Assembly: GCA_001804315.1 (NCBI GenBank)
Contig: MHFT01000036.1
Span: 1 to 46,664 of the forward strand
Direction: 5' to 3'
From: Omnitrophica bacterium RIFCSPLOWO2_12_FULL_50_11
Lineage (GTDB): Bacteria > Omnitrophota > Omnitrophia > Omnitrophales > Danuiimicrobiaceae
DNA: 46,664 nucleotides
This document shows, piece after piece, positions 1 through 46,664 of the stretch (position 1 is its first letter; each line of letters opens with the position of its first letter). Made by a program: the position numbers and the translations under genes. The notes below the pieces were generated by a model, which had not been told where the DNA came from, ran no database searches, and saw only the letters and a program-made list of their open reading frames with translations.

Positions 1-2
1 CC

Positions 3-227
3 ATTGATACGAACTATGCCCGTTTCATTGATCATGGGGAGCTTACCCTTTATGATGACAGCTACACCCCCATTACTACTGTTCATTTCTCCAAACCCCT
101 TCCTTCTCAGTACACAGTTCCTCTTTCCACGATCCTCAACCACCCTAAGACACTTCACTACCAACTCTCTGTCTACGACAAGGAAGGCAGGGAGGATAGG
201 ACGGGCATTGGGAGATTGGACTTATGA
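3..227 (+). CDS. C-terminal end of an unidentified protein (5' end outside window)
   Basis: The frame is open from the window edge and encodes 74 residues before TGA. The tail has alternating hydrophobic and polar residues (HFSKPLPSQYTV, LHYQLSVYDKEGRED) typical of a beta-sandwich or repeat domain. The ending VYDKEGREDRTGIGRLDL resembles inter-repeat motifs of some large outer-membrane or surface proteins, but that is only a resemblance. Its stop overlaps the extended -10 element of the next gene. No function can be assigned without the upstream part. Confidence 0.55.
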   Translation: MDTNYARFIDHGELTLYDDSYTPITTVHFSKPLPSQYTVPLSTILNHPKTLHYQLSVYDKEGREDRTGIGRLDL

Positions 228-233
228 TATAAT
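225..233 (+). promoter_or_regulatory. Extended -10 promoter of the SDR gene (probably leaderless)
   Basis: TGATATAAT is a perfect extended -10 (TGnTATAAT). It ends 8 bases before the ATG at 242, so transcription would start at or next to the start codon with no room for a Shine-Dalgarno. I see no good -35, which fits an extended -10 promoter. Confidence 0.55.
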
Positions 234-241
234 CCCGCCTT

Positions 242-1051
242 ATGGTGACTCCGTCGTTTAACGCCCGCCGATGGGTGCTCATCACTGGTGCCTCCGCTGG
301 CATTGGAGAAGCATTCGCAAGACGGTTTGCACGTGAAGGTTGGAATACCGTGCTCGTTGCCCGTTCCCGAGATAAACTAGAATCTTTGGCACGGAGTCTG
401 GGTCAGCAACATGGTGCGGAAACTCTCGTGATTGCCTGCGACCTAAGCCAACACGACGCAACGGACGAGATCTATCGAAAAGTAAAAGAAGCTGGGATTA
501 GGCTCGAAGGACTCGTCAATAACGCCGCCATCGGAGCACATGGAAAATTTCATGAGGTTGTGCTTGACCGTTACCTATCTATGATTGATTTAAATGTGCG
601 CTCACTTGTCCAATTAACCCATTTGTTTCTTCACGAAATGATGGATCGCAGTCGCGGAATGATTATTAACGTCTCATCCACCGCTTGTTATCAACCTTTA
701 TCTTACTCGTCGGTTTATGCGGCAACGAAATCCTTCGTCACTTCTTTTACGGAGGCGCTCTGGCTCGAAACGAAGGGGACCGGGGTTCGCGTCCTCAATC
801 TGTGTCCTGGCGTGACGAAAACGGATTTTGGCACGGCTGCAGGTATGAGAAATTTTCGACAAGATCCTCTTGCTGAGGAACCGGAAGCGGTTGTGGAGAC
901 TGCCTTTCGAGCATTGAAACACGATCAGCCCACCGCCGTTTCAGGATGGCAGAATCGGCTTCGCTTATTTTTGGAGCGCTTGATGCCGCATCGAGTCCTC
1001 CTCGCTGCCGTAGACGTGTATCAAAAAACAGTGCACCGAGAGGAACGTTGA
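242..1051 (+). CDS. Short-chain dehydrogenase/reductase (SDR)
   Basis: A 269-residue classical SDR, an NAD(P)-dependent oxidoreductase with a Rossmann fold. Near the N-terminus it has the cofactor loop TGASAGIG, then CDL, the NNAA motif, a catalytic Ser in NVSS, and the YxxxK pair in YAATK, followed by the CPG turn. Its closest look is the DltE/YqjQ-like subgroup of unknown substrate, with an extended C-terminal helix region. The start is the first ATG after a strong -10. The stop overlaps the next gene's ATG (TGATG), so the two are translationally coupled. The substrate cannot be told from sequence. Confidence 0.9.
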   Translation: MVTPSFNARRWVLITGASAGIGEAFARRFAREGWNTVLVARSRDKLESLARSLGQQHGAETLVIACDLSQHDATDEIYRKVKEAGIRLEGLVNNAAIGAHGKFHEVVLDRYLSMIDLNVRSLVQLTHLFLHEMMDRSRGMIINVSSTACYQPLSYSSVYAATKSFVTSFTEALWLETKGTGVRVLNLCPGVTKTDFGTAAGMRNFRQDPLAEEPEAVVETAFRALKHDQPTAVSGWQNRLRLFLERLMPHRVLLAAVDVYQKTVHREER

Positions 1052-2241
1052 TGGTCTTCTTGCGTCGATTGGTATTGGTCCTTCTTCTCACAGTCGTTGT
1101 GTCGCTTGTCGCTCTGCAAGTTGCCTCCGGTTTTTTTCTCACGCCTGTATTGGAGCGCGAAGGAAGGCGACTTTTTGGGGTTCCTGTTCATATGGACGCT
1201 GCGGGCGCCAATATCTTTACCGGTGTCATCTGGATGAAACGGGTTCGGGTGAAAAACGCCCCCGGTTTTGCCGAGCCTCAGGCGTTGTTTGCACGAACCG
1301 TTGCGGTTGACATTAGTTTGTTGAGTCTGCTCACGAGCGAATTTGTGATTGAACGAATCCTTTTAAAGGATCCCGTCATTACGTTTGAGGTCAATCAGGA
1401 GGGCGAATTGAATATGTCGCCACTGGCGGAACATGTGACGGCTCGGCTGCAACAGTTGGTGCATGGGAGAAGAAAGTTTATTCAATTGGTCACACGATAC
1501 GAGCTTGAGAAATTTTCCATCCGGCGCGGAACGGTTCAATTGGTCGACGACCGACAGGAGGAACGGGACTGGACATGGGGTTCTATTACGTTTTCGCTCA
1601 CCCGCGTTGTGTATCCTCACGATCCGCAGGAAGCCTTGCCCGTTGCGGTTTATTTGAATGCAACCGTCGAGGGACGCAAGGAAGGTCAGATGCTTGTGAT
1701 CGGCAGATTCAATCCATTTGCAGGGAAAACCAGTTTTGATATTACCGGTTCAATGAAAGATATTGTACTTGCCGAGTACAATTACTTTTTACCGGAGTTT
1801 CCGCTCAGCTTCGCCGACGGCCTCTTAGAGGTGAAGATCAAGGCATTGTGCCATGATGATCAGATCGACCTCGATCATCAGATTCGGGTAGGTCAACTGG
1901 CGCTAGCGGTCAAACAGGAAGGACCGGCTAAAGGGGTCGGTACCGGAAGAGCACAGCCTCTTGCTTTTGGACTGCCGCCGGAGACGGTGGCGCATTACTT
2001 TAATCAACTCTGGCCGAAGGGCGAACCATTTGAATTCAATTTTAGAGTAACGGGGGATTTAAGCCAGCCTACCTTTAGCACGGTTTCAGCGATCAAAGAG
2101 GAAATCCAGCAAGCGATTTATGAACGAATCACCAAAAAAATGAACGAACTCGTAAAAGCGACTAAGGAAATCGCTGAAGGAGTGATCCTACAAATAGAAC
2201 TCCCGCCTCCTGAACCTGCGTCGAACGGTCCGATAGATTGA
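1051..2241 (+). CDS. AsmA-like / DUF748-type envelope protein
   Basis: A 396-residue protein with one N-terminal membrane anchor (about residues 5-27, very Leu/Val-rich). A long beta-strand-rich region follows, with patterns such as IERILLKDPVITFEVNQEG, typical of AsmA/TamB-superfamily proteins that span the periplasm and move lipid or limit outer-membrane protein assembly. The C-terminus has an amphipathic helical segment rich in Lys/Glu. The ATG overlaps the stop of the SDR gene, and the stop is followed directly by era, so the three form one transcription unit. Family-level assignment; the exact role is unknown. Confidence 0.65.
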   Translation: MVFLRRLVLVLLLTVVVSLVALQVASGFFLTPVLEREGRRLFGVPVHMDAAGANIFTGVIWMKRVRVKNAPGFAEPQALFARTVAVDISLLSLLTSEFVIERILLKDPVITFEVNQEGELNMSPLAEHVTARLQQLVHGRRKFIQLVTRYELEKFSIRRGTVQLVDDRQEERDWTWGSITFSLTRVVYPHDPQEALPVAVYLNATVEGRKEGQMLVIGRFNPFAGKTSFDITGSMKDIVLAEYNYFLPEFPLSFADGLLEVKIKALCHDDQIDLDHQIRVGQLALAVKQEGPAKGVGTGRAQPLAFGLPPETVAHYFNQLWPKGEPFEFNFRVTGDLSQPTFSTVSAIKEEIQQAIYERITKKMNELVKATKEIAEGVILQIELPPPEPASNGPID

Positions 2242-2242
2242 A

Positions 2243-3133
2243 ATGCATTCCGGTTTTGTTTCGATTATTGGAAAGCCGAATGTTGGGAAATCTACCTTAC
2301 TGAATCGTCTCGTGGGTATGAAGCTCGCTGGTGTTTCCAAAAAACCCCAGACAACCTGTATCGTCATTCGAGGGATTCTTTCAGAATCCCGCGGTCAGAT
2401 TGTCTTCCTAGACACACCAGGTTTTCACGAACCGAAGGACGCGATCGGCCGGTTCATGATGAGGCAGGCGACCCAAACATTTCTCGATGCGGATTTATTT
2501 TATGTATTGGCCGATCCAGTTCCGCCGGATGAGGGGATGGGTGCGCTTCTGGACCGGATTGAGGCAGAACAGTTAGAGGACAAAATGAGGAAACCCGTTT
2601 TTTGTCTTATCAATAAAATTGACACGATTTCAAAGCCGGAACTCTTGCCTGTTCTGGATCAATATCAGAAAAGATTTTCGTTTGACGAAATGATACCGAT
2701 CTCCGCACAGCGGGGCGATCAAGTTGACCTTCTTGTGGATCAGACGTATGCCCGCCTGCCGGAACATGAACCCTATTTTCCGCCTGATATCACGAGCGAT
2801 CAAGCGGAACGGGTTTTGGTTGTGGAGTTCATTCGTGAAAAGATTTTCCGCTTTACAGGAGAGGAAATTCCGTACGCTGCCGCAGTGCAAATTGAGGCCT
2901 TTGAAGAAGAAGATAAACTTATTCGCGTTCATGCCGTCATTTTTACTGAAAAAGATTCTCAAAAGGCGATTTTGATCGGCGCGGCCGGCCAAAAGTTGAA
3001 ACAGATCGGTACTGCCGCGCGAAAGGACTTGGAACAGTTTCTGGGTAAGCACGTTTTCCTTAAACTTTGGGTGAAAACGCTCAAAAATTGGAAAAAAGAC
3101 GAGCGGTATTTAAAGCGTTTGGGATTTAAATGA
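2243..3133 (+). CDS. era: GTPase Era
   Basis: A 296-residue full-length Era, which binds 16S rRNA and helps mature the 30S subunit. It shows the G1 loop GKPNVGKS (residues 10-17), DTPG (57-60), NKID near residue 125 and SAQRGDQ as G5. The C-terminal KH domain has IGAAGQKLKQIG, the equivalent of the GxxG RNA-binding loop. It follows the AsmA-like gene by one base. Its TGA lies inside the 7-bp target duplication of a small repeat insertion, so the element landed exactly at the stop without changing the protein. Confidence 0.97.
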   Translation: MHSGFVSIIGKPNVGKSTLLNRLVGMKLAGVSKKPQTTCIVIRGILSESRGQIVFLDTPGFHEPKDAIGRFMMRQATQTFLDADLFYVLADPVPPDEGMGALLDRIEAEQLEDKMRKPVFCLINKIDTISKPELLPVLDQYQKRFSFDEMIPISAQRGDQVDLLVDQTYARLPEHEPYFPPDITSDQAERVLVVEFIREKIFRFTGEEIPYAAAVQIEAFEEEDKLIRVHAVIFTEKDSQKAILIGAAGQKLKQIGTAARKDLEQFLGKHVFLKLWVKTLKNWKKDERYLKRLGFK

Positions 3134-3282
3134 GAAACTCGAGTTTGGCACTTTCCCGCAACATCCCTTCTCCCCCCCCTTGGGGGAGAAGGTTAGGTTG
3201 AGGGGGTAGAGTGGCCGCTTACCCCTCACCCTGCCCTCTCCCCAGAGGGGAGAGGGGAAAAGTGCCAAACTCGACTGAGAAA
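3131..3282. mobile_element. MITE-like palindromic insertion with TGAGAAA target duplication
   Basis: Flanking 7-bp direct repeats TGAGAAA lie at 3131-3137 and 3276-3282. Between them is a 138-bp element (3138-3275) with terminal inverted repeats TCGAGTTTGGCACTTT at the left and the reverse complement at the right. Its interior holds two hairpins of the CCCTCTCCCC/GGGGAGAGGG type, seen again at 31.8-32.0 and 35.6-35.75 kb. It encodes nothing and would need a transposase supplied in trans. Confidence 0.8.
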
Positions 3283-3325
3283 GAGAAGGGGCATGTCCCT
3301 CCGGGAACCGGCCCCAGTCTGCCCG

Positions 3326-3931
3326 ATGATTAAAGCCATCTTGTTTGATATGGGGAATGTGCTCATCCATTTTGACGCGACGAAATCCGCCAAGGCTTTT
3401 TCAGAGCTTTTAGGCGTTCCAGAAAAGGAGCTGTGGGAGGTTTTTTTTACTTCGGCGCTTGAGCGTTCGTATACGAGAGGCGAAATTTCCTCAAAAGAGT
3501 TCTACGGTAAAATCGTTGAGCGCTTTCCGTCCAAAAAATTGGATTATGCTACCTTCGTCTATCTTTGGAACGACATTTTTACAGAGAATTCTGAGATGGA
3601 AGAACTCCTCGTTAAACTGAAAAGGAAGTATCCGCTTTATCTCATTTCGAATACGAACGAACTTCATTTCGAGTACGTGCGGAAACGATTTCGTCTGATG
3701 GGCCACTTTACCCAATGCTTTCCGTCGCACGGCGTGGGCCATCGGAAGCCGGATCCTGCTATGTTTGAACACGTCCTTCGGGAAATTCAGCTCAAACCGG
3801 ACGAAACCATTTTTATTGATGATGTAGCTGAATTCGTAGAGGCAGCAAAACGCTTTGGGATCCACGGCATCCAATTTACCTCTCGGCGGGCGCTTGAAAC
3901 TGAGCTCAGAAAACGAGGCGTTGAAGTATAA
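3326..3931 (+). CDS. HAD-superfamily hydrolase (subfamily IA)
   Basis: About 200 residues. HAD motif I is FDMGNVL (the nucleophile Asp is the first D; the second acidic position is replaced by N, as in the YihX/epoxide-hydrolase-like group). Motif II is LISNTNE, the motif III region is HRKPDPAMF, and motif IV is FIDDVAEFVEAA. It is probably a phosphatase of a small phosphorylated metabolite. I chose the ATG that gives MIKAILFD; an in-frame ATG at 3293 sits just downstream of the MITE and has AGAAGGGG in front, so a start there is possible. Confidence 0.85.
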   Translation: MIKAILFDMGNVLIHFDATKSAKAFSELLGVPEKELWEVFFTSALERSYTRGEISSKEFYGKIVERFPSKKLDYATFVYLWNDIFTENSEMEELLVKLKRKYPLYLISNTNELHFEYVRKRFRLMGHFTQCFPSHGVGHRKPDPAMFEHVLREIQLKPDETIFIDDVAEFVEAAKRFGIHGIQFTSRRALETELRKRGVEV

Positions 3932-3978
3932 AGAAGTCAATAAAGTGTTATTTATGCCGTAGATCATTACGAGGTCCT

Positions 3979-4278
3979 ATGACACGAAGCATTGCCATTG
4001 GGTTTCTCGTCCTATTTCTTTTCCTCTCCGTGCCGGCGTTTGTTCATGCTCAAGCAGATACGAATCGGTTCACTCATGGTTTTCAACGCGTTCTCTTAGC
4101 TCCGTTTCAGTTACCTGTTCAGACGTTCGAAGGAGCAGTGTACGGACCACCCCTGCTGGGCATCGTCGGTGGGGTTCTGACCGGTACGGTCAGGACCTTG
4201 ACCGATCTTGTCGGCGGTGTCTTTGAAATGGCAGGCGCAGCAGCGCCGCTTGCCAAATACGGCCTTTTTTTCCTCTGA
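3979..4278 (+). CDS. Small exported protein, TIGR04073-like (exosortase-associated family)
   Basis: 99 residues with a clear signal peptide (hydrophobic stretch IAIGFLVLFLFLSVPAFVHA, cut after HAQA). A Gly/Pro-rich mature part follows, with NRFTHGFQRVLLAPFQLP, two hydrophobic Gly-rich segments and a final hydrophobic stretch. This layout matches the TIGR04073 family of putative exosortase-system-associated proteins of unknown function. A GAGGT ribosome-binding site precedes the ATG. The gene ends inside a bidirectional hairpin. Confidence 0.55.
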   Translation: MTRSIAIGFLVLFLFLSVPAFVHAQADTNRFTHGFQRVLLAPFQLPVQTFEGAVYGPPLLGIVGGVLTGTVRTLTDLVGGVFEMAGAAAPLAKYGLFFL

Positions 4279-4333
4279 TCCCCCACTACTTTAAGGAATG
4301 TCACAGGGGACGAACCTTAAAGTGGCGGGGGAT
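4278..4333. terminator. Bidirectional terminator-like hairpin
   Basis: A 19-bp near-perfect inverted repeat, ATCCCCCACTACTTTAAGG with its complement CCTTAAAGTGGCGGGGGAT, lies between two convergent genes (3979-4278 + and 4348-4596 -). It has no long T-run, so the terminator role is inferred from position and stem strength. Confidence 0.55.
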
Positions 4334-4347
4334 TACCCTGCGTCTCG

Positions 4348-4596
4348 TTAGGTACGCTTAAGAAAACGGGGAAGGAGACGAGCGCCCACCAATTGGCCCA
4401 AAACAGCAACAAAAATAATGAGCGGTACGAATTTCAGGCCAATGTGCCACGAGATTCTAAGAGGAACGATGAACGGAATTGATAAATGAATGTAAAGGAA
4501 CCAAAGGAAGGAGAATTTTTTCTTATTTCGCCTCAAGTAGCCGAACCAGACATTGAGAAAAAATGCGAACAAGTGAATCAGAATTAATTCTCGCAT
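4348..4596 (-). CDS. Small membrane protein, unknown
   Basis: 82 residues with hydrophobic segments at about residues 3-20, 29-47 and 53-73, separated by basic loops (RRNKKK and the C-terminal RFLKRT). This suggests two or three membrane spans. I do not recognise a family. It lies just downstream of the EamA permease on the same strand (about 20 bases between them), so they are probably co-transcribed. The stop is TAA. Confidence 0.55.
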   Translation of the reverse strand: MRELILIHLFAFFLNVWFGYLRRNKKKFSFLWFLYIHLSIPFIVPLRISWHIGLKFVPLIIFVAVLGQLVGARLLPRFLKRT

Positions 4597-4615
4597 GAGT
4601 GTCTCCTATTTCGTT

Positions 4616-5515
4616 CTATTCCTCAAGCGGAACAAAGGCATGTTTTTCTCTGAGGAGGTAAATGGCGACTCCACAGCTCATAATGATCACGCTGCCAAGG
4701 ATGGCTTGAGGTCGTAAAAATTCCTTCCAAAAAATAAACCCGAAAAAGGCGGCGAATACAGGTGTTAAGTAAGCAAAGGCAGACACGATTGAAACCGGCG
4801 CTGTCTGGATCGAACGGGTCATAAACACCTGTCCAAAAAAAGCGCCGGTGGTCACACCCAGAAGCCCTCCCCATTCTCGCACGGTCGGCCACTCGAAACC
4901 AAGTTGAAGCAGCGGAAAAGACGCGATGGTGGAAATCGCAGTGAAGTAAAAAATAATTGTGTCAGGAGATTCGTCTTCCTTGCTCAACCGAATCAAAATG
5001 GCGGCGATGGCAGCAAAGACACCCGACAGAATACCCAAAAGAATCGGAATAGTTTTTGCCTCGAACTGAGGTGCTGCCAGAAGATAAATCCCTACAAATG
5101 AGAGCAAGATGGCGGCGAGCAGACGGGGCGCTGTCTTTTCCTTTAAGAGCACGTGTGCGAGGATGACTACGAAAAACGGACCTGTAAAATTAAGCATCAC
5201 CGCCGTTCCTAAGTCGAGTTTTGAAATCGTGTAGAAAAAAAGGGAAACAGCACCAAAGCCAAAAAGCCCGCGAAGTTCGAGGATCATCGGATTATTTCCA
5301 ATCCATGAGCCGCGTTCTTTGGCGATGAGCACGGCGATCGCAGCGGTTCCGAACAGACTTCGGAAGAAAACGACTTCGATCGGTGGAAGGGTCGTGCAGG
5401 CATATTTGACAAAGGCCGCCATGACGCTAAATGAAAAAGCGGCAAGCACCATTTTAATAATACTCCGTGCAATTTGGTCTTGCGGCCCTCGCAATTTCGC
5501 ATTTATCATGACCAT
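4616..5515 (-). CDS. EamA/DMT-family permease
   Basis: 299 residues with about ten hydrophobic spans in two repeated five-span halves, as in drug/metabolite transporter (EamA) proteins. Features include FSVMAAFVKYACTTLPPIEVVFFRS in the first half and the re-entrant-like YLTPVFAAFFGFIFWKE in the second. It sits in the inner membrane; the substrate is unknown. The track start is ATG with another Met two codons later. It ends in TAG, one of only three genes here to do so. It is divergent from the kinase-deaminase gene across about 40 bases. Confidence 0.9.
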   Translation of the reverse strand: MVMINAKLRGPQDQIARSIIKMVLAAFSFSVMAAFVKYACTTLPPIEVVFFRSLFGTAAIAVLIAKERGSWIGNNPMILELRGLFGFGAVSLFFYTISKLDLGTAVMLNFTGPFFVVILAHVLLKEKTAPRLLAAILLSFVGIYLLAAPQFEAKTIPILLGILSGVFAAIAAILIRLSKEDESPDTIIFYFTAISTIASFPLLQLGFEWPTVREWGGLLGVTTGAFFGQVFMTRSIQTAPVSIVSAFAYLTPVFAAFFGFIFWKEFLRPQAILGSVIIMSCGVAIYLLREKHAFVPLEE

Positions 5516-5553
5516 AAATTTTGGTATTATACTGAGTTTTACATCAGAAGCCC

Positions 5554-6555
5554 ATGATAATTGGTCTTACAGGTAAAAACGGTGCCGGCAAAGGCGCGGT
5601 CGCAATCTTTTTAAAAAAGCGCGGCTTCGGCTGTTGTTCGCTTTCCGATGTGATCCGCGACGAAGTTGCGAAGCGAAGGAAACCGCTCACGCGTGACAGC
5701 CTTTTCGCAGCCGGAAATGAACTTCGCAGGAAGTTCGGCCCCGGCGTTTTAGCGGAGCGGATTATCAGCCGTCTTGATTTTGACAAACCGTATGTGATCG
5801 ATTCCATACGCCACCCGGCAGAAACCGAAGTGTTGAGATCGGCGGGTCCTTTTGTGCTTCTCAATGTTGAAGCACCTGCCAAGGTTCGGTTCGAGCGGTT
5901 AAAAAAAAGGCGCCGCGAACAAGATCCGAAAACGTTTCAGGAATTTAAGCAGCTGGAGCAAGCAGAGGGGAAAAGCGGCGTTGCAAGCGATCAGCAGTTA
6001 GAGAAAACGTTAAAACTTGCGGATTATACGGTCCGTAACTCGGGAACGCTTCGCGAGCTTCACAACGAGATTACACGAATTGTCATGGCCATTGCTCGTA
6101 AAAAAAAACGCCCGGACTGGGACGAATACTTTATGGGGATCGCGAAGGTTGTCGCGCTTCGCTCCAACTGCGTCAAAAGGCAAGTGGCCGCCGTCCTTGT
6201 TAAAGACCGGCGGATCATCTCTACGGGTTACAACGGAACTCCCCGAGGTGTCCTCAATTGCAATGAAGGCGGCTGTCCGCGTTGCAATCAACTTACGAGA
6301 TCCGGTGCCAAACTAGAAGAATGTTATTGTTCGCATGGCGAGGAAAATGCCATCACGCAGGCAGCTTATCACGGTGTGAACATCAAAGATTCCACAATCT
6401 ACTCCACTTATTCACCGTGTCTGCTTTGCACGAAAATGATTATCAATAGTGGAATCAAGGAAGTGGTGTTCAACGAAGATTATCCGCTGGCGGAAATATC
6501 GGTCGACCTCTTGCGCGAAGCCGGCGTCGAGGTGAGGAAGATAAAAGTGACGTAG
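5554..6555 (+). CDS. Fusion of a P-loop nucleotide kinase domain and dCMP deaminase
   Basis: 333 residues. The N-terminal part (about 1-180) is an AAA/dephospho-CoA-kinase-like P-loop domain with GLTGKNGAGKG (4-14), a lid-like Arg/Lys-rich region (RFERLKKRRRE) and DSIRHPAE. The C-terminal part (about 190-333) is a zinc deaminase of the dCMP/ComEB family: HGEENAI supplies the Zn-His and catalytic Glu, and PCLLC the Zn-cysteines. Family knowledge says it makes dUMP for thymidylate. The fusion suggests coupled nucleotide phosphorylation/deamination or regulation. A -10-like TATACT lies at 5528-5533. It ends in TAG. Confidence 0.9.
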   Translation: MIIGLTGKNGAGKGAVAIFLKKRGFGCCSLSDVIRDEVAKRRKPLTRDSLFAAGNELRRKFGPGVLAERIISRLDFDKPYVIDSIRHPAETEVLRSAGPFVLLNVEAPAKVRFERLKKRRREQDPKTFQEFKQLEQAEGKSGVASDQQLEKTLKLADYTVRNSGTLRELHNEITRIVMAIARKKKRPDWDEYFMGIAKVVALRSNCVKRQVAAVLVKDRRIISTGYNGTPRGVLNCNEGGCPRCNQLTRSGAKLEECYCSHGEENAITQAAYHGVNIKDSTIYSTYSPCLLCTKMIINSGIKEVVFNEDYPLAEISVDLLREAGVEVRKIKVT

Positions 6556-6556
6556 A

Positions 6557-6718
6557 GTACCTAGCAAAAATACGTCATTCTGAGACGGCGGTACAGAGCG
6601 AGGTCGAAGTCGCCATAAGTCATTGGCGACCCGCCAGCGCCTTATGGCGGGAATCTCGGCTGGGATCCTTCGGCAACCCTAGGGAGCGCCGCCTCAGGAT
6701 GACGGTTTTGTCAGGTAC
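6557..6718. repeat. Dispersed palindromic repeat (family A, copy 1)
   Basis: A 162-bp non-coding element with ends GTACCT and AGGTAC and near-end inverted motifs CGTCATTCTGAG / CTCAGGATGACG. Internal hairpins include GGCGACCCGCC. The same CGTCATCCTGAG core occurs near 26.8, 28.9, 32.1 and 34.3 kb. It reaches into the first codons of an upstream alternative start of the next gene. Confidence 0.7.
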
Positions 6719-6749
6719 GCTCAATGCCATTGCCAGATCGAGGGACAAA

Positions 6750-7739
6750 ATGATTCAAAAGACGAGTCTCGACCTTAAAGAAATTTACCAGCCTATCGAG
6801 GCGTGGCTTCCCAAAGTCGAAGAGCGGATCTACGATATTTTATCCACGCCGAATGAACTTTCTGCCGAGGTCATTGAGCATTTTTTCAGAGCCAAGGGAA
6901 AATTCTTGCGGCCTGCCTTGACATTATTTGGCGTAAGTTTTAGTTCAGAGCGTATGGAAGCGGCGGTTGTGACGGCGGCCGCACTTGAAATTTTTCATTC
7001 GGCTACATTGATCCATGACGACATTGTCGATTCCGCCTGCCTTCGGCGCAGCCTGCCGACGATCAACGTGAAATGGGACCCACAAGTTGCCGTTCTGGTA
7101 GGAGATTATTTGCACGACAGGGCCATTAGCGCTATTTTCTCGACGAGGAACGATCGTGTCATTGCAGCGTTTCTTGAGACGGCAGGAATCGTCTGCGACG
7201 GCGAGATTCTGGAGCTCAAGGAGAAAAATAATTTTAGTTTAACGGAGGAAACGTACTTCACCATTATTGAACGCAAAACCGCGGCGCTGCTCGGTACGTG
7301 TATCGAATCGGGAGCGATTCTCGGCCATCTTTCTTCTGAGGAGGTAATCGCGCTTCGGCGTTACGGACTTTATTTTGGCATGGCGTTTCAGATCGTGGAT
7401 GATTGTCTTGATTTTATGGGGAAGGAAAATGAGTTTGGAAAGACGTTGGGCGCAGATCTGAAGGCGGGTGTTCTAACGCTTCCCCTGATTCGACTGATTG
7501 CGCTTTTGGATGAGCCGCAGAAAGCGGAAATTTTTTCACAGGTTAAAAACGGACTGGGACATTCCCAGCTCAGCGATTTGTTACGCTTGCTAGAAGAATA
7601 TGACGCGTTGTCGTACGCCTATGATCGGGCCCGGGAGTATGCGGATCGGGCGCAGCTTGAGCTCACGATTTTCCCCGACTCTCCTTCTCGTGTGAGCCTT
7701 GAAATGCTCCTACACTACGTCATTGAGCGCCACCGGTAA
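6750..7739 (+). CDS. All-trans polyprenyl diphosphate synthase
   Basis: 329 residues of the trans-isoprenyl diphosphate synthase fold. It condenses isopentenyl diphosphate onto an allylic primer to make long quinone side chains. It shows GKFLRP, the first Asp-rich motif HDDIVDSACLRR (about residue 90), GDYLHDRA, the FQIVDDCLDF second motif (about 217), and GADLKAGVLTLPLI. The start at 6750 has GAGGG in front; the longer reading from 6699 begins inside repeat DNA. Octaprenyl or heptaprenyl length is likely, but chain length cannot be read. Confidence 0.93.
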   Translation: MIQKTSLDLKEIYQPIEAWLPKVEERIYDILSTPNELSAEVIEHFFRAKGKFLRPALTLFGVSFSSERMEAAVVTAAALEIFHSATLIHDDIVDSACLRRSLPTINVKWDPQVAVLVGDYLHDRAISAIFSTRNDRVIAAFLETAGIVCDGEILELKEKNNFSLTEETYFTIIERKTAALLGTCIESGAILGHLSSEEVIALRRYGLYFGMAFQIVDDCLDFMGKENEFGKTLGADLKAGVLTLPLIRLIALLDEPQKAEIFSQVKNGLGHSQLSDLLRLLEEYDALSYAYDRAREYADRAQLELTIFPDSPSRVSLEMLLHYVIERHR

Positions 7740-7742
7740 GTC

Positions 7743-8108
7743 ATGCCTCGAAATATTTTGTACGCTGCTTTGACTCTTGCTGCTTTGGGCACCCTTGCTT
7801 TTGGATTTTCAGGAAAGCCCGAGCTCGCAGCCGGCTGGTGGCTTGGGATCGGCGCCGGCTTGCTTAATTATTCTTGGCTGCTTTCCAGCGTGCGCCGCGT
7901 TCAGGCAGGACTCGAACAAGAAGCCGCAAAAAGTAAGCGTCGATTGACAGGCGCATTTTTGATCCGCTACTTTGCGCTCGCCCTTGTCTTTTTTCTCGCT
8001 TTGAAACTGGGCCGGCCGCAGCTCGGCAGTTGTTTTGTTGGGTTCGGTTCCCTCTACATTGTTTTATTTATCGATTATTTCATGCGTGTGCGGAAACAAA
8101 GGACGTAA
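7743..8108 (+). CDS. ATP synthase subunit I-like small membrane protein
   Basis: 121 residues with four hydrophobic spans (about 5-22, 29-46, 70-86, 93-112). A Gly-rich second span with LGIGAGLLNYSWL and RYFALALVFFLALKLG resembles ATP synthase protein I (AtpI/AtpZ-like). No atp operon is adjacent, so it may be an orphan family member. It starts 3 bases after the polyprenyl synthase stop and is followed by rsmI 7 bases later, so it is part of that operon. Confidence 0.6.
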   Translation: MPRNILYAALTLAALGTLAFGFSGKPELAAGWWLGIGAGLLNYSWLLSSVRRVQAGLEQEAAKSKRRLTGAFLIRYFALALVFFLALKLGRPQLGSCFVGFGSLYIVLFIDYFMRVRKQRT

Positions 8109-8115
8109 CGGATGT

Positions 8116-8802
8116 ATGACGAATTCGCCGGGAACGCTTTACCTCGTCGGAACGCCGATTGGAAACTTAGGGGACATGACGCTTCGTGCGATCGAGATCT
8201 TGCGCGAAGCAGACTTTGTGATTTGTGAGGATACAAGACGAAGCGGTGCGTTACTTAAGCATCTTCAGATTAGGAAGCCTCTAAGATCCCTCCACGATCA
8301 CACTCCCAAAGCGAAGCAGCAGGCGATGTTAGAAGAGCTCAAAAAAGGTGCGCAAGCGGCACTCATCTCCGATGCTGGAACACCGCTCATCTCGGATCCG
8401 GGCTTACCCCTTGTTCGTGAAGCGATCCGAGAGCGCCTTCGGGTCGAGGCGATTCCTGGCCCTACGGCTTTTGTCAACGCCTTGATTGTGAGCGGACTTC
8501 CGGTGCACGCCTTTACGTTTCTAGGTTATCTGCCACAAAAAGAGAAGGCGAGGCGCGATGCACTTCACGCGGTTGAGAAAGAGTCACGGACCTTGATCTT
8601 TTATGAGTCGCCTCACCGAATTGCGAAAACATTAAAGGATATGAGTGAAATCCTGGGCGATCGGGAGGCTTCTATTTCCCGTGAAATGACCAAAAAATTT
8701 GAAGAAACCGTGCGCGGGAAAATCCCGGACCTCTTGGCGCATTTTATGGAGAGGAGGATCCGGGGTGAATTGACGGTCGTCGTCGGCGGAGCAAATCAGT
8801 AA
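8116..8802 (+). CDS. rsmI: 16S rRNA (cytidine-2'-O)-methyltransferase RsmI
   Basis: 228 residues of the tetrapyrrole-methylase-like fold. RsmI 2'-O-methylates C1402 of 16S rRNA with SAM. Family motifs are TLYLVGTPIGNLGDMTLRA near the start, CEDTRRSGALLKHL, LISDAGTPLISDPG, AIPGPTA and FYESPHRI. I chose the ATG that gives MTNSPGTLYLVG; the longer upstream frame overlaps the AtpI-like gene. The length is slightly short, so the C-terminal tail found in many homologs is missing. Confidence 0.95.
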   Translation: MTNSPGTLYLVGTPIGNLGDMTLRAIEILREADFVICEDTRRSGALLKHLQIRKPLRSLHDHTPKAKQQAMLEELKKGAQAALISDAGTPLISDPGLPLVREAIRERLRVEAIPGPTAFVNALIVSGLPVHAFTFLGYLPQKEKARRDALHAVEKESRTLIFYESPHRIAKTLKDMSEILGDREASISREMTKKFEETVRGKIPDLLAHFMERRIRGELTVVVGGANQ

Positions 8803-8847
8803 AATGAGGCAAGACCTGATCTTTTAAAACAATCAGCGTGATTGACG

Positions 8848-9459
8848 ATGGCTCAGAAACGTGTTGCGATCTTTGTGTCTGGTTCTGGCACAAATATGGA
8901 AAATATCGCGCGGCGCGTCCAGGCAGGCGAACTGGATTGTGAGCTTGCCCTCGTCGTTTGCGACAACCCCAATGCGTTCGCCCTAAAACGGGCGGCGAAA
9001 CTCGGGCTTGAAACATTCCTTATTGATTCAAAGCAATTTAAATCGAAGGGCGAATTTGACGCCAGAATCGATCAAGAATTAAACCGAAAAAGCGTGGACT
9101 TCGTTTTGCTGGCTGGTTTCATGCGTATTTTTGGATCTGAATTTGTGCGTAAGTGGCGGTGGAGGGTTTTGAACATTCATCCGGCGCTGCTTCCCAAATA
9201 TCCCGGTGCCCATGCGATCAAAGACGCCTTTCGCGCGAAGGAAAAGGAAACAGGCGTAACGATCCACTTTGTAGACGAAGGCGTGGACACGGGCCCCATC
9301 ATTTTACAGCGCGCGGTTCCGATCCATCTGGATGACACGCTCGAGTTGCTTGAGGCTCGTGTGCACGCTGTAGAGTACGAACTTTACCCAGAAGCAATCC
9401 GATTGTTTCTTGCCGGCAAACTGAGTGTGACAAGCAATCAAGTGGTCATCCGGAGATAA
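8848..9459 (+). CDS. purN: Phosphoribosylglycinamide formyltransferase PurN
   Basis: 203 residues. It transfers the formyl group from 10-formyl-THF to GAR in purine synthesis. N-terminal VSGSGTNMENI binds the phosphate. Catalytic residues are seen in LNIHPALLPKYPGAHA (Asn-His) and HFVDEGVDTGPII (Asp). Length is normal. The start used is the ATG; the track's TTG two codons earlier is less likely. It is followed by eno. Confidence 0.96.
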   Translation: MAQKRVAIFVSGSGTNMENIARRVQAGELDCELALVVCDNPNAFALKRAAKLGLETFLIDSKQFKSKGEFDARIDQELNRKSVDFVLLAGFMRIFGSEFVRKWRWRVLNIHPALLPKYPGAHAIKDAFRAKEKETGVTIHFVDEGVDTGPIILQRAVPIHLDDTLELLEARVHAVEYELYPEAIRLFLAGKLSVTSNQVVIRR

Positions 9460-9468
9460 GTTTGGTAA

Positions 9469-10812
<1,344 letters not shown>

Positions 10813-10834
10813 CGATGACGAGTGCCCCATCGAA

Positions 10835-11125
10835 ATGAAACGTTTCATACCATTGGTTGTCCTGTTGCTGATTGGCATCGCCGCCCTCATCTATTTGCCG
10901 GGAATTTCGAAGTATTTAAAACTGAAGCATAGAGAAGCAGGGCTTGATCGGGAGATCGAGCGCCTGGAGCGTCAAATAGAGAATTTGAAAGAGGAAGAGC
11001 ATCTTCTTAAAACCGATCTGGCCCGCCTTGAGGAAGTGGTGCGCGATGAGCTCGGCCTCGTCAAACCAGGTGAAATTGTGTACAAGGTGGTGGAAGAAGA
11101 AGTGGTAACAGGAGCGAAACAATAA
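10835..11125 (+). CDS. ftsB: FtsB/DivIC-family septum initiator
   Basis: 96 residues: a short cytoplasmic N-terminus, one membrane span (about 5-21), then a long coiled coil rich in Glu/Leu/Arg (about 30-70). The conserved ending is EEVVRDELGLVKPGEIVYKV, the RxxLGxxxxGEIVY signature of FtsB/DivIC. It takes part in the FtsQBL divisome complex. It lies downstream of eno, which supports the call. Confidence 0.9.
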   Translation: MKRFIPLVVLLLIGIAALIYLPGISKYLKLKHREAGLDREIERLERQIENLKEEEHLLKTDLARLEEVVRDELGLVKPGEIVYKVVEEEVVTGAKQ

Positions 11126-11166
11126 GGTCAGTAGTCCCTGTATAAAAAAGATCTTCGCTACATGGC

Positions 11167-11194
11167 TTGCAATTTCTAACTGCTTCTGTATAAT
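11167..11194 (+). promoter_or_regulatory. Promoter of the intron-containing tRNA-fMet
   Basis: TTGCAA (11167-11172) and TATAAT (11189-11194) are 16 bases apart, a near-consensus sigma-70 promoter. It lies 28 bases before the tRNA 5' end. Confidence 0.7.
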
Positions 11195-11221
11195 AATGAT
11201 ACGTTTTTTGTAGCAATCCAT

Positions 11222-11560
11222 CGCGGGGTGGAGCAGTCTGGTAGCTCGCAAGGCTCAAATGGACACAAAACTCATAGTGGTTGTGTCCGATGGGCTCCTC
11301 GACCGGAAACGGTCGATGGATATTCTGTCAAACTCGGTGGAACCCTTGGCGGAAGCCAGAGGTAATACCGAGCCAAGCCCGTCATTAACTTTGGCGGGAA
11401 GGTGTAGAGACTAGTTGGCAGAAACCCGAAGCATGAAGAATGCGAAGGGTTAAGGTATAGTCCAGACCACAAATCCGCCGGTCATTACGGCGGAGCAGTG
11501 AAAACTGAAGTGGTACGCATAACCTTGAGGACGGAGGTTCAAATCCTCCCCCCGCTACCA
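11222..11560 (+). tRNA. Initiator tRNA-fMet(CAT), split by a group I intron
   Basis: Exon 1 is 11222-11255 and exon 2 is 11518-11560. Joined, they give a full 77-nt cloverleaf: acceptor GCGGGG/CCCCGC with a C1:T72 mismatch (the initiator hallmark), D-arm with CTGGTAG, anticodon stem CAAGG/CCTTG around CTCATAA, T-arm GGAGG-TTCAAAT-CCTCC, and an encoded CCA end. The anticodon CAT is at 11518-11520. Positions 30-31 pair with 39-40 as G-C, but 29:41 is A-U, so only two of the three usual initiator G-C pairs are present. Without the intron the loop would be normal. Confidence 0.93.
11256..11517 (+). ncRNA. Group I intron (IC3-like) in the tRNA-fMet anticodon loop
   Basis: A 262-nt insertion. The 5' exon ends in U33 and the intron ends in G (11517), as self-splicing group I introns require. 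Core signatures include AATACCGAGCCAAGCCCGT (the J4/5-P6 region, as in cyanobacterial tRNA-Leu introns) and the P7 strands GTAGAGACTAG and TATAGTCC, which pair GACTA with TAGTC around the guanosine site. A P2 hairpin GGACACAA/TTGTGTCC is at the 5' end. There is no homing-endonuclease gene. I could not settle P1 and its internal guide by eye. Confidence 0.9.
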
Positions 11561-11648
11561 TACTTACTGCCTGACGGGCAGGCAGGGAGACTTAGGCCTT
11601 GGAATCCGCCTCCGGCGGATTCCAAGGCCTTTTTCTCTTGCGGGATCA
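11539..11648. repeat. Left direct repeat of island 1 (tRNA-fMet 3' end plus terminator)
   Basis: This stretch begins in the T-loop of tRNA-fMet and runs through CCA, a GCCTGACGGGCAGGC hairpin and the terminator to TTGCGGGATCA. It recurs with few changes at 18576-18688. It is read as the attachment site copy that keeps the tRNA whole. Confidence 0.8.
11594..11634 (+). terminator. Intrinsic terminator of tRNA-fMet
   Basis: A perfect 17-bp stem (AGGCCTTGGAATCCGCC and its complement) with a TCC loop, followed by TTTTT. It lies 34 bases after the tRNA CCA end. Confidence 0.9.
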
Positions 11649-11692
11649 CTTTGACGCGCCAATGTAACGGCGGATAAACGCTTTCTTTTCGC

Positions 11693-12226
11693 TTACTGGC
11701 GCTTCTTCGGTGAAGACAGGTTCAAAAAGTCCTCAAGACCAGCCAGGATCTCTTTGGAGGCCTTTTCGAAATCAAACCCGGAGCGAGAGTTTGCTTTGAG
11801 CCGGTCGATCTCCGTTTCAAGACGTTTCTTTTCTGCACTTAGTTCGCTGAACTTGCGGTTCAGAAGCTCCTTATGAGCCGGATCAACAGCGTCTAAGAGC
11901 GCGTCGATTTTCTTGTTGATGGTTTTGAGGTTTTGTTCGAGAGCTTTGACTTCCTCAGTCGGGTTTTTAAAACGCTCCTTCAACTCTGACCGAATCTCGG
12001 CCAGGACATTTGCGTAAGGGTTTCCTTGTGATAACCGATTTCTGATTCCTTTCACAGTAGAGTCTTCAAGCCGGTGGTTTGCGAAAGAAAAGTTTTCGCA
12101 AACCGTATTGCCACGGGTCCAATAGCCGCCGCAGGTGTATGAGAAGGTCTTGGTCCCATTGCGGAAGTCAGGTGGGGAAATAAGGGCAGAGAGAACGGAA
12201 GTATCTGAAGGTGTCTCTCTGGAAAT
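11693..12226 (-). pseudogene. C-terminal remnant of a large serine recombinase
   Basis: Reading leftward from 12226, the open frame encodes a zinc-ribbon piece (YTCGGYWTRGNTVCENF, with two of the expected Cys) and then the long Leu/Glu/Lys coiled coil that ends large serine integrases (about residues KNPTEEVKALEQNLKTINKK onward). The catalytic N-terminal and most of the recombinase domain are missing, and the frame starts after a TAA with no start codon before the zinc ribbon. It was probably the former integrase of this island, truncated when the RES-like gene came to lie next to it. Confidence 0.7.
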
Positions 12227-12232
12227 TTATTT

Positions 12233-12736
12233 TTAAGGCGGGGAAGTACCCCGGAAAGTAAGGGCATTGAAATAAGGGCAGATTTTGTGAGTCGAAAAAC
12301 CTTGGGGATAATTAGGGATGTTTTCAGTGTAAAGGACCAATGACTTCCCTGCCGAGTTCTTCTGACTCGGCCATATTGCTCCTTGGATGTTTGTACCTCG
12401 TAGCTGATGTATGCCCAGAGTTCCAGATGTCATCCCAGCATAGAAAGTAGTTTCTGAAATACCACTCGTTTCGCAATAAGCTTCAGCATCGAATATGGAG
12501 ATGGAATTTTCGAAACGGATCATGTACGTAACAGGATTGGTTAAGTAATCTTTCGTTTCAAACCGCGGCGTCTGTTCATCAAGGGAACAGTAAAGACCGG
12601 CGGTATTCGTCCACGTAGCTCTTCGCGCTCCCTGTGATGGGATTAATGGGTCACGGCCCTTCTCTACTGTCCGATATGCTCGGATTTGCATCGTCAGAGA
12701 AAATTTTTCCAGATCTGCCTTAGTGATTTTTTTCAT
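12233..12736 (-). CDS. RES-domain-like protein (island 1 paralog)
   Basis: 167 residues. It fits the RES toxin motif plan. An Arg lies in AYRTVEKGRDPL (RES motif YR...DPL). Next come GLYCSLDEQTPRFE, whose Y-S...E spacing matches YxSxxxxTAxxE, and GAIWPSQKN followed by SLVLY, matching the G-x-x-x-PS...nLvlF end with the catalytic-site Ser. RES proteins are ADP-ribosyltransferase-fold enzymes that break down NAD in Xre-RES toxin-antitoxin systems. It is about two-thirds identical to the protein at 42418. The last ~18 residues (after YPQGF) differ and may come from fusion to recombinase DNA. No Xre antitoxin is adjacent. Confidence 0.6.
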   Translation of the reverse strand: MKKITKADLEKFSLTMQIRAYRTVEKGRDPLIPSQGARRATWTNTAGLYCSLDEQTPRFETKDYLTNPVTYMIRFENSISIFDAEAYCETSGISETTFYAGMTSGTLGIHQLRGTNIQGAIWPSQKNSAGKSLVLYTENIPNYPQGFSTHKICPYFNALTFRGTSPP

Positions 12737-12765
12737 AACTTAAGCCTTTCCGAGGATACCAGTTT

Positions 12766-13275
12766 CTATAAAAATTTCGAGTGAAGAGTTCTTTCACGTT
12801 CGCGACTAAAAAAGAGTTGGTTGCAAAAGCAATGCACTAACTTGGTTGGGTCGTTATTTTCATATCCAGGCTTATAAGCCGGCCCAACACGAAAGAACGC
12901 ATAATTCGTCGTGGCATGAAAAAAATCAATGGCAGCCTCGCCATTGCTTTCATCCCCGCTATTTGGCTTCACATCGATTGAAGCGACGAAATCAGGTCTT
13001 TCAACTCCGTTAACTGTACTCTCAATTTCTTTGACATGTTCATGGCTATTGAGTTCCAGGGCAAGAAAAAGATGCGGGCCAGGGCTATCACCTTCGAACA
13101 GAAAGAAATACCTTGAAATGAAGCTGCCCCTTAGCCCATCAACAATTTTCTTAACGTAAGACACAAACTCCTTGTATGACCCGGTGGGTGGATCTTGCTT
13201 CAAATCATCGTGGAGTTTGTTTGAGGTAACTGGGTAATCTTCGAATGAGAAATTCAGATGAATCCAATTCGGCAT
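12766..13275 (-). CDS. Unknown protein, weakly like thiopeptide-type (SpaB_C) domains
   Basis: 169 residues, no membrane span. N-terminal MPNWIHLNFSFEDY, then ISRYFFLFEGDSPGPHLFLALEL, resemble the W...F-R-Y-x-D-x-GPHLRLR pattern of the lantibiotic dehydratase C-terminal / thiopeptide biosynthesis domain (SpaB_C). The key Arg residues of that motif are absent, so if related it is divergent. It ends 29 bases before the RES-like gene on the same strand and is probably co-transcribed with it, so it could be a partner or immunity factor. That is inference only. Confidence 0.45.
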   Translation of the reverse strand: MPNWIHLNFSFEDYPVTSNKLHDDLKQDPPTGSYKEFVSYVKKIVDGLRGSFISRYFFLFEGDSPGPHLFLALELNSHEHVKEIESTVNGVERPDFVASIDVKPNSGDESNGEAAIDFFHATTNYAFFRVGPAYKPGYENNDPTKLVHCFCNQLFFSRERERTLHSKFL

Positions 13276-13330
13276 TTATTAATTCTCCTCGTTGACGGAT
13301 TTTTTGACGTATGATTATTTCAATAACGCC

Positions 13331-13385
13331 GATGCCGTCGCGCTCGATGATTTTAACAGAAATGATCGATCGACGCGACGGCATC
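13331..13385 (-). terminator. Hairpin downstream of the small exported-protein genes
   Basis: A perfect 12-bp inverted repeat, GATGCCGTCGCG ... CGCGACGGCATC, separated by 31 bases. It is placed just after the stop of the leftmost of three minus-strand genes. It lacks a T-run, so termination is inferred. Confidence 0.45.
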
Positions 13386-13406
13386 AGTATACCCACACGA
13401 CACGGC

Positions 13407-13628
13407 TCAGAACCAGCTGCGGGAACCGCGTCTGCCTGTAAACGGATTTACATTCCCGCGTGAACTCCAGTTGTTCCAACGGATGCCATCAGGAGACGAA
13501 CTCCGGTAAGTCTGAACATACGTACCGTTGCTACGGTAATGACCTCGTGTGTAGCGATAGGCAAACGCTTCGGTCGAGAAGACCGTCAAAAACGCGAGCG
13601 CCAGAACTGCGAATATGAGCTTTTTCAC
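13407..13628 (-). CDS. Small exported protein with a GHYRSNGTYVQ-type domain
   Basis: 73 residues from a GTG start with GGAGG in front. The signal peptide is KKLIFAVLALAFLTVFSTEAFA. The mature part has HYRSNGTYVQTYRSSSPDG and NNWSSRGNVNPFTGRRG, a short motif common in small secreted or phage-associated proteins (x-G-x-Y-R-x-(D/N)-GTYV...NPYTG). It is Tyr/Arg/Ser-rich and probably an extracytoplasmic surface or matrix protein; function unknown. It is the third of three tandem small exported proteins divergent from the sigma/kinase genes. Confidence 0.7.
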   Translation of the reverse strand: MKKLIFAVLALAFLTVFSTEAFAYRYTRGHYRSNGTYVQTYRSSSPDGIRWNNWSSRGNVNPFTGRRGSRSWF

Positions 13629-13645
13629 GTGACCCTCCTTTCTCA

Positions 13646-13801
13646 TCATCTCGTAAGACCGGTCCAAGGAACGCCGTTTGACCGCATTACAGTTCTGACT
13701 CTCCAGTTGCCACCAGTGCAAGGCCTGTAATAAGCGAAGGCCTCTGAAGCATAGGTCAACAAACCCACTGCCAGTATCCCAAGAGCAATTAGCTTTTTCA
13801 T
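13646..13801 (-). CDS. Tiny exported protein (51 aa)
   Basis: Too short for most ORF callers. ATG at 13801 is followed by the signal peptide MKKLIALGILAVGLLTYA and cleavage after EAFA. The mature peptide is only 28 residues (starting YYRPCTGGNW). Its signal peptide resembles that of the next gene (13407-13628), suggesting they are related. TGA at 13646. I do not recognise the mature peptide. Confidence 0.6.
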   Translation of the reverse strand: MKKLIALGILAVGLLTYASEAFAYYRPCTGGNWRVRTVMRSNGVPWTGLTR

Positions 13802-13821
13802 TTTTGGTCCCCTTTCGTTTT

Positions 13822-14007
13822 TCAATCCAAATACGTTCCGAGGTAACCACCGCCATAAGTCGGCGTGAAAAACGTGGTTCCACCGGTGTTAAGATTGGTT
13901 GAGAGCACCGTGCCCCCATACCCCTCTCGGATGTAGTAGTCAGCCGCAAAAGCTGTCCCGCTTAACATCCCAAGAATCACCAAAACGCCCGTTATCCCCT
14001 TCTTCAT
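13822..14007 (-). CDS. Small Gly/Tyr-rich exported protein
   Basis: 61 residues from the ATG preceded by GGAGGCGAC. The signal peptide is MKKGITGVLVILGMLSGTAFA, followed by a Gly/Thr/Tyr-rich mature part with repeats of the type YGGT, TNLNTGGT and TYGGGYLGTY. An upstream in-frame start at 14046 would add 13 charged residues in front of the signal and is less likely. It is first in the minus-strand trio; an ECF sigma gene lies about 150 bases away in the opposite direction. Confidence 0.65.
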   Translation of the reverse strand: MKKGITGVLVILGMLSGTAFAADYYIREGYGGTVLSTNLNTGGTTFFTPTYGGGYLGTYLD

Positions 14008-14153
14008 TTCGTCGCCTCCTTTTTCTCTTTGGGTTTTTCTCTTCATTCCTCATTCCCTCCGTGCTATAACCTTCGTGCTTCTACTCTGTCTAACGCCAAA
14101 AGGCTCTAAAAGCGGACACTCCAAGAAATATTTGTTGTAACCATAAGATTTCT

Positions 14154-14825
14154 ATGAAGTTAGACTCAGAGACTCAAAGCTTAATCGTCAGTGCCAAGCT
14201 AGGGAATGAAGGGGCGATCAACAACCTCTTTGCCCGATACCAATCCAGGATCCTTCGGATTGTCCGCTTAAGGCTTCACTCGGGACTCCGCCAAAAGCTC
14301 AGGCTCCAATCCATGGATACGGTCCAAGAGGTGTTTGTATATGCCTTCCAGCATTTGAAGGATTTTGAACCCAAAAGCCAGGGTCATTTTCTAAATTGGC
14401 TGGCCAAAAAGGTGGAGCATTATATCTGCGACCGACTGGATTATGTGGGAAGAGCCAAAAGAGAAGCGCCGGCGGGCGAGATATCAATGGATCAGGAGGT
14501 CGAGCCAAGCACTGACACGAGTCAGAGGAAATTACAAATTAAGGATGACGGGACGACTCCGAGCCAATTTGCCGTTAAACAAGAAAGGGAGCAATTGATC
14601 GATTCCCTATTAGATCTTTTAGACCCTGAACAGAAAGAACTGATAATCAAGAGGGATTTGGAAGAGCTCACTTTCGCAGAGATGGGTGAACTTCTGGGAA
14701 AGACCGAAGACGCCGTAAGGAAGCAATACTGCAGGGCTTTTAAGAAACTGCTAGAGCTCTCGGAGGAAAAATTAAAACCTGTCCTGGCGGAAGAAACGTT
14801 TCGGAGATTTAAAGATGGATTTTGA
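14154..14825 (+). CDS. ECF-type RNA polymerase sigma factor
   Basis: 223 residues. The sigma-2 region is LFARYQSRILRIVRLRL ... DTVQEVFVYAFQHLKDF ... GHFLNWLAKKVEHYICD, which binds core polymerase and the -10. Sigma-4 is LLDPEQKELIIKRDLEELTFAEMGELLGKTEDAVRKQYCRAFKKL, a helix-turn-helix for the -35. A long linker with an acidic insert between them is typical of ECF groups in Planctomycetes and related phyla that pair with Ser/Thr kinases. Its end overlaps the kinase gene by 11 bases, strong evidence for joint function. The divergent small exported-protein genes are candidate targets. Confidence 0.88.
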   Translation: MKLDSETQSLIVSAKLGNEGAINNLFARYQSRILRIVRLRLHSGLRQKLRLQSMDTVQEVFVYAFQHLKDFEPKSQGHFLNWLAKKVEHYICDRLDYVGRAKREAPAGEISMDQEVEPSTDTSQRKLQIKDDGTTPSQFAVKQEREQLIDSLLDLLDPEQKELIIKRDLEELTFAEMGELLGKTEDAVRKQYCRAFKKLLELSEEKLKPVLAEETFRRFKDGF

Positions 14826-16737
14826 CAGTCTTCTACTAGAAATATTGGATGAATTTATCGACGGAAGAAAAGTCGATATCGAAAAGTATTGCAAAAGATA
14901 TCCTGAGCATAGAGATGCCGTCCTCTCAAAATTTAAAACCGCCGAATTTCTCAAGAAAAATTTCCACGAGGAGGAATTAAACGGCAAGCAATTAGGCGAA
15001 TATATTATTTTGCAAGAACTGGGCCGCGGCGGCATGGGCATTGTATTCCTGGGGATTCAACCCGCCCTTTCACGCTTAAGCGCCATAAAAATCCTCTCGC
15101 CCAGCTTTTCTCACGACCGAGAAGCTCTGAAAAATTTTGAAGAAGAAGCGAAGACCATAGCAACATTCAGCCATCCCAACGTAGTCCCCATTTATTCCTT
15201 CAGCGATGAAAAAGGTGTGCGTTATATCGCTATGGGATACATCTCTGGACGGTCGCTTAAGAACATAATCGAAGCACTGAAGCCAAACAAACAGCCCGAT
15301 AAGTTAAAGGCCGTTACGATCAGAGAAATCTTACAAGAGCCTCTTGCCAAAGATCATGACATATCGCAAAAAAACATTACGGTAAAGCGAGACCCCAAAT
15401 TCTGGGAGAAGTCCTACTTCCAATTTGTGGCAACCATTGGCGCGGAAATCGCTGACGCTTTAAGCTACGCTCATCAAAACGGCATCGTTCACGGCGATTT
15501 AAAACCCTCCAATATCCTATTAACAATTGAGGCCATCCCGATGGTCGCGGATTTCGGTCTATCAAGAAATATCAAGGAGCTCGCCTCATCAAAAAATAAT
15601 GAATTTGCCGGAACATTGATTTACGCGGCCCCGGAGCAAATCAGAGAGAATCTTCTGAATGAAAAAACTGACATTTGGTCTTTGGGCGTTACCCTTTATG
15701 AGTTGTTGACCTTTAAAAATCCATTTGCAGATAAGACGATTAAGAAAACGGCGGACAAAATCTTGAAGGGCAACCCAATTCTATTGAGAAGTTATAACAA
15801 GAAAATACCTCTTGAATTGGAGGCGATTGTTCTCAAATGCCTGGAGCTTAGCCCAAAAAATAGGTACGAATCCTTATCGGAACTTTCCAAGGATCTGAAA
15901 AACTATCTTGAATCAAGACCCATAAAAGCTAAACCGATTGGGGCCGTTGGAAGGGTCAGTAAATGGATAAGAAGACAGCCGGTTCTGGCGAGTTTTTCAG
16001 CCAGTCTTTCCCTTTCCACAGTCATCGCCTCAATAGTAATTTATGTTTTAATGGTTGAAACGTTGATCAATTCGGCCGGCAAATTGCAATCAAGAGGTTT
16101 GCTTGAAGAAGCAGAAAAAACATATAAGCAAGCCCTCGCATTGTCTTTAAGAGGTCCTTTTATGAAATCTATACGTGGAAGAGCGCTGCTTAGTCTTGGC
16201 GATATCTACAGTTCATACGAAAATGATAAGGAGTTGCCAGAGAAAAGAGAATTTTTGGAGAAAGCTTTAGGCTATTACAATGAATCCCTTCAGATAGACC
16301 ACCCACTCTATATGGCTGCATTAAATTCTGCGGCTGGTTGCTACGAACAGCTTGGTAATAACACTGAGGCTTTAAACTATTACAAGCGCATGCTAGATCT
16401 AAGCGCACCTCCTCAAAGCGTTCTCGCTATTTGGAAATATGCTGAATTATTGGCTCAACTTGATCGGTCAGAGGAAGCTCTCGTGTTTCTTGCGAAACAC
16501 TACAAAGAGGGAAAAGAATTCTCGATGGTAAAATTTCAAATTAGTGACTTCCTGGACAGTTTGATTAAATCTTCAGCGTATAAGTTAGTACCGATTACCA
16601 CCTACGATCAAATAAGGGAAATTCTATCCAAATATGGCTTTGAAGCAAAAGACATAGAAGATTTCATCAAATCGTATCGAAGCACTCATCCCTGGTTTGA
16701 CGAGCCCGATTTTGCGACCCTCCGCTCGTCAACATAA
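14815..16737 (+). CDS. Membrane Ser/Thr protein kinase with TPR-like extracytoplasmic domain
   Basis: 640 residues. A short N-terminal helical region (about 1-60) with KYCKRYPEHRDAVLSKF precedes a PknB-type kinase: Gly loop ELGRGGMG (68-75), Lys92 in AIKIL, catalytic HGDLKPSN (226-233, HGD in place of HRD), DFG (246-248), APE (272-274). A membrane span lies at about 391-415. TPR-like helices follow (EEAEKTYKQALALS, LGYYNESLQID, TEALNYYKRMLDL), so the C-terminus probably faces the periplasm or exterior. It likely senses a signal and controls the overlapping sigma factor. Its codon use looks AT-richer than flanking housekeeping genes. Confidence 0.9.
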   Translation: MDFDSLLLEILDEFIDGRKVDIEKYCKRYPEHRDAVLSKFKTAEFLKKNFHEEELNGKQLGEYIILQELGRGGMGIVFLGIQPALSRLSAIKILSPSFSHDREALKNFEEEAKTIATFSHPNVVPIYSFSDEKGVRYIAMGYISGRSLKNIIEALKPNKQPDKLKAVTIREILQEPLAKDHDISQKNITVKRDPKFWEKSYFQFVATIGAEIADALSYAHQNGIVHGDLKPSNILLTIEAIPMVADFGLSRNIKELASSKNNEFAGTLIYAAPEQIRENLLNEKTDIWSLGVTLYELLTFKNPFADKTIKKTADKILKGNPILLRSYNKKIPLELEAIVLKCLELSPKNRYESLSELSKDLKNYLESRPIKAKPIGAVGRVSKWIRRQPVLASFSASLSLSTVIASIVIYVLMVETLINSAGKLQSRGLLEEAEKTYKQALALSLRGPFMKSIRGRALLSLGDIYSSYENDKELPEKREFLEKALGYYNESLQIDHPLYMAALNSAAGCYEQLGNNTEALNYYKRMLDLSAPPQSVLAIWKYAELLAQLDRSEEALVFLAKHYKEGKEFSMVKFQISDFLDSLIKSSAYKLVPITTYDQIREILSKYGFEAKDIEDFIKSYRSTHPWFDEPDFATLRSST

Positions 16738-16871
16738 GAGTCGGTGGAACACTCGTTATGGGGGGCAAGCAGGGGGAAGCATGGGAACAATTCCCATCGA
16801 GGGTGATAAGTCACAACGACAATGCGTAAATTCAAAATCTTCGTAGCGCGATTCAGAATCGCGGTTCCCTT

Positions 16872-17816
16872 ATGAACTATGAATGCATCGACATACATGG
16901 CTGGCATCAGCTGAAAGAAGCGACAAAAGGATCGCGGGAGAAACAATGGGTTCTAAAGCCGTTAACAAAACAATCTCCCGATGAAGTTGAAATTTTTTTG
17001 TTTAAGGAATCCAGCAAAAGATATCCCGCGGAGTTTTGGGCGGAGATTATTGCCTCCGAAGTAGGTAAGATCGTTGGCGTCCCAACACCAGAAACCCATT
17101 GCGCGAAATGGGGCGACAAGTACGCCGCCCTGATCAAATTTTTCCTTAAAATGGAGTGGAATGACAAAGACAAACGTTTTCAGCAGGTCGAAGTTCTTTT
17201 TGAAGGCGGCGATATTATAACTGGAATGGATCCAACCTTTGACCGGAAAGAGGGAGAACGGCACAACATATTTCAAGTAGAACGTATTTTTTCGATGATC
17301 AAGAAGGAGCAATTATTTAAGGAGTTTCTAAGGATGCTTATCTTTGATGCGCTTATAGGAAATACCGATCGCCATCAAGATAACTGGGGATTTGTCGGGG
17401 ATAACGAAACTCACAAGCTTCATCTCGCCCCGGCTTTTGACAACAGCACAAGCTTGGGCAGCGAATTGGTCGAGGAAAAGCTGTCTGGCTATTTGGTTCA
17501 AAACGAGGTACGATTACGGCAGTACATCTCCAAAGGAAAGGCGCACGTACGCTGGTCAGTTAACGGTACTGATCTTATCCGGCTTAATCATTTTGAACTA
17601 CTCAAAAATATTGCTCAGCAAAAGCTCTTTCTCGCCGATGACATCAAAGAGATGACGCGATTTACCGATGAGCAGATCGAGGCCCTTCTAGACGGGGTGG
17701 CGAAAATAGAAATTGAAAATCCAAAATACCGTTTAAGCGAAACAAGAAGAAATTTGATCAAGAAGATTATTTGTCTGAGACGAGATTTATTGAAAGAAGA
17801 ATTCCAATTACAATGA
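16872..17816 (+). CDS. HipA-like / CtkA-like kinase
   Basis: 314 residues of the HipA C-terminal kinase fold but without the usual N-terminal subdomain 1. The likely ATP Lys is in IFLFKES (about residue 45). The catalytic loop is GNTDRHQDNWG (163-173) and the metal-binding DFD equivalent is APAFDNSTSLG. HipA kinases phosphorylate glutamyl-tRNA synthetase or other targets as toxins; H. pylori CtkA is a short relative. The downstream HIRAN gene overlaps by 4 bases (ATGA). No HipB-type DNA-binding antitoxin is present. Confidence 0.85.
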   Translation: MNYECIDIHGWHQLKEATKGSREKQWVLKPLTKQSPDEVEIFLFKESSKRYPAEFWAEIIASEVGKIVGVPTPETHCAKWGDKYAALIKFFLKMEWNDKDKRFQQVEVLFEGGDIITGMDPTFDRKEGERHNIFQVERIFSMIKKEQLFKEFLRMLIFDALIGNTDRHQDNWGFVGDNETHKLHLAPAFDNSTSLGSELVEEKLSGYLVQNEVRLRQYISKGKAHVRWSVNGTDLIRLNHFELLKNIAQQKLFLADDIKEMTRFTDEQIEALLDGVAKIEIENPKYRLSETRRNLIKKIICLRRDLLKEEFQLQ

Positions 17817-18499
17817 ACAATACTAAGCTTGAAGAACGAACCATTTATTTGTCCTGGCAGGCAACCGATCATGGGAAGCGCCACATTGTGGCGGAGCTCG
17901 TCGAGAAGGCGCCCGGCCAGTATTCTTTCCGCTACATTCCGGGAAAGGATTTGGAGGAGGCCAAGAAGTTGGGATTCAATGGCTACCCTGCCTTTCCAAA
18001 TTTGGATCAGGAATATACGGGCAATGCCATTGATCCCTTTGTGATGCGGCTTCCGGCGAGGGCAAGGGCAGACTTTAATGATTTACTCAAGTATTGGGAA
18101 ATTCATAATCCTAGCCTCAGCGACTTTGATCTCTTGGCGATTACCGGCGGCAAGTTGCGCACGGATAATTTTGAATTTATTGATCCGCACAAGACCAAGC
18201 GGCCAAATCAATTCTTAACAGAGTTAGCCGGATTCGTTTATCACGCCGACGACAAGAAGTTAAGGAACATCCCCGCCGGTTCCGAACTTCAGCTTGAACG
18301 CGAACCTAAGAATCAGTCGGATTCTTATGCGGTCAAGGTTCTCTACCGCGGTGAACCGATCGGTTCTATCAAGAGGGTTCATTCTCAGACGATTTGTGAG
18401 GAACTGGCCAAGGGAAAGACCGTCAAGGCTGAAGTGAAGGATTTCGCTGTCAACGGTGTTGTCAATTCCATTCTGCTCAAGGTAACCATTTCAGGCTAA
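17813..18499 (+). CDS. HIRAN-domain protein paired with the HipA-like kinase
   Basis: 228 residues. The N-terminal half (about 1-130) has YLSWQATDHGKRHIVAEL and PFVMRLPARARADFNDLL, in the style of the HipA N-terminal region that reads like a kinase partner domain. The C-terminal half (about 140-228) is a HIRAN domain: LQLEREPKNQSDSYAVKVLY, then GEPIGSIKR and LAKGKTVKAEV. HIRAN domains bind damaged or single-stranded DNA ends. The ATGA overlap with the kinase implies a stoichiometric partner, perhaps the missing N-terminal subdomain plus a DNA sensor. It is the last gene of the island. Confidence 0.75.
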   Translation: MNNTKLEERTIYLSWQATDHGKRHIVAELVEKAPGQYSFRYIPGKDLEEAKKLGFNGYPAFPNLDQEYTGNAIDPFVMRLPARARADFNDLLKYWEIHNPSLSDFDLLAITGGKLRTDNFEFIDPHKTKRPNQFLTELAGFVYHADDKKLRNIPAGSELQLEREPKNQSDSYAVKVLYRGEPIGSIKRVHSQTICEELAKGKTVKAEVKDFAVNGVVNSILLKVTISG

Positions 18500-18575
18500 G
18501 TCCGTACCCTCCGTCTTGAATTGTTTCGCCAGTTCGACAGTTTCAAATTCGAGGGCTTCGGGTTGCCAATAATGC

Positions 18576-18688
18576 TCAAATCCTCCCCCCCGCTACCATA
18601 CTTACGGCCTGCCCGACGGGCAGGCAGGGAGACTTAGGCCTTGGAATCCGCCTCCGGCGGACCAAGGCCTTTTTTTCTTGCGGGATCA
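18576..18688. repeat. Right direct repeat of island 1 (tRNA-fMet 3' end copy)
   Basis: A copy of 11539-11648: TCAAATCCTCCC, then CGCTACCATACTTA, a GGCCTGCCCGACGGGCAGGC hairpin, and a decayed terminator stem followed by a T-run. It has one extra C in the C-run and a deletion in the terminator stem, consistent with an older, no longer selected att copy. It lies 76 bases after the HIRAN stop. Confidence 0.8.
18637..18676 (+). terminator. Terminator copy at the right island end
   Basis: Stem GGCCTTGG ... CCAAGGCC with an inner CCGCC/GGCGG pair, then a run of seven T. It would end transcription of the kinase/HIRAN operon. Confidence 0.65.
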
Positions 18689-18727
18689 TGCGGGTGGCGC
18701 CGACACAGCGGCGCATGGGATCATCTC

Positions 18728-19711
18728 CTACGCGTCTTTGCGCACGGCAAGGCCCTGGTCGAGCAGGTGCTGGTTGAGCCAAACGCCGCTTTTGGCGATA
18801 TCTTCGAAGCTGGCTGTGCGGTCTTCCCGGAAAAAAATATCGGCCACAAAACGGCCGTGAAGGTCGGTCTTTGAGGACTTGACCACAAGGCGACTGCCCC
18901 GGGGAAGCAGTTTTTCCACGTAGCGCTTGGCTTCCTTTCCTTCGGCTGTGGCAAGTTCGGGGCAATCGATCCCGCGCAAGCGCATCCGCCACTGCACGAC
19001 GTTACCGAAGCCCGCGTTGATGACAGCCACAAGCGTGTCTCCGTCCACGATCCGCTCCACAACCGCAGCGTAGGTGTAGGCGGGTTTGTCCGTGAGCGTG
19101 ACGTTTTTGAGTCTCGATTCTGGAACGAGCCGCCTGAGATAAAATCCGCAGTCGATCCATGCGCCGTTGCCGATTCCAAATTTGGCCGCCTCAGGGAGCA
19201 AGTCTGCCTTCCGATACGTGTAGAGCCGGAGGTTCTGCGGGCGTTTGAGAGGAGAAAAACCCGGTGTAGCTCTCATTTTGGAGGCAGTTTTGAATCTTCT
19301 TTCCTTTCGGACAAGCATCCGGATCTGGCGGGTCGTAAGGCCATCACGGGCCGCCTTTTTTTCAAGGACAAGGCGCTGTTTCTGGTCTTTGATGGGCAGG
19401 AGCTCCACCTGCTGGGTCCAGTCCAAAACGCTCGGCGCCGAGCGTTTTCTACTTTCGAGGTAAACGCTCCTCATCTTTCTGAGATTTTGAACGGAAAAGC
19501 CAGAGCCAACGCGGCGCGTCAAGTCTTTGGAGAGCTCCTTGAGTAGGGAAGTGCTGTGGGGCGCGCGTACCTTGCCCTCCTGTTCCACTTCCACAATCCT
19601 CCGGCCCGTTCCCCAGTAGAACGCGGCAAGATGCCTGCGGGCGTTTTCGTAAAGCTCGATGATGTCCTCAACTAATTTTTCGTACTTCCGTGAAGTGAGT
19701 TTTCGATCCAT
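18728..19711 (-). CDS. Fusion of DUF1016 (YhcG N-terminal) and staphylococcal-nuclease-like domain
   Basis: 327 residues. The N-terminal part (about 1-150) matches the DUF1016/YhcG N-terminal helical domain (YENARRHLAAFYWGTGRRIVE; LSKDLTRRVGSGFSVQNLRKMR). The PD-(D/E)XK nuclease normally found at the end of that family is replaced by an SNase domain (about 205-327) with VDGDTLVAVI, RLRGIDCPELA, KEAKRYVEKLL and DLHGRFVADIF, carrying the Arg/Asp/Glu active-site pattern. It probably cleaves nucleic acid. It is divergent from the SNF2/SWIM pair and ends in TAG. YhcG-like genes often sit with defence or mobile genes. Confidence 0.85.
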   Translation of the reverse strand: MDRKLTSRKYEKLVEDIIELYENARRHLAAFYWGTGRRIVEVEQEGKVRAPHSTSLLKELSKDLTRRVGSGFSVQNLRKMRSVYLESRKRSAPSVLDWTQQVELLPIKDQKQRLVLEKKAARDGLTTRQIRMLVRKERRFKTASKMRATPGFSPLKRPQNLRLYTYRKADLLPEAAKFGIGNGAWIDCGFYLRRLVPESRLKNVTLTDKPAYTYAAVVERIVDGDTLVAVINAGFGNVVQWRMRLRGIDCPELATAEGKEAKRYVEKLLPRGSRLVVKSSKTDLHGRFVADIFFREDRTASFEDIAKSGVWLNQHLLDQGLAVRKDA

Positions 19712-19878
19712 GATTTTCGATCCTCCATCAGAATTTCCTTTTGACGGGATTTTACACCACCCCTTTTCTTTTCGGTATTTAATTTTAATCTGCGATTGCC
19801 CTGCGCTGAAAGGCTTTCAGGTTGACAAGTCTTGCACCCTGAGCAAATATAAGTGACGAGTGGCCATTTCCTGGATCC

Positions 19879-22623
19879 ATGGAAACCAAAATGCGTGTAA
19901 AGCCTGAAGAATCTTCCAAGCCGGCCGCCGCCGCTCAAATGCTCGTGGCAGCGGTTCTTGATTCCGGACGAGTTGCGTTTGAGTTTTACGAGACCGAAGA
20001 GGCGGTGGGTCGAGGACGCCGAGAAATTGAAAAATATCTTTATGAAATCTACCAACAAGACCCCGCCCGTGCTCTGCTCGCACTGGGTCTCGCAGAACCC
20101 TCTTTTGGTTTTTCTCCTCCCATGGAATTCTGGCGCGGTTTCTCGGCTTTATTTGCCCATGCTCTTTTAGTCGCGCCGGAAACAGAGAAACGCCGTCAAC
20201 GAATGCGTGTCGAGCTCTCCCATGAGAAAACAACAGAACTGCTTGCCCGCATCCCGCCCATGACGGGCGGCGAACGGGTAGGCACTGTTTTGCTTGAAGA
20301 ACTTTGGGGAGAACTCCATAACGTGTTTAGCCGGGCGGTGGCCGGCCGCAAAGAACCGGTAGAAGAAATTTTCCGCGAGCTTTCACCAGGTCATCGTGTG
20401 CTCACTGCGCGGGTCCATTTTCATCTCGTAGAAAATAAAAATAACCCGGATGCTCCTTTTGCTTTTTTGGCCACTTATTCGACGCATGCAGAAAAATCCG
20501 GCGCCATGACTCATGTGCCGCTCGAGCAGGCTTTGCGCGAGTATGGAAACGATGACAAACACCTCCTTGACCTGCTCGCCGCCGTTTACCGGGTAGCGCG
20601 GGAAAGCCCGCTTGTGCGGTCCCTGCTTGATACGGGGGAAATTTTCCATCCGCTTGCCTTTTCATCCGCTGAAGCATTGCAATTCCTGCGGGAAGTCCCC
20701 CGGTATGAAGAAGCCGGTATTTTATGCCGGATTCCCCGCTGGTGGAACGGAGCACCGCGATCCGTTTCTTTGACTCTGGCGATTGGCGATAAAGCAACTT
20801 CGACGCTGGGCAAAGATGCCCTGTTGTCCTGCCGCCCTGTACTGCGTGTCGGCGGCGAACCGCTTACGCTTGAAGAGGCGAGAGCGATTCTTGACCGCTT
20901 TGAAGGCCTGGCGCTCATTAAGGGAAAGTGGGTCGAGGTCGACCGTGAAAAGCTTCAAAAAGATATCGAACTTTTTGAACAGGCACAGGCGCTTTCGGAT
21001 GGAGAGCAGTTGACCATCGGAGAAGCCATGAGGTTTTTAATTGGCACGAACCAGGAAGCCGGAGGCCGTTTTCATTGGGAAGGAGAAGTCAGTTGCGGGG
21101 CATGGCTTGAATCGGTTTTTGAGAAACTCCGCGCGCCTGCGAAGCTCACCAATGAGCCGCTTCCCCGCGGATTGCGTGCAGTCCTCAGGCCCTATCAGCT
21201 GGCCGGCCTCAACTGGCTCGTCTTTTTTTACAGGCTCGGGCTTGGAAGCTGCCTCGCTGATGATATGGGACTTGGAAAAACAGTGCAGGTGCTGGCTCTT
21301 TTGCAAGGTTTCAAAGAGCGAGGCGTTAAGGATTACGGTCCGTCACTCGTAACTCTTCCCGCAACTTTGATCGGTAACTGGCTGGATGAAACGGCTCGGT
21401 TCACGCCCGGGCTTCGGGTCAAGGTGGCCCATCCGCAGGCGGCAGGATGTGAACATTTTGCCCAGTCTGAATCCGATGCCGATGATTGTGATATCGTGCT
21501 CACAACTTATGGCATGGCACGCCAATTAGACTGGCTCGCAAAGCGCAAATGGTTTTATGTGATTCTAGATGAAGCGCAGGCCATTAAGAATCCGGCCTCG
21601 GAACAGACACGGGCTGTCAAGGCGCTCATAGAAAACGCCAGTCACCGCCTGGTCTTGACCGGCACCCCGATTGAAAACCGTCTTGGCGATCTCTGGTCTC
21701 TCTTTGATTTTCTTAACCGAGGCCTTCTTGGGTCAGCGCAGACGTTTAAGCGGTTCGCCGATTCGCTTGAAAAAAATCCCGAAGGTTATGAACGGCTTCG
21801 CCGGGTGGTACAGCCCTGCATTTTGCGCCGGATGAAAACCGATAAAACCGTGATTGCCGACCTGCCGGAAAAGGTGGAAATAAAAGCCTACGCCTCGCTC
21901 GGGCGCACGCAGGCAACGCTTTATCAAAAACTTCAGGAACGGTTTAGCCGGGAACTGGACGCCGTGGAAGGGATGAAACGCCGCGGGCTTGTTCTTTCTT
22001 ATCTCATGAAATTTAAGCAGCTTTGCAATCATCCGGATCACTATGCAGGCAGCGGATCTTATCTTGAAAAAGAAAGCGGCAAATTTCTGCGCCTTCGGGA
22101 ATTGTGCGACACGATCGGTGAAAAACGGGAACGGGTTCTTGTCTTTACGCAATTCTCTGAAATTATCCCCGCGCTGGACCGGTTTTTGTCTTCTGTTTTC
22201 GGCCGTCACGGTGTAACCTTGCACGGAGGAACACCTGTGGCCCGCCGACGGGAGATTGTCGCCGAGTTTCAGAGTGCCGATTACGTCCCCTACTTTATTT
22301 TGTCCGTCAAAGCGGGCGGCACCGGCCTGAACCTTACGGCCGCACGGCACGTGATTCATTTTGACCGCTGGTGGAATCCGGCGGTAGAAAAACAGGCCGA
22401 GGACCGCGCTTACCGTATCGGCCAGACCCACCGTGTCATGGTTCACAAGTTCATCTGCCGTGGAACTGTAGAGGAACGGATTGATGAGATGATCGAACGC
22501 AAGAAAGATCTGGCCGAGCGTATTCTATCTTCTCGAGAAAGCGGCGAGGGCTGGATCACGGAACTTTCCAATAAAGAATTGCGCGAAATCTTCACCTTAA
22601 AACCGACGGGCCGGGAGGAATAA
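19879..22623 (+). CDS. SNF2-family (SWI2/SNF2) DNA translocase
   Basis: 914 residues. The N-terminal third is an SNF2-associated region with no clear enzyme motif. The C-terminal two-thirds is the helicase: YQLAGLNWLVFF (Q-like motif), Walker A DDMGLGKT (about 459-466), DEAQAIKN (about 564), LTGTPIENRLGDLWSLFDFL (motif III), LILRRMK-like region, LTLHGGTP, SVKAGGTGLNLTAA (motif V) and DRAYRIGQ (motif VI). It works as a dsDNA translocase. The following SWIM gene is 2 bases downstream; such SNF2/SWIM pairs are widespread in bacteria. Confidence 0.93.
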   Translation: METKMRVKPEESSKPAAAAQMLVAAVLDSGRVAFEFYETEEAVGRGRREIEKYLYEIYQQDPARALLALGLAEPSFGFSPPMEFWRGFSALFAHALLVAPETEKRRQRMRVELSHEKTTELLARIPPMTGGERVGTVLLEELWGELHNVFSRAVAGRKEPVEEIFRELSPGHRVLTARVHFHLVENKNNPDAPFAFLATYSTHAEKSGAMTHVPLEQALREYGNDDKHLLDLLAAVYRVARESPLVRSLLDTGEIFHPLAFSSAEALQFLREVPRYEEAGILCRIPRWWNGAPRSVSLTLAIGDKATSTLGKDALLSCRPVLRVGGEPLTLEEARAILDRFEGLALIKGKWVEVDREKLQKDIELFEQAQALSDGEQLTIGEAMRFLIGTNQEAGGRFHWEGEVSCGAWLESVFEKLRAPAKLTNEPLPRGLRAVLRPYQLAGLNWLVFFYRLGLGSCLADDMGLGKTVQVLALLQGFKERGVKDYGPSLVTLPATLIGNWLDETARFTPGLRVKVAHPQAAGCEHFAQSESDADDCDIVLTTYGMARQLDWLAKRKWFYVILDEAQAIKNPASEQTRAVKALIENASHRLVLTGTPIENRLGDLWSLFDFLNRGLLGSAQTFKRFADSLEKNPEGYERLRRVVQPCILRRMKTDKTVIADLPEKVEIKAYASLGRTQATLYQKLQERFSRELDAVEGMKRRGLVLSYLMKFKQLCNHPDHYAGSGSYLEKESGKFLRLRELCDTIGEKRERVLVFTQFSEIIPALDRFLSSVFGRHGVTLHGGTPVARRREIVAEFQSADYVPYFILSVKAGGTGLNLTAARHVIHFDRWWNPAVEKQAEDRAYRIGQTHRVMVHKFICRGTVEERIDEMIERKKDLAERILSSRESGEGWITELSNKELREIFTLKPTGREE

Positions 22624-22625
22624 TC

Positions 22626-23576
22626 ATGTCTTATTGGGGAGGGGGATTTTTCCACCGATATGTGACGGTCGAGGAACGCAAAAAAAAGACAAAAAAACAG
22701 ATCGCGGCGTTGCTTAAAAAGGGCATTGCGCTCGACCCCGTAACGATTGAAGGGAAAATCATTGCCAAATCCTGGTGGGGAGCACACTGGAACCAAAATC
22801 TTGAGCGTTACGCCGATTATGCCTACCGCCTGGACCGCGGCCGGTCCTATGTCCGCAGCGGAGCGGTGCTCGACCTGAAAATCAAAGAGGGTCTCATTGA
22901 CGCCACGGTGGCCGGTTCGGGCAGGAAGCCTTACGACGTCAAAATCACGATCAAACGTCTTGATCCCGGAAAATGGAAAACGCTAGTTGAACGAACCTCC
23001 GGACGAATAGAGACAGTGTCCGGTCTGCTTGAGGGCGTTTTTCCGCATGAACTTGTTGATTTATTTTTTGCTGAAAATAAAGGACTTTTCCCGGCTCCGA
23101 AGGAAATCCGCTTTACGTGCTCCTGCCCGGATTACGCATCCTTGTGCAAACATACAGCCGCCGCCTTGTACGGAACCGGGGCACGTCTGGATAAACAACC
23201 GGCGCTGTTTTTTACGTTGCGAAAAGTGGACATGCAAGAGCTGGTCGGAAAAGCTGCGGCTCATGCTGCCGGTCGGCTTCTGTCAAAAGTGGACGCTGTG
23301 AACAGTGAAAAGGGCCGCCTTCTTAATTTGAGCGAAACGCACGGCGACCTTTCCAGAATGTTTGGAATCGCAATGGACAAGAACGTGTCGGGCTCGAAGC
23401 AAACATCAAGCTTGATACAGGCCGTCGGCCAGGTTCCAAAACATCCTCGCCGTTCGCAAAAACATAGAAAGAAAAGACGCACGGTCTCCAAAGGTTTTTC
23501 CCGGCCTTCATGTGCCCTCCAGGAAGTGACCCCTCATGTGCCGATTTTGTCTGGACAAGGACACGGAAAATCATAA
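22626..23576 (+). CDS. SWIM zinc-finger protein (SNF2 partner)
   Basis: 316 residues. It starts with the hallmark WGGGFFHRYVTVEERKKK and AKSWWGAHWNQNLERYADY of the bacterial SWIM-domain partner family. The SWIM finger CSCPDYASLCKH (CxC...CxH) is at about 164-175 and binds zinc and probably nucleic acid or its SNF2 partner. The C-terminus is basic and low in complexity (KHPRRSQKHRKKRRTV). It overlaps nothing but follows the helicase directly, so it is one operon. Confidence 0.85.
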   Translation: MSYWGGGFFHRYVTVEERKKKTKKQIAALLKKGIALDPVTIEGKIIAKSWWGAHWNQNLERYADYAYRLDRGRSYVRSGAVLDLKIKEGLIDATVAGSGRKPYDVKITIKRLDPGKWKTLVERTSGRIETVSGLLEGVFPHELVDLFFAENKGLFPAPKEIRFTCSCPDYASLCKHTAAALYGTGARLDKQPALFFTLRKVDMQELVGKAAAHAAGRLLSKVDAVNSEKGRLLNLSETHGDLSRMFGIAMDKNVSGSKQTSSLIQAVGQVPKHPRRSQKHRKKRRTVSKGFSRPSCALQEVTPHVPILSGQGHGKS

Positions 23577-23680
23577 AATTGGAACGTCCTCGTACTGTCC
23601 GGTCTTGTTTTCAGTCACGGCAGCCTGAAAGCGTTTCGGCCACGGACTGCCTCGAGGTTTACGAAGCAAACCCTTTTCTG

Positions 23681-23753
23681 GGCGGCGTAGCTCAGTTGGC
23701 AGAGCGGGGGACTCATAAGCCCTAGGTCAGAGGTTCGATTCCTCTCGCCGCCA
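23681..23753 (+). tRNA. tRNA-Met(CAT), elongator type
   Basis: A 73-nt cloverleaf: acceptor GGCGGCG/CGCCGCC, D-arm GCTCAGTTGGCAGAGC, anticodon loop CTCATAA, T-arm AGAGG-TTCGATT-CCTCT. CCA is not encoded (CGA follows). Position 31:39 is an A-G mismatch at the loop-closing pair, leaving four anticodon-stem pairs (one G-U). It is paired at 1:72, so it is not an initiator. A modified-C Ile(CAT) tRNA cannot be fully excluded. Confidence 0.85.
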
Positions 23754-23808
23754 CGACTTCTTCTTCCTGTGTGGAAGTTATTCTCTCGAAGTTGCGTTCA
23801 TCTATGAA

Positions 23809-23846
23809 ATATGTTCATTTGTTCATTGAAGAACACGTGAACATAT
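23809..23846 (+). promoter_or_regulatory. Nested palindromic operator before the AbrB/RelE pair
   Basis: ATATGTTCA and TGAACATAT flank an inner GTTC...GAAC, giving a 38-bp dyad 41 bases before the AbrB ATG. Such a two-layer palindrome fits an antitoxin dimer pair binding for autoregulation. Confidence 0.65.
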
Positions 23847-23887
23847 GATAGACTTAAAGAGTCGCTGGAGAAAGGAGGCGGCTTTAA

Positions 23888-24145
23888 ATGACTCACACAT
23901 TAAAGGTAAACGCTCGGAACGACATTCACTTGCCAGCTGAACTCCTTCGGCACTTGAATTTGGGCGAGGATAAGATGCTGAAGGCACAGTTTAAGGGTAA
24001 TGTATTAATCCTCGTTCCGGTGGATCTCGAGCCCCGGTATTCAGCCGAAGCGCTCGAAGGTTTGGACCGCCTCCATGAAGAGGAAAAGAAAAAAGGCTGG
24101 ATCCGTCTGGAAACAAACAAGGATCTTGACGGCCTTCTCAAGTAA
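23888..24145 (+). CDS. AbrB/SpoVT-type antitoxin
   Basis: 85 residues. The N-terminal swapped-hairpin region is HTLKVNARNDIHLPAELLRHLNLGEDKMLKAQFKGNVLILVP, typical of AbrB-family antitoxin DNA binding. An acidic helical tail (about 50-85) would wrap the toxin. AAAGGAGG precedes the start. It stands 11 bases before the RelE-like gene and behind a strong palindrome. Confidence 0.82.
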   Translation: MTHTLKVNARNDIHLPAELLRHLNLGEDKMLKAQFKGNVLILVPVDLEPRYSAEALEGLDRLHEEEKKKGWIRLETNKDLDGLLK

Positions 24146-24156
24146 GTGGAGTTCGA

Positions 24157-24444
24157 TTGAAGCGGCTCGCTGCCTCAAAACATTTTCAGAAACAGCTCAA
24201 GAAACTTCCCCGCAAAGATCAAGAAAAAGCCCTTCATGTTCTCAAGGAGTTCCTTGAAAGTTTGAAGGCTGGAACGATTGCTCAAGGATTCGGATTCAAA
24301 AAGCTCAACGGCGATAAGTACGAAATTCGAGTAGATATCCGGAAAAGAATTGTCATGAAAACCGATGGGGGTACCCTCGTGTGTCATGTGATCGGCGATC
24401 ATGACGAAGTCAAAAGGTATCTCAGAAGCTATCGGAATAAATGA
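24157..24444 (+). CDS. RelE/ParE-family toxin
   Basis: 95 residues. The RelE/YoeB-like fold has ASKHFQKQLKKLPRKDQEKALHVLKEFLESL in the two N-terminal helices, then the strands GFGFKKLNGDKYEIRVDIRKRIVMKT and CHVIGDHDEVKRYLRS, with the Lys/Arg-rich face typical of ribosome-dependent mRNA interferases. It starts with TTG, as the track shows. It pairs with the AbrB antitoxin. Confidence 0.8.
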   Translation: MKRLAASKHFQKQLKKLPRKDQEKALHVLKEFLESLKAGTIAQGFGFKKLNGDKYEIRVDIRKRIVMKTDGGTLVCHVIGDHDEVKRYLRSYRNK

Positions 24445-24458
24445 TCGCGGTAAAACGC

Positions 24459-25430
24459 TCATTCGTGATCCAAGGCGACAAGCGCTCTCGCGACGCCGCG
24501 AGTCACCTTCACCATAAAGTCCAGATTGAGAGTTTCTAGCGTGTCGGCCGGTCCGTGGTAATAAGGATTTCGGTAGAAAGAAGTATCCGTAATCATCAGT
24601 GCCGGATAACCGGCGTCCCAAAATGGCGACTGGTCACTCCAGCGTGTCGGAGGAAGGAGAATACCATTAAAGGGAATGAGCAGGGATTCTACAGGGAGAC
24701 CGTCAACTTTTTTCATGTCTTGTTTGAATGAGGCGAGCAAATTCCACGATCTCGCATTTCCTACGAGACCGATGAAATTTCCAACGTCAGGATAAAATGC
24801 GCCGAATCCGGGCGGCATCCTCTGGCTTTTTGGCGCATCGCTCGCAAAGCCCACCATTTCGAGAGAAACCATGCCGCGCACTTTCACACGTTCCCGCTTG
24901 AGCTTTTTTACGTAGGCGCTTGAGCCGAGCATATTCCATTCTTCCAAATGAAAGCCGATAAATTCGACTGTTTTTTTCCACGGATGATCTTTCAGGATCC
25001 TGGCGAGCTCCAGCATTACAGCCACACCGCTTGCGTTATCGTCCGCCCCTGGTGTACCGGCCACGGAATCAAAATGAGCACCCACGATGATTCGTGTGTT
25101 CCGATCAGGCCCGGATCTTCGCGCGATCACGTTTTGAAACGTGGATCCCTCGACTCCAAAGTCATGAAGCTCGATTTCGTAACCGAGATCGGACAAAGTT
25201 TGCTTCACGTAGGTAAATACTTCGGCCAGGTGCTCGTCACTTAAGCCTGCGAAGCGTTCACCTACGATGGCTTTGAGATGGCGCTGGAGCAATTCTTGAT
25301 CAGAGTTCGGCATTTCAGTGGATCCCTTTGCAAGTGTTGCGGACGCACCAATGATGAAGAAACCGAAGATGACCGAGCACGTACACTGGTGTATAATTGC
25401 ACTCCTTATGATTCGCGAACAGTTCCTCAA
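24459..25430 (-). CDS. M28-family zinc metallopeptidase
   Basis: About 320 residues. Zinc ligands and catalytic groups appear in GAHFDSV (first His/Asp), GADDNASG (bridging Asp), FHLEEWNMLGS (catalytic Glu-Glu), MVSLEMVG (position where the Asp would be is Glu) and YHGPADT (last His). It is an aminopeptidase-type exopeptidase. Translation from ATG 25313 gives a cytoplasmic protein, while the longer frame (TTG at 25430) adds a hydrophobic stretch SVIFGFFIIGASATLA like a signal peptide, which would fit a secreted enzyme. That extension overlaps the tilS start by 23 bases. The catalytic core is certain, the start is not. Confidence 0.82.
   Translation of the reverse strand: MRNCSRIIRSAIIHQCTCSVIFGFFIIGASATLAKGSTEMPNSDQELLQRHLKAIVGERFAGLSDEHLAEVFTYVKQTLSDLGYEIELHDFGVEGSTFQNVIARRSGPDRNTRIIVGAHFDSVAGTPGADDNASGVAVMLELARILKDHPWKKTVEFIGFHLEEWNMLGSSAYVKKLKRERVKVRGMVSLEMVGFASDAPKSQRMPPGFGAFYPDVGNFIGLVGNARSWNLLASFKQDMKKVDGLPVESLLIPFNGILLPPTRWSDQSPFWDAGYPALMITDTSFYRNPYYHGPADTLETLNLDFMVKVTRGVARALVALDHE
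25392..25397 (+). promoter_or_regulatory. -10 box of tilS, near-leaderless
   Basis: TATAAT lies 10 bases before the tilS ATG, so the transcript would begin only a few bases before it. No good -35 is seen. Confidence 0.4.
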
Positions 25431-26805
25431 GACGATTCAAAAATTCCGAATGATTGAAAAAGGAGAAACGATTTTCGTTGCCGTCTCAGGCGGCGCGGAT
25501 TCCGTCACACTCCTTCGTTTATTAAATGAACTTCGGACGCCTTGGAAGTTACAACTGGCAGTCCTTCATGTCAACCATAAGCTTCGCGGCAAAGCTTCCG
25601 ATCAAGACGAAGCGTTTGTCCGGCGTCTGGCGCGCGAATGGAAGATTCCGATCTTTGTCGAACATGTTCAGGTAAAGAAAATCGCAAAAGATGAAAAGCT
25701 ATCTCTTGAAGAAGCGGCACGCGCGGCACGTTATCACTTCTTTGAGAAAATGGCGGAGGCGAAAGCAGCGCACAAAGTGGCGCTCGCCCATACTCAGGAT
25801 GACCAGGCCGAAACCGTGCTGATGCGCGTCATCACGGGTACCGGTCTTCAAGGGCTTCAAGCGATTCGTCCCAAGCGGAAATTAAATGGTGCCTTTTTAG
25901 TCCGCCCCTTGATTGAAATTTCTCACAGTGAAATTCGGCAATTTGTGAAGGACCAGGCGATTCGTTTTCGAGAAGATCCGACGAACCGTTCGCTCGAGTT
26001 TCTAAGAAATCGGATCCGGTTGAAACTCATTCCGCTCCTAGAGCGTTCGTTCAACCCACAGGTGAAACGAGTGCTCGCACGCCTGCCCCATCTTCTGGAT
26101 GTAGACTTAACCTTCCTTGAAGAAACGTCCGGGCTTTTTTACAAGCGGCTTGCGTTGCAAAAACGTGCGGACGAAATCGTATTTCCGAAACAATCGTTTC
26201 TTCAGCTTCGGCCTTAGATTCAATACCGGCTGCTTGGGCGTGCCATGCGGGTTTTGGCAGAGGCCGAACTCGATTTTGACCATTGGAATTTGTTTCTTGA
26301 GCGTTTGACCACCGAGCGGCGCTTCCGGCTTCAATTGCCGAAAGGACTTCTTGCATCTGTTTCCCCTGAGCTCGTACGGGTTCAGCGGAGTAAGGCTCTC
26401 ACCGCTTCGTTTTCTTATTTCCTCTCTCCGGGCGAGGAGCTCGTCATTCCGGAAGTTGATGTGACCCTTTCCTGCGAAGAATTAAGCGAGCGGCCCCGTG
26501 TCGTGCGGAAATCCGATCCGAGTTTTGAGCTGTTTGATGGTGCGAAACTGAGTTTTCCGCTCGTGGTCCGAAATCGAAAGGCTGGAGACAGATTCCAGCC
26601 CCTGGGGCAATCGAAACCCTTAAAGCTTAAAGGTTTCTTGATCAACAAGCGGATTCCGACCGAAGAGCGTGATCGAATTCCGCTGATTGTGTCGGGCGAT
26701 ACGATTGCTTGGGTAGGAGGAGTAACACTGGGCGATCTCTTTCGGGTTGGCCCCAGGACGAATAAATTAATTCGAATTTCTCTTAGACGCGGGAATTTGC
26801 GCTGA
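25408..26805 (+). CDS. tilS: tRNA(Ile)-lysidine synthase TilS, interrupted by one in-frame TAG
   Basis: 465 codons in one frame if TAG 26215-26217 (codon 270) is passed over. The N-terminal half has the PP-loop SGGADS (27-32), VNHKLRGKASDQDE, and the tRNA-binding ARYHFF and HTQDDQAETVLMR. After the TAG, IQYRLLGRAMRVL and the C-terminal substrate domain (RNRKAGDRFQP, LKGFLINKRIP) continue in the same frame. TilS makes lysidine in tRNA-Ile(CAT) and is normally essential. A -10 (TATAAT 25392-25397) ends 10 bases before the ATG. It may be read through, be an error, or be a real nonsense mutation. Confidence 0.75.
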
Positions 26806-26816
26806 GGGTAAGTGTG

Positions 26817-26927
26817 CCTAACAAAACCGTCATCCTGAGTCCCGCCCTTGGCGGGACGAAGGATCCCGTTCGGGATTCTTCGACGTTGCTCTGTACCGCT
26901 GTCTCAGAATGACGTACGTTTGTTAGG
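26817..26927. repeat. Dispersed palindromic repeat (family A, copy 2)
   Basis: A 111-bp element with terminal inverted CCTAACAAA ... TTTGTTAGG, inner CGTCATCCTGAG / CTCAGAATGACG, and hairpins CCCGCC.TTGGCGGG and GATCCCG.CGGGATT. It lies between tilS and the MuiA-family gene. Confidence 0.75.
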
Positions 26928-26999
26928 TGTTGTAAGACCGTTTCCATTCGATTTATGTGACACTCAATGGAAGTATGAAAATTCGAGGAGGGAGAAAAA

Positions 27000-28730
27000 A
27001 TGAGGACGAAAACATGGCAGATTGGATTATTAGCCGTATCAATACTTATCTTAGGTGGAAGTTTAGCATCCGCTGAGGTTTTAGAGACCGGATCCAAAAT
27101 CACGGAGGTGGTCGTCTTTCAGGATCGGGCGTTGGTGACGCGACAGGCAGAGGTAGAACTTGAGCCGGGTGTAGCGTCCATTCGATTAAGTGGATTGCCG
27201 GGAACGATTGAGGAGCAATCCATTACGGCGAGGGGGGAAGGAACAGCGGAAGTCGTGTTGTTTGGGGCGAGCCTCAAGACCACGCAGCTTACAGATTCTC
27301 CGTCGCCCAGAGTGAAGGACCTTGAAGATAAGATAGAAGCCCTACGAGATACGAGGCAAGAAATTGAAGACCGAAAAAAGGTGTTTGCGGATAAACACGA
27401 GTTTTTGAAATCCATTCGAGCGGCTTCGCTTGATCAACTGGGGAAGGACCTCGTTACGAAACAACCTTCCGTATCGGATGTGGCCTCGCTTGCCGCTTTT
27501 CTTGAAGATGAGCTCGCGAAAATGTATCAAAGTTTGCATCAAGCGGATCTTGAGCTTCGTGACATTGACGAAGAGCTAAATCGTCTTGAGCGTGAGTTGG
27601 GTGAGCTGCGCGTGTCATTTCACGAACGGGAGACGGAGACCTCAATTGAAGTGGATCTGGAAGCACACACCAGCGGAACGTTTGTTTTGGAGGTTTCCTA
27701 CCGGCTTCCGGGCGCCAAGTGGGCTCCGACTTATGAAGCGCGTGCGATGTCGAGCGGTGGAGACGTACAATTGACTTCTTACGGTCAAGTGCGTCAAAGG
27801 ACAGGAGAGGATTGGAACGACGTTGCGATTCATTTGTCCACTGCTAAACCCGCTGTCGGTGCTCGGATGCCGGAAGTGGAGCCTTGGTATCTAAGCATAC
27901 GGCCACCGGTTCACCTCGTTGCAAAGCTGCTGGACGCTGCAGCGCCAATGAGACAAGAACAATATGAACGAGAGGATAAAGCTCGTGCCTTTGAGTCGCG
28001 GTACGATGTTCAGGCGGGTCGGGCAGCCATGGCACCTGCCGCGGTGGCACAGGCAGCAGTAAGCGCACAAGGTCCTGCCGTTCATTTTACTCTGCCAAAG
28101 CGTGAAACCATTCTTTCAGACTGGCAGCCGCGGAAGGTGGCCATACAAAGTTATGAATTTTCTGCGGCGTTTGCGTATGAAATCAGTCCGAAGCTTTCGC
28201 CACGTGCCTATTTACGGGCAAAGGTGACAAACGAGGGCGATAGCATTTTGCTGCAAGGTCCCGTTCAGGTTTTTTTAGACGGCGCGTTTGTGGGAACGTC
28301 CTCGATTGACGTCATCGGTCCGAAAGAAGAATTTGATCTCTCGCTCGGAATCGATGAGCGCATTCGTGTGGAACGGAAACAGCTCAGTGCCAAGGTGGAC
28401 GTGAGCGTTCTGCCTGGTTTTCACGGCCGGATCAAAACCATTGATTATCAATATCTGACAACTGTTGAGAACTACGGACAGATCGATGCGGACATTATCG
28501 TCATCGATCAACTTCCTGTTTCGCAATATGATGAAATTAAGATCGAAAATGTTCAACTGAATCCGGAGCCCACGGAGGAAGTGAAGGACAAACCCGGCGT
28601 CAAACGCTGGGCTTTTAAGCTCCCATCGGCCGGTAAGAAAGAAATCACACTTTCCTATCGCGTGAGGCATCCTGTCGGCATGTCAGTCGCCGGTTTGGAC
28701 GTGGAAGTAGTGAGCACGATGGATTTTTAA
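27000..28730 (+). CDS. MuiA-family protein (DUF4139/DUF4140)
   Basis: 576 residues with a signal peptide (IGLLAVSILILGGSLASAEV). The N-terminal DUF4140 region has VVVFQDRALVTRQAEVEL, followed by a central coiled coil (about 100-205, RVKDLEDKIEALRDTRQEI ... LEREL). The C-terminal DUF4139 beta domain has EVSYRLPGAKWAPTYEAR, YGQVRQRTGEDWNDVAIHLSTAKP and VRHPVGMSVAGL. Members are called mucoidy inhibitor MuiA-like; the biochemical role is unknown. GAGGAGGGAGAAAAA is a strong ribosome-binding site. It is exported and mono-cistronic here. Confidence 0.88.
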   Translation: MRTKTWQIGLLAVSILILGGSLASAEVLETGSKITEVVVFQDRALVTRQAEVELEPGVASIRLSGLPGTIEEQSITARGEGTAEVVLFGASLKTTQLTDSPSPRVKDLEDKIEALRDTRQEIEDRKKVFADKHEFLKSIRAASLDQLGKDLVTKQPSVSDVASLAAFLEDELAKMYQSLHQADLELRDIDEELNRLERELGELRVSFHERETETSIEVDLEAHTSGTFVLEVSYRLPGAKWAPTYEARAMSSGGDVQLTSYGQVRQRTGEDWNDVAIHLSTAKPAVGARMPEVEPWYLSIRPPVHLVAKLLDAAAPMRQEQYEREDKARAFESRYDVQAGRAAMAPAAVAQAAVSAQGPAVHFTLPKRETILSDWQPRKVAIQSYEFSAAFAYEISPKLSPRAYLRAKVTNEGDSILLQGPVQVFLDGAFVGTSSIDVIGPKEEFDLSLGIDERIRVERKQLSAKVDVSVLPGFHGRIKTIDYQYLTTVENYGQIDADIIVIDQLPVSQYDEIKIENVQLNPEPTEEVKDKPGVKRWAFKLPSAGKKEITLSYRVRHPVGMSVAGLDVEVVSTMDF

Positions 28731-28771
28731 TCTACCCTCTTGCGCCTGCGTTCGTGTGTGTTTTATTTAAC

Positions 28772-29016
28772 TGAGCCGTCGGGGAGTTTTTTCAGATAAA
28801 GACGGGTTCATCCCACCACCTATTCATGCGCCGAAGGCGCATTGGCCCTCTGGGCCAAGAATAGGTGGTGGGATCATCCTGAGGCCCCCTTCGGACGTCA
28901 TCCTGAGTCCCGCCTTTGGCGGGACGAAGGATCCCGTCCTCAGGGCAGGCTCCGGGCCGAAAGGATCTCATTGATGAGATCCCTCGCTTCGCTCGGGATG
29001 AGGGGTCGGGGTGTTT
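28772..29016. repeat. Composite dispersed repeat (family A, copy 3; inverted twin of 45.78-46.0 kb)
   Basis: A non-coding block of about 245 bp before ftsH. It contains GAGCCGTC ... GACGG, a three-way-junction unit (28810-28874), family A motifs (CGTCATCCTGAG with CCCGCC/GGCGGG) and ATGAGATCC-type hairpins. Reversed, it matches 45783-46001 in several blocks. Confidence 0.8.
28810..28874. repeat. 65-bp three-way-junction element, copy 1
   Basis: Outer stem ATCCCACCACCTATT / AATAGGTGGTGGGAT (15 bp) encloses two small hairpins, GCGCC-GAA-GGCGC and GGCCC-TCT-GGGCC. The second copy at 45896-45960 is identical in inverted orientation. Confidence 0.85.
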
Positions 29017-29028
29017 TCCCGACCCCTC
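29000..29028 (+). terminator. Strong hairpin before ftsH
   Basis: GAGGGGTCGGG ... CCCGACCCCTC, 11-bp perfect stem. The same arms recur at 34122-34149 after ruvA. It probably ends upstream transcription; no long T-run. Confidence 0.5.
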
Positions 29029-29064
29029 ATTTAACTCCAAGCCCCGCAAAAGGTTACAAACTGC

Positions 29065-29093
29065 TTGCCCGCATATGTTTTTGCTGTTAAAAT
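29065..29093 (+). promoter_or_regulatory. ftsH promoter, leaderless
   Basis: TTGCCC (29065-29070) and TAAAAT (29088-29093) are 17 bases apart. The predicted start point is within a few bases of the ATG at 29102, and no Shine-Dalgarno is present. Confidence 0.6.
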
Positions 29094-29101
29094 TTAAAGT
29101 T

Positions 29102-31096
29102 ATGGGACAGATAGATTCAGAACCAAGAAAAAGTAATTTTAAGCAGGCTGTTCCGCGGCGCACACCTCAGGGCTCAAAGAGGCCCCTTCCACCTGGCAAA
29201 GGTCCTGACCAAGATCGCCGCAGGTTGATTGCATTCCTTGTGATTCCGCTCATTTTCTTTGTCATCCTCCAACTCTTTGTACTGCCCAAAATGGAAATGA
29301 AGCAGCTTTCCTACAGTGAATTCTATGATCTGGTTTCTAACAATGCGGTATCGGGCGAAATTGAGTCTGCCGAACTCGTCGAAAATACGGTGCGTGGGAA
29401 ACTTCGCGACGGTTCTTTTTTTCAAGTGAATACACCTCTTAACGATCCGGAACTGATTCCACTTTTGCGGAGAAACGTTGCAAGTTTTCACGTGAATCCG
29501 CCGCAGATATTCTGGCGTAATTTAATTTATTCGGTCCTTCCCGTGCTGCTTTTGATCGGTTTCTTCTGGTTCTTTGTGTATCGCGGCGTTCAACAAGGGG
29601 GCGGCAGGATCTTTTCTTTTGGCAAGTCGCGCGCGAAATTAGCCGGAGGCGATGGAGAACAGATCACATTTAAGGACGTTGCCGGCGTGGATGAAGCGAA
29701 AGAGGAACTTCAGGAAATCATTGAGTTTTTGAAAGATCCCGCCAAGTTTCAATCGCTTGGCGGAAAAATTCCGAGAGGGGTTTTGCTTCTCGGACCTCCA
29801 GGAACGGGGAAAACGCTCTTGGCGAGAGCGATTGCAGGGGAAGCGAACGTCCCGTTTTATTCCATCAGCGGATCCGATTTTGTGGAGATGTTTGTCGGCG
29901 TCGGTGCTGCGCGCGTTCGTGATTTGTTCGAGCAAGGAAAGCGCGCTGCAAAAACAAATGCTCGAGGATCCATTATCTTTATTGATGAAATCGATGCGGT
30001 GGGCCGCCAGCGGTTTGCTGGAATTGGAGGCGGACATGACGAACGGGAGCAAACCTTAAATGCGCTCCTCGTTGAGATGGATGGTTTCGATTCCCATTCC
30101 AGCATCATTTTGATGGGTGCAACGAACCGGCCTGATGTGCTGGATCCGGCACTGCTTCGTCCCGGGCGCTTTGACCGGCAGATTGTGATCGATCGGCCCG
30201 ACATCAAAGGCCGGGAGGAGATTCTTAGGATTCATACCAAAAAGATAAAATTGGCAAAGGATGCCGATCTTAAAAAAATTGCGCAGCAGACACCCGGATT
30301 TTCAGGCGCTGATTTGGCTAACTTAGCCAATGAAAGTGCACTGCTTGCCGCGCGGCGGAACCTAAAAGAGGTGGGGCAGGCGGAGCTCGGCGAGTCCATT
30401 GAACGCGTGATGGCAGGACCGGAACGGAAATCCCGCGTTATTTCCAGACAGGAGAAAGAAATCGTTGCCGTTCACGAATCAGGGCACGCCTTGTTGACCT
30501 TGCTGGTCACGGGCACAACCGATCAGTTACATAAAGTATCCATCATTCCGCGAGGGCATGCGGCGCTTGGATACACGCTGCAGCTTCCGATTGAGGATCG
30601 GTATCTCATTCGCGAGCAGGAGATATTGGATAAGATTACGGTGCTCTTGGGCGGGCGCGTTGCGGAAGAGCTTGTGTTTGAGCAGATTACGAGCGGTGCG
30701 CACAATGATTTAGAAGTGGCAACGAATTACGCGCAGCGGATGGTGTGTGAATACGGCATGAGTAAACGCCTTGGGAATTTGACCTTTGGAAAGAAAAATC
30801 ATGAGGTGTTTCTGGGCCGCGATCTCATGCGCGAGAAGGATTATTCAGAACATACCGCGGTGGTGATCGACGAAGAGGTCCGTCGGATCGTCGACGAGTG
30901 TCATGAGCGGGCAACCAAAATCCTGAAAGAAAACTTAGGAAAGCTCAAAAAACTTTCCGAAAGATTGCTTGAGAAGGAGGTGCTCGAAAGCGAAGAAGTC
31001 AAACAAGTCGTCGGCTTAAATAGCCGCCCGGATTCAAATCAGCCTGCTCCATCCAATTCAGCGGATCAAGCGAAGCAACCAAAACAAGATTCTTAA
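29102..31096 (+). CDS. ftsH: ATP-dependent zinc metalloprotease FtsH
   Basis: 664 residues. A basic N-terminus, membrane span (about 42-60), periplasmic domain, second span (about 140-162), then the AAA+ ATPase with Walker A GPPGTGKT (about 231), Walker [31 protein letters not shown], and the zinc protease HESGH (458-462) with downstream Glu in the last motif. It degrades misfolded membrane and short-lived cytosolic proteins. I chose the ATG giving [11 protein letters not shown]; the longer frame to 28916 lies in repeat DNA. It is followed by folP 24 bases downstream. Confidence 0.97.
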
Positions 31097-31120
31097 CGGC
31101 AGTTTTTCTCTCCAAAATTG

Positions 31121-32209
31121 ATGATCTGGAAAATCAGATCTAGAACCCTCACCTGTACGCGACCGCTCCTCATGGGGATTTTGAATGTTACACCCGATTC
31201 ATTTTATGACGGCGGACGTTTTTTGAAACCGGACGAAGCAACGAATCAAGCTCGGCAGTTGGCGGACCAAGGCGCGGACATTCTTGATTTAGGGGCTGAG
31301 TCAACACGTCCTGATGCAGATCCCGTTTCTGAAGAAGAGGAATGGGACCGTCTCGCGCCCGTTCTGGGTGAGCTTCTCGAAAATATTCAGATTCCGATTT
31401 CGATTGACACGACAAAGTCAGGCGTCGCACGACGTGCACTTGGACGAGGGGCGGATATTGTTAATGACGTGAGCGGGTTACGCGGTGATCCGAAGATGGC
31501 TGGTGTGGTCAAAGACTTTGAGGCAGGTGTCGTTTTAATGCACAGGCGTGGAACGCCGAAAACAATGCAATCCCTTGCGCAGTACGACGATGTCGTGACC
31601 GAGGTCATTGACGAATTAAGACAGGGCATCGAAGCCGCCGAGTCGAGCGGGATTTCGCCTGAGCAGATTGTCGTTGATCCGGGTATTGGTTTTTCCAAGA
31701 CGGCCGGTCAAAACTTAGAGGTGATCAACCGGTTGGACGAATTTGAGCAAATCGGACGGCCGATTTTGATCGGACCCTCGCGGAAGTCATTTATTGGCGC
31801 TGTAATCAAGCAGGAACCTAACCAAGGGTGCAAGACCGGAATTGCGAACCCCAAAATCTTCTCCTCTCCCCCGTCGGGGGAGAGGATTAAGGTGAGGGGG
31901 ACGAGTGAAAATAACTTGAACATCCACCCTCACCCAGCCCTCTCCCTCCAATGGAGGGAGAGGGGAAAAGACTACAGCTACGGTCTTGCACTCCCTAACC
32001 AAAGGCTTTTTGGAACCGTTGCGGCATGTGTGTTAGCGTTCGAACGGGGCGCCCGGATTTTTCGCGTGCATGATGTTGCTCACGTGAGAGAAGCGCTTTT
32101 GGTGGCGGAAGGAATTCTAAGAGGCCGTCATCCTGAGGCCACGAAGTGGCCGAAGGATCCCGTACGGGATCCTTCGTCGGCCGAACTTCGCTCGGCCTCC
32201 TCAGGATGA
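31121..32209 (+). CDS. folP: Dihydropteroate synthase with a MITE-encoded 59-residue insertion and a repeat-encoded tail
   Basis: 362 residues (family usual is about 270-290). DHPS signatures: LMGILNVTPDSFYDGGRF, LGAESTRPDA, VNDVSG, VVLMHRRGTPKTMQ, VVDPGIGFSKTAGQN, LIGPSRKSFIGAV, and RVHDVAHVREA at the end. A MITE with its 8-bp duplication (31818-32002) adds exactly 177 bp between KQEPNQ and RLFGT without stop or frame change. The last ~25 residues (from GRHPEATKWPKD) come from another repeat copy. The insertion sits in a loop region near the pterin pocket, so activity is uncertain. It is likely co-transcribed with ftsH. Confidence 0.9.
   Translation: MIWKIRSRTLTCTRPLLMGILNVTPDSFYDGGRFLKPDEATNQARQLADQGADILDLGAESTRPDADPVSEEEEWDRLAPVLGELLENIQIPISIDTTKSGVARRALGRGADIVNDVSGLRGDPKMAGVVKDFEAGVVLMHRRGTPKTMQSLAQYDDVVTEVIDELRQGIEAAESSGISPEQIVVDPGIGFSKTAGQNLEVINRLDEFEQIGRPILIGPSRKSFIGAVIKQEPNQGCKTGIANPKIFSSPPSGERIKVRGTSENNLNIHPHPALSLQWRERGKDYSYGLALPNQRLFGTVAACVLAFERGARIFRVHDVAHVREALLVAEGILRGRHPEATKWPKDPVRDPSSAELRSASSG
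31818..32002. mobile_element. MITE inserted in frame in folP, with 8-bp target duplication
   Basis: Target duplication CTAACCAA at 31818-31825 and 31995-32002. The 169-bp element between has terminal inverted repeats GGGTGCAAGACCG / CGGTCTTGCACTCC and the same CTCTCCCC hairpin core as the element after era. Removing element plus one duplication restores ...EPNQRLFGT..., a normal DHPS sequence. Confidence 0.92.
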
Positions 32210-32210
32210 C
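32126..32210. repeat. Dispersed palindromic repeat (family A) forming the folP 3' end
   Basis: CGTCATCCTGAGG ... CCTCAGGATGACA inverted ends with inner GGATCCCGTACGGGATCC hairpin. It lies inside the last codons of folP and supplies the stop codon. Confidence 0.75.
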
Positions 32211-32226
32211 AATGCAATAAGCAAAT

Positions 32227-32973
32227 ATGAGTGGTCATTCGAAGTGGGCGAGTATCAAACATAAAAAAGCGCTGGTGGACGCAAAGCGCGGCAAGATGTT
32301 TACGAAGGTGATTCGCGAAATCAGTGTCGCAGCGCGGCTCGGCGGCGGTGATGTGGATACGAATCCGAGACTGAGGCTTGCCGTTCACTCCGCAAAAGAC
32401 GTTAACATGCCGGCGGAGAATATTGAACGGGCGATCAAAAAAGGGACCGGCAGCCTCGAAGGTGTTCACTATGAAGAAGCGGTCTACGAAGGTTATGGTC
32501 CTTCGGGGGTTGCGATCTACGTTCAATGTCTGACCGATAATAAGAATCGGACGGCCGGCGAAATCCGCAATATCTTTTCTAAGAAATACGGCAACATGGC
32601 GGGACACGGTTCCGTGGCCTGGCTTTTTGAAAAAAAGGGTTTCCTGGTTGTCCGGGACGATCAAGCGGGTGAAGATCAATTAATGGAACCCGTGCTCAAT
32701 GCGGGCGCGGAGGATTTGTCCAGGTCCGGAAATCGGTTTGAGATTTTGACGGCTCCCAACGACTTCGAAGCGGTGAAAAAAGCGCTCGACCAAGCGGAAA
32801 TTACTTATGAATCCGCAGATCTTCAAATGATCCCAAAAAAAATGGTGTCGGTCAGTTCCAAAGAGGCCAGGAATGTGATTGCCTTAATCGAAGCGCTTGA
32901 GTATCACGATGACGTCCAGCATGTGTACACGAATTGCGACATTCCGGATGAGGTGATGAAAGAAGTGGCGTGA
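32227..32973 (+). CDS. yebC: YebC/TACO1-family protein
   Basis: 248 residues, complete, starting MSGHSKWASIKHKKALVDAKRGK, the family signature. Further motifs are NPRLRLAV, NMPAENIERAIKKGTG, EAVYEGYGPSGVA, LTDNKNRTAGEIRNIFSKK, GSVAWLFEKKG. It is a ribosome-associated translation factor that helps polyproline synthesis and was long annotated as a transcription regulator. It is followed 3 bases later by ruvC, a widespread order (yebC-ruvC-ruvA-ruvB). Confidence 0.96.
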   Translation: MSGHSKWASIKHKKALVDAKRGKMFTKVIREISVAARLGGGDVDTNPRLRLAVHSAKDVNMPAENIERAIKKGTGSLEGVHYEEAVYEGYGPSGVAIYVQCLTDNKNRTAGEIRNIFSKKYGNMAGHGSVAWLFEKKGFLVVRDDQAGEDQLMEPVLNAGAEDLSRSGNRFEILTAPNDFEAVKKALDQAEITYESADLQMIPKKMVSVSSKEARNVIALIEALEYHDDVQHVYTNCDIPDEVMKEVA

Positions 32974-32976
32974 TTC

Positions 32977-33507
32977 ATGCGAATCGCGGGGGTTGATCCG
33001 GGCACGATTCATGCGGGGGTCGGGATCATAGACGGATCCGGCCGCGAGCCAAAGTTAATTTTTAGCGGAACCATTCATACGACCGGAAATAAGCTGATTT
33101 CCGTTCGACTTGAACTCATCTACACGGAGTTGAAAACTGTCTTTGAAAGATGGAAACCGGATGTGGTCGCTTTGGAAAATGTTTTTTACAACAAAAATTT
33201 TCAATCCGCCGTGCGCGTGGGCGAAGCACGGGCAGCTGCGATGATTGCAGCTCGCGCGTGTGCTATTTCCGTTGTGGAATATGCGCCGGCTCGTGTGAAG
33301 CAAGCCGTCTGCGGCAATGGGCGTGCTTCAAAAGAGCAGGTTCAATATATGGTCAGGCATATCTTAAATGTGCGCCGGCCGCTTGATCCTGACTCTGCAG
33401 ATGCGCTTGCGGTTGCTTTGTGCCATTTAAATACGAGAGGTAGGGGCGTATTGCAATACGCCCCTACCATCTCCGCGGGGAGAGGAATAAGGTCGAGGGT
33501 ATTGTGA
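32977..33507 (+). CDS. ruvC: Holliday junction resolvase RuvC with a repeat-derived tail
   Basis: 176 residues. RNase-H-like fold with acidic residues: Asp in GVDPGTIHAG (7), Glu in ALENVFYNKN, and Asp residues in PDSADALAVALCH. It cuts four-way junctions made by RuvAB. The last ~20 residues (GRGVLQYAPTISAGRG...) are read from a perfect GTAGGGGCGTATT palindrome and repeat debris, so the original end was probably just after CHLNTR. The core catalytic region is intact. Confidence 0.95.
   Translation: MRIAGVDPGTIHAGVGIIDGSGREPKLIFSGTIHTTGNKLISVRLELIYTELKTVFERWKPDVVALENVFYNKNFQSAVRVGEARAAAMIAARACAISVVEYAPARVKQAVCGNGRASKEQVQYMVRHILNVRRPLDPDSADALAVALCHLNTRGRGVLQYAPTISAGRGIRSRVL
33440..33467. repeat. 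28-bp perfect palindrome inside the 3' end of ruvC
   Basis: GTAGGGGCGTATT then its exact complement GCAATACGCCCCTAC. This sequence is a known type of small palindromic repeat in environmental genomes. It is followed by a CTCCGCGGGGAG hairpin resembling the CTCTCCCC element core. Confidence 0.85.
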
Positions 33508-33520
33508 AGAAAGTGAATAC

Positions 33521-34123
33521 ATGTATCGTTACCTGAACGGAACCTTAACTGAGAAGACACCTACGTGGGTGACGGTCGATGTGAACGGTATCGGCTTTCA
33601 CGTGATGGTTCCGCTCTCCACTTCACAGAAATTGCCTGCGGTGGGGGAACGCACAAAGCTGCTCGTTCACCATATCGTGCGCGAAGACGCTCAGCTTTTA
33701 ATCGGATTTGCGACCGAGGAAGAGCGAACGCTGTTTAAGCTTTTGATCAGCGTCTCGGGAATCGGCGCCAAACTTGCGGTTACGATTCTTTCGGGATTGG
33801 GAATTCCTGACTTGAAACGTGCGATCGTTCAAGGGTCTGTCCCGACGCTCACTTCGATTGCGGGCATAGGGCGTAAAACGGCGGAGCGGCTCGTGGTGGA
33901 GCTGCGTGAGAAAATTGTAGTGGAAGCGTACGCCGAAGAAGCGAAATCGACGGATAAGTTTAGGAAAAATGACGTGCTCATCGAAGATTCCCTTCAAGCT
34001 TTGGTATCCCTTGGTTACAGCAAGCAGTCTGCCAAGACGGCGATTCAAAAAGTGCTTGCCGGCGGCGAAGGAAGTGAACTGAATCCGGAAACGTTGATCC
34101 GGGAATCGCTGAAACACATTTGA
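33521..34123 (+). CDS. ruvA: Holliday junction DNA helicase subunit RuvA
   Basis: 200 residues. N-terminal OB fold (MYRYLNGTLTEK ... VTVDVNGIGFHVMVP), two helix-hairpin-helix motifs (LFKLLISVSGIGAKLAVTIL and LTSIAGIGRKTAERLVVELR) and a C-terminal UBA-like domain (LQALVSLGYSKQSAKTAIQKV) that binds RuvB. It forms a tetramer on the junction. The TGA stop is embedded in the strong GAGGGGTCGGG hairpin. Confidence 0.97.
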   Translation: MYRYLNGTLTEKTPTWVTVDVNGIGFHVMVPLSTSQKLPAVGERTKLLVHHIVREDAQLLIGFATEEERTLFKLLISVSGIGAKLAVTILSGLGIPDLKRAIVQGSVPTLTSIAGIGRKTAERLVVELREKIVVEAYAEEAKSTDKFRKNDVLIEDSLQALVSLGYSKQSAKTAIQKVLAGGEGSELNPETLIRESLKHI

Positions 34124-34345
34124 GGGGTCGGGGGGTTTCCCGACCCCTCATCCTGAAGGAGGCCGTAGGCCGACTGAAGGATCTCGGTCAGAGATTCCCG
34201 CCATAAGACTCTGGCGGGTCGCCCACGCCGTTTGGCGACTTCGGCCATGGGGCCTGTTCTGAGGACGGGATCCTTCGCCCCTTCGGGGCTCAGGATGACG
34301 GCGAAAGGGAGCCTCAGGATGATGCACTTGTGCTAGGTACTCTTA
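34122..34345. repeat. Terminator-like hairpin plus family A repeat between ruvA and ruvB
   Basis: GAGGGGTCGGG (34122-34132) and CCCGACCCCTC (34139-34149) form an 11-bp stem that overlaps the ruvA stop. About 200 bp of family A repeat follow, with GGATCC, CCCGCC and CTCAGGATGA motifs, ending in TGCTAGGTACT. It separates ruvA from ruvB, which are usually adjacent. Confidence 0.7.
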
Positions 34346-34351
34346 AGGCAT

Positions 34352-35371
34352 ATGACAGAAGAACGTTTGACTGCACAAACACTTAAGGAAGAAGACACTG
34401 AATTTGAAGCTACCTTGCGGCCCACTCGTTTGGATGAGTTTGTGGGCCAAAAGAAGATCAAAGACAATTTAGCAGTTTACATCGAAGCCGCGCAGAAACG
34501 AAAGGAGCCGCTCGATCACTCGCTTCTTTTCGGACCGCCGGGACTTGGAAAAACGACGTTGGCTTACATCCTTGCCAAAGAGATGAACGCCAATATCCGT
34601 GCGACCTCGGGTCCGGTGCTGGAACGGCCTGGTGATTTAGCCGGAATCATCACCAATCTCGAAGAAGGGGATATTTTCTTTATCGATGAAATTCATCGCC
34701 TGTCGCACGTGGTGGAAGAATATTTGTATTCGGCAATGGAAGAGTTTTGCTTGGACATTATGCTCGACAAGGGTCCCAGCGCTCGTTCCGTACGAATCAA
34801 TTTACCGCGATTTACATTAATCGGAGCGACGACGCGGAGCGGGCTGTTAACGTCACCGCTGCGTTCCCGTTTTGGAATCGTGGAACGGCTGAATTATTAT
34901 TTGGATGAGGAGCTTTCGGCGATTGTCATGCGCTCGGCGAGGTTATTGGGCGTCGTGACGGAAACAAGCGGGGCGTATTAGATTGCGCGTAGGTCGCGCG
35001 GAACTCCGAGGATTGCCAATCGTCTTCTGCGGCGCGTTCGAGATTTTGCTCAAGTGAAATCGGATGGGAAGGTGACTGCCCATGTTGCCGATGAAGCGCT
35101 TAAGATGCTCGAAGTTGACACGTACGGGTTAGACCAGATGGATCACAAAATCTTGCGCTTTATCCTGAAGGAATGTGGCGGCGGTCCGGTCGGACTGAAT
35201 ACGCTTGCGGTCGCCGTCGGCGAATCGAGCGAAACGATCGAAGAAATTTACGAACCTTATTTGATTCAGAAGGGTTTTTTAAGGCGTACACCCTCAGGGA
35301 GGGTGCTCACGAAATTCACGTACGATCATTTTGGCGTCGAACCGAACAAACGGCAGAAGGAATTGTGGTGA
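34352..35371 (+). CDS. ruvB: Holliday junction helicase RuvB, interrupted by one in-frame TAG
   Basis: 340 codons in one frame if TAG 34979-34981 (codon 210) is passed over. Before it: [19 protein letters not shown], Walker A GPPGLGKT (61-68), DEIH (112-115), [19 protein letters not shown]. After it: [25 protein letters not shown], the winged-helix end with KFTYDHFG. The codon falls in the conserved GAREIARR-like segment, read here as GAY-TAG-IARR, so Glu is expected. The parts on both sides are well conserved, arguing against long decay. Either readthrough, sequence error, or a true nonsense mutation. Confidence 0.85.
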
Positions 35372-35374
35372 CGG

Positions 35375-35590
35375 ATGGCTCCGATGGGGAAATTGCTGAT
35401 TCTTTTTGGTGCGATTTTTATTGTGGCGGGCATCGCGGTCCAATTGTTGGAGAAACTTCCAGGCGTTGGCCGGCTCCCCGGAGATATTCTTATTAAAAGA
35501 GGACCAGTCACTTTTTATTTCCCGTTTGTGACTTGTCTCCTGATTAGTCTGGTATTGTCGATTCTTGCTTCGCTATTTTGGAGAAGGTAA
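35375..35590 (+). CDS. DUF2905 small membrane protein
   Basis: 71 residues. GKLLILFGAIFIVAGIAVQLLEKLPGVGRLPGDILIKRGPVTFYFPFVTCLLISLVLSILAS: two membrane spans around the conserved GRLPGDI motif, the mark of DUF2905 proteins. These commonly lie just after ruvB, as here (3 bases). Function unknown. An alternative start is 3 codons later (MGKLL). Confidence 0.85.
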   Translation: MAPMGKLLILFGAIFIVAGIAVQLLEKLPGVGRLPGDILIKRGPVTFYFPFVTCLLISLVLSILASLFWRR

Positions 35591-35602
35591 ACGAATCACA
35601 AC

Positions 35603-35767
35603 GTGACCGTTTTTTAGACCATCGCATGATCCCTTCTCCCCCTTTTTTTAGGGGGAGAAGGAAAGGATGAGGGGGTTTGGTCGTTCCCTCGTTTTTAAAC
35701 CCTCATCCTATCCCTCTCCCTTTAAAAAAGGGAGAGGGGATGACGCTTTGGGTCAAAAGCGGTCAAC
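35603..35767. mobile_element. MITE-like palindromic element upstream of cdaA
   Basis: Diverged terminal inverted repeats GTGACCGTTTTTTAGACC at the left and the reverse complement of GTTGACCGCTTTTGACCC at the right. The interior has CTTCTCCCCC / GGGGGAGAAG and CCCTCTCCCTTT / AAAGGGAGAGGG hairpins. Target duplication is not clear. It occupies the leader and possible upstream starts of cdaA. Confidence 0.7.
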
Positions 35768-35784
35768 TTGAGTTCGGTAAAAGA

Positions 35785-36612
35785 ATGCATTTTTGGATTC
35801 TGTGGAAATCGGTGCTTGAAATTGGATTCATTTGGATCCTGATTTATTCGATGATCCGTTTCCTACAGGGGACACGCGCGGTTCAGGTGTTGACCGGCCT
35901 TCTCATCCTGGTTGTTTTATTTAACGTCGCCAAAATTCTGGAACTGAGCACGATCAATTGGGTTTTGACCAAACTCTTTGCGGTGGGCGTTCTTGCCTTC
36001 CTGATTTTATTCCAGCCGGAACTGCGCCGTGCGCTCGCTCGAATCGGTCAGAACACCGTGTTTAATCCCTTTCTCAAAAAAGGCGGAACGGTCGATGAAG
36101 TAGTGGAAGCGTGTGCGCGGATGTCGCGGATGAAAAGGGGCGCCCTGATCGCGATCCAGCGCGATGTGGGGCTTAAAAATTATGTCGAAAGCGGCATCCC
36201 GCTCGATGCGAGAATCAGTTCCGAGCTGCTCATTACCATTTTTGCCGCGAACGTTCCCACGCACGATGGTGCGGTCATCATCGAGGGGAATCGTCTTGCC
36301 TCGGCCAGTTCGCTTTTTCCGTTGAGCCAGAACCAAGAGCTCGCCCGCGATTTGGGAACGCGTCATCGGGCAGCGATCGGCCTCACGGAGGAAACCGACG
36401 CCGTTTGTGTTGTTGTGTCGGAAGAAACAGGCGGCATTTCTGTTTCCGTTTATGGGAAGTTGACACGGGATCTGGATGAAGATGGTCTTCGCCGCGTTCT
36501 CAAAAGCTTGTTTCGTCCGGAGGAGCGGGGGAAAGTTTTTTTGGATTACGTTCAGCAGCGGTTTCGTTTCCGGTATCCTAGAAAGCAGAGGGGGAAAGCG
36601 GATCCGTCATGA
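35785..36612 (+). CDS. cdaA: Diadenylate cyclase CdaA
   Basis: 275 residues. Three membrane spans in the N-terminal ~80 residues (FWILWKSVLEIGFIWILIYS; VLTGLLILVVLFNVAKIL; TKLFAVGVLAFLILF). Then the DAC domain with the signature DGA in THDGAVII (about 160) and RHR in GTRHRAAIG (about 193). It makes c-di-AMP from two ATP. It overlaps its regulator cdaR by 4 bases, the classic pair. Earlier in-frame starts at 35740 and 35677 fall inside MITE DNA, so I use the first Met after it. Confidence 0.93.
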   Translation: MHFWILWKSVLEIGFIWILIYSMIRFLQGTRAVQVLTGLLILVVLFNVAKILELSTINWVLTKLFAVGVLAFLILFQPELRRALARIGQNTVFNPFLKKGGTVDEVVEACARMSRMKRGALIAIQRDVGLKNYVESGIPLDARISSELLITIFAANVPTHDGAVIIEGNRLASASSLFPLSQNQELARDLGTRHRAAIGLTEETDAVCVVVSEETGGISVSVYGKLTRDLDEDGLRRVLKSLFRPEERGKVFLDYVQQRFRFRYPRKQRGKADPS

Positions 36613-37550
36613 CGCTTCTCGTCAAGTGGTTCACTGAAAATCTGGCTTCGAAATTGATTTCGCTGCTGCTCGCGATCGGCTTTTGGTTTTATGTGGTGGG
36701 GGAAGAGAGTATTGAAATTACGAAAACCATTCCCCTCGCAGTCCGTACGCCGAGCGAAAAGATCAGTTTGGTGAAAAGTTCCACCTCTTTTTTAGAAGCC
36801 ACCTTTAAAATGCCTCGTCATCTGCTTTCCGTGATATCGTCGGAGGATATTAAAGCCAACCATGACGTGGCATCCGTCCAAAAGGCAGGTGATTATACCT
36901 TTAACGTGAGCGAGAAAGACTTTTCGCTTCCTTCGCCGGAAATCAGGGTGACCAAGATTTTTCCGTCCTCTGTAACGGTGACGCTCGACGAGGTGATCGT
37001 CAAGAAACTTCCGATTCGGGTGGATTTAGTTGGAGAACCTGCGTACGGCTACCGAGTCGATCAAGGAGCGGTCGAACTGGATCCGAATGCCGTTTTGGTG
37101 GAAGGGCCGAAAGCAATCCTTGAAAAAATGGATGCCGTTGAAACAGAACCTATTCAGCTGGTGGGACGAGTTCGTGCGTTTCGCCGGAAAGTCGCGATTC
37201 GGAAGGTGGCTGAAGTCAAAGTGGTCGGGGAAGGAGTGAGCGACGTGCAAATTCCAGTGCACGCGGAATTCGCGGAAAAAGAGCTCACGGATGTTCCCGT
37301 CAAACCACTTGGAATTCCATGGGAAGGCCATTATGTGAAACTCGGTATCGAACGGCTTTCTCTTGTACTCAAAGGGCCGCGCGTGATTTTGGATCCGCTT
37401 GAGCTGAAAGATATCTTGGCTTATGTCGATGTGGAAGGCTTAAAATCGGGAGCGCACGAAGTTCCTCTCCAGCTTATTCTGCCCCCGGATCTTTCGCTCA
37501 GAGACGAGGCTCCGCTCGTGTCCGTTCAAGTCAGCAAAGCAAAATCCTGA
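36609..37550 (+). CDS. cdaR: CdaR/YbbR-domain regulator of CdaA
   Basis: 313 residues: short cytoplasmic start, one membrane span (LASKLISLLLAIGFWFYVVG), then several YbbR beta domains facing outside (for example LPIRVDLVGEPAYGYRVDQGAVELDPNAVLVEGP and the repeated FPSSVTVTLDE). It binds and controls CdaA at the membrane. ATGA overlap with cdaA. Full length for four repeats cannot be confirmed, but at least three are visible. Confidence 0.88.
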   Translation: MTLLVKWFTENLASKLISLLLAIGFWFYVVGEESIEITKTIPLAVRTPSEKISLVKSSTSFLEATFKMPRHLLSVISSEDIKANHDVASVQKAGDYTFNVSEKDFSLPSPEIRVTKIFPSSVTVTLDEVIVKKLPIRVDLVGEPAYGYRVDQGAVELDPNAVLVEGPKAILEKMDAVETEPIQLVGRVRAFRRKVAIRKVAEVKVVGEGVSDVQIPVHAEFAEKELTDVPVKPLGIPWEGHYVKLGIERLSLVLKGPRVILDPLELKDILAYVDVEGLKSGAHEVPLQLILPPDLSLRDEAPLVSVQVSKAKS

Positions 37551-37567
37551 ACTTCTCCCAGATCTTC

Positions 37568-38305
37568 ATGCCTACGAGATCCATCGTAAAACTCGGCGTG
37601 AACATTGACCATGTCGCCACGTTGCGCCAAGCGCGCGGCGGGGAGTATCCCGATGTGATTCGGGCGGCTTCGGAAGCGGTTTCCGCCCGTGCCGACGGCA
37701 TCACGGTTCATCTGCGTGAGGACAGACGGCACATTCAAGATCGTGATGTGTTTCATCTCAAGGAGTCGATTTCCGTTCCGCTCAATCTTGAGATGTCGGT
37801 TGCAGAAGAGATTGTCCGGATCGCATGTCGATTGAGGCCGGAAAAGGTATGTTTGGTTCCGGAACGCCGTCAGGAACTCACCACCGAAGGCGGGTTGGAT
37901 GTGGTTTCCGCTAAGAAGCGGCTTGCTTGGGCGGTCGCGCGTCTCCAAGACCAAGGAATCCTGGTTAGTCTTTTCGTCGATCCGATTCCAAAACAGATTG
38001 AGGCTGTTTACGACATCGATGCCGATTTCGTTGAGCTTCACACAGGCCGCTATGCGAATCGGACAGGAAAAGATCGTGTCCGGGAACTGGAACGTTTGCG
38101 CGAAGGGGCGGTGCTGGCCCATGAACTTGGTCTCGGCGTGAATGCGGGGCATGGTTTAGACTATGAGAATGTCCAACCCGTGGCTCGCCTTCCGCACATT
38201 CGTGAGCTCAACATTGGTCATTCGATCATTGCCCGCTCTGTTTTAGTCGGACTTCGAAATGCGGTCAAAGAAATGCGTGCTTTGATCCGAAGAGCGTCGC
38301 GGTAA
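37568..38305 (+). CDS. pdxJ: Pyridoxine 5'-phosphate synthase PdxJ
   Basis: 245 residues, complete: LGVNIDHVATLRQARGG, DGITVHLREDRRHIQDRDV, NLEMSVAEEIV, EKVCLVPERRQELTTEGGLDV, FVELHTGRYAN, GLGVNAGHGLDYENV, ELNIGHSIIARSV. It closes the B6 ring from 1-deoxyxylulose-5-P and 3-amino-2-oxopropyl phosphate in the DXP-dependent pathway. Placed between cdaR and nnrD; its TAA overlaps the next ATG (TAATG). Confidence 0.97.
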   Translation: MPTRSIVKLGVNIDHVATLRQARGGEYPDVIRAASEAVSARADGITVHLREDRRHIQDRDVFHLKESISVPLNLEMSVAEEIVRIACRLRPEKVCLVPERRQELTTEGGLDVVSAKKRLAWAVARLQDQGILVSLFVDPIPKQIEAVYDIDADFVELHTGRYANRTGKDRVRELERLREGAVLAHELGLGVNAGHGLDYENVQPVARLPHIRELNIGHSIIARSVLVGLRNAVKEMRALIRRASR

Positions 38306-39192
38306 TGGAAATTAGAAAAGAGATTCAAAAATACCTCGGCCGCCGCCCCCTGAGAGCTCACAAAGGCGATTTTGGCCGTATTTTAATTTTGGCTGGATCC
38401 CGTGGTATGAGCGGTGCTTGTTTTCTCGCCAGTATGGCGGCGCTTCGTTCGGGTGCGGGACTTGTGACAGTAGGGGTCCCGAAAAGTCTTGTTCCTTCAC
38501 TAGCGCGCCGTTTCACGGAAGCCATGATGCTGCCGCTTCCCGAAACAGAAAAGGGAACGGTGAGTGAGCGTGCCCATCAGACGATTCAAGATTTCTTGAA
38601 GAAGCAGGATGTCCTCGCGATTGGTCCAGGTCTTTCCGCCCATTCCTCGACACGGCGACTTGTGCGTCAAACGATCCTCCAGTCAAAAAAACGAATGGTG
38701 ATTGATGCAGATGGACTCAATGCGTTGGCAGGGGTTGTAAAATCGTTAAAAAAATTAAAGGCACCGGTGATCCTAACACCGCACGCAGGTGAGTTTGTGC
38801 GTCTGTTTGGAGGTAAGGTTCCAAAGAGCGATCGTGAACGGTGCAGAATCGCTTCTCGTACAGCAAGAAAGTTTGGCGTGACGATTGTCTTGAAAGGTTA
38901 TCGAACTGTCGTTGCTTCTCCGAACGGAAAAGTTTATGTGAATCGCACAGGGAATCCTGGAATGGCGACAGGCGGATCGGGGGATGTTTTGACGGGCGTG
39001 ATTGCAGCGATGTTGGGACAAAAAGTAGAGCCCTATCTCGCGGCGTGTTCCGGGGTTTATATCCACGGTCTTGCCGGTGACTTGATGGCGAAAGAGAAAG
39101 GACAAGTGTCGCTCGTTGCGGGAGACCTCTTGAGCGCGTTGCCGAATGCGTTTAAGCGGGTTCTTGGGCGTGCCGGGTCAACACGGAAATAA
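38305..39192 (+). CDS. nnrD: ADP/ATP-dependent NAD(P)H-hydrate dehydratase (NnrD domain only)
   Basis: 295 residues of the YjeF C-terminal / ribokinase-like domain: GDFGRILILAGSRGMSGACFLASMAALRSGAGLVTVG, VIDADGLNAL, VILTPHAGEFVRL, LKGYRTVVASPNG, NRTGNPGMATGGSGDVLTGVIAAML (catalytic Asp in GSGD). It repairs hydrated NADH/NADPH. The N-terminal epimerase (NnrE) half of the usual fusion is absent. It is the last gene of the conserved block before island 2. Confidence 0.92.
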   Translation: MEIRKEIQKYLGRRPLRAHKGDFGRILILAGSRGMSGACFLASMAALRSGAGLVTVGVPKSLVPSLARRFTEAMMLPLPETEKGTVSERAHQTIQDFLKKQDVLAIGPGLSAHSSTRRLVRQTILQSKKRMVIDADGLNALAGVVKSLKKLKAPVILTPHAGEFVRLFGGKVPKSDRERCRIASRTARKFGVTIVLKGYRTVVASPNGKVYVNRTGNPGMATGGSGDVLTGVIAAMLGQKVEPYLAACSGVYIHGLAGDLMAKEKGQVSLVAGDLLSALPNAFKRVLGRAGSTRK

Positions 39193-39291
39193 ATAGCCGG
39201 AAATAAGTCTTGTTTTCTATCCAATGTCTTAAATTTTTTTTCAATGCCAGATCTTTTTCCGTATACTGTCGTACGATTAAAGATGGGCCAA

Positions 39292-39357
39292 GCTGGCGTA
39301 GCTCCCGCCACACAGCTTGGCGGGCAGGCAGTCGGTAGAGCAGCTGTTTTGTAAACA
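39292..39357 (+). pseudogene. 5' part of tRNA-Thr(TGT) with a 25-nt insertion (left island 2 junction)
   Basis: The segment reads as the first half of the tRNA-Thr at 45306: GCTGGCGTAGCTC, then a 25-nt insert (39305-39329, hairpin CCGCCA...TGGCGGG), then GTCGGTAGAGCAGCTG and TTTTGTAAACA through the anticodon stem. The match stops there. A 24-base run is shared exactly with the intact gene (GGTAGAGCAGC onward). It is the attachment-site copy. Confidence 0.85.
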
Positions 39358-39540
39358 CTCCGGGCGGTTTTGAGCAATCCTCTGTCATTCCTTGAAACTC
39401 GTTGCGGCACAAGCATTCCGAGATTCTGCGGCGTACTTTTGATTGCCCTCAATTCCGATCACTTTTGACCCCGTTTTGGCACCCGATGCTTTTTGAAAGA
39501 GAAGACCCAATAAATCCTCGCCAAACCCTGCCCTAGCTCC

Positions 39541-39546
39541 TATAAT
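39541..39546 (+). promoter_or_regulatory. -10 box before the DUF4062 gene
   Basis: TATAAT, followed 36 bases later by the ATG at 39582. No good -35. Confidence 0.4.
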
Positions 39547-39581
39547 TTGACTTAAAATCATCATCTCTAGCGGGAATCAAA

Positions 39582-41123
39582 ATGTCGAAGCATAAAATAT
39601 TTATCAGCAGCGTACAAAAAGAATTTAAGACCGAGCGGATTGCTTTGCGGGATTTTATTACCCGGGACCCGCTATGCCGCCGATATTTTGAAGTGTTTCT
39701 ATTCGAAGATATTCCGGCTCGGGACAGGAATCCTGATTCCGTATATCTTGACGAAGTAGGACAATGCGATGTGTATCTTTGCCTGCTGGGCAATGAGTAC
39801 GGGGCTGCAGATGCGCGCGGGTTGTCCGCCACCGAACATGAATTTCAGGAAGCCACAAAAACGGGGAAGACCCGGCTTTTGTTTATCAAAGACGGCGCGG
39901 ATTCTGGCAGGCATCCTAAAATGGCGAAACTGATACGGAAAGCCAGCGGAGAAACGGTCCGTCGAAAATTTTTGAATACACCTGAATTAGTGACGCAGGT
40001 GTACGCAGCTTTGGTGCAGTATCTGGAAGACAGCGGTAATTTGCAGACGGTTCCCTTTGATGCGTCCGTTTGCCGGGGCGCGGAATTAAGCGATATTGAT
40101 GACGAATATATCGTAAATTTTCTTGAAACCGCTCGTGCGGAGCGCAAATTCCCATTACTTGCCAATACCTCGGCAAAAAAATTATTCACGCATTTGAATC
40201 TTTTTACGAACAGAAAGCTGACCCATGCCGCAGTATTATTGTTCTGCCGTAAGCCTCAAAAATTTCGGCCGCTCTTATGTGCGGAAATCAAATGTATGCA
40301 TTTTCACGGGACTCAAGTGGCCAAGCCCATTCCCTCCTATCAGATTTACCGGGGGACATTGTTTGAACAAGTTGATGACGCGGTGGATTTTGTCCTGGGA
40401 AAACTCGACCGCACGGTAACGCCCAGTAAGACGAAAATTGCCAGCGATGTGTCCTATGAAATTCCAAAGATGGTGATCCGCGAAGCCATTGTTAACGCGG
40501 TGGCGCACCGGGACTATATCTCTAACGCCGGTGTTCAGGTGATGCTGTTTTCCGACCGGCTTGAAGTATGGAACCCGGGCGCATTGCCGTCAGGGATGAC
40601 GCTTAAATCATTACGGACAGCGCATTCATCGGTTCCGCATAACCCGCTTATCAGCGAACCGCTTTTTTGGGCGCGTTATATCGAGCGTGCCGGGACCGGG
40701 ACGCTTGACATGATCGCATTGTGTAAAGAAATGGATATCCCAGAGCCGGTGTTCGAACTGAGGAACGGGCAGTTCGTGCTGACGATCCGGCGCAAACAAA
40801 CCGTCGTGCGGGCCTCCGCTCAAAACATGATGCCAGCGACCCAGTCGCCGACCCAGTCAACCGACCCAGTGGTTCGCCTGTTGCTCGTCCTACAGCAAGG
40901 CGAATTATCGGCTGGAGAATTGCGGTTGGCATTGCAAATTAAGCATCGACCGACTTTCAGAACCAACTATCTGCATCCGGCATTGGAGGCAGGATTCATC
41001 AAATACACCATCCCTGACAAACCCAACAGCCGCCTGCAAAAATACCGCCTCACGAAAAAAGGCGAGGCGTATTTGAAAAAACAGGGCGTAAAAAAAGGCC
41101 CGCAAAAGCGTCGTAAACCATAA
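39582..41123 (+). CDS. DUF4062 plus RecG-like/HATPase_c_4 protein
   Basis: 513 residues. The N-terminal DUF4062 (about 1-150) has KIFISSVQKEFKTERIALRDFI, FLFEDIPARDRNPDSVYLDEV and CDVYLCLLGNEYG, a TIR-like fold found in defence and signalling proteins. The middle (about 180-400) resembles the AlbA_2/RecG-like HATPase_c_4 type (KLTHAAVLLFCRKPQKF; YEIPKMVIREAIVNAVAHRDYI with the ATP-lid NAVAHRDY; LEVWNPGALPSGMT; RAGTGTLDM). The C-terminus has a winged helix (GELSAGELRLALQIKHRPTF) and a basic tail. A cytoplasmic ATP-binding sensor is likely. Confidence 0.82.
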   Translation: MSKHKIFISSVQKEFKTERIALRDFITRDPLCRRYFEVFLFEDIPARDRNPDSVYLDEVGQCDVYLCLLGNEYGAADARGLSATEHEFQEATKTGKTRLLFIKDGADSGRHPKMAKLIRKASGETVRRKFLNTPELVTQVYAALVQYLEDSGNLQTVPFDASVCRGAELSDIDDEYIVNFLETARAERKFPLLANTSAKKLFTHLNLFTNRKLTHAAVLLFCRKPQKFRPLLCAEIKCMHFHGTQVAKPIPSYQIYRGTLFEQVDDAVDFVLGKLDRTVTPSKTKIASDVSYEIPKMVIREAIVNAVAHRDYISNAGVQVMLFSDRLEVWNPGALPSGMTLKSLRTAHSSVPHNPLISEPLFWARYIERAGTGTLDMIALCKEMDIPEPVFELRNGQFVLTIRRKQTVVRASAQNMMPATQSPTQSTDPVVRLLLVLQQGELSAGELRLALQIKHRPTFRTNYLHPALEAGFIKYTIPDKPNSRLQKYRLTKKGEAYLKKQGVKKGPQKRRKP

Positions 41124-41281
41124 GTCGGGAGAACCTGATCACCAGTGGTGTTCTCAAAACCTTCAATTGGTTTTGATCTCAGACGGTAAATTCGGGCTGA
41201 AAAGCTGCCGGTTTTGCTGTAGAATCAAAACAATTTTCATTGGTATGCTTGCAAGGGAGAAGAAATTAGAAAGGAAACGGC

Positions 41282-42376
41282 ATGATTGGTCAGACTAAAA
41301 AAATCTTACTTACCGTTTTGATCGCAACTCTAGTTTTGACTCCGATTGCATTTGTTTCACTGATTTATTGGATGGTAGCAACCGCTTCAACGGAAGGAAG
41401 CGATTGGCTTGTTACAAAGCATTTTGATCCCAGTAGCGCTGGTTTCCTAATGTCTGTGCAGGATGATTCTTGGGCAGTGACACTTGCGACTCCAGAATTT
41501 GCGACCTTAAGTGAGAAAGAGCGGCTCGCTTTGGCCAAGGATACATTTAATGGAGTCTGGAGCATGGCAGAAGGATACGGATATGTGAAATCTGAACTTG
41601 AGCAGTGGTTCATGGACACAGCCAAAAATTTCTCATCTTACCCAATCAAGAAGGCAAAGCTCATGAATAATTCTTTTATGACTTTTCTGGAATTTACTTC
41701 TGGAAGTATACCGAAACCAAATATCCTTGCCACCGTGCTCAAGATGTTTACCTCGAATTCTGTCAGTGCCATCCTGCCTATTTTTCTTTGGGTGGCCATT
41801 CCAGCCATTGTCCTTTTGTTTCTGTTAGTGGGCGTTGCGAGTGTTTTTTTGACAAAAGAATTGCCGGTGCTATATAAAATAATCGTAGCAGGCCTTATTG
41901 TTGCGATGGTATTTGAAGGGTGGCTAATTAAGGTCGTAAGTAGTAAAAAGATCATCCCATCTGGATTCTTTAATGTCTTCACGTTCGGCGACAATTATGT
42001 TTCTGCTACAGGAACTTGGCGAGGGGTAAATCAGAAAATCGCTTACCCAGTGAATGCCGCAAAAATCGAATGCTTTAAGGATCAAAGAATCTGTCGTGAG
42101 GCTAACGCGGAACTGGCAGACTCAGCGTTGATGGTGAATACTACAGAATGGCAGATTACCTCTTGGGACGATAAAGAAATCACTATCGATCATCAAAGCA
42201 AGTGTAATACGACCAAGATGGTTATCAATTTCAAGGATAAGGCAGTAACCCAGATTCGGACGCCGATAGACCCCCAACCAGAAGATTGTATGGCAGGCAA
42301 GGAAGGAAAGTTTATCACCGAAATGGTAGACGGGTTTGAGGCAATTTATGGGAAGAAATTTGGCGTAAAGAAATAA
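41282..42376 (+). CDS. Membrane protein of unknown function
   Basis: 364 residues with spans at about 9-33, 167-190 and 198-216, an extracytoplasmic loop of about 130 residues between the first two, and a C-terminal Cys-containing soluble domain with ECFKDQRICREAN and DHQSKCNTTKMVINFK (four Cys that could form disulfides if outside). I do not recognise the family. AAGGAAACGGC precedes the ATG. It lies 41 bases before the RES-like gene and may be part of the same unit. Confidence 0.6.
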   Translation: MIGQTKKILLTVLIATLVLTPIAFVSLIYWMVATASTEGSDWLVTKHFDPSSAGFLMSVQDDSWAVTLATPEFATLSEKERLALAKDTFNGVWSMAEGYGYVKSELEQWFMDTAKNFSSYPIKKAKLMNNSFMTFLEFTSGSIPKPNILATVLKMFTSNSVSAILPIFLWVAIPAIVLLFLLVGVASVFLTKELPVLYKIIVAGLIVAMVFEGWLIKVVSSKKIIPSGFFNVFTFGDNYVSATGTWRGVNQKIAYPVNAAKIECFKDQRICREANAELADSALMVNTTEWQITSWDDKEITIDHQSKCNTTKMVINFKDKAVTQIRTPIDPQPEDCMAGKEGKFITEMVDGFEAIYGKKFGVKK

Positions 42377-42417
42377 TTTCACAAAAATGCGGGAGACTTT
42401 CGGAACTTTTGGTGGCT

Positions 42418-42870
42418 ATGAACAAAATTCCTCAGGAAGACATTGAAAATTTTTCTGTAACGATGAACCTCCAGGCCCATCGGACAGTGGAGCGAAGCAG
42501 GGACCCGTTAATCCCATCACGGGAAGCACGAAGAGCCACGTGGGTCAATACGGCCGGTCTTTACTGTTCACTTGATGAAAACACTTCTCAGTGTGAAACG
42601 AAAGATTTTTTAAATCAGCCCGTTACTTATTTGATCATTTCGGAAAACCCGCTTTCCATATTCGATGTCGAAACTTACTGCCAAGCAAAAGGTGTTCTGG
42701 AATCAACATTTTATGCTGGAATGACCTCGGGGACTTTAGGTATACATCAACTGCATGGCATGAAAATTCACGGTGCGATGTGGCCAAGCCAGAAAAACCG
42801 GGAAGGCAAGTCGTTAGTCTTATACACTGAAAATATCCCTGGTTTTCCAAAAGGGTTTACAGCGCAATGA
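42418..42870 (+). CDS. RES-domain-like protein (island 2 paralog)
   Basis: 150 residues. Same RES plan as at 12233: Arg in AHRTVERSRDPL, Y-S...E in GLYCSLDENTSQCE, and PS in GAMWPSQKN followed by SLVLYTENIP. My hand alignment to the island 1 paralog gives 101 of 150 identities. The start is the ATG giving MNKIPQED; the track's upstream TTG is less likely. It is coupled to a 3-TM protein by an ATGA overlap. The predicted NAD-handling role is family inference; note that the usual TAxxE part has E but not TA. Confidence 0.62.
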   Translation: MNKIPQEDIENFSVTMNLQAHRTVERSRDPLIPSREARRATWVNTAGLYCSLDENTSQCETKDFLNQPVTYLIISENPLSIFDVETYCQAKGVLESTFYAGMTSGTLGIHQLHGMKIHGAMWPSQKNREGKSLVLYTENIPGFPKGFTAQ

Positions 42871-43151
42871 ATAAAGTATTATACGTGCTATGGCCCGTCA
42901 CGATCTTTCTTGGTGGAGTCGCTCTTTGTTTTGTTAAACCGGCAGACGTTTCGTGGGCCAAACTTGGTATTTCTGTGCTCCTTGTTTTAGGTGTATCTGC
43001 CCTTACAGCAGCTGTGCTTCTACCTTTTCGAGAGACAAAATTTCTCTCGGATAATTTTTACGCAGCGGTTGTTTCAGGCGCACTTTCAGGAGGCTTAATA
43101 GGGCTTACGCTTCTCCTGCTCGCTAGGGCCTGGCAGAGCACGGGAAACTAA
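42867..43151 (+). CDS. Small 3-TM membrane protein coupled to the RES-like gene
   Basis: 94 residues with three hydrophobic spans (about 5-22, 31-53, 64-86) and short polar loops. No family recognised. ATG overlaps the RES-like stop (ATGA). It could be an immunity factor or the exit/anchor of the RES enzyme; island 1 has no such gene beside its RES copy. Confidence 0.6.
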   Translation: MNKVLYVLWPVTIFLGGVALCFVKPADVSWAKLGISVLLVLGVSALTAAVLLPFRETKFLSDNFYAAVVSGALSGGLIGLTLLLLARAWQSTGN

Positions 43152-43171
43152 AGGCAGCACTCCTGAAAAAT

Positions 43172-43285
43172 CATATACTTCATCATATGGTCGCCAGAAA
43201 TTTTTTCGAACAAATTTTGGGCCGAATTTACTCTAACCCTATGACGAAGTATATGAATGGGTATGTGATTTCAAATCATAGGGTT
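43172..43285. repeat. Overlapping inverted repeats that could form alternative hairpins
   Basis: CATATACTTCATCATA (43172-43187) pairs with TATGACGAAGTATATG (43240-43255). AACCCTATGA (43235-43244) pairs with TCATAGGGTT (43276-43285). The two pairings share the 43240-43244 segment, so they exclude one another. Confidence 0.65.
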
Positions 43286-43330
43286 CGATAAAACCAGATT
43301 TCCACCAATTTTTATAACACCTTCATTTTC

Positions 43331-43454
43331 AAAAACTTGCATCGCTCGCTCTACTCTCGCTTTGCTCGACTAGCTTCCTGACCACCGCCCGCGCCCGCTT
43401 CGCGTCTTGTCGTTACGGCCGGTGGTCAGGAAGACGCTCACGATGCGTGTTTTT
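43331..43454. repeat. Large nested inverted repeat (about 124 bp)
   Basis: Outer arms AAAAAC.TT.GCATCG (43331-43344) and CGATGC.GT.GTTTTT (43441-43454). Inner arms CTTCCTGACCACCG (43374-43387) and CGGTGGTCAGGAAG (43420-43433), both perfect apart from the TT/GT mismatch. The loop is GC-rich. Confidence 0.75.
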
Positions 43455-43549
43455 ATGTTTTGGAGTTTTCATATATTTGAGAGACTGTAATTTTTTAAGT
43501 TTTTAAGAATTTTAAGAATTTAGGTAATGAGAACAGGAGTAAATTCTGG

Positions 43550-43615
43550 TATAATACACATACTTTTCAGAAATCTGGAGATCCCCGATTAAGACATTCG
43601 GGGATGACATTTTTT
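43550..43615 (+). promoter_or_regulatory. Extended -10 promoter and attenuator-like hairpin
   Basis: TGGTATAAT (43547-43555) is an extended -10. Downstream, ATCCCCGA (43581-43588) pairs with TCGGGGAT (43598-43605), followed by GACATTTTTT, the form of an intrinsic terminator. It lies about 150 bases before the HTH gene, so it may attenuate it. Confidence 0.5.
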
Positions 43616-43760
43616 AGGCTCCCTAAGACTCCTGGATTTCTGCTTCCGCTTAAAGACCCGTTTTACCTACCTGATTTTTTGCCGCTTCTAACGAAACCGT
43701 TGGGGTTCTTTTCCGACTTGTGTGGTTCCGGTAGGTTTTTTGCCGCTTAAATTGCAAGCC

Positions 43761-43988
43761 ATGGAAAGCAGAGGTGATGCGGAAGTGGCCTATGAAGAAT
43801 TAAACAAATTCCCGCTGATCGATATTCAGGAAGCGGCTTCCCGTCTTGGAATCAGCGTAAAGACGCTTTATGCGTGGGTTCATCTGCGAAAGGTGCCTTA
43901 TGTCAAAGTCGGGCGGCTCGTCCGGTTTGACGCAAGGGACATCAACACTTGGATCGAAAAGCAGAAAGTCCCTGAAATGGAATATTAA
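43761..43988 (+). CDS. Excisionase/MerR-type helix-turn-helix protein
   Basis: 75 residues from the ATG giving MESRGDAEV; GTG at 43722 would add 13 residues. Winged-helix fold typical of excisionase-like DNA-binding: FPLIDIQEAASRLGISVKTLYAWVHLRKVPYVKVGRLVRFDARDINTWIEKQ. Three bases before the next HTH gene. It likely bends att DNA or regulates the integrase. Confidence 0.85.
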   Translation: MESRGDAEVAYEELNKFPLIDIQEAASRLGISVKTLYAWVHLRKVPYVKVGRLVRFDARDINTWIEKQKVPEMEY

Positions 43989-43996
43989 GGTTGACA

Positions 43997-44209
43997 ATGT
44001 TTAATAATGTTGCTAGTCTGCCCTTGCTTATGGAGAAACGCTATTATCTGGATGAACTTGTCAAAATTTTGGGCATTCCCCGAAGCACTTACTACAATTG
44101 GGAGCGTGAAGGCAAAATTCCAAAACCGAAACGCGATCCTATGAGCCATTACCGTTACTGGACAGACTCGGACGTTAAGAAGCTCAAGAAAATCACGGGG
44201 AGGGGTTGA
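43997..44209 (+). CDS. MerR-like HTH regulator
   Basis: 70 residues. KRYYLDELVKILGIPRSTYYNWEREGKIPKPKRDPMSHYRYWTDSDVKKLKKI is the MerR/excisionase HTH plus wing (the YRYWTxxDV motif). The start could be the TTG two codons earlier. It ends in TGACC overlapping the integrase's upstream alternative TTG; the three genes form an integration module. Confidence 0.82.
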   Translation: MFNNVASLPLLMEKRYYLDELVKILGIPRSTYYNWEREGKIPKPKRDPMSHYRYWTDSDVKKLKKITGRG

Positions 44210-44211
44210 CC

Positions 44212-45297
44212 ATGCAAGGACGCGTTTACCAGAAGATAAAAGGCGGGAACTGGTATATCGACTATTTTTACAATGGCCGCCGCGTCCGGCAGATGATTGG
44301 TCCAAGTAAGAAGCTGGCTCAGGCCGTTTTAAACAAGCGGCTGTCTGAAGTCGCCGAAAATAAGCATCTGGACGTCAAGAAAGACCGGAAGATCAAATTT
44401 AAAGACTTCGCGCATACCTACCTTGAAACTCACGCCAAGCCCAATAAGCGGTCATGGCAAACAAGCGACGCGAAATATCTGAAAAACCTTATCCCCTGCT
44501 TTGGAGAAAGCTATCTTTATGAAATCACGCCGGAAATTGTGGAACGTTATAAAGCCCAACGAAAAGAAAAGGTATCGGTTGCTTCCGTGAACCGTGATTT
44601 GGCTTTGCTCAAGTGCATGTTCAACAAGGCTATTGCGTGGGGATATGCAAGCGATAATCCTGTTAGAAAAGTAAAACTCTACAAAGAAAATAACTGGAGA
44701 ACTCGTTATTTGGAAAAAGAGGAAATCGATAAGCTACTAGCTGCTAGCCCTTTCATGCTTCGTGCGATACTAATTTTGGCTCTTAATACGGGAATGCGTA
44801 AATCTGAAATCCAAAACCTCAAATGGAATGATGTTAATTACGAGCGAGGTTACATTACGCTCTTTCAGACCAAAAACGGGGAGAAGCGCTTCATTCCCAT
44901 AAATCGAGCTGTCAGGGAAACATTAGTCAGCATCAGGAAGCATCCTGAGAGTGCCTATATCTTTTGTGGTAAAGACGGCTTCCCTTACAACTTTAGGAAA
45001 TCCTTCGAGACAGCCTTAAAGAAATCTGGTATAAAAGACTTCCGTTTCCACGATTGCCGTCATAGTTTTGCGTCGCATTTGGTTATGGCAGGAGTCGATT
45101 TAAATACGGTGAGGGATTTATTAGGACACAAAACCCTCGGAATGACCTTGCGTTATTCGCATCTTTCTCCCGACCATCGAGCTAGGGCAGTTGAGATTTT
45201 GGGGAACAAAATTGGCACCGTATTGGCACCCGATGCTACTCAGCACGAAGCGGGAAAAGTGGATGAAATTATAACTGGTTTGTTTACAGTAGCTTAA
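44212..45297 (+). CDS. Tyrosine recombinase (phage-type integrase)
   Basis: 361 residues. Arm-binding N-terminus (VYQKIKGGNWYIDYFYNGRRVRQ), core-binding SAM-like domain (FKDFAHTYLETHAKPN; YKAQRKEKVSVASVNRDLALLKCMFNKAI), and the catalytic domain with Arg in TGMRKSEIQNLKWNDV, Lys in TKNGEKRFIPI, H-x-x-R in HDCRHSFASHLV, His in LLGHKT and nucleophile Tyr in LRYSHLS. It ends 9 bases before tRNA-Thr, its probable target. Complete and apparently functional. Confidence 0.95.
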   Translation: MQGRVYQKIKGGNWYIDYFYNGRRVRQMIGPSKKLAQAVLNKRLSEVAENKHLDVKKDRKIKFKDFAHTYLETHAKPNKRSWQTSDAKYLKNLIPCFGESYLYEITPEIVERYKAQRKEKVSVASVNRDLALLKCMFNKAIAWGYASDNPVRKVKLYKENNWRTRYLEKEEIDKLLAASPFMLRAILILALNTGMRKSEIQNLKWNDVNYERGYITLFQTKNGEKRFIPINRAVRETLVSIRKHPESAYIFCGKDGFPYNFRKSFETALKKSGIKDFRFHDCRHSFASHLVMAGVDLNTVRDLLGHKTLGMTLRYSHLSPDHRARAVEILGNKIGTVLAPDATQHEAGKVDEIITGLFTVA

Positions 45298-45305
45298 AGT
45301 ATCAT

Positions 45306-45378
45306 GCTGGCGTAGCTCAGTTGGTAGAGCAGCTGTTTTGTAAACAGCGGGTCGGGGGTTCAAGTCCCTCCGCCAGCT
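45306..45378 (+). tRNA. tRNA-Thr(TGT)
   Basis: Cloverleaf: acceptor GCTGGCG/CGCCAGC, D-arm GCTCAGTTGGTAGAGC, anticodon loop TTTGTAA with TGT, T-arm GGGGG-TTCAAGT-CCCTC. Discriminator T, CCA not encoded. It directly follows the integrase gene and holds the island junction in its anticodon arm. Confidence 0.93.
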
Positions 45379-45782
45379 GACGCTTGTCTCATGGGATGAA
45401 CTTGAACAAACAAGAAGTCATTGGAAAATGTAAAAGCGTCGAGGATGAAGACGAAGAGGTAAAAGGTTCATGAAAGAAGTCGCAGAATTATGGAACAAAA
45501 TGCGGGAGTCCGGTGTGATTCTGAACTACGCGCTCTTTGGCGCTGCTGCTCAGATGCGTTACACGGAGCCCGTATCGACGTTGCATGTCGATGTGCTCAT
45601 TGCGGCGGCATCCTCAGAGGGACTCGATATTCGCAGCGCCGTTTATGAATTTTGTGCTGCTCGAGGATACCATGCCGAGGGTGAAGCCATCCGCGTCGGT
45701 GCCTGACCTGTTCCGTTCATACCGGTATTTAGTCCCCTCACACAGGAGGCTGTTGATCAGGCGGATACAGCAGACTATGAAG

Positions 45783-46001
45783 GGACCCCTCATCCCGAGC
45801 GAAGCGAGGGATCTCATCAATGAGATCCTTTCGGCCCTTTCCGCCAGACAGAGCGGCGGACCCGCTGCGTTTTGTGGCGGGCGGGCCTCAGGATGATCCC
45901 ACCACCTATTCTTGGCCCAGAGGGCCAATGCGCCTTCGGCGCATGAATAGGTGGTGGGATGAGCCGTCTTTATCTGAAAAAAACTCCCCGACGGCTCACT
46001 T
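45783..46001. repeat. Composite dispersed repeat (inverted twin of 28.77-29.02 kb)
   Basis: Shares with the 28.8 kb block the GACCCCTCATCCCGAGCGAAGC end, the ATCTCATCAATGAGATCC hairpin, the 65-bp three-way-junction unit and the GACGGCTCA end. The middle differs. It disrupts the nucleotidyltransferase. Confidence 0.85.
45896..45960. repeat. 65-bp three-way-junction element, copy 2
   Basis: Arms ATCCCACCACCTATT / AATAGGTGGTGGGAT with inner hairpins GGCCC-AGA-GGGCC and GCGCC-TTC-GGCGC. It is the exact reverse complement of 28810-28874. Confidence 0.9.
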
Positions 46002-46156
46002 AGCTATGATTGCGCTTCGTGTGGGCAGACCTAGGGATTTTGCGCGGATCTTGGCGGTACTTGAATCCGGCAGTGTCAGCCGGCAAGAAATGGCTGAGCT
46101 TGCGGCGAAACACCACCTGTCGGAAGCTTGGGCGCGATTTGAAAGCAGGTTTTTCA

Positions 46157-46324
46157 ATGAATGACATCCGGCGGCTTCTAAAACGGCAAGCCCAATGGCA
46201 AAAAGAGCGGAAGGCGCTTTCGTGGCCTGAAAAGATCCGACTGGCCGAGTCCGTCCGGGAGTCGGTCTTGAAATTTCGCAGGACCGGACCGCTTCCGAAA
46301 TCAGACCCATCCGGATCCAAATAG
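46157..46324 (+). CDS. Small helical protein, partner of the broken nucleotidyltransferase
   Basis: 55 residues (MNDIRRLLKRQAQWQKERKA...) rich in Arg/Lys and helical. It overlaps the nucleotidyltransferase stop by 8 bases. Such short ORFs commonly follow nucleotidyltransferases of this type. Function unknown; with the partner broken it may be a relic. Confidence 0.55.
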   Translation: MNDIRRLLKRQAQWQKERKALSWPEKIRLAESVRESVLKFRRTGPLPKSDPSGSK

Positions 46325-46440
46325 ATTTCAGCACTTGGAAAGTCCATGGCGCAATCGGCAATCGATGTCGAATTCCACGCATCCGTACATCCAGAACGGC
46401 GGTCATTGAAGTTCGATTCAGCAATGTTCCATTTCTTATC

Positions 46441-46523
46441 GGGGAGTTACCCAAGCGGACAAAGGGGACAGACTGTAAATCTGTTGGCTTCGGCCTTCGA
46501 AGGTTCGAATCCTTCACTCCCCA
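46441..46523 (+). tRNA. tRNA-Tyr(GTA)
   Basis: Acceptor GGGGAGT/ACTCCCC, D-arm, anticodon loop with GTA (CTGTAAA), a long class II variable arm (GGCTTCGGCCTT), T-arm AGG-TTCGAAT-CCT, discriminator A. CCA is not encoded. The following ~140 bases to the window end hold nothing I can identify. Confidence 0.93.
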
Positions 46524-46664
46524 GCATTTTTTGTGATTCCTTGCGCCTGGTGACCGGCGTTTTCGTGGCAGGGCAGACATTCCCCAACTGATATGAATTT
46601 GGGGTGCAGGAAGTAACGACAGAACCCCCCCCATATGTTTCAAACTCTCCTGTTTCAAATTGTG

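Follow-up and report, generated by a model that had tools for sequence, protein, structure and literature searches.

A group I intron in the tRNA-fMet gene has been described from cyanobacteria, including Synechocystis PCC 6803 (Biniszkiewicz 1994 and Paquin 1997, as cited in PMC8450103 and PMC4033280), and P1 of the Synechocystis fMet intron carries I-Ssp6803I, a PD-(D/E)XK homing endonuclease (PMC1995217; PMC3073962, Table 1; PDB 2OST), whose ORF is reported to overlap P1/P2 (PMC3073962). According to a review, bacterial tRNA introns are mostly cyanobacterial, with a few in alpha- and betaproteobacteria (PMC4033280), and 36 genomes in which tRNA-fMet or tRNA-Ile2 is hidden by such introns were reported with tRNAscan-SE 2.0 (PMC8450103). 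PMC12641178 cites a 2025 preprint for a novel site of insertion in Patescibacteria. A literature search short of most subscription journals found no paper on fMet introns of Omnitrophota. Here we analysed a stretch of 46,664 nt (the window) from Omnitrophica bacterium RIFCSPLOWO2_12_FULL_50_11 (contig MHFT01000036.1), and we are highly confident that the transcript of this organism's single detectable tRNA-fMet gene carries a group I ribozyme within the anticodon loop, presumably descended from a mobile form by deletion of the endonuclease, and that exact splicing would restore the tRNA. The family itself is known; what is new is the Omnitrophota host, the likely relic in L1, the syntenic empty sites together with a sister copy, and the spread over many phyla.

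The split gene and its surroundings comprise the following features.

11167 to 11194, plus strand: promoter-like site upstream of the tRNA, TTGCAA-16-TATAAT, 10/12 consensus, against a chance expectation of 0.3 in the region
11222 to 11255, plus strand: tRNA-fMet 5' exon, tRNA positions 1-33, CGCGGGGTGGAGCAGTCTGGTAGCTCGCAAGGCT, ending in AAGGCU (U33 at 11255); relatives share this 5' exon
11256 to 11517, plus strand: group I intron, 262 nt, final base omega-G at 11517
11518 to 11560, plus strand: tRNA-fMet 3' exon, from the anticodon CAT to the encoded CCA, CATAACCTTGAGGACGGAGGTTCAAATCCTCCCCCCGCTACCA, starting with CATAACC
11594 to 11630, plus strand: intrinsic terminator-like hairpin, 17 bp, with a T run

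Folding of the joined exons gives a complete 77-nt tRNA-Met(CAT) with encoded CCA and with the marks of an initiator (C1 x U72 unpaired, A11-U24 and the CAT anticodon). The first-pass annotation had placed an intron at these positions, after U33 of the anticodon loop of an initiator tRNA, and it was right to the base: AAGGCT ends the 5' exon, the intron finishes on G, CATAACC opens the 3' exon, the same U33|C34 junction is seen at syntenic empty sites, and C1 x U72 is unpaired, as in initiators. Ordinary tRNA finders reported no tRNA at 11222-11560. ARAGORN, run with introns allowed, did detect a 262-nt intron, but misplaced it and called the gene Leu(CAA), so that tRNA finders on their own mislead.

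The same annotation had assigned the intron to group I and suggested a covariance-model search as a check. With cmscan, Rfam family RF00028 (Intron_gpI) matched 11263-11473 on the plus strand with an E value of 2e-10 for 471 bases; the match is there, but its score of 45.2 bits lies below the gathering score of 50, and the family call was therefore examined further. The corresponding score of the sister intron (L125) is 70.7, and 14 of 19 sampled relatives' introns exceed the cut-off. The fold of the precursor is 8.7 SD more stable than those of dinucleotide shuffles (z = -8.7), none of 100 equalling it. The helices named from the window sequence, listed below, constituted the structure tested on an alignment of 33 introns from the same insertion site, drawn from Omnitrophota, Cyanobacteria, Patescibacteria, Acidobacteria and others.

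11252 to 11296, plus strand: P1, exon GGCU and intron CA (11252-11257) with UGGGCU (11291-11296, internal guide)
11290 to 11292, plus strand: AUG that can pair with CAU of the 3' exon, a possible P10
11300 to 11315, plus strand: P2, with a GAAA loop
11325 to 11421, plus strand: P3, CUGUCAA (11325-11331) with UUGGCAG (11415-11421), enclosing P4-P6; three pairs with double changes
11333 to 11372, plus strand: P4 (11333-11338/11367-11372), 97.5% of cells paired, and P5 (11343-11350/11355-11362)
11373 to 11402, plus strand: P6 (11373-11374/11401-11402) and P6a (11378-11384/11392-11398), the latter with double changes in 7/7 pairs
11409 to 11462, plus strand: P7, GACUA (11409-11413) with UAGUC (11458-11462), the expected guanosine-binding site; 100% paired, 3 pairs with double changes
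11423 to 11451, plus strand: P8 (11423-11427/11447-11451), 100% paired, double changes in 5/5 pairs
11467 to 11513, plus strand: P9 (11467-11470/11510-11513), P9a (11474-11480/11488-11494) and P9b (11496-11507, with a GAAA loop)

On this alignment 88.6% of cells were paired and 51 of the 78 pairs had double changes; none of 500 shuffles reached any of the measures, and a one-column shift of the partner lowered pairing to 42-44%. Covariation was found in P3, P4, P5, P6a, P7 and P8, so that the P3-P8 and P4-P6 core with its P7 pseudoknot is present, and nearly every core helix, including the P3/P7 pseudoknot, is backed by covariation across same-site introns, which bears out the group I assignment. 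In P1, all 33 introns have the U33-G wobble at the 5' splice site; omega-G is also invariant among the relatives, because the search pattern demanded a terminal G. Less constant are P2 and P5, which vary among relatives, the two innermost window pairs of P3, which are missing in many or most of them, and the L1 hairpin and inner part of P8, which are not conserved. The loops of L2 and P9b are GAAA in the window and GNRA in most relatives, as expected for the IC3 subgroup, to which the intron may belong.

As far as can be judged from the sequence, this is apparently an intact, ORF-less tRNA-fMet group I intron that would be self-splicing. Exogenous guanosine, bound in P7, would attack after U33, held in place for the attack by the conserved U-G wobble of P1; the freed U33 would then attack after the intron's terminal G and be joined to C34, so that the anticodon loop with CAU is restored. 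Splicing in the cell might instead require the help of a protein, such as an RNA chaperone or a tRNA synthetase, as many group I introns do require cofactors, and both the sub-threshold Rfam score and the variability of P2 and P5 could be read in this way. However, small tRNA introns of this kind, including the cyanobacterial fMet and Azoarcus Ile introns, self-splice in vitro, and the core looks stable, with GNRA loops in L2 and P9b and with P7 and P8 paired throughout, so a need for protein help appears rather unlikely. We infer that the intron is spliced in vivo.

The intron had also been described as lacking a homing endonuclease. This holds for an intact gene, the longest open frame of the intron being 52 aa and a PF11645 search giving no match in the genome (the identical search was positive in three genomes of the order), but the start of the ORF seems to have been kept in L1, where two features overlap.

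11259 to 11273, plus strand: ATGGACACAAAACTC (MDTKL) in L1, likely what remains of the first codons of a gene for an I-Ssp6803I-type homing endonuclease
11261 to 11288, plus strand: L1 hairpin, GGACACAA / UUGUGUCC, 8 bp, built on the putative relic

For comparison, a scan of 84,980 genomes for the 3' splice junction gave at least 114 stretches. With all loci pooled and a 5' exon required, 93 distinct introns were extracted. Short introns make up 75 of these 93 same-site introns, while most of the long ones have an ORF in L1; in two relatives the L1 ORF matches PF11645, and one matches PDB 2OST at 1.5e-44. A 14-base degenerate start motif, DTGRRYACNAARCT, lies within the first 45 nt of 15/18 long introns and of 2/75 short ones, namely the window intron and that of Aphanothece hegewaldii. 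In the latter fMet intron (L078, near 3286-3540 on the minus strand), the endonuclease ORF has been deleted except for its two ends. The short introns, 15,727 bases in all, contain no further occurrence of the motif, for which the chance is ~1.5e-5 per intron or ~1e-3 over 75 introns. In a locus of the same order with an intact endonuclease ORF (L176), the intron begins with CAAGTGGATACAAAACTC, the window intron begins with CAAATGGACACAAAACTC, and the motif has an equal offset in both. The MDTKL codons are thus likely to be a relic of a deleted I-Ssp6803I-type endonuclease. As for the 3' terminus of that ORF, we make no claim that L1 retains it, as it aligned only weakly, with a few scattered identities.

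The alternative is that MDTKL arose by chance as part of a newly grown P1-extension hairpin and is no trace of an endonuclease. The string does form one arm of a perfect 8-bp hairpin, possibly selected for itself, and it is missing from the short L1 of the sister intron L125. Nonetheless, an exact 14-base match at the offset seen in L176, the low chance expectation with no occurrence elsewhere in the short introns, and a remnant of the same sort with both ORF ends in A. hegewaldii make coincidence improbable. If the codons are a relic, the short L1 of L125 means that the endonuclease was lost there either independently or more cleanly. The ancestor would have been a mobile intron with an I-Ssp6803I-type endonuclease in its P1 loop, homing into fMet genes, from which the endonuclease was presumably removed by a deletion that left the first five codons behind. 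Its loss would make the intron immobile by itself, and the intron would persist because the fMet gene is useless unless the intron is excised exactly.

Whether initiation depends on splicing hinges on a second fMet gene, as the first-pass annotation had cautioned. The draft genome (107 contigs, 94.47% complete) was searched by RNA family and by sequence pattern. Among its 42 tRNA matches above the Rfam cut-off, two further genes with a CAT anticodon have G1-C72 paired and are thus of elongator or Ile2 type; with ≤3 mismatches allowed, the split gene was the sole match to the fMet pattern without mismatch in the draft. Neither the tRNA family search nor the pattern search found an uninterrupted fMet gene in the 94.5%-complete draft, so that initiation of translation probably depends on splicing of the intron, and at this completeness a second, unseen copy is unlikely. 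A weak tRNA-like 3' half (C22:34841-34879, minus strand) was dismissed as a second split tRNA, as no 5' half or intron was seen with it.

It could still be argued that this copy of the gene is dead or secondary, with an uninterrupted one lying in an unassembled part of the genome, given that four expected tRNAs (Ile-GAT, Ala-TGC, Asn and Lys-TTT) were likewise not found in this 107-contig draft and that interrupted and uninterrupted fMet copies coexist in two genomes of the same order (G028 and G041) and in G346. However, no damage is seen in the exons, the core helices, the promoter-like site, the terminator or the CCA, and most genomes of the same family show a single fMet match; we therefore regard this possibility as very improbable.

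The gene order eno-ftsB-fMet is common to the window, to the intron-bearing G007 and G041, and to four genomes of the same family (G003, G004, G006 and G008) with an uninterrupted fMet gene at the syntenic place, which argues that the contig is the host's. Two related genomes are the following.

G007, in the window's family, with intron L125: Candidatus Omnitrophota bacterium NC_groundwater_1340_Ag_S-0.2um_49_72
G038, in the window's order: Omnitrophica GWA2_52_8

The G007 intron is 74% identical to the window intron, and the two are sisters in the intron tree (support 99/92), within a cluster from Omnitrophota. Across the phylum, the fMet pattern was matched in 143 of 384 sampled genomes, and the G of an interrupted gene was seen in at least 38 genomes among the matches listed, plus the window's own. 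A role of the intron as a regulatory switch for translation initiation, sensing for instance guanosine or magnesium, is very improbable, for although the sole detectable fMet gene is split and group I splicing uses guanosine, the closest relatives of the same family have no intron at the syntenic locus, and such patchy presence fits a mobile element and not a conserved control.

Beyond the phylum, the view that this family is mainly cyanobacterial and proteobacterial proved too narrow: the tree of same-site introns takes in 17 phylum-level groups among the matches listed, a count based on submitters' titles that contaminated bins may inflate. Junction matches in Bifidobacterium were dropped, having neither 5' exon nor core, as were 23 of 24 viral contigs with the junction pattern, in which no fMet 5' exon lay upstream. 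The remaining viral contig, of 84.5 kb from IMG/VR (L259, 8932-8961, minus strand), does have this exon, in an fMet gene with a 199-nt intron, and may be host DNA or a prophage beside the tRNA. The fMet introns of L114 and L142 (935 and 952 nt) have another long open frame (279 and 245 aa) without a PF11645-type start, which in L114 overlaps the intron core.

In two genomes an intact I-Ssp6803I-type endonuclease gene adjoins the interrupted fMet gene, upstream and divergent in G025 (L261, 1501-1908) and downstream on the same strand in G045 (L262, minus strand); the gap is roughly 160-200 nt, and the introns there are ORF-less. Intron and adjoining endonuclease are possibly separate homing partners in these two cases, and their arrangement suggests that the two can home as separate neighbours. 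A broader proposal, to which we would give an even chance, is that one mobile intron/endonuclease lineage has entered and left the fMet gene repeatedly across many bacterial phyla, with the two components able to home side by side, and that protein starts are ribozyme-dependent in many uncultured lineages, including the Omnitrophota host.

Another group I intron of the window's genome lies in 23S rRNA (C33, 26666-26817, minus strand; locus L033, 967-1562) and has an ORF of 187 aa that is LAGLIDADG-endonuclease-like (GFVDGEGSF).

The initiator tRNA is essential, and its gene here is wholly missed by standard annotation, so that such genomes seem to be without tRNA-fMet. A family known from cyanobacteria is now extended to Omnitrophota and many other phyla, with both occupied and empty versions of one syntenic locus inside one family and, in the window, an intron that preserves an apparent step of the homing cycle, the loss of the endonuclease. 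Comparison can thereby test the cycle of gain and loss, as well as what it costs to have a ribozyme inside an essential tRNA.

Other bacterial tRNA introns, those of Leu-UAA, Ile-CAU and Arg-CCU, are likewise small, ORF-less and placed in the anticodon loop, with a similar core, but they occupy other genes and other insertion points. The closest system is the cyanobacterial tRNA-fMet intron, with which the window shares the gene, the U33|C34 position (as aligned with cyanobacterial loci), P1 and the core; it differs in its Omnitrophota host, in clustering with Omnitrophota copies rather than cyanobacterial ones and in having no ORF beyond the likely start. Relatives' L1 ORFs match PF11645/2OST and so resemble I-Ssp6803I, and at that same place the window has its putative relic, retaining only about five codons.
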